A stretch of 64,000 nucleotides of DNA. Source: Neolentinus lepideus HHB14362 ss-1. Its lineage: Eukaryota > Basidiomycota > Agaricomycetes > Gloeophyllales > Gloeophyllaceae. A program made the translations under genes and the position numbers. Of the stretch, positions 1 through 64,000 are shown piece after piece (positions within the stretch are counted from its first letter, which is position 1; every line of letters begins with the position of its first letter). The notes beneath the pieces were generated by a model. That model searched no databases. It had not been told where the DNA came from and was given only the letters and a program-made list of their open reading frames with translations. The stretch covers positions 578,795-642,794 of the forward strand of contig KV425555.1 of assembly GCA_001632425.1 (NCBI GenBank), given 5' to 3'.

Positions 1-156
1 ATGGTAGAGAACAAACTCGTGGCGGCTGTGGCGCGTCTAGGAATTGTAAGCGCTGTGGCACCAACGACGCGTTCAATATCGCGTTTGGATACTCCTTCGA
101 GCCTACTGTCTCAAGCCCTTTCCAAAGTCTATCGTCAGATCTCACCTGCACAATGA
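1..156 (+). other. Upstream small ORF overlapping the muskelin start
   Basis: An open frame of 51 codons begins at the first base of the window and ends in TGA at 154-156. That stop overlaps the ATG of the muskelin gene (153-155) as ATGA. It matches nothing I know. It may be a leader uORF, or simply an open stretch of the 5' region, since the window begins here and the true 5' end is unseen. Confidence 0.3.
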
Positions 157-3100
157 ACTTAGGACAGCAGCCGCCAACTGCAAAGCTCGTCTATGCCATT
201 GCAGGAGGGACTGAACACAGTAACCGTTATGGGCCCGAGAACATTCTCCTCGATCGTCCCGAAGACGCGTCCAGTCGATGGAGTACCGCATACCAGACGC
301 CCAGAGTGAAGCAGTTCATTCTTCTTCGTTTGGAGTACTTGAGCATTATCAGTTGAGTGTCGGAGAGTCAGGATGGTAGAATCTCATTGACACGAAGTCA
401 TGGTTAGAGACTATCACGTTCGGGAAGGTATGAATCGACCCACTCGGTCGTGTGGATAATCCTTACGTTTCCTGTTCCTCAGTATCATAAACGTGAGCTA
501 AAACCTGAATGATCTCGTCTGTTTCATCTTCACGCTATGCAGAGCACCCATGCAACATGAAGGAATTCAAGGTGTACGTAGGCATGACCGAGGACCGCAT
601 GATGGAAGCACTCAACGGCGGGTTGAAGAACGATTCCTTCCCCGAAGCCTTCCCTCTCAAGCATACAAATAGCTCTGGGCTCTGTTTCCCCGCCCGTTTC
701 GTGAAGATCGTCCCTCTATCGTATGTTAGGTGACCTCCAATAATGATCCTCATGTAATGGCACCCTATATTCGCAGGGCCCATGGACAGAGCTTTCATAC
801 ATCAATATGGTATGTGTCACTTGCTGGTATTGCCGACCAGTGTTATGTAGAGGAAGTCCGAATACGCTATGAGGAGGTCCGTCTGTATTTTCGCCATGCG
901 GTGTCGTTGCTCATGGCTCGCAGCACTTGGAGTCTGTCACTCTCCGAAGAATTCTGAAGCACCTGCGCCAACGTCGACTACTCACCCCTTATCAGTCACT
1001 CCTTTCCAGAGTCAACGTACAGTTCGAACATCCTCTTATCAGCTCTCTATATGAACAGCTTGTGATAAAGGGTTCTTTTTCATCTCTCAAGGATGTTGTC
1101 GACTCGATATCGCGAGAAGGGCTGCTCGACTCGTATCTATACCTCTCACAGCCCAAGGCCGCCTGGAAACGCCTGCATGGGTCCGACCCAGACGGTGACC
1201 GGCCGAGTAAACGAAGTGCGCATGCCATGTGCATGGATGAGGACAACGGTGTCGTGTATTTACTCGGCGGGTGGGACGGCCAAGAGAACCTGGACGATTT
1301 TTGGGCGTACGACGTGAATGAGGACACATGGCGCCTTCTCAGTCAAAATACCTCCGAGGAGAGGAATGGACCCGGACGGCGGAGTTGCCACAAGGTGGTG
1401 TTTGATAAGAGGACCGGGTGCATATATGTACTCGGGCGGATGGGTGACGAAGAGATGAGCGGGCAAGGCGATCCCAATTCTTCCACCCCTACTGCACAGC
1501 AGCCGGGAGAGGCTGGGTCCTCGCCGTGCTCAGAATTTTATCGCTATCACACCCGCGGGTTGGATGTCGGGAAGTGGGATCTGTTGTCATTTGATACGGC
1601 TGTAAGCGGAGTCGTGTTTGTTCTTAATGATCACACAACTCACTATGTAGTCTGCTGGAGGTCCGCCGCTGATATTCGACCATCAAATGGCCATTGATTC
1701 CGAAGCGCAAATGATCTACGTATTCGGTGGACGTGTGGTTGATCAGAAGTCTATCAAGTACTCGGGCTTATACAGCTACAACATTCGGACGAATAAGTGG
1801 AAGATGCTGCAGTGGGTTTTGCACGAATCCTTTCGCAACTGTGAATTTTTCAGAGATATTGGTGTAGGTCCGTCGACAGTGCAAGATCTTCTCACGAAGT
1901 GAGCATACCTCCCCGGTCAGGTGAGTATACTGAGCTGTGTTGACATCATAAGTTCGATGACCTAACACGGGTACTGTCCGTAGGACACTCCATGGTACTG
2001 GAGCCCAGCTCGAATACGCTTATCATCTTCGCCGGCCAGCGTGAAGATAAATATTTGTCGGATATGTATACCTATCATATCGAGACTGGCACCGTTGCGG
2101 AGGTGTTCTCCGATTATACTATGGACGGGGGACCCAAGCCTTGCTTTACGCAAAGAGCGGTCTTAGACCCTGATCTGCGGGAAATATACATGCAAGCCCT
2201 TCGCTATCCAATTTATGACCATAAGGAAACTAATTCGGAGCGTGTATAGATTCTGCGGTCTGAGTAGGCAGCTACCTGGCAATCAGATCATTATACAGGC
2301 ACAAGCGCCCCATTGGGTATACCGCTACCCGACCGCTTTGTGCTCTGAGAAGGGGAAATGGACTAAGCTCATCTCCGTCGACCCGCCAGCTGGCGTCGAC
2401 GCTGAGGAAATCCAGCCGAAGCCTCGATACGCACATCAACTAGCATATGATAGACGTACAAAGACAGTATTTATGCATGGAGGCAACGCCGGCATCCGCG
2501 ACAGCACTCCCGACGGGGCTGAAGTCAACGCAGAAGAAGGCGCGGTGGAGGAAAAGGAGATTAGGCTGGATGACTTCTGGTCAATGCAGCTACAAAGACC
2601 ACCGAGGTCGGAGGTAGCGAGGAAGGTTATGTTCGAGATTCGGAAGCAACAGTAAGCCCGGGGTGCATCAGTCGATATGGGAGCATGCTCACAGATGTCG
2701 CAGGTTCCGAGAGATGTGTGAAGATGAACCTACAGTTGACGCTCTCAACTTCCTGAGGAATGAAGTATCTTCGGTGGTCGATCACAGTTGCCCTGAGGAA
2801 GAGGATGTGTTCCGCTCCCTACTGTCTCACCTCGTCGCCCAATCACCAAGAGTGGAATCCGTGCGAGACAGGACAAGACAGTTGGCGGAGGAAGTGCCGT
2901 CTGTTTCGCTTTCACTCGCCGACATAGATGATGATATGAGCGCAACATCGCCGATGGACACGACTCCCAGTGCTACTCCTTCTCTCGACCCGCCATCCGG
3001 AGCTCCCTTATCTTGGGAGCAAGACCCTGAGGAGAAATGCCTGAAAGGGGACAGCGTAGAACTACCGGCAGAAAGGTTCAAACAACGAACAGAAGTGCTC

Positions 3101-3178
3101 CAACGCATCTTGACCTTCATCAATGAGGAGGCGAAGGAGCCTGAGGACGATCTCATCCACTTCATGGATGGGTGGTGA
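153..3178 (+). CDS. MKLN1: Muskelin-like protein (discoidin-like N-terminus, kelch repeats)
   Basis: Muskelin is a kelch-repeat protein of the CTLH/GID E3 ubiquitin ligase in animals. The N-terminal part reads YGPENILLDRPEDASSRWS, then ITFGKYHKRELKP after splicing, which is the muskelin discoidin-like domain. It continues with GGLKNDSFPEAFPLKH, FVKIVPLS and SIWYVSLAG. Kelch blades follow: VVYLLGGWDGQENLDDFWAY near 1250, GRRSCHKVVFDKRTG near 1380, FDHQMAIDSEAQMIYVFGG near 1680, GHSMVLEPSSNTLIIF near 1985, and RYAHQLAYDRRTKTVFMHGG near 2430. The C-terminus carries PTVDALNFLRNEVSSVVDHS and an acidic tail. At least seven short introns are needed (for example 352-407, 428-482, 874-920, 1600-1651, 2652-2693). 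Between the first two lies a predicted 20-nt microexon. No disabling lesion is needed in this model. ATG 153 is chosen because the domain begins about 15 residues later. Confidence 0.9.
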
Positions 3179-3376
3179 TTTGTGCTGGTAGGTGCATGAC
3201 TGCCGTAGAATCCGTGTTGATACGAAGAGAACAGTTCGAATGTAATATATCCCGTAGAGAGACACTGTATCGTTAGAAATACATTTGTATTGATAAGACT
3301 TCTACCATTTTTACCCCTATATCCCTCTCAGTTAATCTGGAACAGAGAATCCGACTTAAAAGCGTTTTCCCGGTCA

Positions 3377-5480
3377 CTACGCGGTCGTCTTGAGAGCAGC
3401 GTTAACGATCTCTGCCATCCCAATGACCCCTTCCTCCTCGAGTGTACGTCCGACAAGTTGAACAGCAATCGGGGCGTTATTGAATGTTGCGGAATCATCT
3501 AAAGAAAGCAAGGCATAAGATGTCACGAAGTCCTGAGCGCATAATAAATATTACACATATTGTAATTATCCTCGTCGTCTTTGCTGAGGAACTGGTGTGG
3601 GGGCAGTTTGACGTCGACATTCTCATCCACTCTCGATACCGGGATTACAAGAGCAGTATAATCCAAACCATTCCAGACTGTTGTATACGCCGAGCTCCTG
3701 TTGGCCAATTAACACACCGTGTAATCCATGAGCAAAGAAAAAGATAGCACGCACAAATTTTTCCCGTGAGGTGGCGCCGCATATGGCGCGACAGGCGCGA
3801 TGATCGCATCCACAGGCCTACCGGTTCCCGTTTTCTCCACCGTAGCCTCCCAGTAATCGAGATACTCCTTCCTCAACTCACGCTTCTTCAAGTGCAACTG
3901 CCACAATTGGTACGCGGACACGGTGTCGCTATGCGAGGGACGGAAGGTGCTTTCGACGACGGTGTTGTCGTCTTCGGACATGGTTGCGAGGACGGGCTCA
4001 CCAGTGGGCTGCGTGGTGACACGGTAGTCCTCAGCGGCGCCCGCTGCCCAGATTGCACCAACATTGTCAACAACCTCTTTATGTTTCAAAGGCACCCAGT
4101 CAATCACTACGACATCCCAAGTCAGAGATCACCCTTCTCCGCCAGTATACAATGTGCATCGCTCGCCTTTCTGTCCCTGCGCCTCCAGGGCCTTCTTAAC
4201 AGTCTCCAATGCTCGGATGACCGGCGGGTGAGGCTTCACCCACCCATCATCCCACAGCACTGCGAAACACATGCCATTGCCACCACCGTGCTCTTTGAGC
4301 TCATACGCGTCCTGGTCCCACTTCTTCCGCACGCAGAGCGGGTCGAGTCGCCACGGCTCGGACGCGACGACGGCTTGCGTGAACAGCTTCACGCCCGAAA
4401 GGGAGTTAGCTAGGGGCCCAAAGACGGACGGGACGGAGTCCTGGCCTAACATGGAGTTGACAGCGCCCTCGTACGGGATGCGGTGGTATGAGGGCCGCAG
4501 GCTGTAGAGGCCACAGAAGGCTGAAGGGATGCGGATCGAGCTAAGTGCGTTTCGGATGGCTGAATGAAGATCATTAGATATGAATAAGGCGGCTTACCCT
4601 CCGACGTCGCTGCCCACACCAATAGGGCTGCCGCGTAGAGCTATGAGAGCGCCTTCTCCGCCACTTGAGCCCCCGGACGTCAAGAGACGGTTGTAAGGGT
4701 TGACGGTCCGCCCGAATACATTGTTAAACGTTTCCGGCCACTACGGGACGCGTGTTAATTTGTAGAAAGCGGAGAAATGATGCTGTCACGTACCATCAGC
4801 GTCTGGGGTATATTAGTGCGTACGAACGGTACAGCGCCGCACTTGTAGAGCACCTCGACCAAGGCAGCGTCCTTGTCCGCATATTTCCCAATCCAAGATA
4901 CATATCCTGATTTTTTGGATCGCTTGAAAAGCCAATCTGTTTCAAGCAGTAAGATTGACTTACCCATTGTTGTCTCTAGACCCTTGATGCATAATTGATC
5001 CTTCAATGAGACGGGCAGCCCATGTAAAGGGCCCATAGGTTCCCCCTTTTCCTTGAGATATGCATCGACTTCTGCCGCTCGTGCTAAGGCGCGCTCTACG
5101 AATATTTCTGTCAAGCAGTTTGTCTGTTTACGACCGAAGATCGTAGGCCGTTCATTTTCCATATTCACAAAGAACTGACCAACTTATGCGCGATAATAGC
5201 CCTCTTGTAGAACGCGGTCGTCACCTCTACACTGGACCATTCTCCGCTTGCAAGCTTCGCCAGTAATACCTGGACGTCCAGAGTATTCGTGATCTCCCTC
5301 TCTCGCTCGCTCAGCAGCTCCGTGCATTGATCTGGAATGCCGGAGACATCTAGTGTGTCTGGTGAAGGAATATGAGGTTCAATGACGGACAACCAGTCCG
5401 CAGGGATGGACGCTTGCTGCCTAATGCGTTTGTCTATTACGAGTGCTTTCCAGGAGGGTTGGGAAGCTTTAGTCGACATG
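3377..5480 (-). CDS. Amidase (amidase signature family; fungal acetamidase/FAAH-like)
   Basis: Amidase-signature serine hydrolases cut amide bonds with a Ser-cisSer-Lys triad. The start MSTKASQPSWKALVIDKR at 5480 is followed by LLAKLASGEWSSVEVTTAFYKRA, typical of the family N-terminus. The catalytic lysine lies in GPLHGLPVSLKDQ (about 4990-5040). The glycine/serine-rich nucleophile loop GGSSGGEGALIALRG, then SPIGVGSDVGG, is at about 4600-4680. The protein continues with PSVFGPLANSLSGVKLF, then the acyl-pocket region, and ends IAVQLVGRTLEEEGVIGMAEIVNAALKTTA. Several short introns interrupt it. All motif residues are present, so it looks functional. The substrate cannot be told from sequence. 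No signal peptide is seen. The gene converges with muskelin, about 200 bp from its stop. Confidence 0.88.
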
Positions 5481-5898
5481 GCGGTGGGGGGAAAGTCGGG
5501 ATTGACGAGGAATGTGCATTCTTTATTAATATATTGGCTCACTAAGATAAGAAAACGCCCAGCCGATAACCCAGTAGACAGATAGGCATTGGGGACAGTT
5601 TACCAAGACATGTCGGACGACAAAAGTTTGATATCATTCTTGCCGCTCAGATTAGGCAAATGTCGAGAGCTCTCAAATGCAAGAAAGAAACTGCATGATA
5701 GACTAGTTCGGCATCTAATAATGCCAGTCGGTGGATGGAACTCCGTCCTTATCGAGGAATGGGAACATCGGACAAGAGTCGGATTGACACCGCCACCGCG
5801 CCCTCGATCAGCTTGTCCTGCACCAGTTGCTGCCGTGAGGTCTCTATGCAGTATATCTCGAAGGAACTATCAACTTTTGGATCCAGGCGCAACACACT
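5481..5898. other. Intergenic, no gene seen
   Basis: This 418-bp stretch lies upstream of the amidase start (minus) and the F-box relic (plus). It contains only short overlapping open frames with no recognisable domain. It probably holds the amidase promoter. Confidence 0.4.
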
Positions 5899-6640
5899 AT
5901 GTCGTCCACCGCACTATGGACATCGCTCCCGGCAGAGCTGTGGCTTCACGTCTTTGAATTTGCTACGTGCCCCAGAAGCTGTGAAGACGGAAAACATGAA
6001 TCCTTTCTAACCGCCAGCTTCCGTACCCGAGTCTGAGGAGCAGAGGACACTAGACGAATCTGCGCTTTTTGTGTCCAAGCGATGGAACGAGTTCGCAATA
6101 TCAATCCGACATCCAAATCGTCATCGCCTGGGGCTTGAGCGTCTGCATCATCCTCTTGTACTAGGCGCCGGTGATGGGGAGCTGTATGGATCAGATTACA
6201 CTTAGGTCCTACGCGCTCGAGCGCTGCGATTCTGTTGTGTTGTGGATCCCGAGCACAGCGCGATCCTGACCAATCATGATTGCTCCGCCCTTGCGGAGAT
6301 CATCCGCAACCTGCCCAAACTCGTTAACTACACGTTGCATATTAACGATAGTCGTCCCAACCGGCAAAGAATGTATTCCCCATGCTCTCCGCATTCGTAA
6401 AACGTTGACCTACTTCTCGGACGTTGATCTGGACGTTCGCAGATTGCTTAGTGCCCAGGCCCTTCGAGGGCCCCAATATCATCACAAGCTCTTCTAACCT
6501 TGGGATCCTTAGACTCTCTTGGTACCCACCTACCATCCCTGTGCCAATACCATCGAACATGCCTGAACTTCAGCTTCTCTGCCTTTTACCAGGTCGAACG
6601 GCTAGGTCTGGGGCTCCTTCGCTACCACGGGAGCGTAGCC
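5899..6640 (+). pseudogene. F-box-like protein, frameshifted and truncated
   Basis: The start MSSTALWTSLPAELWLHVF followed by EFATCPRSCED matches the F-box helices of the expanded agaricomycete F-box family. That frame stops near 6031, and the expected continuation SEEQRTLDESALFVSKRWNEFA is in another frame with no usable intron between. Further downstream, ALAEIIRNLPKLVNYTLHIN (about 6290-6350) is family-like but again stops soon. Related fragments such as FEGPNIITSSSNLGILRLSW continue in yet another frame. At least three frame breaks or stops make this a decayed gene rather than an intron-rich one. The right edge is uncertain. Confidence 0.6.
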
Positions 6641-7046
6641 AACCGACATCTTGACCTCCTCGCTAGCTTATCATCCATGACCGCTCGGAGACTCCGTAAT
6701 CGCTGCCAGGTATACTTTTGTGCCGGCCTTCGCACGTCTATCAGGCCAAAATATTCCCTTCGAGCCGAATGCCACCGGTGCTTGACCAATCTTGCAAGGA
6801 TTCCCACTCAGTCGTCACCGCTGCTCACGCGAAACAAATCACACTACAATGAGTTTATGCGAGACATCGTAATTAAATGTAATGGTCCGCATTTAGCTCC
6901 ATTTCTTGTGATTGTACAGGTACAAATTTTCTGGTGTCCTTCGACATCCGCAGCTTAGCCTCCTCGTGTCCTGTTGTGCGAATGTGGCACTTCAATTTAG
7001 GCACATGACTTCCTATCTGCGCAAATACGATGAATTCTCGCAATCT

Positions 7047-7581
7047 CAGAACAAATAAGTTACTGGGAGACGACAGTCCGCGGACAGTCCTAGGACAGTC
7101 CGTTCCCGAGTAACTTATCTATTCTTATTTGATGTTGGCTACGGACAGCGCAACGGGTATTTTTACTACATGTGGCGTAAGGGAGTCCCGCCCTCCCCTC
7201 TTATTGTAACTCCGCCCGCTACCAAATACATCAAGTCGGCATTGACTGAACTGAATTGCACCACTCCGTAAGGCGCACAAAGTGCTGAATATCAGCCATT
7301 AATGACAGAAATGGAAGTCGAGTTGGCTCAGCATGGGCAGCCAGAGTCACCGCCATCGCACGATGTTCGACTTTCGCTAGTGCCGCCACCAAGGCGCCGT
7401 TCCGATGCACGGCCCCGGCGCTGCAACTCAAGGCGCATCAGTGTGGCAAGTGCTTTTCTGCGCGTCGGTGAGTCCGAATAGAGCCCAAACTACCCACGCC
7501 ACACGTTGAAAACGTTGCTTCTTGTGGCCTCGGACTGCTGACTAAGCCGGACTGTCCTCTCCCAGTGACTTACTTGCTCTC
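7047..7581. mobile_element. Non-autonomous hAT-like element (MITE), 535 bp
   Basis: Terminal inverted repeats of 34 bp lie at 7047-7080 and 7548-7581 (29 of 34 positions match, by eye). Their shared core is CTGGGAGA then GACAGTCCG. The element is flanked by a perfect 8-bp direct repeat, CGCAATCT, at 7039-7046 and 7582-7589, the target duplication length of hAT transposons. Just inside the left end, 7056-7118 forms a long hairpin (ATAAGTTACT against AGTAACTTAT) with three GACAGTCC units. No transposase is encoded inside, so it would depend on an enzyme made elsewhere. Confidence 0.75.
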
Positions 7582-7859
7582 CGCAATCTATACCCTCAAG
7601 ATCAGCATCCTTTATCGTGCATGTGGCATGGCAACAGGGTTTGCAAATGGTCACGGATCACGTGGCGTAGTACGTCACGCTGTGGCACAAGCTCTGGTGG
7701 CCGTCAGTCTCGACTGTTCATCAGCAAGTCTGAAACATCAGTTAGATGCCCAGGAGGGGTCTTAGAGGGCATCCAGACCCTCTGCGAGGACTATGGATAT
7801 GTATCCAGCTACAGGTGATTAATAACAGGAAAGAGACAGGACATTCTACTGCCAATAAA

Positions 7860-10800
7860 TTATCGCCGGAAGATCCTCTGATACCAGGACACTACAGCTT
7901 CCTCAACTTGTATGACCCAGATCCAAACTTCTTCGAGGACGGCATCAAATCCACCTCGATCATCCCATGACTCGCTCTCTTGGTTTTCCGTCATCATGAA
8001 TCGCAAGACGTCCTTGACTGTGACAAGTCCGACGAGCGTCCCACGGTCCTCTACCAGAATGACACGGGGACTAATGGTAGAGGTCTTCAGCACGACGCGT
8101 GACAGTAGAAAGCACGCTGACTCGCCCTAGTCTCTTGAACATTTGCATTGTAATTTCCAGGGAAAGTTGAGGAGACACAGTAATAGGCGTCTAACAGTTA
8201 TCGTCAGCTTGTCATGACACAGAATATTCTCAGCACATCTACCTGATTCACCCACGGCCAAAACTTGAGGACATGATCTGAAGCCGTATCGCGAATAATC
8301 TCTGCGGCCGAGTCTTCATCCAAACCAACTGCAGGAGCGGAGGTAATCCCCAAATCATCGAAATGCCCCGTTTCATTCATCTCCGGAGCGAATGAACACG
8401 GGGTTTGGAGAGAAACGCGTCGCATCTGCTGCGCCTTGTCTGCGAGAAACAAATGCACGTCAATATGCAGGGACAGGATGGCCACAGAGATGACAGTCAC
8501 CTATCACATATCTCAGTTCTTCTCTCCCTATATATCCAACCAAGGTACGAGCAGAGCCGGAGGATACAATAGGATAACCTTGCACTTTCGTATCCACCAG
8601 AATCCTCTCTGCAATCCTAAGTAACCGCCAATTTTACAATCATACTGTACCATAACTCACCAAGGTCAGCAACGGTCAAACCAGCGACGGATAAGGTGTG
8701 GAGATCGCTCGTCATAACCCTCAACACTGAGTCTCTCTATTTGGCAATAAGCGCCATAGTAGATGATGGTGCACTTACCCGATACATTGAATGAATGATC
8801 TTCTTTCTCGAGGAACGGGAACCCATTGAACCGTATCATCTCGTCTGCGATCCCCCGCACATTGAGGAAATCTCCTACGGCTTTCGTGATCAAGAGTACG
8901 ATCTGGTGTGGGCGTATTAGGAGTATCGAAAAACTCAACTAAGCAAGGAAGATACCATAGTAGGCAGAATGTATGTCAGCGCGCCCGTCAACTCAAACAT
9001 GATGACCACCACGGTTACAGTCATTCTCATGACTCCGCTGAATACAATTAATTGATAACACACCACTACCCTCCAGAAGTCGGACACTTACCTGAGAGCA
9101 GCCGCAGCACCAAGAAATGCATACGTGCCAGGCGTAATACACGGTACGTCAGGCTGGCAGAATGCAAATATACCGGAGGTTGGGTAGGCCCTGTCAGTCG
9201 GATTAGTGCTGAGCAGCTCAACAGCAAGGACGTTGCCTACTGATTTAGCGCTTTTACCATGATACCCAACATCCTTCCAAACGTCGCACCGATAGCCATT
9301 GAGGGGACGAAGATTCCAGCGGGTACTTTCGCGCCGTAAGAGATCACTACAAAGCCAGTCCGGATCACCGTGGCAAGCAGCAATGAATTGACGATGCGCC
9401 ATTGGAAAGCTGTCCTGAATATTCGCTATAAGAACTTGGCGTGATAGACAAGGATAAGGTGCGTACTTGCACAGATTGTCGTAATCGCCGCCGCTTTCGC
9501 ATTCCCGAAACAGGATAGCCATGCTTTCTGTCATGTCAATGCGGAGGAATCTGTTGAAGTACCCGACCATCGCCGTGAGGGTCGCGAGAGTAACTGCTTC
9601 GGCAACTCCGTGGTTCGCGAGGTGCTTACGACGGAATGCGGCAACTTGAAGGTTGAACTTGACCATGAAAGCGCCATATAAGCCCTGCACGACTCTTCAT
9701 CACAGTCGCAGTACGTTGGGTGTACTGCCATGACTTACTCCGAATATACCCAGAACAACGAAGAAAATGATCTCGAAGAAATGCCAGTCCCTATCATAGG
9801 TAACCTGGAACAGGACAAGTTTACCTGTTCTGAAAGGGTTCATTGCCTATGGCTTCGGTGTCAGCATTAGTACAGCACCGGCTACATAGATTCGCTCACA
9901 GACAAAGTCACGGTCGCGACCAATGCGCAGAAGAAACTGCGCCACATGGTTTTGATGCTGAACGTGTGACTCATTTCCTGAGCAAGTGTCCAGTCAGATG
10001 ACACAGACACAAGGAAACATGGCAGACCTACCTCAATGGAAAAGAGCACTCCACCTATAGGAGAACCGAAGGCCACTGCAACCCCTGCTGCGCTTGCAGC
10101 GGTAAGGATCTCACGCTTCTTCCCTGGGACTTCAGTGAATCCTGTGCATTTCCGCAAGAGCGGAGTAGAGTTTACCTTCACTACGTGAAAATTGATCAGA
10201 TAGACTTGCTACAATGTTCCCAATACAGCATGCGACATGAACGGAAGGACCTTCTTTGCCGACCGATAGTCCTGATGCGATGACTAAAGGCTACAAAAAG
10301 TGAGTAACGGCGCAACTGGCTGTACCGAGTACGTACTAGGGTCAGACTCTTGATGATGAACGTCGCAAATCCTAAAAATCCTTTCATTACGAAGCCAGCT
10401 AGGATACATTTAATTTCTGAAATTCCAGAGCCAGCTGCATATTTCGCCACGGATCTGACGAGATGGGCCGCTCCAGATGAGAACACACCCTAAGATATAT
10501 CAGAATCAGCTTGGTTGGGCAGTCTACTGGTCTCGGACGTACCGCGAAAAGGACATAAATCAACCACCGAGCAGCCGTAACAGTACTCCAAGGGTGCCAG
10601 GAGTCGCATGGATTATCCTCATCTCCCTCGACCTCCCAACAGCAGAATTGCTGATTCAGCCACCATCCATCCGAGCAATACCCCATCTTCAAATCGGATA
10701 GCCATTCGGTAATAATTGATATCAAGGCGGCATTAACCCCGATCCCGATACCTGGAATGAAGTGAGTCCAACATAAGACAGAGTGACACGTTCCGGCATT

Positions 10801-11160
10801 CACCTACAAGGGTGACCGCAAACCAACTCTGACCAGCGTGAAGGATATGTCTGAGCTGTGACCATAGCCACGCAGCAGTAACCTCTTCCCGAGGGCCTAG
10901 ACGATGCGACTCCGCCTCGTGGTTCGCCCTAATACGTCGGTTTCGTTCGACTATCGAGTCCTGTATCCAGTCTATTCGAACACTATGGTTCGCGTCCGAC
11001 GGTCTCCATACTAGCAATGAGCTGCGAACGCGCCTATGGTAGTAAAGTCTTCGTAATTTCTAGGATAATATCTTGGTATGAGTGCAAATGAGCAAAGTTG
11101 GCATGCTCACTTCGTGTGACAGAATTCCTCATCCTGAACGTGTCCATTGAGGCCATCCAT
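7860..11160 (-). CDS. GEF1: CLC-family chloride channel / Cl-/H+ antiporter (Gef1/CLC-A type)
   Basis: The protein is a multi-pass Golgi/endosomal chloride transporter that supports organelle acidification. Ion-path motifs are all visible: [20 protein letters not shown] (about 10390), [16 protein letters not shown] with the gating glutamate (about 10210-10250), [18 protein letters not shown] (about 10040-10090) and [19 protein letters not shown] (about 9260-9330). N-terminal NYEDFTTI and [15 protein letters not shown] fit fungal CLC proteins. The C-terminus has two CBS-type segments: [23 protein letters not shown], and [26 protein letters not shown] before the end. The gene is heavily split by short introns. 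The start is taken at MDGLNG (11158-11160); an in-frame ATG at 11316 would add residues without CLC similarity. It lies next to the ARFRP1 and Vma16 genes. Confidence 0.88.
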
Positions 11161-11989
11161 GAACGGAGAGCATGCGACGGCGGTCTCGCGTCGAGTGGAG
11201 AAGCACTTCTCGGTGTGGCGGTGCAGCACTGAGGGAACGCTTCGAGCTGCAGCTAGTTTTATATCGCGGAACAATATTTGCAAATGCCTAGCGCGCTCAA
11301 TCTGAGCGTAGTGCACATTCTATCATACAGTGGTGCAAACTCGACCAGAACACTTATACGCAGCCTCAATCAGCGCCTCACATTCCCAATGTTATTAGTA
11401 AAATATATATGTGTGTATATTACTAAGTTGTATCCTTCCACTATAAATGAGGAACAATGTAAACCAACAGCGACTGATCGTACTCACCCATTTCAAGCAG
11501 GCAACCAATCATTGTCAAGCCGAGGCACTGAGACGGCAGTGCAAGGTTCCGAGAGGCAGCTGCAGGCAGGATGAGCGGATGGCGCTGACATCAGGAAATT
11601 CGGATGGCGACAGTGCATATTGAATGGAGAGCGTGGAGTAGGGTATATATAGGACGTCGACACGAGCGATGATCAAGGAGTGGCACAATAGTTGTAAGGA
11701 AGAAAAATCACAAAATTTTACAGACCTGGAAGCACTGGTATACAAGCCAAACGATTTAGCCATTACACCAGTGGTCTCAGTCGCATTCCAAATGGTCTAG
11801 TCTCGGTACTTGGTCCTATGTGATCTAGAGCAGACAGGGCAGTAACCGAGCCACCCCCAAAAATCGAACAGTGAAGTTGAGTCATTATGGCCTTCACAGA
11901 CGCTAAGATGCCCAGGAATAAACAATACAAAAACCGAGTCCAGTGAGCCATATGATGCTTCCACATCATCGATGTATCATTTCGCGGTT
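11161..11989. other. Intergenic, no gene seen
   Basis: About 830 bp between the CLC start and the ARFRP1 stop. It holds short unrelated open frames and an AT-rich patch near 11400-11430. It is likely the CLC promoter and 5' leader; no conserved domain is seen on either strand. Confidence 0.4.
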
Positions 11990-12960
11990 TCATTGGTCCT
12001 CACTGACACGACTATCAGCATGGCGGCTATGACTGTTTCATATACAAGTAACACGTACCGTCGTCTGCTATTCTGCACTCGAATGAATAGCCAATCAACG
12101 GCTTCACGCACACCAGTGCTATCGGGACTCAAGGATCAGAAAACTGCCAAACGGTTTGATGTTCTTAGACATACCCTTCGAGCGCCGAAACGCCCATGAC
12201 ATCCAGACTAGCGATACGCTCCCTACGCCCCTCCATCTCCATTTCCTCCACGTATCTAAGTCGCGCACTCTCTTGCTTCCGTTGGTGCCATTCCTCGTAG
12301 TCATGGCGGATCTCCTCCACAGACAAGCTGTCCGGGGTATCCTGCTTGTTTGCAAGGAGTAGGAGAGGGATACCAAGGATCTGACGGTTAGACAGGACAG
12401 AGTCTTATGTCCCTTGCAAAGCAGTCATGTTAACATCACATTGCGCATGCGGTGTTATATACACATACCGAATACTTCCCATCCCTCGCTCAACCTCTCT
12501 CGGTCAGAGGCATCAATCACGTATGTGACGGCATGACAGTCATCATAGTACCGTGGCCAGATGGATCGTATTCCCTTCTGGCCACCGAGATCCCAGAACT
12601 GGAGGATTGTCGAGGGAAGGGTTATTTTGCCAGCTATACATGGATTAAGGTGGGTTCACGTGGGAGTAGCTGAACATACTGTTCTGTCCGACTGTGGGGG
12701 CGATCTTGTCTGGTGCTAAGCCGGGGGTATCATTGTAGAGCGTCTTTATCTTCTCCAACAAAGTCTAAGGATCTCACAGTCACAATCAATTATACTGAGT
12801 ATGGAACATGTTCAGATACCGTCTTGCCAGCCCCATCCAACCCAATTATGATGACCGAGAACTCTTCTTTCCTGAAAACGCTATAAGGAGCAAGTAATAC
12901 AGCTCTCATATATACGGACCTTGTAAGATATTCATGCAACCCCTTCAGTAGATGATACAT
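11990..12960 (-). CDS. ARFRP1: ARF-like small GTPase, ARFRP1 / yeast Arl3 type
   Basis: This GTPase acts in trans-Golgi recruitment of Arl1 and golgins. The start MYHLLKGLHEYLTRKEEFSV is diagnostic: ARFRP1/Arl3 proteins begin Met-aromatic, for N-terminal acetylation and Sys1 binding, rather than with the myristoylated Met-Gly of ARFs. Motifs are G1 GLDGAGKT (about 12830), switch I IAPTVGQN (about 12690), G3 LQFWDLGGQKGIRSIWPRYY (about 12560-12600) and G4 LLLLANKQD (about 12340). After G4 there is a longer charged helix (EEWHQRKQESARLRYVEEME). G5 is VSALEG, then an intron with donor GTATGT, then TGVREAVDWLFIRVQNSRRR. The exact last exon is uncertain; splicing at GTACGT gives a stop at 11990. 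It is divergent from Vma16. Confidence 0.9.
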
Positions 12961-13045
12961 GGTTCAGCACAAGCTGCGCGCGTTATGGCGGGAAGCGCCG
13001 ACGCGTCATGCCAATACAGGTCACTCTTTACCTTGACACGACGGC
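12961..13045. promoter_or_regulatory. Shared divergent promoter of ARFRP1 and VMA16
   Basis: Only 85 bp separate the two start codons. The interval is GC-rich and has an ACGCGT (MCB-like) hexamer at 13001-13006 and a GGCGGGAA motif near 12987. It contains an upstream ATG whose short frame runs past the VMA16 start. The two promoters must overlap, or the first exons overlap. I see no TATA box. Confidence 0.5.
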
Positions 13046-14040
13046 ATGGGCCTGTTAACCAACTACTACGCTTTCGGGCTCCCGTCCTTCGTAGCCCTTG
13101 TCATTGCCTTATATCTGCTTTTCACCGGTCGGTCTCGATAGCTAGCCTCGCGCTACGACGGTTATTGAGGAGTTACGTTTGATGCAGGCTCGGGAGAGGC
13201 GTTCAACGTAGGCAGGTTCCTCGAGGAGTCGAGTCCCTATGCGTGGGCGGCGACGGGTATTGGTCTGTGTATCGGACTGAGTGTGCTGGGAGCTGGATGG
13301 TATGTGGTCTACACTTGAATGCTATTGGGGAGGTTATGGATGTTTCTTGTTGGCGCAGGGGCATCTTCATCACGGGGGCGTCAATTCTTGGAGGTGGTGT
13401 TAGGGCACCACGGATACGGACGAAGAATCTTATTAGGTCCGCACTGCTTATATTGACCCTCAGAGTTCGACCTGAGTAAGACACCCGTACAGTATCATTT
13501 TCTGTGAAGTCGTAGCCATCTACGGCGTCGTACGTTCCCTCTCACCTCCCCACTTCCTCCACTAATCAAGCAAAATATCCTACAGATCATCGGCATCGTC
13601 TACTCCGCAAAACTCACCCAAGTTCCCGACACCCAGATTTACACCAGAAAAAACTATTTCACCGGTGCGCTTCCCCCCTTCACCTCAATTTCCACACATT
13701 TAACCACGTCTCCTTGCAGGGTTCGCGATCTTCTGGGGCGGCCTGACAGTAGGCGCATGTAACCTCCTTTGCGGCATCTGCGTTGGGATCACGGGGTCAA
13801 CCGCCGCCCTTGCCGATGCTGCGGACCCGAACTTGTTCGTGAAGATTCTTATTGTCGAAGTCTTTGGTAGCATCTTGGGCTTGTTCGGGTTGATTGGTAA
13901 GTCGCGATATATTATCACAGTGTCGGCGTGAATTGACTGTGCGTGTAGTGGGGCTGCTCATGGTTGCAAGGTCCGACGACTTCGCCGCAGCCTCATCGGC
14001 TCTGGTACAACCCTCGCCTTTCGTGCATCTCGAGCTTTGA
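13046..14040 (+). CDS. VMA16: V-type H+-ATPase proteolipid subunit c''
   Basis: A rotor-ring subunit of the vacuolar proton pump. The start [20 protein letters not shown] leads to LYLLFTG, then after an intron [20 protein letters not shown]. Next come [34 protein letters not shown] and, after another intron, [13 protein letters not shown], which carries the essential membrane glutamate. [10 protein letters not shown] and a later helix ([20 protein letters not shown]) with a second glutamate complete the fold. At least five introns are inferred, each with clear GT-AG ends. The C-terminus [20 protein letters not shown] runs to TGA at 14038-14040. It is paired head-to-head with a Golgi GTPase and close to a CLC transporter that works with this pump. 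Confidence 0.92.
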
Positions 14041-14288
14041 GTCAAGTATGGAGTAGTACTTTATAAGTTGTTCATAATGAATGCACCTCTGGAATATTCT
14101 TCATTCTGGCACGGCAGTCCTTACGACTGATCTGACATTCGAGACTCTTGAACAACAATTATTCACATCAGTCATCTCGAAATTCTACAGCAGTCCGTCC
14201 GGTATAGGTATGCGGAACTCGTATAGCAATTAACACGCATTCAGGAATAGCATACAACCTCCATTCTTCTCATTTCGCCTCGCTTGCA

Positions 14289-15780
14289 TTACTTCCGGTC
14301 CTCGAAAGGATTCTCCACATAGTCCAACTCTTCCTCGTCATCGTGCGGCTGAGAGGAGGGCTGCTGGTCCCGGATCAGGGAGACGGGGCGTTTAGGCAGC
14401 AGGCCTATCTTAGCTATAATGCATACAAAACATTCTGAGTGAGGAATGGGTGCTTCAAGGCGGCGCGACGTACTAGGATCGATGCTTGATGTAGGAGGTC
14501 CTGTCTGGGTCGAGGGCGGGCGCGGGGTCTCGCTGTGCGCGGGTGGGGAGCTCGACGTAGGTGGTGAGCCCGCAGCTGTAGTGGGCACATTCGTCGGAGC
14601 CTGAGTGGACAGCGGAACTTCCCCTGTGTCAAACAATGAGTATCATCATTTCTTCATAACCACCAGCACTGCTCCGCCACTCACGTTGCGGAGCCGCATT
14701 CGGTGTCACATCATAGCCCTGCTCCGCGTACACGTTCGGCGCGTAGTACGCCTGCTGCGCGTGCCGGTCCGGCACAGTCTGGGACTGTCCTTGGTATTGA
14801 TATGAAGGGTTGCTGGGACCGCCCCAGTTGGGTGTGGTATTAGAGGTAGACCCTTGGCCTTGTCTGTGTGGAGATGAATGTCAGAAACAGAAAATGGGGC
14901 TAAGGGATGGACGTACGACGACTGGTCGAACTCCTGCATCTTCGCCTTAACTTTCGATACGATCGAGCTGAAGGTCTTCTTCCCGACTATCATTAAGCAC
15001 CGTACTCGATCACCCATGCCAGCATGTTTGTGTTGGTTTCACATACCCTCAGCGACCTTGCTAAACTGATCCTGGAATTCCGCCATGGTATCTCTCTGTC
15101 CACCCTGGGACGGCGACCCCGGGCCTCCCCACCCGCCCTGAGGCGCACCCTGAGGCCGACTTCGCCGGTTGGAAGGCGCCCACTGATGCCGCGCTGCCGC
15201 TTGTTGCTCTTCCTCGAGCATCAGCCGCCGGGCAAGCTGTTCGTCCAGGTCGGTTTGGGACTGATATATAGGATGGATTAGAGGAGTGGAAGCGGGTGAG
15301 TAGAAGGAGGTCGGCTTACAGGAGCCGGAGGCTCAGGCTGGTGCTGGGGCACGTAATCGGGATCGTTCATGCCCAGCAGAGCGTCCACCGCTCTGCCCTG
15401 GTCCCAACCTACGGACTCCAGGACGGACTGCCTGTAGATAAGCGCATCAATAACGCGTACCATTCACAGACTTATTCAACTCACAAGATGATTGGCTCGA
15501 AATCAGGAAACATAGGCTGCAGCGACGCGACTCGCGGGTCCACTGCTTCTTCATGAATATCAGGCTCGCTAGTCCTTGGAGGCAGAGGGGGTCCATCATC
15601 TATATGACTCTCTGAATGCACCGGGGTGTCTGAGGTGGTGAGGGTCGCAACATCTGTCGAGGGAGAGGACTGCGCAGCACCCGGCGGACCCAATTCACTA
15701 GTATTCGCAAACGGATTGCTCGCAAGTTCGTTGCCAGCACTGTGCGCCTCAGAATGCTCGATAGGTTCGGTGGCAGTCAT
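14289..15780 (-). CDS. CUE-domain ubiquitin-binding protein (Cue5-like)
   Basis: CUE domains bind ubiquitin; yeast Cue5 is an adaptor for autophagy of ubiquitinated aggregates. After a Ser/Pro-rich N-terminus (MTATEPIEHSEAHSAGNEL, then LASNPFANTSE) comes VASLQPMFPDFEPII followed by LESVGWDQGRAVDALLGMND. This has the MFP signature and the C-terminal di-leucine-like ALL of the CUE fold (about 15340-15540). Downstream is LARRLMLEEEQQAAARHQW, then FQDQFSKVAE and KTFSSIVSKVKAKMQEFDQ helices, and a proline/serine-rich tail ending DYVENPFEDRK. This order fits Cue5/Don1-type fungal proteins. An in-frame ATG at 15834 could extend the N-terminus by 18 residues. Confidence 0.8.
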
Positions 15781-16103
15781 AATGCGCGTCGGCAATACTG
15801 AGATGGGTAGAATCGACGAAGGTGTAGCTTTCAAACCCTTTACTGCTGCGCGCCCATGGTGACGATGATCTGGTGGAGATCTAGACGCACAGCCACAGAC
15901 TCATTGGACAGCCACAGTTATCGGCAATTTCTTCGCGACGTGCTTCGAATTCAGCCACACTCATGTTCCTCGAGTTCGAGATATACAGCAGATAAATGAT
16001 ACACGTGAAGTGATATATTGTATTCGGAAGTACAATGTATAATACAATTCCTTGGCTATCGCGCGATGATACAAGATCATTTCTCACCAGGGCATACTTG
16101 AAT
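15781..16103. other. Intergenic between CUE and DUF1295 genes
   Basis: About 320 bp between two minus-strand genes, with only short frames. It should hold the CUE gene promoter and the 3' end of the DUF1295 gene. Confidence 0.4.
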
Positions 16104-17333
16104 TTACAGTACCCTCGGGGCGCTCCAATTCCTAACACTGCTCTCCAACAATACACCCGCAGCACCCAAGCCCAGGACGACATACGTCCAGCCCTGCTTT
16201 ACAGCGTCAAGTCCGGGCCACACCGCGTTCCTCGTCTTCTTGTATTCCCTCAGGTCTTCCAGCTTCGTGTAATCAGCAACTTCCTCATAACGCTCTTCCT
16301 GGTACTTCTCAGTCATCCTATCGCCGCCGACGAATCGGAGGAACAGGTAGTTGGCTAGCGGGCCAAGGACAAAAGCAGGGTGGGCAAGGGGTGTCGACAG
16401 AAGGAGTAAGGGGTAAGCTGTGTGTGCGAGGATGTTCGAGAGGTAGCTGACCGCAACATCAGCGTCATCTGCAGAGACCATCGCAAGAAACTCACTTGGG
16501 ATGCCTAACGATGCTCCAAACTCCCTCCTCCATCAACTGGTTCCGCGTCCTGCCAGACTTTTGCGCTTTGGTGAGCTGGTAATCCGCAAGCGTCTCCATA
16601 GCAAAACCAGTACTCCATAAGAATACAGCGAGCGAGTCCGTCCAGGTCCACGGAGCCGCGTGCGAAGGCGATGGTGCGATCCTGTCATTTTCAGAATCAA
16701 CAACCATGACACCTTCGAGAGGAAACTCTGGCGTACCGGAACGGCGCAGTGAACGGTATGCAAATCAACGTCTGGAAGAGCGCCTCGGGAAGAAAATCCG
16801 TGAACAGGGATCGGAAGTAGAAGTTGGGTTTCGATGTTTTGTCTTTCGCGTAACGGGGATCATCGTAGCCGCGTTTGTAAGCGCGCTTCCAGAGGTGATA
16901 CATAAGTCGGAGAGAATGCGTCGTGATACCACTAAGCTTCAAAACCATCCCTGATTAATTCTCGCCTGCGAGAACAGCTTAACATGAAGCTTACGATCAG
17001 CTTTTCCCGCCAACTAAACCCTTCAACCACCTCGCCAAGATTCCTTCCATCCCAAATTACAGGATACCCAACTGACTGATACCACGCGTCCAGCAGCATC
17101 CCACCGGGCCAAATGATATCTTTCGAATCCAATCTGTAACTTGTCGTCACCGCCGCTAATGCGTGTGTTCCTACCGCCAGCCCAGAGTGCAGGAGGAAGG
17201 ACGTAGCCACGGGACGAGTGAAAGACGACCATGTCGGCTTCGCGGAAGGGAAGGAAGGGTCGGGGTTGAGAGGAGGCGCGCGGTCGTTCGCGTAGAGGGA
17301 GGGCAGTGAAGGGTATGTGCGATTTCCGCTCAT
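16104..17333 (-). CDS. DUF1295 / steroid 5-alpha-reductase-like membrane protein
   Basis: The start MSGNRTYPSLPSLYANDRAP is followed by TRPVATSFLLHSGLAVGTHA and, after splicing, KLSGITTHSLRLMYHLWKRA. Then come FYFRSLFTDFLPEALFQTLI and WTWTDSLAVFLWSTGFAMET. The C-terminal cofactor-binding pattern GRTRNQLMEEGVWSIVRHP|SYLSNILAH is the DUF1295 signature. It is followed by a hydrophobic helix (YPLLLLSTPLAHPAFVLGPL), then GGDRMTEKYQEERYEEVADY and a last membrane segment. Multiple transmembrane helices suggest an ER or other internal-membrane oxidoreductase using NAD(P)H. The substrate is unknown. Splice sites GTGAGT...CAG join the RHP motif cleanly. No lesion is seen. Confidence 0.78.
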
Positions 17334-18900
17334 GTTTGAGTCGAGCTCGTTGTGGGAGAAAATGGAGAGAAAATGCTGGAAATTGGGAGGTTATATGCGG
17401 GGGCAGGGTGACATCATCCTTGAGCGTGGGCTCCAGTGACGACGTTTATTAGGAAATGGTAGAAGGTGCATCTCGACGCCGTCATGGCGCACCGGAGTAT
17501 CGTTCGACCGCTCGACAATGGAGAAGCCATCGAGCGAACGACGTGGCGCAGGTCGCGATGAGGTGGCGGAGTTACCCAAACAAGCCCAGCCACAAACATC
17601 CAGATCTGCCACAGATTTGCCACAGGTCAGGTGACTACCATCCAGAAATCGCGTCGACACAAGAGAATGATTCCCAGTATTGCGACACACTCTTTTCTCC
17701 TGCCATCAGATGCTGGCGTAGTTAACTCGGAAAGTGAAATCTGATGAACAACCTGTCTAGAGGATACCGCTAATACTGCGAACAGAAAAATATCTAGATT
17801 TGAGAAACAAGCAGCTGTGCTTGTAACCTTTCACTTCACACAGTCCTGCTTAATAATATGCACATTGCATGCTCCCAATGATAACGCCATCGTATTACAC
17901 ATCCGAAAAGCGCGCCAGAAGTTAGGCTCGCACTCTCTATCTGACCGGTGATTCAGGGAGGACGAAAGACCTTATGACGATGACGCGAGACAGCTGTTCA
18001 CCTACCTCGGCTTACAACGTGTCAAGTCTACCATATGCATACTACAATGTAGTCTGTGTTCAGTTCTCGGGAGAAATACGTATGATAGATAGATCACCCA
18101 AACAGAATATTGTTCTCACTTGAGCCTGCTCCAAAGCCAAACAGCCACGATGTGTACCGAAGAGAAGTAGACTGCAGGTTGAGAACTGAAAGTTATCTTA
18201 ACTCGGAACGCGTCTAATGTTTTGAAAGCAGTCGTTAGTTCCGTCCACATATTCACGGACGTATGTATTTGACATCAGGGATGGAGACCAACGGTAGAAC
18301 AGAGTTTCCTGATGTACCTTTAGGACAACAAAACGGAGCTTGACAGCCTCTTGGTCGCTGTATCACATCAGATATGCCATCAGAACCCCGAAACCCTACG
18401 TGATTTCCAGGTGACATGACTGGAGCCTGAGGTCTAGCACATCCTCTTCCGTCTAAAGACGCTGCAGCTACGGCAGCGTTCATGCTCGAGGGTATCATAC
18501 TTCGGTAAACTGTGGGGAGCACATTTTCCCGATCTGACTTCTAGTCCGCGCTGCTGCTTCTCCAATAATTTCTTCCATGTGATTCTTCTTGTATATTTCG
18601 TTGCCCAGAGGCATACGGCAGGACACAAGGGAGGGCTGAGGTTTCCTGGACTGGCTATTCGCAAACACCCGTGCAAATGGCCGCTGGAAGACGGCGGGAC
18701 TATCACAGGAGATCCGTTACAAAGATCACGTACCACCGGCTTAATTCCTATTCTGATCCAACTAGATATAGGTCCGTCGGGCATGAGCGAAAAGGGTCGT
18801 AGAGGCCCTATTCCTCAAGCACTTCTAACTCAAGAACTAGCGAAGTTGATCGGCCTTTGGGTCTGTCTACCAAGCCAAATGGTCAGACTCGGTCCCCCTG
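17334..18900. other. Gene-poor stretch
   Basis: About 1.6 kb with only short open frames on both strands, none with a recognisable domain. The left end is the promoter of the DUF1295 gene. A plus-strand frame at 18579-19106 (175 codons) is read here as an antisense or chance frame, because the minus strand in 18.9-20.3 kb has better splice signals. Confidence 0.35.
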
Positions 18901-20291
18901 GGAATCTGTACGACCAATATGCCATCCACGGGTCAGCACTACCGTATAGGCAATATCATAGACCACCCTTTCCTACCACATCTGTCACATCGACGGCTCG
19001 GTGCATACTCGCCTGGCTCGTGGCTATTTTCCTGCGATCATCGGGAACCTGGGCACGGATGCAGTGTACGAGCAAGGCCGTCCATCGCACTTTCTCTGAG
19101 ACGTGACCAAATGTAATAAGATGCACAGATACCATAGAGTACTCCCACTCCAGCCCCGAAGAATCAAGCGTAAAATGGTCCATCTGAAGTGAGTCGGAAG
19201 TAATCTTATTAGTATAGAGCACACCTTCCACGTGACTTCTCCACCGCGTTTTAAGTCCCCGGATCTATAGAACAATCGTGTACGGCTCGCGGGAGGGACC
19301 ACATGTATATCGCGAACATATTGCGGGTCCGAGTTGTGCATTGGCCGGCCCGGACTCTGGACAATAACCAATCTTGTGCGAAAGCAAACTCTAAGATAGA
19401 CTCGTGATATAGGAGATCTGGAAGCGGGAGGGGTTCTCTTTATGCTTCCGTCGAAGAACGACAGACTGATCATGGTAGTTTTGCTCACTCCAAGTTATTG
19501 GGTTACTTCGAGAAGCGTTAACTGTACTCCGTGGTACTCATACGAATTTGGAAGCTACCAAGGCATTTGATCATGCCTCCGGCAAGGGCAGATGTAGGTG
19601 TCGCAGAGCAATGCCCCGACATCTGTGTGTTTCTGGAATTAGTTTCGTAAACACTGATGAAGACGGATTGAACCAAATAGTACGATCGTGAACGTGATGG
19701 AGGCCTTGTATCATGTCCTCGGTTACATGAGAAGAGAACAGTGCATGAAAAGATAGTCTTCATGTCGATAAGCATCACATAATAGCACAGGCACATCCTA
19801 CAAAGAATCAAAAATGACCAGAATGAAGGCCTACCGAGAACATTTTTCAACGGTTCAGAAGAATTAACACATTGTGAAGAATGCGAACGGTCAGTCATTG
19901 TAGTATTTGATACAATCTTGGAACTTGAAGAATGTTGAACATCGCGGGCGGGTGTGGGTGGATTCGGCACTTCCTGAGAATTTCAAAGAGGCCAAGAACA
20001 GTTATTAGTCCATGCAAGCCATACTGCCGAGAACAACAACACCAGATAGATTCTGACTAGCGCATGGACCAGGACTCGGAAATCCAAGTGACTTAGTATT
20101 TTCGCCTTCGTTTCAGAGAGACGTAATGCCACTAGATTGGAGCTCGTCCGCCGCCACACAACAGAGCGGAAGCTAATCTTGTCTTTGAGGATCCTGACGC
20201 GTTCCTGTAGAGTAGGGAAAAGTCGGTGACAGTAGATGTGGGGCGGGAAAGAGCGGACAGCCACGTGGTCGAGACTACAAATGGCTGTCAA
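18900..20291 (-). CDS. Unidentified multi-exon protein with one N-terminal membrane helix
   Basis: I do not recognise this gene. From 20291 the frame reads MTAICSLDHVAVRSFPPHIY, then a basic stretch (RILKDKISFRSVVWRRTSSN), then one hydrophobic helix VLVHALVRIYLVLLFSA. An intron (GTATGG, branch-like CTAAT, acceptor TTCTCAG) joins it in frame to EVPNPPTPARDVQHSSSSKI, a Ser/Pro-rich stem. Further exons include DVPVLLCDAYRHEDYLFM (about 19750), HVVPPASRTRLFYRSGDLKR (about 19260) and MDHFTLDSSGLEWEYSM (about 19150). A short cytosolic end, one anchor and a stem suggest type II membrane topology, as in Golgi enzymes, but no catalytic motif is visible. The 3' end is uncertain and the gene could be degraded. 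Confidence 0.35.
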
Positions 20292-20692
20292 TATCAGTTT
20301 CTAGGACTTTTGTAGAGACTCTTAATATGGTCTTTCACGGTGTCCCTCCAGCCAATCAAGTTGACGAAACCTTTTAGCTGTGGTCTTTCGCAGATAACAT
20401 CCTGGGCATGCTGTCGGCGTTGAACATCTGGTGCCCATTGACCTGTTCTAACCGCACTCAAGTGGTTCAAGGTCTCAGATGAGAAAGTTGCGTTTCTCTA
20501 CGTCCGGCGCGTTTCGTTCTGTGATTTCCACCACTACATCCTTCTCCAGGACAGAGTTTCTCCGCTAAATGAGCGTGTATATGTCATCCCCTGTAAATAC
20601 TTTATCCCAAGGCTATCTTATAGTTCTGCAGTGCGAGTGAAACTTTGTCAATCGATCTACTCGACAACACAGTCCTTTCTATCACCTCGAAA
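20292..20692. other. Intergenic, divergent promoter region
   Basis: About 400 bp between the unidentified minus gene and the monooxygenase relic. No open frame or motif of note is seen. Confidence 0.35.
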
Positions 20693-22580
20693 ATGTCCAT
20701 CTCGAACACAGTGAGTGCTCCTTACATTTTTATGGCGCTGTATCCAATCTTCGGATCGTTTAGGATAATTATCTCCCCTTAAAACCCTTAGCGGCGTCTA
20801 TGGTGGATGATGCCATGAAGAAAGTGGAGGTCAGAGCGCTACTTTCGCTATGCCTCTATTCGCGTCCTCACGCTTCTGCATAATTAGCATAAGGTTCTGC
20901 ATGACGGGCGCAAAGCTAACGTGGCTCTGGATATAGTACTCGTCGGATGTGGCCTCGGTGGTCTCGCTGCCGCCTTCTGCCTTTGCCAAGCAGGCCATAA
21001 GCGTTCTCGAGAGCGTGCCCGCGATCGGCAAAGTCGGTGCGGACATTCAAACTACTCCGAGCCTCACTCGACTCTTGATTCGCTGGGGTTTGGATGCGGT
21101 TTTGAAGGAGATTACTCTGAAGCCCGAAGCTCTCGCATTTCACCGTTGTCAGTTCCGCGGACATTTATGTCATGTCCTTGTCTATCTAACCATTTCCCGT
21201 CTCTGCTTCACAGAGAGTACCAGAGAACGTGTTGCATACACCAAATGGGGTGACCGGATGGGAGAGATCACAGTTCACCTTACTATCATATTGACGTTCG
21301 TGTTTAAAATTATGCTTGTGTTTACTCTAACACTAAACATATGTAGCAGCGAGTCGATTTGCACAGGATTCTCTGCGACTTAGCTACACTATACATGAAT
21401 CACCGACTGAGCTCGAGTCATCGCGGTGGACCCCACCATTCCAACTGTCACCCTGATGTCTGGAGAGGTCATCAAGACAGGCTTGATTGTCGGTGCCGAC
21501 GGCATAAAGTCCCTGGACCGGGAGGTAGTCGTTGGTGGCCCAGATAAACCCGTACCAACCGGCGATGCGGTGTACAGATCGATCATCAGCATCGAGCCCA
21601 TGATCAAAGATCCTCTACTGAAGCCTCTCGTCGACACCCCTGAAATTTGAGGCTGGATGGGTCTTGACAAGCATGTTATGGCATATAACATTGTAAGTGA
21701 TTTCAGGCACCTAGAGACATGAAGTCGGTGTGAACCTTTCTCTTAGCGTGGCAAGAAGGGATACAATCTCGCCATGATCCACCCGGATGACAGTTCGATA
21801 GAGTCTTGGACTGCGGAAGGAAGCGCCGACAAGATGAGGTCGCATTTCATTGACTGGGAACCAAGGTAACATCATTCACGGCTAGTCTGCATTCAAAGCT
21901 AAGTTTTTGTTCTTTTTAGAGTCACGAAGTTATTAGGTTTTGTGAAGATAGCGTTGTAATGGAAACTAATGGACCGTGCACCTCTTGACACATGGGTCCA
22001 TTCCGACGGGAAGGTCGTCTCGTTGGGTGACGCGTGTCATCCCATGCTAGTACGTGATCAGGACGTGCACTGTATCATCGTCAATGACACACATTCTACT
22101 AGCCTTACCGAGCGCAAAGATCGGCTATGGCCGTGAGTAACTTAGTGGTCAGCTATCAACTAACCAGTCAGCTCACGTATATTTTAATTCGACAGATTGA
22201 GCTTGACGGCGCGGTTATTGGGAATCTTTTCTCCAGACTTACAGACCGTTCTAAGGTGTCCGCGCTACTCCATGCATACCAAGCTCTTCGGCACCCTCGC
22301 GCTTCTGCGACCCAAGTCTCTGCTCGTCTCAATCAGAAGACATTTCACTATCATGACGGCCCCGAGCAGGAAGCGAGAGACACCTCCATGAGGGCGGATA
22401 TGCAGGCAGAACTGGACTAAGCTTAACTGGACCACACCGAGGGTAATGCCAACCAGTGGGCTGACAAGACAAAAAACTTCGTACAATTCAGTTATGATAC
22501 CGATCTGGAAGTGGAAAGGTGGTGGAAAGAGCAAGGCGAAAAGATCGTTGGGGTCGAGAACGAGCCGACTAGTCAAATGT
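20693..22580 (+). pseudogene. FAD-dependent monooxygenase (salicylate hydroxylase-like), decayed
   Basis: The intact ancestor was a group A flavin monooxygenase. Visible blocks are the Rossmann motif DIVLVGCGLGGLAAAFCL (about 20930), VLESVPAIGKVGADIQTTP, RLLIRWGLDA, RVAYTKWGDRMG (about 21230), VDLHRILCDLA, IVGADGIKS (about 21490), KPVPTGDAVYRSI, WTAEGSADKMRSHF, and the second FAD motif VSLGDACHPML (about 22020). Lesions are a frameshift between QAGHK and VLESVP near 21000, an in-frame TGA at 21648-21650 after LVDTPEI, a TAA at 21957-21959, and two TAA codons at 22418-22420 and 22424-22426. The tail (LDHTEGNANQWADKTKNF) is still recognisable, so decay is recent. Exon borders are otherwise conserved. 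Confidence 0.75.
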
Positions 22581-22959
22581 GACACTGGCTTCAATTGGTC
22601 TGAGGTTATCCACGTTCGTCCAGAGCGTGGTGCAACCATATTGGCTATTAGGATGGGCTACTTTCGTATGCTTCTCTATATAAACAACGCATGGATGTAT
22701 AGTATAGAACAACGGGATTGAATAGAGGGAGTTTCTTTGAAGTAAGGGTTATGATGTGAAACGCCAAACAGCCGCATAACTGTGCCATTATGACATTCCA
22801 AACGTGATGCTTGTGCTGAGACATGGTGGCAAGAGTTTATATCACGAAGCTAAGGAGTCCCCGTCGCATCGTGAGAGACCTGGTCCTACACGAGGTATCG
22901 CATATCCCACGTACTCACTGCAGGCGAGGCCTAAACTTCTCCATTTCATCGACCGTAGG

Positions 22960-24835
22960 ATGGACCCCCTTGTGTCATGGTTTCAGTCACAAGGCGGATT
23001 AATTGACGCAGCTTCAATGGGTTTTACTGAGATCGACGGGCAGGGCCGTGCCGCAGTGGCTAAACAAGACCTTCCCGTACGTCTGCAAGCTAACTTGACA
23101 ATGAGATCGCTGGGATTCACAGGCTTCGAACAAGGAAGGACACACTTTGTTCTCGATCCCCCGGACGTTAACGTTGTCTACACGCACTTCGTCCTTACCC
23201 AGACTGCTTGGTGACGTGCTCTGGAATAAGCATGAACTAGGAAAAGGATGGGTGGGGCTGATTCTGTGCATGATGTGGGAGGAGGCTCAGGGACCTGCTT
23301 CGAAATGGTCGGGGTATCTTGGTAAATAGTTCTTTTCTCATCCCCTGACCACAAAGAATAACTTCCAGTAAGCTACGTTGCCTACCGTTTTCAATACTCC
23401 AATGTTCTGGTGCGAGGAGGATACTGAAGAACTAAAAGGAACGGCTGTGATAGGTGTGTTCACGTAGCTACTTTACCGTCGGCACCATCTAAGTCTTTGA
23501 CAGATAAAATAGGGAAGGAAGACACTGAAAAGGACTATCACGGAAGACTAATACCGTGTTTACACGTACGTCTAATATGTTCATTGTCTTCAGTTTGGCT
23601 TCTAACATTTTTTAGTCTCGTCCGGATCTTTTTCTACCCGAGCAACTCTCAAGTTGCTATTCTTTGGAGAGATATCACATCCATGGAAGTCGTATCCTCT
23701 CTCGAAGCTTTCACGTCGAGAAATTAGAGGGTGAAGGGAGTGATGAAAGTGCGGAAGTTGACCGCGACGATATGATGGCTACAGATGAAGCTCCGCAGCT
23801 GATAGACCCGGATGACGCTGGAAATGGAGGAGACCGGTCTGCAGAGGCTGAAGACAGCGATGAGGAAGACGAGGAAGACGTCGGGGATGTCGCAATGGTG
23901 CCCATGGCCGACATGTTGAATGCCCGATACGGGTCAGAAAACGTAGGCTCCCCTCTCTCTCTTCGGTGTAGAAGTTACTGAGTGCAGGCCAGGCTAAGCT
24001 CTTCTATGAGACTCGTAACCTTAATATGATCACCACAAAACCCATTAAAGCTGGCGAGCAAATTGTACTTTTCCCCCTGTCACAACAGTTGCTGTGCATA
24101 TTAATACTAGTGCTGATAAACAGTGGAACACATACGGTGATCCACCGAACTCAGATCTTCTCCGCCGTTACGGGCATGTGGACGTAATACCTTTGCCCGA
24201 CGGTGGAGAGGGAAATCCAGCCGACATTGTCGAGATCAGAGCAGATCTAATCGTCGACTGCGTATCAACAAAGCCCGAGGACATGTCAGAGAGGATAGAC
24301 TGGTGGTTAGACCAAGGTGGAGACGAGTAAGTATTCAAGGCACAGAAGTAGTGCCCTTCTTCACCTTGGTTCGTTATTGCAGCACGTTTGTTCTGGACAC
24401 AGATCCAGAGTTTCCACAGGATTGCATATCGTTCATCCGTTTACTTCAACTCTCGCCTGATGAGTGGAAGAGAGCTCAAAAGAAGGAGAAGCTACCGAAG
24501 GGAAAGATGGACCCGGCCATTGCATCAATCTCTTTCGAAGTACTGACCAAGAGATTAGCACAATACCCAACAAGCATCGAGGTCAGTTGAATTACGAACA
24601 ATATAATGCTGTTAACCATGAACCGCAGGAGGACGAACAGCTGTTGTCGCCAGAGCGCATAGGCACTTTATCTTTGAACAAAAAGCACGCAGTCGTCGTG
24701 CGGCTGGGCGAGAAGCGTATACTGAGGAGCACACTTGATGACATGAAGATCTTGGTACAGGCGAATCAAGGGAGCGGGAAGAGGAAAGCGGACAATAGAG
24801 ATGGACGTGGTTCGGGAAAGAAGTCGAAGCGGTAG
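22960..24835 (+). CDS. RKM4: SET-domain lysine methyltransferase, RKM4/SETD6 type
   Basis: RKM4 methylates a ribosomal protein lysine in yeast; SETD6 is the animal relative. The start MDPLVSWFQSQGGLIDAASM is the family N-terminus. Later exons give EGHTLFSIPRTLTLSTRTSS, HELGKGWVGLILCMMWEEAQ, then the iSET region and an unusually acidic insert (DSDEEDEEDVGD). The catalytic SET core is VPMADMLNARYGSENAKLFYE, then TTKPIKAGEQI, then after an intron WNTYGDPPNSDLLRRYGHVD. The Rubisco-methyltransferase substrate-binding domain follows (DCISFIRLLQLSPDEWKRA). The basic C-terminal tail KRKADNRDG...KKSKR could be a nuclear signal. ATG 22960 is preferred; upstream codons in the same frame lack similarity. 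About 7 introns are inferred. Confidence 0.88.
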
Positions 24836-25012
24836 CACTGCCGTAACAATATCCTAAAGACGTCCTGAGACTGTTTTATATTCGGTCTCATCATTACGAC
24901 CGTACTGTTTATGAGAAGAAATTCCAAGAGCTGTTACAAGTACCATCTTAACACGTGAAAGTCGCGTCGCGCCCTAACCACATCTGAATGCGTGCGGCTG
25001 TAGCCCGCCACC

Positions 25013-26556
25013 ATGAGCGAACTGTACGCGTTGCTGCAGTCGAAATGCGAAGCTCTCAACGTCCTCTACCAGAAGCACCTCCAAACCGTTCAATCTCTGC
25101 AAAACACGCTCCTAGATTACATATTGCCTGGGGTGGTCGACGAGCTAAGCCTAGACGAAAGCGGGGAATGCTGGGCGAGAAGTTGGTTGGAGGATACCCG
25201 TGAGCTCATTTCGCGTTTGTTGCATCTGTTGTGAAGGACGAGACGCCTTGTTATTGGCAGAAAATGTGTTTCGAATGTTTAAGGTGGGTATGACTGTTCG
25301 TGTACACTGCCCTGCAACCTTACAGTGCCGATCCAGCGGCATAAGTTTACCCCGTCCTTCACCATCGAGTCTCTGCGGTCGGTCCTTATTTGGCGTCTCA
25401 CAACATATCCGAATTGTATTCCTGTCAATGAGGACTCCCATCTCGTCTGTCTACCACCGGAGGCTTGTGACCCCTTTTACCGTCCTATTGTCATCTTCAA
25501 GCTAGCATCCCTTCAACAGGATATCGAGAGCATCAAACGAAGTCTCACGTATTCCATGGACCGTCTGAGAGAATTCCTTCGAGCTGTTAATTCAGACCTG
25601 GCATCTGAATTCCGTCATCCCATATTGCAGTGTGTCCTGCTCATTGATCTCAAGGGAGCAGGTATCAAAAACTTGGTGTGTTCATCGCGTCAATACACAC
25701 TCTTCCACTATTAAATGGTTTGTTAGAGCGTAGAACTCTTGACTTGGTATCTTAGGGAAGTGCATCCCCGCTATCCAGGTCTGGTTGCTGCCGGTAAGGT
25801 GTATCCATAAGTACCTGGATTCCCTAGTCACGGTATTTACTTCCCAGCTTTCGTACTTAACTATAGCTGGGCGCACTCCGGCGTGTGGAACGTAGCCAAG
25901 TAAGCAGCATACAGGCTATCCCTCTCAATATTGATAATGTTTGCTTACTTTTACTCCCCTGTAGGCATACACTACCGGAAACTATTCTTGCCAGAGTGTT
26001 CTTCCCTACAGCGGAAGAACTCCTGTCATTCTTTCCCCCATCTTCGCTACCGGAAGGTATGACCTGTTGCTTATCTGAGAAATAATTACTTTGGTTGCTC
26101 CCGAGCTGACTTGTTCGACTGATTTGTGCAGACTTTGGGGGCAATCTCCCCGCCATATCTGACCTTCCCAACCTACTTGACCTTCACGCGACGCCTTCAC
26201 CGATACCATCTCCTCGTCCTCTTTATTCATCTTCTCCATCTGCCCTCGTTGGGGGACGAAGAGGCGTTCCGAAGGCAATTCCCGAGTCCAATTCCTCGGA
26301 TTCAAGAACAGGACTGGCGTCCGAACCTCATCCACCACCTCGCAGCTCACTTACGAGCGCAGAACACCGTCATCGTCATGCACGGGATCTCTTACGTACC
26401 CTCGCATTACTGTTTTGGGAACGTCATAAATCCTTTATTAGTATGGGTTTGTGTGCAGTCGTAGTCCTCGTTGCCTTACGGAGCCGCGGATGGAGATTCG
26501 GCCCTGGACGAAGTATTGGTATTAAAGGTGTACCTTGGAGAGGAATTGGTTTTTAG
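25013..26556 (+). CDS. CRAL-TRIO (Sec14-like) protein with C-terminal membrane anchor
   Basis: The start MSELYALLQSKCEALNVLYQ leads into the CRAL-TRIO N-terminal helices (KFTPSFTIESLRSVLIWRLT). The lipid-binding core is VLLIDLKGAGIKNL, then VELLTWYLREVHPRYPGLVA, YVLNYSWAHSGVWNVAK and LARVFFPTAEELLSFFPPSS. This fits the Sec14 fold that carries phosphoinositides or other hydrophobic ligands. A serine/proline linker precedes a final hydrophobic segment (FISMGLCAVVVLVALRS) followed by a basic, glycine-rich end. So the protein is probably tail-anchored, exposing the CRAL-TRIO domain to the cytosol. It follows the SET gene by 177 bp on the same strand. Introns of 50-60 nt join all blocks. Confidence 0.8.
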
Positions 26557-27006
26557 CACTTTGATTATCACCGGAAATTTGTTTGTTTATATGGGTGCTA
26601 TTATACAACACCAATTCGGATGTTATCCGTCTTCTTATCTACTACATACTTCTCTCAAATCTTACCCGAGGAGCAGCCGGACGTCAGTAGGGAATATGAC
26701 TGCATCCAGTTTAGAGAGCTTTACTGCTGTTGTAAGTCCATGACAACATCACGGCCTTCCACTATCTCGTTGATGCAAAATTAGGCTACGTGACCTACAG
26801 GCGCTATTCTACAATCCCGGGACGCTGGACTACAGGATACTATACAGCTATGACGACACAGAAATGGTCAAGCATCGGGTATAAGTATTCCACATAACAT
26901 AATATGTACAACCTGGCGAGACGCGCCGCGAAGCTCATGCGAACTGACAGAGAGCCGAAGTACTAGTGTATTGTGCTAGACCCGGGGGCGAAGTACTGAC
27001 AGGAGT
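26557..27006. other. Intergenic between convergent genes
   Basis: 450 bp between the stops of the CRAL-TRIO gene (+) and the phosphatase (-). No gene is seen; it should hold both 3' ends. Confidence 0.4.
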
Positions 27007-28323
27007 TTAAAGGAAATATTCAGGCAACTGCTCCAAACGTTATCATTAGCCCATATGGCAAGGTGGAACACGAGAAACGCACCTTCCCACCGGCATTCTG
27101 CGCGGCTTGATTTGGTCCGTCCCTCTCGTTCTCCGGCGCGGCGTCAAACACATTGAAGTACATGGTTTGACCGGGGCCCACTTCCAATATGCTCGCCGAG
27201 TTCCCACAACGATAACAATAATTTGGCGCTGACCACACTGTCGACAGCTGTCTGTCAAACAGTGACGAGAAACCTTCCATGCAGAGCTGGTGCGCTCGAA
27301 GGATGTGGCCCATATTATTCGTATCGAGGAATTTGTGTACGACGCCGGAACCGAACGTGTAACCGGCTCCTCTTCGTGAAGTCAGGAGGTAGCCATCAGC
27401 GGACCGGGCTGGGGACTCACCGCGGAGAAATAGCGAAATCTTCTTTCTCCGGATCCGGATCCGACCATACAAGATCTGCCATCGGGCCTTCGTGTGGTAT
27501 CTCTACAAGACTGTAGGCGACGTAGGTAGACACGAACAAATAGCAATGGCGTACCTCGAAAGCGGTCCACCACCTTGATCTGATCTATTGAATGAATTGA
27601 TGGAGAGAGACCTGACAAATTTCATAGTTAGCTTTACGTGTTTACTCGACCAAAAACCAACATATCACCTCCGTGAACGCAAAATATCCGATCATCAATA
27701 ACGACGGACAATGTCAAGAAGTCGAACATGTCGGTGAAATATGTCCAAACGTGGGATGACCCATATTTTCGTACACATTCTGTGTAGAAGCCATATGTCT
27801 ACGGTGCATGACTACGAAAAATATTGATGTAGAATGAATGGAGGTGCTTACTGTAGTCACCGCTCGTGATTCGTGGTTTCCACGAATAAGCTGCACGCGA
27901 TCAGGATACCGTAGCTTCAGACACGTAAGAAGCGATATAGTTTCCACACTAAACAATCCTCGATCGACATAATCCCCTGCGCGAACGGCTTCAGTGAAAG
28001 GATCCTCGGGTAACGCACATAGCGCGACCGACCGAGGAAGAGGTAGTTTGTATGCGGCGCGTAGCCCCCTATCCGGAAAATTTCAATCAAGTCGTAGAAC
28101 TGACTTGAAGAGTAAGAATGAGAAACCAGACTATGTCGGTGAATTCGAGGACTCACCCGTGAATGTCGCCGACCACGGTCACAGGAGCACTAATATGTAC
28201 CACATTCGACTCCCGCATCAGGACCTCCTTCGTCTTCTCGCATATTTCCCGTAGGAGCGCCTCATGTAAGAGTTGTTTTTGCATTAATTGCTGTATACAT
28301 GCATCTAAGTCGAACGGGGCCAT
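27007..28323 (-). CDS. PPG1: Ser/Thr protein phosphatase, PP2A-like (PPG1 type)
   Basis: Metal-dependent phosphatase of the PP2A/PP4/PP6 group; Ppg1 acts in glycogen control and in the Far/STRIPAK complex. The start [20 protein letters not shown] is followed by [20 protein letters not shown]. Metal-binding motifs are VVGDIHG (split by an intron near 28165), GDYVDRG (about 27970) and LIRGNHESR (about 27880). Then [52 protein letters not shown] and [13 protein letters not shown]. Reading through the last exon gives a non-family tail, but an intron with donor GTGCGT and acceptor GAGCAG restores LPEYFL and a TAA at 27007-27009. That is the conserved methylated C-terminus of PP2A-like enzymes, so it fixes the end. 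Confidence 0.9.
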
Positions 28324-30721
28324 GGTCGCTGGAAGTTGTGAGAAATGCCTGCGAAGACGAAGTCGGCGAAAGCGGTGCTTGTAGACTAATAGGGATCCTC
28401 TATAGATGGTTGTTTTGTTCTATTTGGCGATATGAGAGTTCCTCGTCTTTGAAGCCACCGCCTCCCATAGCAGTCTAATTATGTACCTCCTGTTAGTACC
28501 GCTCGAATTTCGAGAATTCCCGTCCCTAGCCTATAGCCGCTGGTCTGCCGATGGGAACCTCTTCAGCGGGGGTATGTCGTGAAGAACTGCCTTTCAAGTG
28601 GCGGTGTACTATCAACCCGCCGAATTCACTGAGGTGAGTGCTAGTAAATGATATTAGCGCCGATGTCGACGACCTGTGTACAAACATAACGTCAGGGAAT
28701 AGAGTCTTCGCCTGACATAACGACAGTGCCGCTTGAAGATATATATAAAACACCCTCTAACGTACTGCACAAACCAGATAGCGGGCTCGATCTGTTGCGA
28801 GCCAGATGTTTGTATTATTCGTGAGTTTCCGGATTACTTTTGAATTTCAACGCAAGGCATGTCTAGGCTCAAGTCCTTGCTAACTCCTCTGCGCAACAAG
28901 TGAACAGGCTAGCCACCCTTATCTCGACCTCGGATGTGGCCTTTCTCCGTATCGGCTACATGGGCACCGTTCGGTGTCCTGAGCAGGGTTTCCATGCGAA
29001 TGTGTCTGTTGCATAATATGCAACTGTGTCCGGACATCGACGACTCAACGTTTACTCGTTATGGTTCCCGGTCGCTGGCGACGGTCATTTTCCGAGCTCC
29101 TCCCTCTATTCCGTGGCTTTCCAGATTCTGCACCATCTCCAGCCCTCTCGGTGGTTATCTAAACACACGGAGAAATGCATCAGGGTCTGTATTTCCGCTT
29201 TTGGTCTCTCTATGTCTGGTTCCTGTGATCACCACCGTCCCGTCAACCGAATATACCCAAGTCTGGTGTCCAGGTACGGTTCATGGCTACATTCGCTCCG
29301 AGCGGCCTGCCTGTGGTCCACGGAGCTGTATCATCTACTTCCCTTTGACTCTGCGAGCCGACGGCGTAGCAGCCGCAAGCCGTGCCTTCCAAGCGATATT
29401 CTGCCCAATCGTTTTCGACATTTGTATGAGTATAAGCACGCCAAACTGCGACTCGGACCTCTTTGTTTATTCAGTCATCACCACATCGGAACTTCAGTCT
29501 TTCACCGATGAATCGAATGGCATAGCCACGAGGTCAATCTCGCACCTCATTCTTTCCTGGGACGTCCTCAGCGGTCCGGTGCTTCCAAGCACACGTCCGT
29601 CACTAAGAAATACAGCCTTTCTCTAGCCCCTTTAGTGCCAATCTGGCGGTGAGGACCCACAGACTTTTCTATGCGGATACTTACAGTCTGCCTTTTACGC
29701 AATATATTTCCCGAGGAGTCGTGGTGTACCCGTCGGTTGCGGTTCGATCACAGAATAGGTAGGGACGTGGCTCCGTACCGGACCTACTTGCTCAGAGTGC
29801 GATCGATTGCCAGGACGTGTCTACGTAGGCGCGGGGATTTCCCCTTGCAGATTCCAGAGCCCGTCATGAATCTTCGCGCTAATTGTGCAGACGACAGGAC
29901 TATCATGTAACATGCACATTCCTTGGTCGCCGCGGTCGTAGTGGAGTGCGTATAGTCAGATGCAGTTTGCGCGGCTGGCTAGTTGTTGTCTTGAGTTGAA
30001 TTTGCTACAGCTGCTATTGTTGGATTGGCTGAGGAAATCCCCGGGATGTGGTACGCATTTATCCATTGTTTGGCTAGCGCAAGCCCTGATTCTCTGAGTA
30101 CCATCATTGGGAATGCGTAGTCACGATTCCTACTAATACATCACCACAAATTTTGCTCGTTGCTGTTGCACCCTGCTAGTTACGTTCCTTGGTCTAACTT
30201 AGGAGGTCGCGGAGTGCAGGAAAAGGCATGTACGGACCTGAGGTGCGTTTATACGGCGCGGCAACTGCGCGTGCTGGAGACACGCCGTATCAGCTGGCAA
30301 ATCATCAACGACTTTATTCGCCGGCCCTTGGTACACCGGCGTATGATGGTGTATAGGCTCGATATTGGAAGGTGAATCAATTGCCGATCCCGCAGGAAGA
30401 AGCTGGAATCGGCTAAAAATACGTATGGCCCGGATTCGGTTTAGCGTTAGTCTCTATGTGGATTGCCTTTCTTCGCTGCCCGTCTTCCTGTCCGAAATGT
30501 ATTGGTGTCCAGCGTGTCCCGAAAACCTCGCGCTTACACTCTTCGCTATTTTATTTCTTACTCTTAACGGTGTTTTTCGAATTATGATAGCACTCTACTC
30601 TTCTTCGGTTGAGCGGCTTCGCCAGGATCTGCCACCCGATACCGCACGCCGATTGCCGCAACGTACCATCAGCGGTATTCGGACGGTGAGGTATTCGGAA
30701 CTCTGGGTTGCGTCGACGTGG
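28324..30721. other. Gene-poor stretch with one long unidentified ORF
   Basis: 2.4 kb without a recognised gene. The only long frame is 28934-29626 (described separately). On the minus strand there is no frame over 60 codons between about 28760 and 30590. The right end merges into the promoter of the C2H2 gene. Confidence 0.35.
28934..29626 (+). CDS. Hypothetical ORF of 230 codons, unidentified
   Basis: An uninterrupted frame starts at 28934 (MWPFSVSATWAPFGVLSRVS) and ends at TAG near 29624. A second long frame (161 codons, 29026-29511) overlaps it in another register. I find no known domain. Composition is rich in Ser, Pro, Arg and Cys with no clear membrane helix. Two overlapping long frames suggest stop-poor GC-rich sequence or a decayed gene as much as a real protein. 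Confidence 0.2.
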   Translation: MWPFSVSATWAPFGVLSRVSMRMCLLHNMQLCPDIDDSTFTRYGSRSLATVIFRAPPSIPWLSRFCTISSPLGGYLNTRRNASGSVFPLLVSLCLVPVITTVPSTEYTQVWCPGTVHGYIRSERPACGPRSCIIYFPLTLRADGVAAASRAFQAIFCPIVFDICMSISTPNCDSDLFVYSVITTSELQSFTDESNGIATRSISHLILSWDVLSGPVLPSTRPSLRNTAFL

Positions 30722-30727
30722 TATAAA
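30722..30727 (+). promoter_or_regulatory. Probable TATA box of the C2H2 gene
   Basis: TATAAA lies 76 bp before the ATG at 30803, a plausible distance for a short 5' leader in fungi. Confidence 0.45.
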
Positions 30728-30802
30728 GCAGGGAGGCTGGACCCTTGTGAGTCGATATATTCACGCAGCTCAACATCTTCTGTTGACATCACAATCATAA
30801 TC

Positions 30803-31703
30803 ATGCAGCGCCCCGCCTACTCCCCCAGAACCGCCGGGGAACAAATTCATACCTCTATTGAGGCCGCCATGCTGCAGAGTCAAGACGTACAGTCTGCCGG
30901 AATGGTCTCCAACTACCCCGGAATATCTTATTATCCGTCGACGGACATGTCCGCTCATCCTCAGGCGCAGAGTCAACAGTATCCCGAGATGGATTATCCA
31001 CAGGTTCCAGTGATTGCTTACGACGGTACCAACTTTATTCTTATGAATCGTCTGGTCTCAAGTCTGACTTTGTTATTTTTTCTTAGCTCAACGAGCTTAT
31101 GCTTCTCAAGCAGGCTATGTCGCCTCGGACGGAGGTATAGATGCTAGGCATCATCGCTCTTACAGCTCTACCTCCACCTCATATTCCGACCCATCTTCTT
31201 CTTACTTTCACGCTGGTGCTATGCAGCAAACGAGCGAGCGAGGCTATTCCAGGCAAATGGACCCTGATCTGAACCTATATTCTCAGCACTCACCTTCAGG
31301 GACCGTGCCTTCCTCCATGTCCTCCGCTGCAGCTTCGCGTTTCGTCCCCACCCCAGCCGAGACTCTGCAGTCGTACGGCTCAAAAGCTGCGTCCGCGGTC
31401 CACGCAAACCGCTCAGGCACCTATACGGCATCATCACGAAATACTCATTCCCAGTCTCCGATGACGATCCAGATCCCCGAGCACACACCCGGCGCAGCGC
31501 AATTGTCTGCCCCTCGCTATCAGTGTGACCGATGCGACACGACCTTCTCCCGTGCCCATGACAGGACTCGACACATACAAACTCATCATTGTCCGGAGAA
31601 CCAAACGCGGAACAAGTGTCAGGATTGTGGCAGATCATTCAGCAGGTCGGACGCGCTGAAGCGGCATCGTGATAGTGGCTGTCGAGGACCCTCGCCCCAG
31701 TAG
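30803..31703 (+). CDS. C2H2 zinc-finger transcription factor
   Basis: The start MQRPAYSPRTAGEQIHTSIE opens a long Ser/Gln/Pro/Tyr-rich region typical of fungal activation domains. An intron with donor GTACCA near 31026 and acceptor TTCTTAG near 31085 joins AYD to AQRAYASQAGYVASDGGIDA. Two tandem fingers sit at the C-terminus: CDRCDTTFSRAHDRTRHIQT (C-x2-C, H-x3-H) and CQDCGRSFSRSDALKRHRDS, whose last ligand is a Cys (H-x4-C type). The protein ends soon after, at PSPQ. A two-finger C-terminal array with a disordered N-terminus is common among basidiomycete regulators. The target is unknown. Confidence 0.85.
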
Positions 31704-33677
31704 CGGGTTTTACATTTTTCATTAATATTTAGCCTGACCATGCGTTTTATAGTGTCATCCGAGTAAGCTTGTACTGTGTCGCCCGGGTAATCTCGTACTG
31801 TAGATATTTTGTTTGTACTTTAACAACCACCTACTCAGCTGGATGATGCTGCGTTGTGGAGTTTGGCGGCTCAACCCTGTATTCTTCCTTTGCATTCCTG
31901 ATATCCCAACATACGACTCGCATCTTGTTGTTCGATTTGGACATTAATGTATCAAAATATACACAGCCTTTGCAAATATTACACATAGGCCTCGTCTCCG
32001 GGGAGTAAGCCTATGCAGTGAGATGCGATCGTGGAAACAAGGTCATGATCAGGTCAGCGACCGCGAGCGTTGATGCGCCGGAGATTGGTGACCAGCGGAG
32101 CCATCGTACGTTGCGGATCCTCCTGAGACTCTTTGCGTACTGGTTGATAGACTCGACTAGGATTATCTGAGATTCCTATTGAGAGAAGCCGGCAATGGAG
32201 CCTAAATCCCGCTTCTTCCCCGATGAATGCATACTACGATTTGAAATCTGAGAACCCTATGCAGAAGCAATAATGACTTTGTTAGCTTCCGGCGCCTATC
32301 GACGTACGAAGTAGGATCAAAGCTGCCCAGGACGCTAAACTAATTGTCGGGTAAAAGGGGGTGCACTTGAGTCTATGTGACAGCATAATGTACATGTTCT
32401 CGTGCCCACCGCCACGTTGTTCCCTGCAGGCGCAGGGGCTGCGTTGCTGAGTGATCATCTGATCTCAGGGTGAGATGCGAGGGATCCGCAGAAGAGGAGT
32501 CGCAGCAGTGCAGACGGTGCAAATACAACGGACGCACAAAAACGCCGCAGTACCCGCGATCTTGCACAGGTGGCCGCTGGCTTTAAAAATACAGCAGTCC
32601 ACGCCCATCGAGCATCGATAGCGAGCATCGCGGAGTCTCTGCCTGCGCAACATGGAGGCCTGGAGGCAGTCACTGAATCGCTCTGGATTATGACAGCTGT
32701 GAGAAGCTGGAGATGGAGCGGGCTGTGCGAGTGGGTATGCGTACAGGATCGCCGTGCAGTCTTGAGAATTCCCGCGCCCCATTGTGCAGATAGACTATCT
32801 GCGATTGACCCTACTTCCCGACCACGGAGGCCTCGCTTATTGCTTCAGATTTCCGAGCACATCGCAATCTCTTGTACTAAGCCGATTAATGCCTGGGATC
32901 GATGGTCAAGCCATTTGCATCCCTCTACATCCGCAAAACGTTGCTGAGAACCTACTTCACCATGTGCTCGTCATGTCGGCATGTTGTACATTTCAGTAGT
33001 CAGTAACGTACCTTGGCGAGTGTTACTGAACAGCCGGTTTAGTGGAGTATAATTGAATAGCATCTTTACGTATCATCCAATGATTCTACTATGCAGCTGG
33101 GAAGTTCCTCGCAGCCAAATGCCCAAGGAGCTGTGATTGGTAATAAAGCTCGGGCATTGCTCACCGTCAGCACCGCGGTCGGTTCTCCTAGATGCGATAA
33201 TAACGCACCTACCTTCAAAAGACGGTCGAAGTACGTGGATGCAGTGACCAGGAAAGATTCTAGAAAGGACCTTCTCCGGAAGTAAGAGTCGGATCCTAGA
33301 CTGATACCTAAGAAGCGTTTGTGCTGATATTTACTCGAGCCACATAATCTCGATCGTGATGCCATCCATTGGAAAGAACTACTTTCACGCTCCACTGAGC
33401 ATGATTACTGCCAAATTCAGTCATGGTAGATGTCGGGCAGGCCATTGCTGAACGTCACGTGTCGTCAATCACATAGTCTAATTGACAATGACACCTCCAC
33501 CCGAGCAGCCCCCGATGAAGAGACAGTCTTGAGAGAGATGCGAAGATAGTCCGGACATAAGTGGCGCACACGCACAGATCCGAGCTGCGCAGGATATGGA
33601 GCCGGTCAAGATACGAGTGTTAACGCGCAGCAGCTTCTCACAAACCTAAGATTACACCGCAAGCAAGAGAAGGAGGG
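31704..33677. other. Gene-poor stretch
   Basis: About 2 kb with only short conflicting frames on both strands and no domain. Just after the C2H2 stop lies a two-unit imperfect tandem repeat at about 31751-31801 (units beginning GTGTCATCCGAGTAA and GTGTCGCCCGGGTAA). It is probably the 3' region of the C2H2 gene. Confidence 0.4.
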
Positions 33678-34808
33678 CTACTCATCGTCATCGCTGTCGC
33701 TCTCTCTGCCCCCCTCACCACCTTCTCCCAGGCCTTCAATCGCCACCGAACCTTTATTCGTTGGGCCTTCGACGTCCTCTTCCTCCCTCAGCGCCTCTTC
33801 CTTTTTCTTAACTTTGTCCATCACCTTATCTGCTCTATTGAATATACCTGCCGTCGGCGCACCGCAGGCGGCACATCTCGGCGTCTTGGCGAAACGTTTT
33901 ATGGCACAAGCTGAACAGAAGTAGTGGCCGCACCGTGTGACAACAGGGTCTGTATAGTGTTTGCGACAGATGAGACATGCAAACGGGATGTCTTCGTCCG
34001 AGTCGGAGTCGTCTGATACGTCTTCAACCTGCTTGCGGGGGTTCTCTGCCAGCTTGTCAAGTTGCCAGCCAGCGAGGTCTGCGGATGTTGACAGTTAGGG
34101 CTCGCAAGGGGAAGGATGGCAAAACGACGCACATGTGCCACGGTCATGCAGGAACTTGCAAGTGTCGCCGAACCCGCAATACCCGGTCTCTGCACGAATC
34201 TGTTAGTGTGCCAAGTCGTATTACAACAGAATCGGGTCATGAAGCGTACCTTTGTAGTCCTTGCAGACGTCAGGCTGGTAATCAGTTATTGTTACGGTCC
34301 TGATAGTACTGTTGTTACTTCGTTGAGGGCCGATCCTCATGGATTTCGGGACCTCTTGATTCTTCTTCAGGTGCTGTTTGTAAGCTTTCTGACCTCGGTA
34401 CAGCCCATCATCCGGCGCGTCATCATCCTCTTCGCCTCTGTCACGCTTCTCTTGTCTCCTTCGTTTCGCCAACAACTCCTCGGCCTCGTCTCCTGCAAGA
34501 ATATCCAGAGCAGCGTTCACATGGGAACCCGCCGCAGTCCACTTTACATCCGGACCGTCCTTCTCCTTATCTTCGTTATACTCGTCGTACTTCCGTTGCG
34601 AGGCAGTCCGTTTAGTACCCGCACTAAGTAGACTAGCACCGGATTTACGGGAGGGTAGCACAACGGATGACTTCTCTAACGACGAAGAAGATCCTGAGAC
34701 AGTAAACACTGACGCAGGCGGGGACACCGAGCGTTTCCTGGCGGTGGTTCGACGTGACTTTCCTTTCTTGATGAAGGGGACTTTGAAGTCTGTCGACGAG
34801 GACGCCAT
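33678..34808 (-). CDS. CWC24: Pre-mRNA-splicing factor CWC24 (RNF113A homologue)
   Basis: Cwc24 joins the activated spliceosome and binds the 5' splice site; RNF113A is the animal form. The start [20 protein letters not shown] is followed by a Ser-rich charged region and [20 protein letters not shown], then [17 protein letters not shown]. An intron with phase-1 ends restores [18 protein letters not shown], the single CCCH zinc finger (about 34140-34195). After a further intron come [15 protein letters not shown] and the RING finger [40 protein letters not shown] (C3HC4). The acidic tail ends SDDDE at TAG 33678-33680. Domain order and size match the family. Confidence 0.93.
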
Positions 34809-36533
34809 CCTACAGTGTATTAGAGAGTGTGTGCGAACGATGTTGGCAAAGGTTGTGGCGGGTCTCAGTCAGCTTAGTCAGCACAGTTCCCACAATGCAC
34901 ATATATCCTCGTGCAAGTCTCCAACGTGAACGTGCCAGCCTCTCGCCAGTCAGGCCTCAGGCCTCAGGGTTTGTACTGTTGCGTATCTAGGCGCGCGTAG
35001 TCTCAAATCACCGTCTACTTCTGATTCTTAGAATCCATCTGCATAAGCACTGTGGACTCTCACCAAAATCCGTGTACATGTTGATGGCTCAGGTCTCCGA
35101 ACTTCGAAAGGGCTCGCTTTAACGAACATTATACGACGGGCCTACGTCGGTCTATCTAGTAATGGTGGTTGACGACTTTCTGGCTCTCGGAAACGAATAC
35201 CGACATCCGCTGGGCACAGCATCTTCTGGATGCAGCCCTCAAGCAGCATCTCAATTCACGCTTCATAGCCTAAACTTCTATTCGATCGCTCCGTAACAGT
35301 GGCCAACCTCCTTAATTAGTTTGATGCTCTCTTGTATTCTCGAATGTCTGGGCTCGATTGGGTAATCTTCACCACATCGATTCGGGTTGGCCCATCGACT
35401 GCTGGGAGAAAGCGACGTCTCCCTATTAGATGAACTCCTGTTTGTCTGATCTGGTATCTGCGCTCTGCAACTCGACTTCGATTTAATGCTCATCCGAAGA
35501 TTTATCTGTGCCTAGCGACCGTCTCCCCTACAACACTCCTATCACCACGTCTTTCTCCTTGTGAATGGTATTTACGGCCAGAAACGAAGGTGGGTGCCAT
35601 CCGTCGCGCGAGTCCACGGTACTGCCGCTTCATAATTTTCACGTCATTGGTTATATCCCCGCTGCTGCAAGCCTGATCATCCCGTAGCACGGTACCTCTT
35701 GGAGCATCAGATCAGACTCTGGCGGCACCGAAACTGGCCATTTCGTGTTAACACCGCTCCCCTCCTTCACATCGCTTTCAGATGCCCGTGAAAGAACGAC
35801 TATGGCTGCTCTCACTGATTCAAAGGACTATTCCCGAGTCCTCCTTCCCTTCTGTTCTCGACCCTGAACGTGTCCTGAAATGTCCTATGATCGGCGAATA
35901 TGTACATGAGCTGAATAACATTTGAACATATATGTCCATCCAGGCTTTACCGTGCGGTCGGGATGGGTAGGGACACACGAAGTGTCTCTTCACTCAGCCC
36001 GGGATGTTTCGTTACACTCAATGACGTATAGCAGACGCCTTGAAATGGCACTTGTGAGTCTGGAAAACAAAACTGGACTCACGCTAATCTTGCTATCATC
36101 TTTTAATACCTGCGCTGGACGGTCCGAGCACCGAGCTCTGACTTGCCATCACCTGTCGGATTGTTTCAATGGATTATGAACTGTAGCGTTCATGTCATCG
36201 TAGCTGTGTTAACGCCGGAACCTTCGCGAAGATGAGCATCGAATCGCGGTTGAAAATCAGTATGCTGTGCTCGTAAATAGACCTTGGTCGTCGTTGCCCG
36301 TGCAAGACGGAGCCGTATAAAGGCATCTCTGGGCAAAGCAGTCTGCGCGCGCTGATTGGTCCGGGGGGGCCGAGCCGGCGGCGGTCGATAAGATTAGTCA
36401 CCAGGCGCCGGCGATGGCGCTCTATCTAAAATCCGTTTTGCTGCGAATTTCTTCCCGCACCACCGACTGACGGTTGCGTTTCTAATTTTCGTGCTAGCCA
36501 GGCGCCAGTCATTTCAGCCCTAGAACGACCATC
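34809..36533. other. Gene-poor stretch, divergent promoters
   Basis: About 1.7 kb between CWC24 (-) and the bZIP gene (+). No recognised gene; frames are short. The long upstream region of the bZIP gene would suit a regulated promoter. Confidence 0.4.
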
Positions 36534-37502
36534 ATGGCGCCATCCAACCTCCAAGGCCTCAACATCGTACACCCCGAACCGCCAACCCACCCCTACGTAT
36601 CGGACGCCGACCTGTTAGCGCAGCTCCCCCCTTTCGCGGATTTCAATGCACAACTCGACCTTTGGACTGATTTATCTTTCCAATCCGACGAGCCTATCGT
36701 GCCCAAAGACGATAAAAAAGGTGCAGAGGATGGTAAATACGGCGGGGATGACTCCGATAAGTACGAGGACGAGGATGCGGACACGAGCATAGACGAAAAG
36801 CAGGAAGCGACCTCGCCGAACGATAGCGCTTCTGCTGCCGCGTTACCTGGAGGTGTACCTCTACCTGATGTAGCCCAGCAGCCCAGTAACTTGGACGTCG
36901 CTCAGATCCTGGCTGGTTTCGGTATCGGTGCTTTTGGCGCCCCGCCTCAGCTTACCAGCGCTCCTCCCGCCTCCAGCGTCCCCTCACTTGCCCAACTTCT
37001 GAACCTCTATTCCACTCAATCAGCCGCCGCTTTCCCTCCTCAGCCATACGTTACACCCGCTTCCGTACCCGTATCCGATGACCAATCGGTGCCGGAGCAA
37101 CCCCAAGCTTCCGAGCCTACTGCGAAGCGATCGCGTACCAGAAAATCTTCTACAGCCACAGTGTCTTCGGATAATTTCGAATCCCCAGCCCAGCAGGATG
37201 GCGCACCACTGTCAGCAGCTGAAGATAAACGGCGCCGGAACACCGCTGCCTCTGCTCGTTTCCGCTTGAAGAAAAAAGAGAGGGAGCAGGCGCTGGAAAA
37301 GAAGGCGAAAGAGCTGGAGATCCGTGTGACTGAGTTGGAGCGCGAGTGTGAGGGCTTGCGGCGCGAGAATGGATGGTTGAAGGGACTGGTTGTGGGAGTG
37401 ACGGGCGCTCAGCAGCATAACAAGCAAAAGACGCAGACCTCCACGGCAATTACTGCCGGATCGAAGAGATCGAGGGAGGAATGGGAGGATGTCAGTCCCT
37501 GA
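36534..37502 (+). CDS. bZIP transcription factor, Cys3-like sulfur regulator
   Basis: A single uninterrupted frame of 322 codons, unusual in this intron-dense window. The N-terminal half is acidic and then proline/alanine-rich. The basic region starts at residue 230 (EDKRRRNTAASARFRLKKKE), followed by heptad leucines in ELEIRVTELERECEGLRREN and GWLKGLVVG. The NTAASARFRxKKKxREQALE pattern is that of the Cys3/Met28 sulfur-metabolism subgroup rather than of Jun or Atf1 types. A Ser/Lys tail with KRSREEW follows. Cys3 proteins switch on sulfur uptake and Met/Cys synthesis when sulfur is short; that role here is inferred. The start is fixed by context ACCATCATGG at 36534. Confidence 0.85.
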   Translation: MAPSNLQGLNIVHPEPPTHPYVSDADLLAQLPPFADFNAQLDLWTDLSFQSDEPIVPKDDKKGAEDGKYGGDDSDKYEDEDADTSIDEKQEATSPNDSASAAALPGGVPLPDVAQQPSNLDVAQILAGFGIGAFGAPPQLTSAPPASSVPSLAQLLNLYSTQSAAAFPPQPYVTPASVPVSDDQSVPEQPQASEPTAKRSRTRKSSTATVSSDNFESPAQQDGAPLSAAEDKRRRNTAASARFRLKKKEREQALEKKAKELEIRVTELERECEGLRRENGWLKGLVVGVTGAQQHNKQKTQTSTAITAGSKRSREEWEDVSP

Positions 37503-38003
37503 ATAGGATGGGAGTGGGCTGTTCGATATATGTCGGTGGTTACGTTTGGAGCTGTTTATTGCTTTCATTTCGCCTTCTCCCTTGTTTTAGCCTTGGGTGA
37601 TCATTCACGCACACATGTGAGGAGAACGCTCGAAGTCCTTGCCTGCACTGTATTTGTACGTGCGTTTTCTTGCATAAGCGATGTACCAGCTGCCGTACTC
37701 CTCTTGGGATCCCTTTCTTGCCTTTCTCCGGGAACCGATATGTATTATTCATGCAGTATCATGTATTACATGATGTTATGGCTAAAAATCACCTTCGTTT
37801 TACACATTAAGACCAAGATATCAGTTTTTCTTTTTGTATCGGGCTGTGACAACTTCGCACAAACAACTTGAATAGAACTCCCACATATTATATCGTACTC
37901 CCACGGTTGTTGACTTGGATCGCAACCGCGACATCCGATGTGTAACGTCTGCATTACTCAGGCTTGCAGCACCGTTACGTCCACCTCTGACTAGCTTCCT
38001 GCA
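37503..38003. other. Intergenic
   Basis: 500 bp between bZIP and LysM genes on the same strand, AT-richer near 37740-37860. No gene is seen. Confidence 0.4.
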
Positions 38004-39271
38004 ATGCTGGGTGATTCCCTCCACAATGAACTATTCAATCACAACCCTCGGCTAGACACGGACAAAGACGCCGTGCCTGACGAAGACGCAAGCGCTACTA
38101 CTACTAGACCACTAGGACTGGAAGACCATGCTCCGAGCAGTGAGATCTCGCAGGCGGGATTTCTTCATGTTCGTGCACATACTACGGATGGATACATTGG
38201 TCAAGCAGACCCCCTCCGTAATTCTGCTGCCACTATCGCGAATGGAGAGGGTGTGACTCGACCTCAACTCACGCGCATGCTGAGCGACTTTGAGCGCAAG
38301 GGTCCTGGTTATAAGATGAACAACAGTGAGGTTCAATCAGCCGAGCAGACGTCATCTTCCGAGCTCGAGTCGCCAACAAACACAAAGAAAGTAATTATTC
38401 ATGACGTACGTCCATTCCTCGGCCATGTTCCGAATGAGGTATTAATGACTGTGATGGGTAGGTAATGCCAACAGATACCTTGGCTGGGGTTGCTCTTAGG
38501 TACGGGGTGTCCATGGCGTCACTTCGCAAAGCAAATCATTTGTGGGCGACCGACTCCATACATTTGCGACGACAACTCTACATACCGTTGGAGCATACCC
38601 CCTTCCACAAGGAGGCGGATATGGGAGATGGCGTTACTCACCGTGTCAGCCAAGATTCGTCTGCCCTTAATCTGTGGGATGTGCCTGCCTCGGAGCTTTC
38701 GTTCTTCCCGAGTACAGGCTCAAAATCTCCGGTGGCTACGGGGCCGAGGAGATTTCTCCAGCCTTCGGGAAGTCAATCGCATACCAATACTGGGCCTCGA
38801 CGCACCAAGTTCGAAGAATCGCCGTTGCCCACCGGTTCCCTCGTTCCATCAGATCATCCCATATCTAAGTTACCACCACGAAGGCTGTCCTCTATCTTCT
38901 CCGCAACCAGAGACACCCTAGACCGGCTTGCCAGAAACTCTACGGAATCTAACGGAACATCGTTAGGCAAGAGCAACAGCGCTGCCGAGGAGCACGAGCA
39001 GGAACATGAACTGGACCTTTTCAAAGGATCAGTCCAAGACGTAAGCGCTTGGCCACGGGAGGCACATCCATCAGCACCTGACTTGGAATCGAGGCCTCCG
39101 AGCAGGAGGCCATCACAACGTTCAGAGTATCTTGGTTCTTACATACCTTGGGCAGAAACTGAGGTCGACGTTAATGCGGAACGGAAATATCCCATACGTA
39201 CAGCCCAGATGGAACCTTCCCCAGTGATGCAACTTCCTATTTTATATTCGAAACACCACGCATCTGCCTAG
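38004..39271 (+). CDS. Intracellular LysM-domain protein (LYSMD-like)
   Basis: Exon 1 (38004-38405) encodes an acidic, disordered region from MLGDSLHNELFNHNPRLDTD. A 56-nt intron (38406-38461) with GTACGT...TAG joins it in phase 0 to the LysM domain. After HDVM it reads PTDTLAGVALRYGVSMASLR, then KANHLWATDSIHLRRQLYIPL, residues about 133-178. That pattern (D-T-L at the front, AN-L, a late L-IP) is closest to the cytosolic LYSMD1/2 type, not to secreted chitin-binding LysM effectors. There is no signal peptide. A long Ser/Pro-rich tail follows, with RRLSSIFSATRDTLDRLARN. Total about 403 residues. The ligand is unknown. Confidence 0.85.
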
Positions 39272-41474
39272 CTTGGACTGCGCCAAGTGGCGGGTTGTGG
39301 TCGGATTGGATTTCTGTCCTTGAGACTTGGGAACAAGCAACGAAGCTACATCTGACGGCGCAGCATGTCCGTCATTCCTCGATACAGCCTATTTGGGTGA
39401 TGCTTATCGGCTGCATGGGAAAGACTACCCATGCCTTGAGCGTTTGTGGTAAATGAATTGCATTATCCTCGATGATATTGTATTGACCCTATTATTATAG
39501 TTTCAATACGCTGTTCTCTGCATTGTCGCGGTGTTCTCATATAATTCACTTTGACCACTCCCACGTATGTTTCGCCGGCCAGTCCCAGATGTCCCCTGTA
39601 AGACGCTGACATCTAGGTCGGTGCCGCGGGCCTACCTTTCGCAACATCCTGCGATGAAGTTGTCTCTATGTGTAGTACTGCTACCCCTTACGTTTCGGCA
39701 TTCTAATTCCTCCTTGCTGCCTCATTAAGCTCTGCTAATAGCTGGGGCGACGGCAATCACCCACAGAGATATCGAAAATGTTCTTCCCTCGACTTCGAGT
39801 GCGTCTCTCGAATCTTGCCATGCACGTTGACCTAAATTGCTTCGTTGTCTTGGTTCTAGGTTTGCGCGTGTACAAATCCAGTTTCCTACGGCTTAAGAAA
39901 ATTCAGATGACACCAGCTACGGCTATCAAGGGTGGACTTCAGGTCGTCGCACTCGTGGTGTATTATGGCCTAATGCATACCGCTACCGCACCATGACCAC
40001 ATAGTACTCGTAGCCTTCTGCGGAGTATACGCGGTCGCGTGTATGGAATTAGAACTCTACTTCACTGCAAGTGGGGTGGCGAGGACTTCCGTGTCGTCGA
40101 CCCGCGATGCCTAAGTGGGCGACCTCAAGCCCAATTCAGATTGGTGGAATAGGTCTTCAGCGACGGATCTGCGGTCATTGTCAGGTCAGCTTCTTTAACG
40201 TACTGCGAACTCGAGGAGGCAGGCACACTATTATTAAGAGTCGTTGTCCGGCCCGACCCTGCAAGGTCAATCTTGGTTGGAGCACTTCCTGCACTCTTGC
40301 TGGAGATGCGAGTTCGGATTCGGGCATCAACGTATAAACTTACTGAATGGTCTAATATCGGATAGGTGTTTCCAGGACTCCGGTCTTGCTAAACGCGGCG
40401 TACAGGGTCTCAGGGGAGGTCTAACGCAGGAACCACTAGGTCAAGGACAGCGATAACTATGGCCAGTACATCTTGTGTCGCTCCCACCATGCCTCCGTCT
40501 TCATGCCTACAAATGCTTCTCCAAGTCAACTATCAGCAACTTAGGGCTAGCTAATTTCCTAGATCTTGGGAGCACCTTTTTTAGGCTGGTGTCGCAGCAT
40601 GGCCGTTTCTGACCAGCACTCAGAGGCGGTTAACGTCCCTTACAACTCCGAGTACTATTCAATTCAACTGCGACCTGACTTTCCAGCAAGCATGACTAGA
40701 GGCTGATTGGTCTTTTCTAGGTAAATGGATTACTATCGAGCATCGAACGATCTGTAGGGCGCTAACGTCATATAGAAGTTCCGGGAGATAGAACCGGAAG
40801 CTTACGGAGCCATTCCGTATCTACTGCTTCGCGGGAAGAACCTGACAGTGTGGCCCGTCGAGATCACCGTCATTAGGGCGAGAAGCAATTCAGTGTGGTC
40901 AGTCTCTCAGGCTCTTCGGGAGAATCGTGTGACATATCCGGCGTCGTCCTCTAAAGGCTATTAATGAGTGCTATTCATCCCATTGAATATATCTTTAAGC
41001 ACTCGTCTAAAAAACTCTCACAGTCGCTCGCTCTGAATGACATGATCCTTGGACCAGTCATCGAGGCATTTCCGTACTGGTAGATCCCTGACAACGTTTG
41101 GCGCAAGTGCAGTAGCAATGGCGGATCTATTTCGGAACCTTGTTCGATGTGGCTCACCACTTCCTCCACTGTAGTCCTAATGTTTCCAACCATCTCAGGT
41201 TCTCGGCGAGCACCGTCCCTGAGTCATGTACGGAACACTTACGAGAGATCCCCTGGTCCAGCGGCTGATGGTCCCATGCCTTGATTGCCATTCGATGATA
41301 CATCTAGAAAATACAAGTTATGTCTGCAAGAATTTTGTCCGTAATGATGTCTATGATGTCCAAACTGACAGAATGTCCGTGGATGAAAAAAAGATGGCGA
41401 TCGCAGGAAAGTGGTCCCAAAGCGCATGAGACCGACTTCCCTTCATGAATCGATCAGACGGCTCCATGTACCAA
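39272..41474. other. Gene-poor stretch with possible decayed membrane-protein gene
   Basis: Fragments between 39778 and 40456 on the plus strand include AIKGGLQVVALVVYYGL, HIVLVAFCGVYAVACMELEL and WATSSPIQ near WWNRSSAT. Their arrangement faintly recalls basidiomycete wax-synthase-like membrane enzymes, but the frame changes and stops prevent a firm call. A minus-strand frame at 40975-41193 (72 codons) is also unassigned. I see nothing else in this 2.2 kb. Confidence 0.25.
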
Positions 41475-42476
41475 TCAGCGAGCCATGGACCTGCGAGACA
41501 AGACTCGGAGAGCTTCGTCGTCTACTGGATCGCGATGACGAGCAATGCTCTGCAAATATTCCAGAGGAACAAGTTGGATCCGAGATGGATCCGGCGAAAA
41601 ACTGCACTTCGGACCAACAGCGTCTTTCGTCACTGCTGGAGATACTGGGGAGCCCACGCAAGTGGCATCTGTGTCAGAATCGGATGGTCGAGGCGACGGT
41701 GATGCAGAGAAAGCAAAGAAGCGTCCCTGAGCTGATTGTATTGGCGTATCGTAGCCCATGGAGAGATACTGGTTGGTTTTCGCCGCAACATCGCGTGACC
41801 TGCTGGCCCGGGCGCAGATATAATATGACTCGGGAACTACGAGATTTTTGATTGAGGGGATGTCGTCTACCGTTATTAATTGGTCGACAGTTTCTTGAGT
41901 GTAGTAGGCATCTGAAATAGCGCAGGTTGTCAACGGGGCATTCAACAAAATAATACTAATCTCACTCAGGTGCCATTTTCTCAAACCCGTTGGAGTATTG
42001 ACGTACACGGAATATGTTTGCTTGATCATAGTCTGCCGCCTGTTAAATTGTTCAGGTTATTGCCGGTGCAGTATCATATTGACATATCCCCGAAACACAC
42101 TTAAGGGCTTTACTAGTCCCCACCGCCAGAGATTTTGAGGGGCTGGGCTTTTCGTAGTAGAACAAGAAGTCCTATAAGGAATAAGTCTTAGCACAGGACG
42201 TGTACGCTGTAGCACAAAGCGACACACGTCTCGAGCACGAGATGGACCCCAGCTCCTGCCGTCCGTGAACCGTTCAATGCCAGGTTCAGAACCCTCCGGG
42301 AGGCCATGGCAGCGTTCCTCCCATACGTATGCGCACCCAGAGCAGAGCGCCATGCGCGCGTCGCTATCCAGGCGCCGAACCACCATGGGCAGGATATTCA
42401 GAGCAACGGCATGAAATAAAACGTTGGCGTCGTGGGTCGACCTGATACGTATGCCAGTACAAGTGGGTGATTGCAT
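41475..42476 (-). CDS. WOPR-domain (Gti1/Pac2 family) regulator, copy 1
   Basis: WOPR proteins (Wor1, Ryp1, Gti1, Pac2) are fungus-specific DNA-binding morphogenesis regulators. The start MQSPTCTGIRIRSTHDANVL is followed by PMVVRRLDSDARMALCSGCA, YVWEER, GIERFTDGRSWGPSRARD, and after an intron FLFYYEK: the WOPRa half. After a second intron, IKQTYSVYVNTPTGLRKWHL, and after a third AYYTQETVDQLITVDDIPSI, KNLVVPE: the WOPRb half. The C-terminal tail has a Ser/Pro region, then LVPLEYLQSIARHRDPVDDE and ALRVL. No signal or membrane helix. No lesion found. ATG 42474-42476 is chosen by alignment with copies 2 and 3; an upstream in-frame ATG at 42590 lacks similarity. Confidence 0.85.
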
Positions 42477-45105
42477 AGTGGCCAAGGTCAGTATGTGGCA
42501 CAGTATCTCATGGCTGGGGGTCTTTATATATCGCTGAATGCAATTGCATCTCGGAGCACGCAGATGGACACACTTCTTGAAGAGCGCCACAACTACCGGT
42601 TTGGCAAAGGAGTGAGAACGATGATGAACTTCCTAATCTAGGTATGCAAGATCGAGCCCAGTGGCCGGTAACTCCGGGCGTGGGACGGTGAGCCTGTTCT
42701 TTAAAAAGGGTGAATCGCTGAAGCTTATCTTCCCATGTATTCATAACGAGACATGGCCGGCCTGGCCACCGGTAGGATTTATGAATCTCGAAATCACACC
42801 CGACTGACCGACGGTGTACATAAGTATTTGTAGCTTTGAATGAGTAGATCCTTGATTCATTAACCTATCCAGGCCCGGATGCAGAAATATGCCGTATTCA
42901 AACTCTCACAGGGCGTGTTGTCCCCCTCACTGACTGACGTTTCCCACTTTCAAGATATTCCATGCTCCTCATGTTCGGTATTTCTGATTGTCTATACCTG
43001 CGCCTGGCTTAAAAGTATCACAAGTTCATCTCCTGTGAATCTGGCAGGCCTCCATCAATGAAATGACCATTATCTCATCGTGTCTCTAACAAGATGGACA
43101 GGCTGTTTTAGCATCTTGGACGCGGATGCCACTGGCTAGAGAAAATATGATAAGCCGGTATCTTCATCCGGATTTCCTTCGGTGTCTTCGTGTGTCTCTT
43201 CTTTGTATTTGATGATTCTGTGACTAACGTATTAGGCTGTTCATGATTGCACATTGTATGGCCCGAGCCCTTTAATTAGGAGGAAGACTATTACGGATTC
43301 GGAGACCCGTCGGGGAACGCGGATGAGATCCATTCCTTACGAGTCCAGGATTTTGTGAGAATGATAAATGGTCCGCATTATCTGAGGGGCTTCCCACGAA
43401 GCGCTCACTCATACACTCAACGACAATCACCTTGCGATGTCTCAGCGGCACTGGTGGCGAGGAGAGGAAAACAAATATTCCGAATTGGCGTTACAAATAT
43501 ATGCAGGCATGGAGTTCACTTCATTTGGATGTTGACTCGTGATTCTGTGAAGAGCCTGCTCTACTGGTCGCGTCTATTCTCACGAGTTTTCTGGATCTAC
43601 ACCCGATTTACCCGAGCAAAGCACAATGCCGCAAATTGAGCTCCCATTTCGGTAACATATGGATGGTAGAAGGGCGACTGTGACAGCGGTTTCTTCTGTG
43701 TCTCGCGACTTCACCGCCGAGAGGCCTATAACCCCCGAGAAAGTGGACAAGGCCTCTTTCGTGGTAAAGTTAAGTACGATAATTATACTCCCTTGATAGG
43801 AGTGATGCTTACAACATCGTCAAGCATACGTGATTGACCGGTGCCACATTATTCTGACGCGTCAATCACCGTCGCAACAAGCGCGCTGCCTGTTCTCCAA
43901 ATTTCTCAGAATGCCGTGTGTTCTTGCAGCCACACCGGACCGCCGGCATCTCTGATTATACTATCCATTCGTCTGTCTTGGGCAGAGCATCGCAGCAAAG
44001 GCTGTCCTCTCCCTGTTGCAATCTAACTCTTCCATCATAGAACAAGCATGGCTTTCACAGGCTTTGGCAATGGACGAGCTGTTCTGTTTTGGCTAACTTT
44101 CTCCTTCCTTGGTCTTACCTGTCACCTCATGTTTGTTCCGTTACCTTTCTCTGTGCCTCTCTACACATATGGTGTCTGCTTAATTCCTGCGACGTTGACC
44201 CATTGCATTTTCTGGGCCCAGTCCTTCACGGGCCCACTAGGACCTATTTTTTCGCATTGGTCAGGGACTTGGCGAACAGCCCCATACAACGTCGTCGCTG
44301 TATCGAAGTAACGTTATACTAGGCTCAACTCTCGTAGCTGGATTTCCCATTCCCATCGGTGACCACCAGTATGTCCCACGTATGCAACGTAACTTACGTT
44401 CCTCCGGTATGATGGATTGTGCTTCGCTTTCGTGTACTGCTCGAGCTAGAGCCGTCCATTCACGACGACTTCCCTTCCGAGGATATGTGGGCATCTTGAC
44501 ACTATCAGGTCAGTCAAGCATGGCCGGAAATGCCGTCGGTCATCACCATCGAGGAAGATCCCCAATTACTCCTTGTATCCATGTTCCCATATCGGTGGGC
44601 GTTGCAGTACGATCAAATCATCATGCCGCTCTAGGCTCTCAAGAAGAGTATATAAATATTTACTTTCATCGCTTTCTTCAAGCGAACGTTATTGGGTGTG
44701 GCGGCTCGCGTGGATGTTTTACTGAGTGCTGACGGAGGGACGTGGAAAAGTCCCAAGCTTTCCACGATCCCATCCCAGTGCGAACGACGGCGAACACGAA
44801 GTCAGCAAATTGTAGAAGCGTCCCTACTTCCGGATGACATGGTGAAGATATGCACATCGAAGATCGTTGGCGCACCAATTACCTGGGATGTGACTCACGG
44901 AGCGCAAGAGTAGATATCTTCTAAAACCTCAAGATGCTCACCAAAGGTCGGCGGAACAAGTGGAGTCAATTACGGGTTACCCACCATGTAATGGTCATTT
45001 CCGATAGAGACAAGCTTTATGTCCCCTGTAGTCAGTCTTTGATCAGCGCATGATGATCAACCCTATACAACATGTACCTGTCAAACAGGAAGCGTAGTGA
45101 CGACG
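42477..45105. other. Gene-poor stretch
   Basis: 2.6 kb without a recognised gene. A plus-strand frame 44048-44311 is hydrophobic (AVLFWLTFSFLGLTCHLMFV) and overlaps a second frame, but neither extends into a known family. A segment near 44718-44747 resembles one at 62312-62341 (shared core GAGTGCTGACGGA), possibly repeat debris. Confidence 0.3.
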
Positions 45106-45955
45106 TCAAAGGCCTTTGGCGTAGCCGCCTTTCTCGTAGAAGGCTTCAACTCTTGTGACAATGTGCTCCAGACCGGTAAGCCACTTATTCAGCTCTTCGT
45201 TCAGTTTGTCCTCGGGCATCGACGGCCCGCCGGCGGGGTCCGCTGCCAGCTTCTTGTAGAAGTCGACACGATACGGACATGCCTTCATCGCAACCTGTAG
45301 TCCGTTCCGATGTGCATGAGATAAGACGCGATCAGATATACGGTCGGTGGACTTACAGAGAATACGCCCTTCACCACAAAGTTGTGGTACTTCTTAAGCG
45401 TGACCTCGTATCCCTTCGTGAAAGCAACAGAAATTTCTTCGCTCTTGTTATTCTGCACGTTCTGGAGACCTTTGCAGGTGAAAGAGAGCCCGCGAAGTAG
45501 CCACATCAGACCTTCCGTGGCGGTACGCTTCTTCTCGCCTTTCTCGCCCTCGACTAGTTGCTCAAGTGTCGTAGATTGTGCAGGCGCTGAGTTATACCTT
45601 CCACGGACTTTCTGATGTTTATCAGGTCGTTTAGAAGGAGTAGAAGAGGTGAAATGCGAGCAGGGACCTTACTTCAATGTTGCCCCGCAGGTCAGACTGA
45701 ACGACGGAGAAAGCGGCGGACCCAAGGAGATCTACATGAAAGGAAGTTATTTTTATATTTCTCCTTCATAGAATCGTTCCTCATACCAAACAAACGGACC
45801 AAACCCTCGGACGCCTCAAGGGAAGCCAGAGTGTCGACGCCAGCGTCAGTTATAGGTACATCTGCGAACGACTACAGACATTCAGACCTTCAGACTGATG
45901 TTCTAACGATGCATATATCCAAACCCACTTTGACAGATTCAAGGAAAGGAGCCAT
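45106..45955 (-). CDS. Glycolipid transfer protein (GLTP fold)
   Basis: GLTP proteins move glycosphingolipids between membranes in the cytosol. The first exon is tiny: MAPFLESVK (45929-45955). Splicing then gives SFADVPITDAGVDTLASLEA, SEGLVRLF, DLLGSAAFSVVQSDLRGNIE and KVRGRYNSAPAQSTTLEQLV. Next are LMWLLRGLSFTCKGLQNV, GYEVTLKKYHNFVVKGVFS, and AMKACPYRVDFYKKLAAD before the end YEKGGYAKGL. The sugar-contacting residues of the family are all present: Asp, Asn and Lys in QSDLRGNIEK, Trp in MWLLRG and His in KKYHNF. Four or more short introns. It shares a 212-bp divergent promoter with the methionine sulfoxide reductase gene. Confidence 0.92.
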
Positions 45956-46167
45956 TCTGCGTCTCGCCCCCGCAGTACACGTTGAAGAGGATACTCAGAC
46001 TGATGACAACTGTATCCAGGTTGTTGCTAATTATAACTGTCAGGATGTCAATATGTGCAAATGTCACTTGTGGCGTCTATCGATGCCTTGGACCTTTCGC
46101 GAAGTCTTGTAAACACAATCGAGCAATTCCTGTAACGGGTCACCTTTGTTCCACATTGGCCTAGATT
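45956..46167. promoter_or_regulatory. Shared divergent promoter of GLTP and fRMsr genes
   Basis: The 212 bp between the two start codons must contain both promoters. I see no clear TATA box and no repeat; CAAATGTCACTTGTGG near 46060 is the only E-box-like cluster. Confidence 0.45.
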
Positions 46168-46982
46168 ATGCCACACGCAGACTCAGCTTTCGTCCCTTCC
46201 GATATTCAAACCAAAACCGAGTTCTGGAATTATGTATATGGCCAGTTACAGGGTTTGTTCGAGGGGCAGCGGTTTTGGGTGAGATAACAATCGTTTCTCA
46301 TCGGACGTAACATGAATAACTAGACAAGAGTACCATAGATTTCAAATCTGGCTAATGCATCCGCTCTAATATTCAATGCGCTCCTGGTGTATCCGGCGTA
46401 TTTTGGTTCTGGAAATAGAGCTGTCAACTGGTGTGGTACGTCCGTGTCATCCTTAGTCGGGTGCTGTTTATGCTCTTGACTTAACTATCTTATCCGCACC
46501 GACGGTATTGGATGCCCCGCCCATTCCAAGAGTACCGCAGCACTCTGATCTTATCACTTCGGTTCATAGGATTTTACATCGACGCTTCGTTGTTCCCCAC
46601 ACCGCGGCTATTAGGAGCGCAAAGTCAAGCCGATCATGTCGATCATTCCAGCAACAAGCTACTGCTGGGCCCGTTCTGTGGTAAACCCGCTTGCCAGTTC
46701 ATTAATACCGCCCCAGGGAAGGCTAGGGGAGTGTGCGCGGATGCTTATCTTCGCCGGGAGACTATTGTGGTCCCCGACGTGGAGCAGTACCCTGGTCATA
46801 TTGCATGCGATGGGGAAACCAAAAGTGAAATCGTGTGCCCATTGCTGCTGGAGTGGGGCGAGGAGCAGATCGCCGTGGGAGTGCTGGATCTGGATTGTTT
46901 GGCGCGCGAAGGCTTTACTGAAGAGGACAAGGTGGGTTTAACGAAGATAGCAGAATTGGTGGTTATAGCATCCGATTGGTAG
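46168..46982 (+). CDS. Free methionine-R-sulfoxide reductase (GAF domain)
   Basis: fRMsr reduces free Met-(R)-sulfoxide using a GAF fold and three cysteines. The start MPHADSAFVPSDIQTKTEFW is followed by YGQLQGLFEGQRFW, then after an intron SNLANASALIFNALLVYPAY and AVNWCG|FYID. The active-site region reads GPFCGKPACQFINTAPGKAR, GVCADAY, TIVVPDVEQYPGHIACDGET and KSEIVCPLL. Cysteines in PACQ, GVC and HIACD correspond to the catalytic and resolving set of the yeast enzyme. It ends EEDKVGLTKIAELVVIASDW. It converges with cysteinyl-tRNA synthetase, the stops about 160 bp apart. Confidence 0.92.
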
Positions 46983-47142
46983 TTGACACTAAATACAGTC
47001 TTGCGTATGTACTTTACCCTCATGGCAAACAGGGTCTGGCCCATTCGAGTTGTCCATTCATTCTTACGATCATCCCTACCGAGACGTCTCTCGTAATTTC
47101 CGCCATCGTCTGATATAACTTGGGTTCGTAAAGTAAGTTACA

Positions 47143-50100
47143 TCATGCAGACTCGTCCCTCTTCCATGCTAGATACTTTTCGTGCAAATCTTTCTGCATG
47201 GCCCACGCATGAAGATTTTTCTTGTTTTGATTCTTACTCAGCTCTTTCCCTTCGCCATCAGTTAGCGGCAGTCCCTGGCCGTTCCAACTCCGATAAGCCC
47301 CCTCCTGCACGTTGGGAGGTTTAAATATCTCCTCTGGTGGGACCCTGCCCTTCTCCAATTTTTGTATCCGCTTTTGACGTTCCGATTCCACTTGAGCGAC
47401 CTTCTTCGCCGCTCTCGCTTCCGCTTGCTTTCGCTTTTCCTCCCGAGCCTGCATCAATTCCTCAGGCGACACAATCTTCACAAGCGCTTTCCCGTCTAAT
47501 TTTAAATGATCAGAACGTGCAGCCGCAACCCAGTCAGCAGTTTCGTAACAAGCCTGAGGACATAACACTCACCCTCTTGATCGTCGAGAGCGACACCCAG
47601 GGGTACTAAGTCGACATCTCGTAGCTTGTCGCATAAGGCGAGGATGTCTTTGAATGCACTGTCGCCTTTGGCTATTGCCAGCTTTCGCACGCCGTCACGG
47701 AAGGATGATAGTGTCCGCAAGTAAGGCATAAGGATTTCTTCTCGCTGTTACAAGGTTTCGTGAGTCCAGGAAATGCACACAGCTGCCACACAAGTGAGAT
47801 GACGCAGACTCTCTTAACTCACATTGATGGCGGTGGTCTCCTTGCCTAGATCCTGCCCCCATCCAATCTCCGATAATTCGCCCTCTCCGAGACCGAATAT
47901 CCGCAGCATTCTGCCGACCCACTTGGCGACGTATTCGACAACCTTGATGTTCAAGTCCTTTCCAGGTGAATTGATATATGTGTTGGTTCTGGAAACAAGG
48001 GTCCGGAGAGCTTCAAGCGCTCCGGGGGTATTGAATGAATCGCAAAGAGCTGTCCTAAACGCTGTCTGGCTTGCATGTAGGCTAAAACAAAGGTCGGTTG
48101 AGATGCGATAAATCAAATTGTGACAGTGAGCGCACTGTTGGATCAATCCCTGCTCAGCTTCACCGTATCGATGTTGTCCGTCAGCCTTGGCACAGTCGGT
48201 GTCCATAAGCAAAGCCTTGACGACCGAGAAGAAATTCTGAAATACGGCGATTAATAAATATTCCTTGTCAAAATCGGACGTCTCTCACATTGAAACCAGT
48301 TTCAATACTCTTCACTTCGCCGGTCATCAATGATTCTGAAAAATCCATTCTAGCATTCCATTGCTGCGTCAGGAAAGCCAACCGCAATTGCCTAGCGGTA
48401 TATTTTCGCAAAATTTCCTACTATGTCGTCAGAAGATACCAAGGAATTATGCGAGCCCTCACATCGATAGTAATGAAATTCTTGAGCGACTTGCTCATCT
48501 TCAGACCTTCGATGTGAAGATGTCCGGTGTGCAGAAAATAGTTAACCCATGGGCCGTGGTTGTGATATGCCTGCCAAGGGCGTCGTTAATATGATCAGCG
48601 ACGCTCTAATACTCTGGAGAACGAGTGCACTTTACCTCAGATTGAGCCATTTCATTATCATGATGAGGGAATGCCAGGTCGATGCCACCTGAGTGGATAT
48701 CTATATTCTCGCCCAGAACAGCGGTGGCCATTACGGAACATTCGATATGCCATCCTGGCCGACCCGGCCCCCAAGGCGATGGCCACGCAGGTTCGCCGGG
48801 CTTCGACGCCTTCCATAACGCAAAATCGGAGGGAGAGCGCCGCCCCAAACTATCCGTAAGTGCACCTTGTAATCGCAAGCGTTACTTACAGAGCAATGGC
48901 AGGCAAATCCTGTATCACATTACCTTCACCCTCCTCAATTAATTTTTGGTTGCCTTTGCTCCAAGGTTCCAATTTAGCGTAGAAGTGGCCGTCAGTCCCG
49001 TCGAAAGTTCGAGTGTCAAAGTACACGCTGCCGTCAACTTCATATGCGTATCCATTCTCTATGATACGTTGCACGTAAGAGACAATCTCGGGTACATACT
49101 CCGTGACCCGCGTTATTGTGTCAGGTTCCCGAACGCGCAAACGAGACATATCCTCAAAGAACCGGTCTTCCCAGTACGATGATAAGGAACGGAAGATTGA
49201 ATGATCAGTGACGTTGGTCTTGAACTACGGCAATTCTCGTCAACAGAGACAATTTGACAGAATTACGCGAAGCAACAAACTTGTTTATCCAGCCATTCAG
49301 ACAGAACGTCGCTAGAAGCCTCGACTAAAGTCTGCGCGAACTGTGCATCGGTCTGGCCATCTGCAAGCTGCCTGGAAGCTGTCGATAACGCGGTGAAACT
49401 TCGATCCTAGAAAGGGGTCTACAAGGAATACACATTCATGAGAATCGAGACGCACAGCAACAGTTAGATGCATGGAGAATTTTTCATCCCGCTTCAAGCA
49501 TTCCGACCTCCACTGACTGTCATTCGCATATTCACGGATACGATCAAAGAGCTCGTCAGATGAGGCCCCATCTTGAGCAAATCCTTCTGGCAGACCCTTG
49601 CTGAGCTTGGACTGGAGGTAGGCGGCCCAGGCCGATCGCACTTCCTCGATCAATGTTGGATTCAAGGCTGTGACTTTAGACAGATAGCTATTGTAAAGAT
49701 GATTCTGCCTTGCTCGTATGATAATCTAGGGGAACTGTCAATTGCTTTCATGCATTGCAAGATGTGTCAAACCTTATCCTCGATATCTGTGATATTCATC
49801 ACGAAGTGGACGTCGTAACCGAAGTAGTCTGTCATTATCCTTCGAAGTACGTCTTGAGTAACATAGTTTCTACAAATGACCGGTACCTCAGCCTCACATA
49901 CCCATCTATTAAATATATGTCACTCACCGTGCATGGCCCATATGAGACGCATCATATACCGTCGGACCGCAGTTGTACCACTTTACATGTCGTCCATTCT
50001 TCGGAGTGAACTGGGTCTGGAGAACAGGTTTTGCACATGAAGAAGGAGGAGGAGGACCAATCTGACCTTGGATCGGGTTAGAGAGTTGTAGACTTTGAGA

Positions 50101-50249
50101 ACAGGTTCGTCCGCCTGGGGAATCGGAGGCGCCCAGCTTGGTTGCACAGCACTCATAAATAGGAATCGCCCACTAGTAGATGATAGGAAGTATTGTGAAT
50201 GACGAGTAGACTGATGGTAAGCCAAGGAACGAGTGAAGGAGGCAAGCAT
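47143..50249 (-). CDS. CARS1: Cysteinyl-tRNA synthetase, probable dual cytosolic/mitochondrial
   Basis: A class I synthetase charging tRNA-Cys. [18 protein letters not shown] (about 49930) holds the first zinc cysteine and the HIGH-type motif; [10 protein letters not shown] (about 48740) holds further zinc ligands; [18 protein letters not shown] (about 48490) is the KMSKS loop. The anticodon-binding region and a lysine-rich eukaryotic extension ([20 protein letters not shown]) lead to the stop at 47143. Two in-frame starts stand out. ATG 50249 begins a 31-residue Arg/Ser/His-rich, acid-free stretch ([15 protein letters not shown]...), like a mitochondrial presequence. ATG 50156 ([14 protein letters not shown]) would give the cytosolic form. 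A still more upstream ATG at 50291 is less likely. Many short introns. Confidence 0.92.
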
Positions 50250-52645
50250 GCGCTGCTTAATCGTGCCGGTGGCTGCAACGACTCGAGTCACCGATGCGTG
50301 ACCTTGTCACATCTTTGTTGAGTCAAGAGTCACTGGTCACGTCACTAGTCAAGTACCGCACCTTGTCTTGAGTCTTCATTCCACTAGTGTCCGCAGTGTC
50401 GGTGCGAAGTCCCGGTACAGTTCACGGCATCTTGAACTCGGTGATTCTGTTGATGCGGTCTGCTCTGCCAAAGACTTTCTGAGCGCCCGCTTCGCACGAG
50501 TTGGCTTGAACGGGTTTCAGGGTCTTCTGGCATGCCTGGATTGCATTCTCTGCATAGCTCAGATCATCTGCTGCCTCCTGATGCTGTCTTTACGTCTGTC
50601 CCCGAAAATAAGGTAAAACGTGCACCGTCTCAGCCTGCGATCGCTCCATGTCATATATTCTTTCCTGCTCCTGCAGTGGCGCGTGCCTGTGATGGCGACC
50701 GCACAGAAAGTTCCAAGCTACTGACCAAACTTTATCCTGCAGGTCGACGCTTTGGGCAGTACAGGGCGGTTTTCCCTCGTTGCTCGGAGCTTCGATCGTC
50801 AGGATAGCTTTTGTCATGGACAATTTTGTAAGTATTCAGCGAACTTATGTGCAGTACGCACAAGCTGCCTTTCAATTAGAGTGCTCCCTGGTTACTGAGG
50901 CTATCAGGCTTCAAGCTGTCGAACTCTGATATTGTGGCGCCCCATACTACAAACGATTATCAAGACAGCATCAGATCATAATATTCGTACGGTCGAGGGC
51001 TCCGACAAAAATCAAGGCAATACTATACCCGGAGTTCTCTACCACGATCCACTTCTGGCTCAAAGACCAATATCGAAGTTCAGAAGTTCCACCACGTATG
51101 TCTTGTTTGCCAATTTGCATTCAGTGAATCTCGGCCATAATTGTTGCCTTTTGTACCCTCGTGTTCAGTGCGCACGGATGCAGTAGACCAAGGAGTGCGG
51201 TCCAGGCAGACATCGGTGTAGACCGCCTTGTCACGCTGCTCATTATGGCTGTACTCATACGGACTCCTAGCTTACGATGAGCGGCTAACTGCACGTCCCT
51301 CCCGAAAGTGAGCACACCAAACCCATTCCATTCTCGCGTCATCTGCTTTGGGACGGCTGAAACCATTTCATGATTTGGTGTCAACGGCTTGACCCACAAC
51401 GTCCAGATGTCACGATGTATCGAACAGGCTGCGCGAGATGAAAACATTAGACAAGTCTTCGATATGACATGTGGTGTACGGAGTATCAAGCGCCTCTTCT
51501 CCATCGAAGGTCATTCATTTTTGACACCCTGGCACAGAAGTCTCCAGTACACGGGCTGAGCACATTCGCATTTCTACCAGAAAATATCTAACAGAGAATT
51601 TCAGTTTCATACGAGTGCTATTTTGAACTCCGGTCTCCGCGAATTGAAGCCGACCAAGGAAGTGTGGCGTTTGCGTGTGAATACATCGAGCATCTATCTG
51701 CACCTCACTCCCACCGGCGGTGCGTCCAGACGCGGCATTGATCCAGATAAGCACAGTCAGAAGATCTGACAGGCCCCGGCCTGCCCGTACTTCCGATCAC
51801 CTGGATGGCATTCAAACGCGTATCTGGCACGATGCGTGTTCAATAGACTTAGCCTTTATCCTATGCCGCTCCCGCCGCCTTTTACTCACGAGCCCTCAGC
51901 GACTGCATGAATCGTCGGTCGGGTCCCCTTTCAACATTCTTCACTCTATCCAAGTGGGCGCACTCGACCCATTCGTCCTGCGCGTTCCACGTTCCCCTCC
52001 TAATTGCTTGCATGCTCTGCTATTAGTATAGACTGCTTCGGACCTTTTACGGCATCACGGTGGCGGGACATATAGTTTCTCTATAATAGACCCCTCCATT
52101 CCCTTCTCCGCGGCCTGTACAAGCGCCTATTTCCCACAGCTTAAGCTCACACATTCTTCATCAGATAGGCAGCTAGATGCAACATTCATCGGGACTTCGT
52201 TATCCCCTAGCGTAGTCAGGAATCGAGCTTAATGAAGCTAATACTGGTATCGTGGGGTGCCTCGAGGTAAATCAACAAAACACCGTACCCATAGGGACCC
52301 GATTGCGGTCCTCACCTAATGCTAAGCCTCAGCGCCAAACTCACATCGATTCCACCCTTGTTTTCCTAACTATCATGCCGTGAAGTCAATTTAGAGGCTT
52401 CACTGGACCTGTCAAACAAGGTCAGATCTCAGTATCTTAAGTTTTCGGACTGTTGTGTGTTGCCTGACTTGTTGCTGCGTTAACATTCAGTTCGTGTTCG
52501 AGATCGCGCCACTCGGATCATCATGTTCTGTTCATCTCACGCAGATATTTTAGCATATCATCACAGCCCTCGTCTCTTAAAGCGTGCATCGCCCGGTTGC
52601 CGAGCCGTTCCCTTCATATCCTTTGTATTGCTAGTCATACCCTCC
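50250..52645. other. Gene-poor stretch
   Basis: The left 100 bp is the CysRS promoter, rich in GTCAC/GAGTCA words. The rest holds short frames on both strands (for example minus 51121-51504, 127 codons) without domains I recognise. The right part is the leader and promoter of WOPR copy 2. Confidence 0.35.
50319..50325. promoter_or_regulatory. Gcn4-type bZIP site TGAGTCA upstream of CysRS
   Basis: TGAGTCA matches the Gcn4/AP-1 consensus exactly, 70 bp upstream of the ATG at 50249. CGAGTCA at 50284-50290 and AGAGTCAC at 50326-50333 are near-matches. Gcn4-family control of synthetase genes is known in fungi; binding here is inferred. Confidence 0.45.
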
Positions 52646-53743
52646 ATGCAACGACCTACTTGCACCAACATCCGTCTCAGAGCTACCGCAGACGCGCACG
52701 TCATATTCCATGCCGTCAACTTGGGCGTTTTACCTATGGTCCTCCGTCGACTAGACAGCGAGGAGAGACGTTCAATTGTCCCCGGCTCCGTCTTCGTCTG
52801 GGAGGAGCGCAGCCCAAACACTGAAGCTACTGGGGTTGGTACTTCATATACCCTTCGTGTCACTCATCTTTGACCCTTACTATGACATTTTAGCTCGGTA
52901 TCGAAAGATGGACAGATGGTATTAAATGGGGCCCGTCACGAGTACGGGACGTGAGTGGCGGTATTCATTCGATCGTGTTCCAGGGCTCATTCGGATCCCT
53001 AGGATTTCCTTCTTTACAACGAGAAAGACGTCGACTACGACCTGGACATGTGCTCTGAGGCAGACCGGTAGTGAGTTTTGATCCCTCCTAGCAAGGATGT
53101 TCATTGAACCGTGCACAGTCTTAGATCACAATCCCCATCTGGCCGGACATGGGGTAATCCAGCGGACCATCTCGTCAAACAAACTTACTCCGTCTTTGTT
53201 GAGACACCCAGAGGTCGGCGAAAATGGCACATGAGTAAGTCTGTACCACCGGTTATGACAGCTGCGTGTTTGACATACCTTTGCGCAGTCGCCTACTTCA
53301 CGCAGGAGTCGCTAGACTATCTGCGGACGATCCAGGATATCCCCGAACTCGCGCGTCTTCAAGTTCCAGAGGGTTTGTACAAGAAGGCTCGGCTGGCCAA
53401 AGGTCGTGGTCGAGAATCGGAATACTCCTATGATCGACAAGTTACAAACGTCGAAGATTATGGAAGTCATAGTGGCTACCCCTATACCCCTTACGCATCG
53501 CATCTAGCCCCGTCCTCGCCTTACATGACCGGGACACCGGAGCGACAGAAGGTAAAAACGCCTGATTGGAGAGACGTGCCGCGTTCCATTGATCGAGACT
53601 CTTCTCAGTCGACTGATTCGTCGCAGTCCGTCGCAAGAGGCCCCGACACCTATCTCGCACCTCTATCCTATCTGGAGAGCATACGTCAGTCTCGTCGACA
53701 CCCGCTCGATGAGAAGGCACTCCGGTCATTTCGCTCTCGCTAG
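52646..53743 (+). CDS. WOPR-domain (Gti1/Pac2 family) regulator, copy 2
   Basis: WOPRa begins MQRPTCTNIRLRATADAHVI, then PMVLRRLDSEERRSIVPGSV and FVWEER. After an intron comes LGIERWTDG..KWGPSRVRD, and after another FLLYNEKDVDYD. WOPRb is VKQTYSVFVETPRGRRKWHM, then after an intron with GTAAGT YFTQESLDYLRTIQDIPELA and RLQVPEG. A variable Tyr/Ser/Pro region follows (SGYPYTPYASHLAPSS). The tail is YLAPLSYLESIRQSRRHPLD, EKALRSF. Intron positions correspond to copies 1 and 3. Copy 2 is closer to copy 1 than to copy 3 in WOPRa. It has no lesion that I can see. In-frame ATG 52523 is upstream but adds no family sequence. Confidence 0.87.
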
Positions 53744-56700
53744 ATGCGATATTTTACCGGACCTCGAGTTTGTCCACAAAGGGGCAGCGCCGACACGAGG
53801 TTTCAAGGTGTCTTCTGGGATCTTGTAGTTCTGTTGGACTCCAGTCCATGTCATCGATTCATAATTTTCCAAGTACATTTCCACTGTATTCTTATCATCA
53901 ATTGTAGCACTCGCACTGTAGTGATTACGGACTATCTCAGTGTTCCCTAGTACGCATGTTTAGTCAATAAAGTATCATGTAGTCTTAGGTTTTACGCTTC
54001 AGGCACGATCTTCCTACCAAGATACCGCTCAGTAAGCGAGAAGTGGAAGCTTGTCAAAGCGATAGGATCCGAGGAGGCGCATTCCCATCGCGGTCCCTGT
54101 ACAGTGAGAACGTCTGGGCGCAAGAAGCAGACTTGGCCTGAGGAGCCCCGCAGCTCTCACAAGTCAATTTAGCCTATTAGAGTCAGTCGACAATCTGCTT
54201 ATTTAAAGGTAAAACTAAGTGATGCGCATGGGGTTGACTGTATATACATGTGCGTGCGCTCGCTTCCAGTGTCTTCGTCACGATTATAATGATAATCAAT
54301 CCTGTCGAGCCGGCGGTGCCAACAATATATAAATTCTCAAAGATTGATCACTATATATGTTCTATTCGCGGGCTGCATATTTCTGGACCGCGCTCGTCGG
54401 ATGCATAGCCGAGTTTCCGAGAGAGATGAACGTTGAATTGGCCATGAGCCATGTTCGTTGCAGGACGGTTACATCGTTAAGGTTCGTAATATCAGAATGT
54501 AGTGTTATTTGATCAGTCCCTGCAACTGGACCCTGTAACTTCTTTTCGTACCCTCGATACCCTGTCAGTCGCTGCGAACTCACCAATAGAGTCCATTTCG
54601 CCACTCATTTTTAGACGTTTTTAGCTCCTGAGTTAAGTAACCGTCAGGCTTATACACGGACACGACCCACCTGTGCAGTCCGGATCGGAGGCAGTTCTCT
54701 GTCCCTCTTTCAAGAGGGACCGACCTAACAGTAGCACATAGGACGACAGAGAGCACCGGACACTGAATACAGAAGCTCCCTCAGGCGATCTCCTCAGGGC
54801 AGGTGACCTTAGAGATACGCGCGGAGCCTCTCCATTAAACAACGAAGTTGATAAGTCTAGTACGAAACTCGGTGAGATCCGCCAAAATACCAGAATAGGA
54901 CATCAGGAAGTTAGATGTACTGCATGCTTACGCGTTCAATTGGAAGCTGACTAGCCTCGCAGCCTAATCAGAATTATGGCTGGAGAAATGTGCAGCCGCG
55001 AGCCCGACGGAATTAGAAAACCTGTAAGATTATCTCCACCATCAGCGCCCGAGAGGCACGGAGATCTAGAAGCTGTGCTATGAAGGGAGTTAGGGCCCGA
55101 CGTCTAGCGTGGAACTTAGGTCAGCAATTGTCTGCTAATGTCAGGACCATACAGCAGTCCAAACTTTGTGACAAGCTCCGCAGCCGTGCCTCCATGTTCG
55201 ACACTCGTGCCGAAACTTTCCTCCCTGCATGACAAGGAGAACGTGGAAATGGCGAGAGGTTTAAAGAAGAGCGGAAGGCTTGTGACATATATGGACGGAA
55301 GTTCATTTGCATGTATACGAGGAAATGTCCGACACTCCCGACGCGTACTTACCTCAAGTGAGCACCCATGGCGGATTTAGCCAAGGCGCCCCAAGGTATA
55401 CTAGTATCTGGCCAGACCAACGACGAATTTAGATCACGAATTCGGCCGCCGCTGTATAATGTGACGTCCTGTCGTATGGTCTGGATTTGTGGGGCGACTT
55501 CGCTGCGCTGACTTGAGACTAAACGTGAGAAGCGCCGTGGTGCCCAGAGTTTGACAGCCGGACTAATCTGCACTTTGACTAACAAGAGTGCACCAAGCGA
55601 ATGGCTTCACCAGTGACCCTGAGTTGGAGTTGGAACGTACGCGTGACCAGCATCGAGGCTCTTCACGCATTTGTACCAGGCCGTAGAAGTATAAGAAATA
55701 ACAGGAGATGACAGCGAACGGTGATAACGCTTGCCTACAAAGGAGTATAGGGTGCTGGAGTGTCCATTAACCCTGTCACTTGAATTTGAATCACGTGTAT
55801 CTGATTCAAGAAAGTGAATACGCACCTACCAATTTAGACTTCAAGTTCATCACGATTCCCGTCGTACTAGAAAACGCCACCCACAACAACTCATCCGTAT
55901 GTGGTCCATGCATATCCAAAGAAAAGCCGGTAGCGTTACATTTGATTCGAGGACGACGAACGTAGACAAATATCCTTGGGTCGTGTCTTCATGTAGCTCG
56001 AGTCAGTGTGCGTACACAGAAGCCTTGCATTGCTGATGCAAGCTTCGGCAGATCATTGCATTTCACAAGATTAGTTAGCAAACTTCGTGATGATCGACTT
56101 CCACCGTATCAGTCCATGTGAGAGCCTTAGACCGGTAGCACGGCCAGGAAACCGTAGGCACTGCAGCCATATCGCACGTAAAGCAAATCGTTCCAGACCA
56201 AAAGAGAGCGGTATAGATTTTACCAAACTGTAACCATTGCGGTATGACTTGAGGCGGAATCTGAGGACTTCGAGAGAAGCAGTAAGTTACCGCAACCGGA
56301 CAGTTCAACTGCTTTTAGTGTTGTCAGAGCCCTCAAGCGAGACTCCTGAATTTGAGAGTAGATAAGAGGAACAAGGTTGACCCGGAAATGACAAAGGCTG
56401 CAGCTGCAGAAGCACCTGTCATAAGCCGCATCAATAACCGTGCACCGAACTGCTGCTGTAGCGCAAGGAAGTACACTGTGACATCCCACCTTCAGATTTC
56501 TGAATCATGAGATATGACGACTTACATATGTTAAGCTGCGAGTGTGATGAAAACAGGCTATTAGATCTAGTCCGTGACATAAGACAGATTCATGACCGCC
56601 CGTAAGTTGTTACCAACGAACCCTGGCTTAGCGTCAGGAGTTGGATATTGCAGAGCAGCAAATGCTTGTTCAAGAACAAGTGCATAAGTCGCAGACCTAG

Positions 56701-57947
56701 ACGGCCGGGTGTATGCCCAGTGTTTTGATGTCTTGAACAAATCGTGAGCCAGATCTGAGCCTTTTCCTGTACTCAGAAGTCAGTTCGACAGCATCAGGAA
56801 AATGTCATCCGGGCTTAGCGGTCTTTCCCGGTCTTTTTCGGTCTTAGGACGACTTATTTAAGGAAAATTAAGCCAAGTCCCGGCGCCTAAAGCACCGAAA
56901 GGTGGCGAAAGATCGCCGAAAGCCCGCCTAAGACGCCTTTAAGTCCCCTAAGGAAATTTAAGCCAAGTCCCTTCGGCCTGACATTTTCCTGATGAGTTCG
57001 AGAGCTCCACTCCGAGTCAAACGGTGGGAGTTCGGTGACATAACAGGCTACCGGCCATGTGGGCCGGCGTTCGGCCTTCTTTAGCCGAGCTACGACCGGT
57101 GGCAAGAATTTCAAGGATTTCTCAGTGTGCCTTGTGGCAGAAGCCGGCCCGTTTCGTATACCGTAACACATCGATGAACATCGATACGACCACTTGTGTG
57201 CACTTTCTGAAACATTCCGTCCCACGAAAGTTATCTTTCAATACCGCATGGCCTATTCATCATGAGTCGCAAGCTCGAGTAACTTAGGACTCTCCGACGA
57301 CACCGAGACGCGAGGTCTCATGATTCACACCGACGCCCGCAGACAGCACAACAGGAACCTTCTTTGGGAATGATATTCTGCCGAACCCTGCGCTACGGCG
57401 ACGCTAGGAGGAAGAACTCAGAAACACGTTGCGCCCAGCCCCAGACGGTGGGGTCTTTCGCCTGGTCGCACATTTCCGGGACGGCAAACTAACAAAATGT
57501 TCTCTTGGTTTTTGCCGGTGCGTATCCGAAGGACCTTGGATCACTTTTCGCCGCGTAAGTAGGTTGTTTCTTTGGCTCAGATTCGGACGGAAGCAAATCA
57601 GTGAGCAGCTGATCACTCAAGTCAGCAATCGGTCGTATGTGATATGTGATCAAACACTCTAGGTCACAAACTGATAGCGTTGCCATATAAATCGAGATTG
57701 GCTCTGTTACCGCTTACCCGGTTCTGTAGCTCGATTTAGATTCTACGCGCCAGTCTAATTAAATGACGCCCCCGCTTCTTGGCTATTACATTCTGGCCAC
57801 TGCCCTCAAGAGCGCAACCAGTCATCCAATGCATCATTACGTCTCCGTTGTCTTTCGGTTCCTGGCTTGAACTGCTCTTATCCCTTTCCTTCGACACGCC
57901 ACACTTGCCGCAGAACTCTGAAGCACTGTGTTGCTGGGCACTATACC
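53744..57947. other. Gene-poor stretch with a MITE and unassigned frames
   Basis: About 4.2 kb without a recognised gene. Minus-strand frames (54362-54604, 55349-55585, 55607-55825, 56075-56308) might be exons of an unidentified gene, but I see no motif and no convincing chain of splice sites. A small inverted-repeat element lies at 56792-56994. The frame at 56887-57225 (minus) is partly the element itself and is not a gene. Confidence 0.3.
56792..56994. mobile_element. 203-bp inverted-repeat element (MITE, Mutator-like)
   Basis: CATCAGGAAAATGTCA at 56792-56807 is repeated in perfect inverse orientation at 56979-56994. The element is flanked by AGTTCGACAG (56782-56791) and AGTTCGAGAG (56995-57004), a 10-bp direct repeat with one mismatch. 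A 9-11-bp duplication fits Mutator-like elements. Inside are two direct copies of TTAAGCCAAGTCCC, near 56867-56880 and 56959-56972. No coding capacity. It sits about 950 bp upstream of WOPR copy 3. Confidence 0.65.
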
Positions 57948-59320
57948 ATGCAACAGCCAACTCTCCGGGAGTTTCGCCTGCGCAATGTTCAGGATGCTCT
58001 GAAAGTGTTCTATGCTTGCTACCTGGGCATCCTCCCGTTGATAACGAGACGTTTGGATAATGAAGAAAGGCAGGCGCTCCGTCCAGGAGACGCTTATGTA
58101 TGGGAGGGTCGAAACCCGCAGACAGATGTGAGCGGTCTAGGTATCGAGAGATGGACAGAGGGCAAGAAGTGGAGTCAATCGCGTGTGCGAGAGGTGTATA
58201 CAGTTTGACAAAAGTATAATGCTCTCTTTTTGACGTGTCACAAGGATCTGCTTTACTACTATGAAAAGTTTCCTGAGGGGTGCGTTTTATTTCCGGAACT
58301 GTGTCGAAATCTTCTGATGGTGTCGACTATGCCAGCAAGACACCTGATGCCTCCGTCCGTCTGATAAGACAGACTTACTCGGCCGTCGTCAATGATCCTA
58401 CGAGCGAAAAGCCTCGTAAGCTAGGTTTGAGTACGCACGTCGCTCATAGCTTTTCCTATACCCCTTATTGACATTATGTCTTTTACTCGTCCGTAGGCAC
58501 ATATTATACGGAGAATAGTCTTGAACATCTGCATACCGTGAACGATATCCCCAAGCTTAGGGACCTCGTTGTACCAGAAGGCCTGTTCGTGAGAGAGCGG
58601 AAAACTAGCCAGAAGTCCAGGCACGCGCTGCCTTCCTCTTCTGATCAAAATCATGTTACTACCGCCCCATCTCGAAGACACGGGGAGTGCCACAGACACG
58701 TGGCTCCTCGCACATACGCCCCTTACCCAGCTCCGGTGGTTTCTCCAATTCCATCCCGGTCATCTCAGGACTCTTACAACCCGGATGAGCCCTCCCATTT
58801 CAATACTCCCACCTACTGCTCCTCATATCCTGAGCAATATAGGGCTCATGGATATCATCAACACTACTGGACGCAGGGACACAACTTGCTACTGAGTCCC
58901 TATGGAACTACGAATAATATTCCACCACAGTATGGCTATCCTCAGACCTCCTACTACTCTTCGTATCACTCAAATGAGCCATGCAATTCGTCCCCGTCTT
59001 CGAGTGCTGCCTCCATCTACGGGGAAGAGCCTTCCCCAATTGAGCCGACTGTCAGTACTTCGATGCCCAGGCGGTCTATATCTGTGCCTGAACCTGACGA
59101 CGAACGACGATGGCCAGCAGTGTCGTCTTCCGCACCATACGCGGTTCCCCGAGCTGCTGCGCCACTCCAAGATGTGGTGGGCGACACAGCTAGGGAGAGA
59201 ATCGGTGGGCCCGTGTACCTTGCTCCTTTATCTGACCTCAGAAAGGATAGCCTCCACCGCCGAGACCCTGCGGATGACTGCGCCTTACGGCTCCTGGATC
59301 AGAAGCAGGACTATGTCTAG
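57948..59320 (+). CDS. WOPR-domain (Gti1/Pac2 family) regulator, copy 3
   Basis: WOPRa begins MQQPTLREFRLRNVQDALKV, then LPLITRRLDNEERQALRPGD, AYVWEGRNPQTD, LGIERWTEGKKWSQSRVRE; after an intron DLLYYYEKFPEG. WOPRb is RLIRQTYSAVVNDPTSEKPR and, after an intron, TYYTENSLEHLHTVNDIPKL, RDLVVPEGLF. A long Tyr/Ser/Pro/His-rich tail follows (about 200 residues, longer than in copies 1 and 2). It ends YLAPLSDLRKDSLHRRDPAD, DCALRLLDQ. It is the most diverged copy: the initial PTCT motif is PTLR, and AVxLxILPMV reads ACYLGILPLI. Whether DNA-contact residues are kept needs alignment to Wor1. No stop inside the spliced model. Confidence 0.83.
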
Positions 59321-60529
59321 TGCTGACATATAGCGGGTGGAATCGCTGGTGGACTAGCCAGGGTTTTGACTACGAAGGCAGCTGGGTGTAGACGCGAATC
59401 ATGAGATTATCGGCGCTCCAGACGATTACGCCGGCTACTCGCCATTCACGAATTCGACCCAGCTGTGGGTCAACGAACTGAAGGATGAAATATACGGATG
59501 GTCATCGATCAAGTTGTCCATGTACATTATGATGAAAGATGTCTCAGCAATGTAACAGTATTATTGGTCTTGCCTTTCAGCCATCGGAATTCCTAAATTC
59601 TGAACAAGGCCAGGAGAAAGGTCAGACTCACGTATTTCGAGATCGGGGAACACAGGGGGAAGTGTTATTTTTCGTATTTCTTATTCGTCTTGAGAAGGTT
59701 TTCCCAAGACGGTTTAGCAATATTACACCATAAGCAAACTTCGAGATCTTATTTGTCATCCCAGAACGCGGATTTAGTGACCTTTTGACCGTTTCAGCGT
59801 CTAATTGAACATCCCTCATTGACTTTAGAACTCGCAAGAGTATGTTCTCAACTCAATTGTCTCTTTACCCCCGATTTGGCCGCTATCCAAGAGTAATGGT
59901 GTCCCGCACCAACCTTGATTTGTCGCCTCGCAGCTACGGAGGACCGTAAGGGTTTCGCCCTTCCGACGGTGATGCCCCTGGCTTACTATCAGAAACGCCG
60001 CCGGTAGCTCGGACGACTCCGAGTCTTGTTACTTACTGGCTACGAATGAGTCCATCAGAAAGACGAGACTCGGCTCGGTTCTGCTGATGTCACGGCACGC
60101 GGTCGCGGTGGTACAAGCAATGAATGTTTCGGACAGAATCTTCAATTTGTCTGAATGAAAGCCTCCCTGAAGCTCACATGCTGTCTTGTGATGACTCTTC
60201 AAGACGCTGCATTCTGGTCATAGGGATAGAACACCCGAACATCCTTAACCTCGGGGTGTATGCTTTATTAGATAGCCGTCCAGATGAGCGAAGTTTCGCT
60301 CATTGAACTCACCCTCGGTACCGAGATCCAGGCAGAATCATATTTCGGTAAACTTTTGCCTCGATTCGCTATTCCCGCTGTTCCTGGCTTTGAACGAAGA
60401 TCGCGTCGCTCACCGGCAATTGCCCTCGGCATTTACCAGCTGCTTTTCTTCCTCAAGATGCTCACCTCAGGGTCAGAAGCCTCGACTTGCAGGCCTTAGG
60501 AAAATACTCGGCGAGCTACAGGACCATCC
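59321..60529. other. Gene-poor stretch
   Basis: Downstream of WOPR copy 3. It holds only short frames. A small hairpin (GTCTTGAGAA / TTCCCAAGAC, one mismatch) lies at 59686-59709. I see no gene. Confidence 0.35.
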
Positions 60530-60685
60530 ATGCGGCTAGCTGCAGTCTTCTGCACAATCGCATTTGGACTGTATTCTTATCTAAAGCGAGCCATCGTAAA
60601 TGTCGCAGTCGCTTATGTTCCGCGACATGTCCATCAGGCGCTCGGAGATACCATCCCGGTTGACGATGTTGCGGAATTGGCGTAG
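60530..60685 (+). CDS. Small ORF (51 residues) with hydrophobic N-terminus, hypothetical
   Basis: The frame starts MRLAAVFCTIAFGLYSYLKR and ends in IPVDDVAELA. The first 15 residues are hydrophobic, so it could be a membrane or secreted microprotein, or the first exon of something larger. No family recognised; chance is quite possible. Confidence 0.15.
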   Translation: MRLAAVFCTIAFGLYSYLKRAIVNVAVAYVPRHVHQALGDTIPVDDVAELA

Positions 60686-60792
60686 TCTTACGGATCTCGA
60701 CTAGCTATAATGTCGGCGATCACTCCATTGGTCTGCGTTTTAGGGGCGGTCGGTTTATTTCCAACCCCGCAACTTCTCTTGTCCACAACTAG

Positions 60793-61284
60793 GTGCTTAG
60801 GTTGGTCACGTTTCACCTTGCAAGCTTGTTCTCTCTAGGCACCATGGTTCCGGTAAGCGGGGTAATCGATATCCCCTATCCGAACAGTCCCCAGAGACAC
60901 GATGAGAGGGTCAAAGAGTCCCCTTTCATGGGTACTTGGGATATCGATGAGTATACCATCGGCTATCAAGCAAAGGTATTGAGCCATTCTTGTTTGCTTC
61001 CTTCGATTTTTTATCGTGAGCATGAGCAGGTTGTTTATTCCCCGAGTATCGGAAGAGTATCGAGCAATTCTATCCTGTACTACTGCACTAGAACATATTT
61101 GCAACACGCAAACGACCAATTTTCTGCAAAAAAAAAATGGAGCTCTGATCCAGGAAAATTAGCCGAGACGCGTCTGCCAAGAAAGCGGTATCCCCACATC
61201 GTTACTGCAAAGTCCTTTGTAAAAAAATATTTCTCCTCCGTTCGATCTGATTCTTGCTCAGCAAGCCTCTGTAGGTCCACATGA
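60793..61284 (+). CDS. Hypothetical protein, 163 codons, possible signal peptide
   Basis: The frame begins MLRLVTFHLASLFSLGTMVP, a plausible signal peptide, followed by VSGVIDIPYPNSPQRHDERV. The second half is basic and Ser-rich and passes through a 10-base A run near 61126. No domain recognised. It may be a lineage-specific secreted protein or a chance frame. Confidence 0.22.
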   Translation: MLRLVTFHLASLFSLGTMVPVSGVIDIPYPNSPQRHDERVKESPFMGTWDIDEYTIGYQAKVLSHSCLLPSIFYREHEQVVYSPSIGRVSSNSILYYCTRTYLQHANDQFSAKKKWSSDPGKLAETRLPRKRYPHIVTAKSFVKKYFSSVRSDSCSASLCRST

Positions 61285-62340
61285 GACGGCTGGTGCAGAA
61301 TTTATGGCTATACCGTCCTTGCAGAGGAGACTAAAAATCAGCCGTGCATTGCTTAGTCCGACTTCCGCGCCGATACGCGAGTCTTTCATAAAAGTAAAGC
61401 TCTCCTGCAGGAAAGATTTGGGCCCTACTAAGTAAGCACACGAAAAATAAATGTCACGCGCCAACCTGACGGGACAGCTGGCCCGTTTGCATGTTCGCAA
61501 CATCCCTATCACATGTCTAGAAGGCCACTGCTGGTCGCTGCTTCACCCAGCGTTCTTTAATTGACCGTGATCATCCCTCTGAGCTTGAGCTTGGTAGTGC
61601 TCTCGGCGATCAAGAAGAATGCTGTAACCCCAACAGCTCTGATAATTGCCTTGAGCAATAGCCCGACCGTCGGTCAATAGCTGTGGTTGCTTCGAGGCAT
61701 CTTAAGTGAGGCCCAGGAGAACGCGAAGTACCTAGAAGCATTAATAAGTTCCAGAAAGGAAGTACTTGAAGACCCGAGCTGTATTCAGCTGAGAAACTAG
61801 CTCCGCAGAAAACACAACATTATCCCATACTGCTGTTCGAGGTGCAACCAGCATTACAAATATCCACGGTCCGGGTCCAACGGCCCAGCGCTGGTCGACC
61901 GCTGAGGCGTCGTGTACACGAGACGTAACATCCTGGTCACCGCCCACGGCGAGAAGAGGGAGCTGTGTTGAACTTGCGATGCCGGCCTAGGATAGAAGTG
62001 CTTTCCTGGGTCGAATTAGCCCGTCTCATACCAAGACCGATCTCGTCAGTCTGAAGAGACCAGTGAACACAGCTCGATGGCCAGGGAGAAGTAAAGGTAT
62101 GTCAGAAGCTACACCATGTCTAGGTGCGTTGTCTGAGCTGGAAGACAGAGATGAAATGCTGCAGATTCTGAGACTCTGAAAAACGTACACAGGATCTTAT
62201 CCGATTACCGATGAATACGGGCACATGATCTCGCATTCAGCAAATCTTATTCTTCCACTTGTCTTGAATTTGCGAAAAATGGATAGTAATGGCAAACAAA
62301 CGTTCCAGTATTTTGATGAGTGCTGACGGAAAGACGGAGA
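61285..62340. other. Gene-poor stretch
   Basis: No gene or strong motif; frames are under 90 codons. Confidence 0.35.
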
Positions 62341-62343
62341 TTC

Positions 62344-62445
62344 CAGAATATCGCATCCGCTAACGGCGCGGCCAAGGGGCCAACGGCAAGAAAACGCGCG
62401 ACGTCAACCCTATAGAGTGAACGAGGACCCCGGGACCCTTATGTA
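62344..62445 (+). repeat. Diverged repeat, arm A of an inverted pair
   Basis: Contains CCAAGGGGCCAACG and, 12 bases later, GCGACGTCAACCCT, then a CCCCGGG cluster. The same blocks with the same 12-base spacing occur on the opposite strand at 63340-63452. Confidence 0.6.
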
Positions 62446-63339
62446 ATGCAGAGACCACCCCCTAATTAGGCAATATGTGGCTAGAGTGATTACAAGGCGC
62501 GAGGAAACAAGTCGAATTACAGGAAAACTGTGGTACGATGGTGCCCAGGAACCATTTATATACAAGATACACTTAACATACATGCTTTGATATGCATATG
62601 ATAAGGTTTGAGTCTGTACTAGATGCGAAAAGGCTTACGGGGAGCTGGCGGGCTTGATCAATAATCGACTTATCGTCTGCTGAATCTTGTGCAGTGGTCA
62701 TATTTCCTGGAGACTTGTCATAATTGCATTGATGCTTAAACATCACTCTACTGGCTTATACGGATGATGAGGCGCTCATTCACGGATGGTTATTTCTGAT
62801 TGGTTTGTGCGTCTGAGGTCCGAACATGCACAGTCTTATCCTCGCTCCATGTCTTAAGAATTTTATGGAATATAGTAATTTAATACTTGTCTGGTTCTTA
62901 TATAATGCTACAACTCCAAGGTCCAGAGCTGAAATGTACACTAATTCCCGCATCATACATACTTTGTATCTCAATATGTGTGCCACTTGTATCCGGGTTC
63001 ACAACACATTAGCACAGCAATAGCGAAGTATAAGAATTAGACTTCTTATTAGTGACACACATTGTTCTTTATCTTATGAGTAGGACGTACCAATATCTCG
63101 AGATACAGCAGGCGGATTGAGGCCACATGGCGCAAGTGTCCAAATACGGTAGCTAGTGGCGGAGGCAAGTAGGATCGTTGCACACACCATGCGATTTTGG
63201 CTTCTCATGTCAAAGATAATTGTATGCTAATGTATTGTACTATCATTTATTAGTATACTACACACTTTTGTGACGGTATGAAACACTGTGGAAGGTGCCA
63301 GCCAAGATTGAACACTAACAGTGCAAAAAAGTGAAAATA
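62446..63339. other. AT-rich spacer between inverted repeat arms
   Basis: About 0.9 kb between the two arms, AT-rich, with frames under 70 codons. No transposase seen. Confidence 0.35.
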
Positions 63340-63452
63340 TGGACCCCGGGGACCAGTCAGGGGGTTACCACCCGAGGGTTGACGTCGCCGGCAATACCCG
63401 CGTTGGCCCCTTGGGCGCGGCTACGGTAGCCCCGTAGCATATCCCGGCAAGC
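63340..63452 (-). repeat. Diverged repeat, arm B of an inverted pair
   Basis: The reverse complement carries CCAAGGGGCCAACG, 12 bases, GCGACGTCAACCCT and a CCCCGGGG cluster, as in arm A. The match fades beyond ATAT at the outer side. Confidence 0.6.
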
Positions 63453-63470
63453 GTTCGGCGGCACCCGAGG

Positions 63471-63497
63471 GGGCCAGCTATAAATTATAGCTGGCCC
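63471..63497. repeat. Perfect palindrome, 13-bp arms
   Basis: GGGCCAGCTATAA and its exact reverse complement TTATAGCTGGCCC are separated by one base. It lies just outside arm B and may be a transposon end or a hairpin-forming site. Confidence 0.6.
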
Positions 63498-64000
63498 AAT
63501 AATTATAATTGTGCCAGCCATTTTCGAGCTCAGAATTTTCGTCGGAACTCCGGAGCTCCTTATTCGATATCACATCCAAAATGGGATGTCATGGCTGAGT
63601 ATAATTACTCGCCCTGTTATACCCTCCGCATCCCTTTTCCCTACCCCAGGACCATAACGAGACTAATAGCCGCACCAATCTCCTCAGGAAAGGAAGATAC
63701 GGCCTGATACAATGAATCTCAAATACGCGCACCTGCGAGGCTCCCATAAGAAGTACACTTGGTCAGTGGTCACGGCTGAATCCTGTTGGCATTACATCGA
63801 AGTGAACATACATAGACGAAAGAAGGTGTGCTTACCGTGCAAGGGTATCTACATCATACCCTGGGTCCTGGCACTTGTACCATTCCATGGCACTAAGCAG
63901 TCATGGAGAGTTGAGCATAGGCGATGGAGGACATCAGTGGTTGATCTTATAGTCGTCGTCCTCGCCGAGTGTCAAATCAGATGTAGCTCGTGTATCGACG
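63498..64000. other. Window end, no gene seen
   Basis: 500 bp with no open frame of note on either strand. Confidence 0.35.

What the first reader, a model, noticed from the sequence alone, without database searches (positions are those of the whole stretch)
41475..59320. Local expansion of three WOPR (Gti1/Pac2) regulators
Three paralogues lie within 18 kb (41475-42476 minus, 52646-53743 plus, 57948-59320 plus). All have the two-part WOPR domain with introns at the same places (after the SRxRD/E motif and after the KWH or equivalent motif). WOPR genes are usually few per genome and dispersed, and act as master regulators of morphological switching. A cluster in inverted and direct orientation suggests repeated local duplication, possibly a lineage-specific developmental switch.
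Basis: partly seen in the sequence, partly recalled or inferred. Interest (0 to 1): 0.78.

Follow-up and report, generated by a model that had tools for sequence, protein, structure and literature searches.

The report
Ancient linked WOPR regulator gene cluster
Three neighbouring regulator genes in a wood-rotting mushroom are not fresh copies of one another but members of old gene lines, two of which sit on the same stretch of chromosome in distantly related mushrooms.

Summary
The genome is Neolentinus lepideus HHB14362 (Gloeophyllales). W1 and W3 equal deposited proteins letter for letter; the deposited W2 lacks 14 residues. Eight WOPR genes were found in the genome, 5 of them in two clusters (three here, two on contig C3). 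Synonymous sites are saturated between all three window copies. W2 belongs to an orthogroup (III) spread over Agaricomycetes. W3 belongs to another (II), with the C3 pair. A clade of the three copies with their closest orthologues is rejected (p-AU 0.0004), as is W2 with the W3/C3/Jaapia clade (p-AU 0.001). W1 is old and poorly placed. New here: among the listed hits, groups II and III share a contig in 7 of 7 species holding both, against 1 of 15 for I and III and 0 of 5 for I and II. So the cluster looks like an old linked set kept over several mushroom orders, with extra copies in Gloeophyllales. The subfamily also has its own intron set and a conserved C-terminal motif with no Pfam match. 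Function is inferred: DNA-binding developmental regulators. No expression data were available.

The parts
41475..42476 (-). W1: WOPR gene, 276 aa; exons 42476-42228, 42171-42101, 42039-41966, 41911-41475
   Evidence: gene model; identical to NEOLEDRAFT_1175469; Pfam PF09729 4.2e-21; 91% identity over 62% of its length to the partial Gloeophyllum trabeum P0037
52646..53743 (+). W2: WOPR gene, orthogroup III, 294 aa; exons 52646-52834, 52894-52950, 53003-53070, 53119-53234, 53289-53743
   Evidence: Pfam 1.4e-27; over residues 1-180, 97% to Heliocybe P0004 and 79% to Jaapia P0137; fold of P0136 matches Wor1-DNA structures
57948..59320 (+). W3: WOPR gene, orthogroup II (Gloeophyllales branch), 399 aa; exons 57948-58193, 58245-58279, 58336-58430, 58497-59320; RKLGL in place of RKWHL
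   Evidence: identical to NEOLEDRAFT_704217; over residues 1-165, 87% to Heliocybe P0122; Pfam 2.2e-18; fold matches Wor1-DNA structures
41499..41573 (-). W1 C-terminal motif LVPLEYLQSIARHRDPVDDEALRVL
   Evidence: coordinates worked out by hand from the exons
53654..53731 (+). W2 C-terminal motif LAPLSYLESIRQSRRHPLDEKALRSF
   Evidence: two short helices, block-mean pLDDT 76-84, in the model of P0136; coordinates by hand
59219..59296 (+). W3 C-terminal motif LAPLSDLRKDSLHRRDPADDCALRLL
   Evidence: helix 383-395 in the model, block-mean pLDDT 80 and 64; coordinates by hand
45106..45668 (-). glycolipid transfer protein (GLTP) gene between W1 and W2
   Evidence: Pfam PF08718 2.5e-25 on ORF 45285-45668, 0.0043 (below cut-off) on 45106-45393
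46485..46982 (+). GAF-domain gene between W1 and W2
   Evidence: Pfam PF01590 1.6e-5, over cut-off
47143..50306 (-). cysteinyl-tRNA synthetase gene between W1 and W2 (outer limits approximate, end ORFs assigned by eye)
   Evidence: Pfam tRNA-synt_1e 5e-40 on 48606-48881 and DALR_2 2.6e-6 on 47814-48284; no Pfam hit on 47143-47568 and 49983-50306

Best explanation
The window holds an old, linked set of mushroom WOPR transcription-factor genes. SHOWN: W2 is the orthogroup III member and W3 belongs to orthogroup II together with the C3 pair and, less firmly, Jaapia P0017; W2 and W3 keep the predicted WOPR DNA-binding fold. SHOWN WITHIN LIMITS: II and III genes are on one contig in every listed species that has both. 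INFERRED: II arose by tandem duplication of a III-like gene before several orders of Agaricomycetes split (rooted on the canonical genes, III is the grade from which I and II branch), and the neighbours stayed linked; in Gloeophyllales group II multiplied again into W3, C3a and C3b, and W1 is a further old offshoot, most likely of II. INFERRED mechanism: each protein binds promoters through the N-terminal WOPR domain; a disordered linker then carries a C-terminal helical motif, common to the subfamily, that recruits a shared co-regulator; together they tune development, most likely fruiting-body programmes, with W3/C3 genes changed in the second WOPR half (KWH lost) and so probably in DNA affinity or partner.
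For: Three orthogroups (careful tree; without nine chiefly long-branch rows support is I 100/100, II 100/99, III 99/93). Contig sharing 7 of 7 II-III, 1 of 15 I-III, 0 of 5 I-II; Fisher p 4.7e-5 for 7/7 against 1/15; the smallest shared contig is 209,965 bases (Melanogaster). dS saturated for all three window pairs (pS 0.82-0.93). AU tests reject recent local triplication and W2 with the W3/C3/Jaapia clade (test F). Constraint: identity in the conserved part to other genera is 97% (W2, residues 1-180), 91% (W1, 62% of its length) and 87% (W3, residues 1-165). C-terminal motif pattern in 197 of 215 hits against 0.065% of shuffles. Only 4 Foldseek hits at E <= 0.001 for each model, all chains of 4m8b, 4qtj and 4qtk, E 4e-10 to 4e-8, TM to Wor1 chains 0.75-0.79. 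A Gti1/Pac2 gene ranked 4th among primordium-induced genes in Flammulina and the family is stated to be developmentally regulated in six other Agaricomycetes (passages of PMC7567395); one is among the most regulated genes in Laccaria ectomycorrhiza (passage of PMC8708209).
Against: Distances between II and III genes in other species are unknown; sharing is read from equal contig length, and 4 of the 7 contigs exceed 1 Mb. Only listed hits (215 proteins, clustered at 90%) were used, and species are not independent. W1's place is weak: W1+W2 with Bondarzewia and Jaapia (p-AU 0.25) and W1 with Bondarzewia and the W3/C3 clade (0.22) are not rejected, W1 with the W3/C3 clade without Bondarzewia only borderline (0.058). 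W2 with W3/C3 without Jaapia P0017 is only borderline rejected (0.047). In the full careful tree group II has 92/76 only. No enrichment of the published WOPR site in the window (7 against 11.1 expected), so no support for auto- or cross-regulation. No expression data for these genes.
Confidence: 0.72

Rival explanations
1. Recent lineage-specific local triplication in Neolentinus.
For: Three paralogues in 17.8 kb with the same introns; P of such clustering by chance 4.8e-5.
Against: AU rejection p 0.00038; dS saturated; each copy has an orthologue in another genus at 87-97% in the conserved part; the introns are shared by all six subfamily genes, wherever they lie.
Confidence: 0.04
2. Mixed origin: W1 is an old local duplicate of W2 (group III) made before the Gloeophyllales-Bondarzewia split, while W3 came from group II; linkage is partly secondary.
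For: W1+W2 clade with Bondarzewia and Jaapia not rejected (p-AU 0.25); W1-W2 has the highest identity among W1's own-genome pairs (56%).
Against: Free tree puts W1 in group II (92/76); W1 lies on a long branch.
Confidence: 0.25
3. The II-III contig sharing is an accident of long contigs and small sampling; the genes are merely on the same chromosome.
For: Contigs of 0.85-2.5 Mb in 5 of the 7 species.
Against: I-III, the built-in control with contigs up to 5.4 Mb, shares in 1 of 15; product of contig/30 Mb over the seven species 4.8e-11, with 30 Mb an assumed genome size and the species not independent; Melanogaster contig is 210 kb.
Confidence: 0.12
4. The W3/C3 type is losing function: its changed WOPR second half no longer binds DNA and it acts as a decoy for partners of the C-terminal motif.
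For: KWH absent in W3, C3a, C3b and their orthologues, but KWH or KFH kept in 53 of 53 group I and 121 of 121 group III rows; RWTDG..WSPSR is RWTEG..WSQSR in W3 (sequence).
Against: WOPR core of W3 predicted with block-mean pLDDT 87-98 except 80 and 63 at residues 51-70, and it matches Wor1; 87% identity to Heliocybe over residues 1-165 argues for constraint.
Confidence: 0.15

Closest known systems
Wor1 (Candida albicans) and YHR177W (yeast) WOPR domains, PDB 4qtj/4qtk and 4m8b
   Same: Same predicted fold; the only Foldseek hits at E <= 0.001 and the only profile hits at E <= 1 in the PDB.
   Different: 22-28% identity; a loop inserted before the RWTDG segment; a conserved C-terminal motif.
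Ros1 (Ustilago maydis), Rcv1 and Liv3 (Cryptococcus), basidiomycete WOPR proteins studied before
   Same: WOPR family in Basidiomycota; Ros1 binds the Wor1-type site (PMC4917244, sections 12 and 17).
   Different: Cryptococcus holds two, and that paper calls the family's C-terminal regions highly variable (passages of PMC6243373); here eight genes were found and six share a C-terminal motif. The two canonical-type genes of this genome are on C2 and C70, not in the window.
Gti1/Pac2 genes regulated in mushroom primordia and ectomycorrhiza (Flammulina, Laccaria)
   Same: Possibly the same subfamily (a guess).
   Different: Which orthogroup those genes belong to was not tested; their sequences were not held.

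Membership tests
WOPR / Gti1_Pac2 (PF09729) | Pfam score over curated cut-off | tested here: met
   3 of 3 window proteins, 67-97 bits against 23.6
WOPR / Gti1_Pac2 (PF09729) | two-lobed WOPR fold | tested here: met
   models of W2 (deposited P0136) and W3 match chains of 4m8b, 4qtj and 4qtk, 4 of 4 hits at E <= 0.001 each; W1 not modelled
WOPR / Gti1_Pac2 (PF09729) | RWTDG..WSPSR segment (motif and its role recalled) | tested here: met
   RFTDGRSWGPSR (W1), RWTDGIKWGPSR (W2), RWTEGKKWSQSR (W3): kept with substitutions
WOPR / Gti1_Pac2 (PF09729) | binding to the Wor1-type DNA site | not testable with these tools
   needs EMSA or a reporter; site not enriched in the window
WOPR / Gti1_Pac2 (PF09729) | control of a morphological or developmental switch | not testable with these tools
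   no expression or mutant data for this species were held
Recent local tandem array | copies are each other's closest relatives | tested here: not met
Recent local tandem array | low synonymous divergence | tested here: not met
   pS 0.82-0.93 for the three window pairs
Conserved linked pair (II + III) | same contig in distant species | tested here: met
   7 of 7 species with both among the listed hits
Conserved linked pair (II + III) | immediate neighbours in distant species | not testable with these tools
   only contig lengths of other fungi were seen, no DNA

The most novel reading that the evidence does not exclude
Groups II and III form a conserved regulatory unit of mushroom-forming fungi: two WOPR factors kept side by side since before several orders of Agaricomycetes diverged because they share regulatory DNA or cross-regulate, acting as a two-gene developmental switch. 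Both recruit the same co-regulator through the C-terminal motif, and Gloeophyllales built an extra layer from altered group II copies (W3, C3a, C3b).
Probability: 0.2. Interest if true: 0.72.

Novelty: new variant of a known kind. Interest (0 to 1): 0.47.

Why it matters
WOPR factors are known as switches in yeasts and pathogens, where they mostly come in pairs. A mushroom subfamily with its own gene structure and C-terminal motif, in three old orthogroups of which two stay linked, would give defined candidates for control of fruiting and a ready test: delete the II-III pair singly and together in a tractable mushroom. It also corrects a tempting misreading: clustered paralogues with the same introns need not be recent or lineage-specific.

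Tried and rejected
Rejected: recent triplication. Rejected: the C3 pair as a segmental copy of this cluster. ORFs of the 40 kb around the C3 pair, compared with the window plus 30 kb of flanks, hit the WOPR genes (and their reverse frames) and three other places only, at 23-43% identity: two pieces of an oxidoreductase-like gene (window 20.9-22.5 kb) and a C2H2 zinc finger (31.5 kb), families recognised by eye and common in fungi, some 10 kb or more from C3b on one side and from W1 on the other. Not supported: auto-regulation by WOPR sites (pattern TTARRSTT taken from a passage of PMC5140021; 7 found, 11.1 expected). No RNA family and no tRNA in the window. The C-terminal motif has no Pfam match in 18 of 18 pieces; its 9 PDB hits at E <= 1 are short partial matches, none passing as a stretch of its own. 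Literature: searches on Gti1, WOPR or 'Gti1 Pac2' with Agaricomycetes, basidiomycete, mushroom, Coprinopsis, fruiting body, tandem, expansion or Neolentinus, on Wor1 structure and on 'cAMP-independent regulatory protein' listed no paper that by title, abstract start or the passages I read describes linked WOPR paralogues in mushrooms. Only the held open library was searched and most listed papers were not opened; the study cited by PMC7567395 for developmental regulation in six species was not seen. Weak points: the motif pattern was written after seeing the six proteins; orthogroups were named from the tree on which some tests were then run. Of the 18 hits without the exact pattern, 13 show an evident variant by eye, 5 do not (P0037 and P0128 are partial records; P0134, P0210, P0212).
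Full report
WHAT IS THERE. The window lies at C5:578795-642794 of a 33.8 Mb genome in 168 contigs. The species is Neolentinus lepideus HHB14362 ss-1: W1 is identical to NEOLEDRAFT_1175469 on a contig of the same length, 775,899 bases (lineage Agaricomycetes, Gloeophyllales). W1 is 276 aa on the minus strand, W2 294 aa plus, W3 399 aa plus. W3 too is identical to its deposited protein; the deposited W2 model (280 aa) lacks 3 and 11 residues in two places, and the 294-aa form equals its Heliocybe orthologue in length. Pfam finds Gti1_Pac2 in all three, over cut-off, in the first half of the domain.

THE WHOLE GENOME. A family search and two protein searches of the own genome find eight WOPR genes: two canonical ones (C2, C70), three here, two on C3 in the same orientation, 4.2 kb start to start (C3a, C3b), and one on C9. 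The search scores only its best candidates, so eight is a lower bound. The six non-canonical genes share a start MQxPT, an intron after SRxRD/E (SRVVG in C3b) in phase 0, one after KWHL or its equivalent in phase 1, and, in 5 of 6, a linker intron in phase 2. Uniform placement of eight genes would put three within 17.8 kb with probability 4.8e-5.

AGE. Over 156-158 aligned codons the synonymous sites are saturated between W1-W2, W1-W3 and W2-W3 (pS 0.82-0.93); protein identity there is 47-56%. Each copy has a much closer orthologue in another genus: W2 97% in Heliocybe (residues 1-180), W3 87% in Heliocybe (residues 1-165), W1 91% in Gloeophyllum (62% of its length). The duplications are thus older than these genera.

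TREE. Three protein searches gave 561 (120 listed), 18 and 667 (120 listed) hits at E <= 1e-5, together 215 distinct listed proteins. A quick tree of all 215 plus eight rows from this genome shows three orthogroups: I with the C9 gene (53 rows), II with W1, W3, C3a and C3b (45), III with W2 (121); 4 rows stay outside. Rows include both my models and their deposited copies. A careful tree of 64 chosen rows keeps them: I 100/99, II 92/76, III 99/94 as splits against the other groups; rooted on the two canonical genes, III is a grade from which I and II branch. Leaving out nine rows, chiefly long-branch ones (the W1 trio among them), raises II to 100/99. W3 groups with C3a, C3b and their Heliocybe and metagenome orthologues at 100/97, and this clade with Jaapia P0017 at 84/90 (95/97). 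W2 pairs with Heliocybe (100/96) and then Jaapia P0137 (97/58).

TESTS. AU tests reject the window three with their closest orthologues as one clade (dlnL 127, p 0.00038) and W1+W3 with theirs (p 0.00014), and W2 with the W3/C3/Jaapia clade (p 0.00096). Against a tidy story: W2 with W3/C3 but without Jaapia P0017 gives p 0.047. W1 is not firmly placed: with W2 0.25, with the W3/C3 clade and Bondarzewia 0.22, with the W3/C3 clade without Bondarzewia 0.058. W1's nearest relative outside Gloeophyllales in the set is in Bondarzewia, at a long distance. So W1 may be an old offshoot of II or of III.

LINKAGE ACROSS SPECIES. The protein lists give the length of the contig that holds each protein. I tabulated 171 named proteins; 169 fall in groups I-III, under 135 species names. 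For each species I asked whether members of two groups share a contig length. II and III: 7 of 7 species (Neolentinus, Heliocybe, Jaapia, Lyophyllum atratum, Athelia psychrophila, Melanogaster broomeanus, Pisolithus thermaeus). I and III: 1 of 15 (Scleroderma citrinum, 3.3 Mb contig). I and II: 0 of 5. Fisher p for 7/7 against 1/15 is 4.7e-5. Melanogaster's shared contig is only 209,965 bases. None of this depends on W1. The seven species belong to Agaricales, Boletales, Atheliales, Jaapiales and Gloeophyllales (the last two; the others recalled). The limit is plain: same contig is not same neighbourhood, contig identity is inferred from equal length, and only listed hits were counted. No DNA of other named fungi was obtained.

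PROTEINS. Models of W2 (deposited form P0136, mean pLDDT 76) and W3 (pLDDT 68) have mostly well predicted WOPR cores and poorly predicted linkers. Against the PDB both find YHR177W and Wor1 chains and nothing else at E <= 0.001. The KWH of the second lobe is kept (pattern KWH or KFH) in 53 of 53 group I, 121 of 121 group III and 33 of 45 group II rows; it is RKLGL in W3, YRICL in C3a, FKICL in C3b and RKMHL in Jaapia P0017. A motif near the C-terminus, LxPLxxL then R-x-P-x-D and ALRxL, matches a pattern in 197 of 215 proteins, starting at a median of 31 residues from the end, against 0.065% of shuffles. Of the 18 others, 13 show an evident variant by eye; 5 do not, two of them partial records. 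In the W2 model it forms two short helices with block-mean pLDDT of 76-84. It has no Pfam match. A Cryptococcus study calls the family's C-terminal regions highly variable (passage of PMC6243373), so a motif conserved across mushroom orders is unexpected.

FUNCTION. Direct evidence for these genes is lacking. By family, WOPR proteins bind DNA and switch development (Ros1: PMC4917244, sections 12 and 17 read). In mushrooms a Gti1/Pac2 gene was the fourth most induced in Flammulina primordia, and the same paper says the family is developmentally regulated in six other species (passages of PMC7567395). One Gti1/Pac2 gene is among the most regulated in Laccaria ectomycorrhiza (passage of PMC8708209). 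Which orthogroups these are was not tested. That an Agaricomycete can hold many WOPR genes is in print: 23 in Cryptoporus (passage of PMC11856377). The Candida model, in which Wor1 works by relieving the co-repressor Tup1 at the WOR1 promoter (abstract of PMC5786334), suggests a partner for the C-terminal motif, but that is a guess. WOPR sites are not enriched in the window.

NEIGHBOURHOOD. Between W1 and W2 lie genes for a glycolipid transfer protein, a GAF-domain protein and cysteinyl-tRNA synthetase. Of the 4.2-kb W2-W3 spacer, the 3.9 kb searched matches elsewhere in the genome only through one 203-bp repeat.

VERDICT. Observation confirmed. The reading as a recent lineage-specific expansion is wrong for at least two of the three genes. 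What replaces it is an old linked WOPR set, conserved in linkage across several orders as far as contigs can show, in a mushroom subfamily with a distinctive C-terminal motif. Interest is moderate: known family, new arrangement, function untested.

Noticed in passing
window 56792-56994: A 203-bp repeat with perfect 16-bp terminal inverted repeats (CATCAGGAAAATGTCA), MITE-like, with 24 other near-full copies (190 bases or more) at 88-100% identity found in this genome, a lower bound.
   Followed up: partly
window 62372-63414: A repeat of about 1.04 kb downstream of W3, with six other near-full copies at 96-97% and two at 83% in the genome, the rest partial. On C58 (208966-209922) a copy of the 203-bp element sits inside a copy of this repeat, so the short element moved after it.
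   Followed up: partly
G000:C3:161928-167500 (L003, L005): A second WOPR pair, C3a (406 aa) and C3b (397 aa, identical to NEOLEDRAFT_1174679), same orientation, both of group II with the KWH segment lost.
   Followed up: yes
G000:C9:375786-377564 (L013 4786-6564): The deposited C9 WOPR model (P0002, 284 aa) leaves out one stretch of 161 residues of the last exon that is open in my model (445 aa); an annotation choice, or alternative splicing.
   Followed up: partly
P0010: A group II WOPR protein is filed under the willow Salix suchowensis and sits on a zero-length branch with the Pleurotus cornucopiae protein; probably fungal contamination of the plant assembly.
   Followed up: no
P0126, P0129, P0132 (Tephrocybe, Blastosporella): A second group II branch has RKWQL in place of RKWHL while its member P0133 (Termitomyces) keeps RKWHL, so this His was probably lost separately from the W3/C3 clade.
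   Followed up: no
P0147/P0203 (Cyathus striatus), P0139/P0204 (Crucibulum laeve): Two group III genes share a contig length in both species, 2 of the 7 species with two listed group III proteins; a possible further linked duplication.
   Followed up: no
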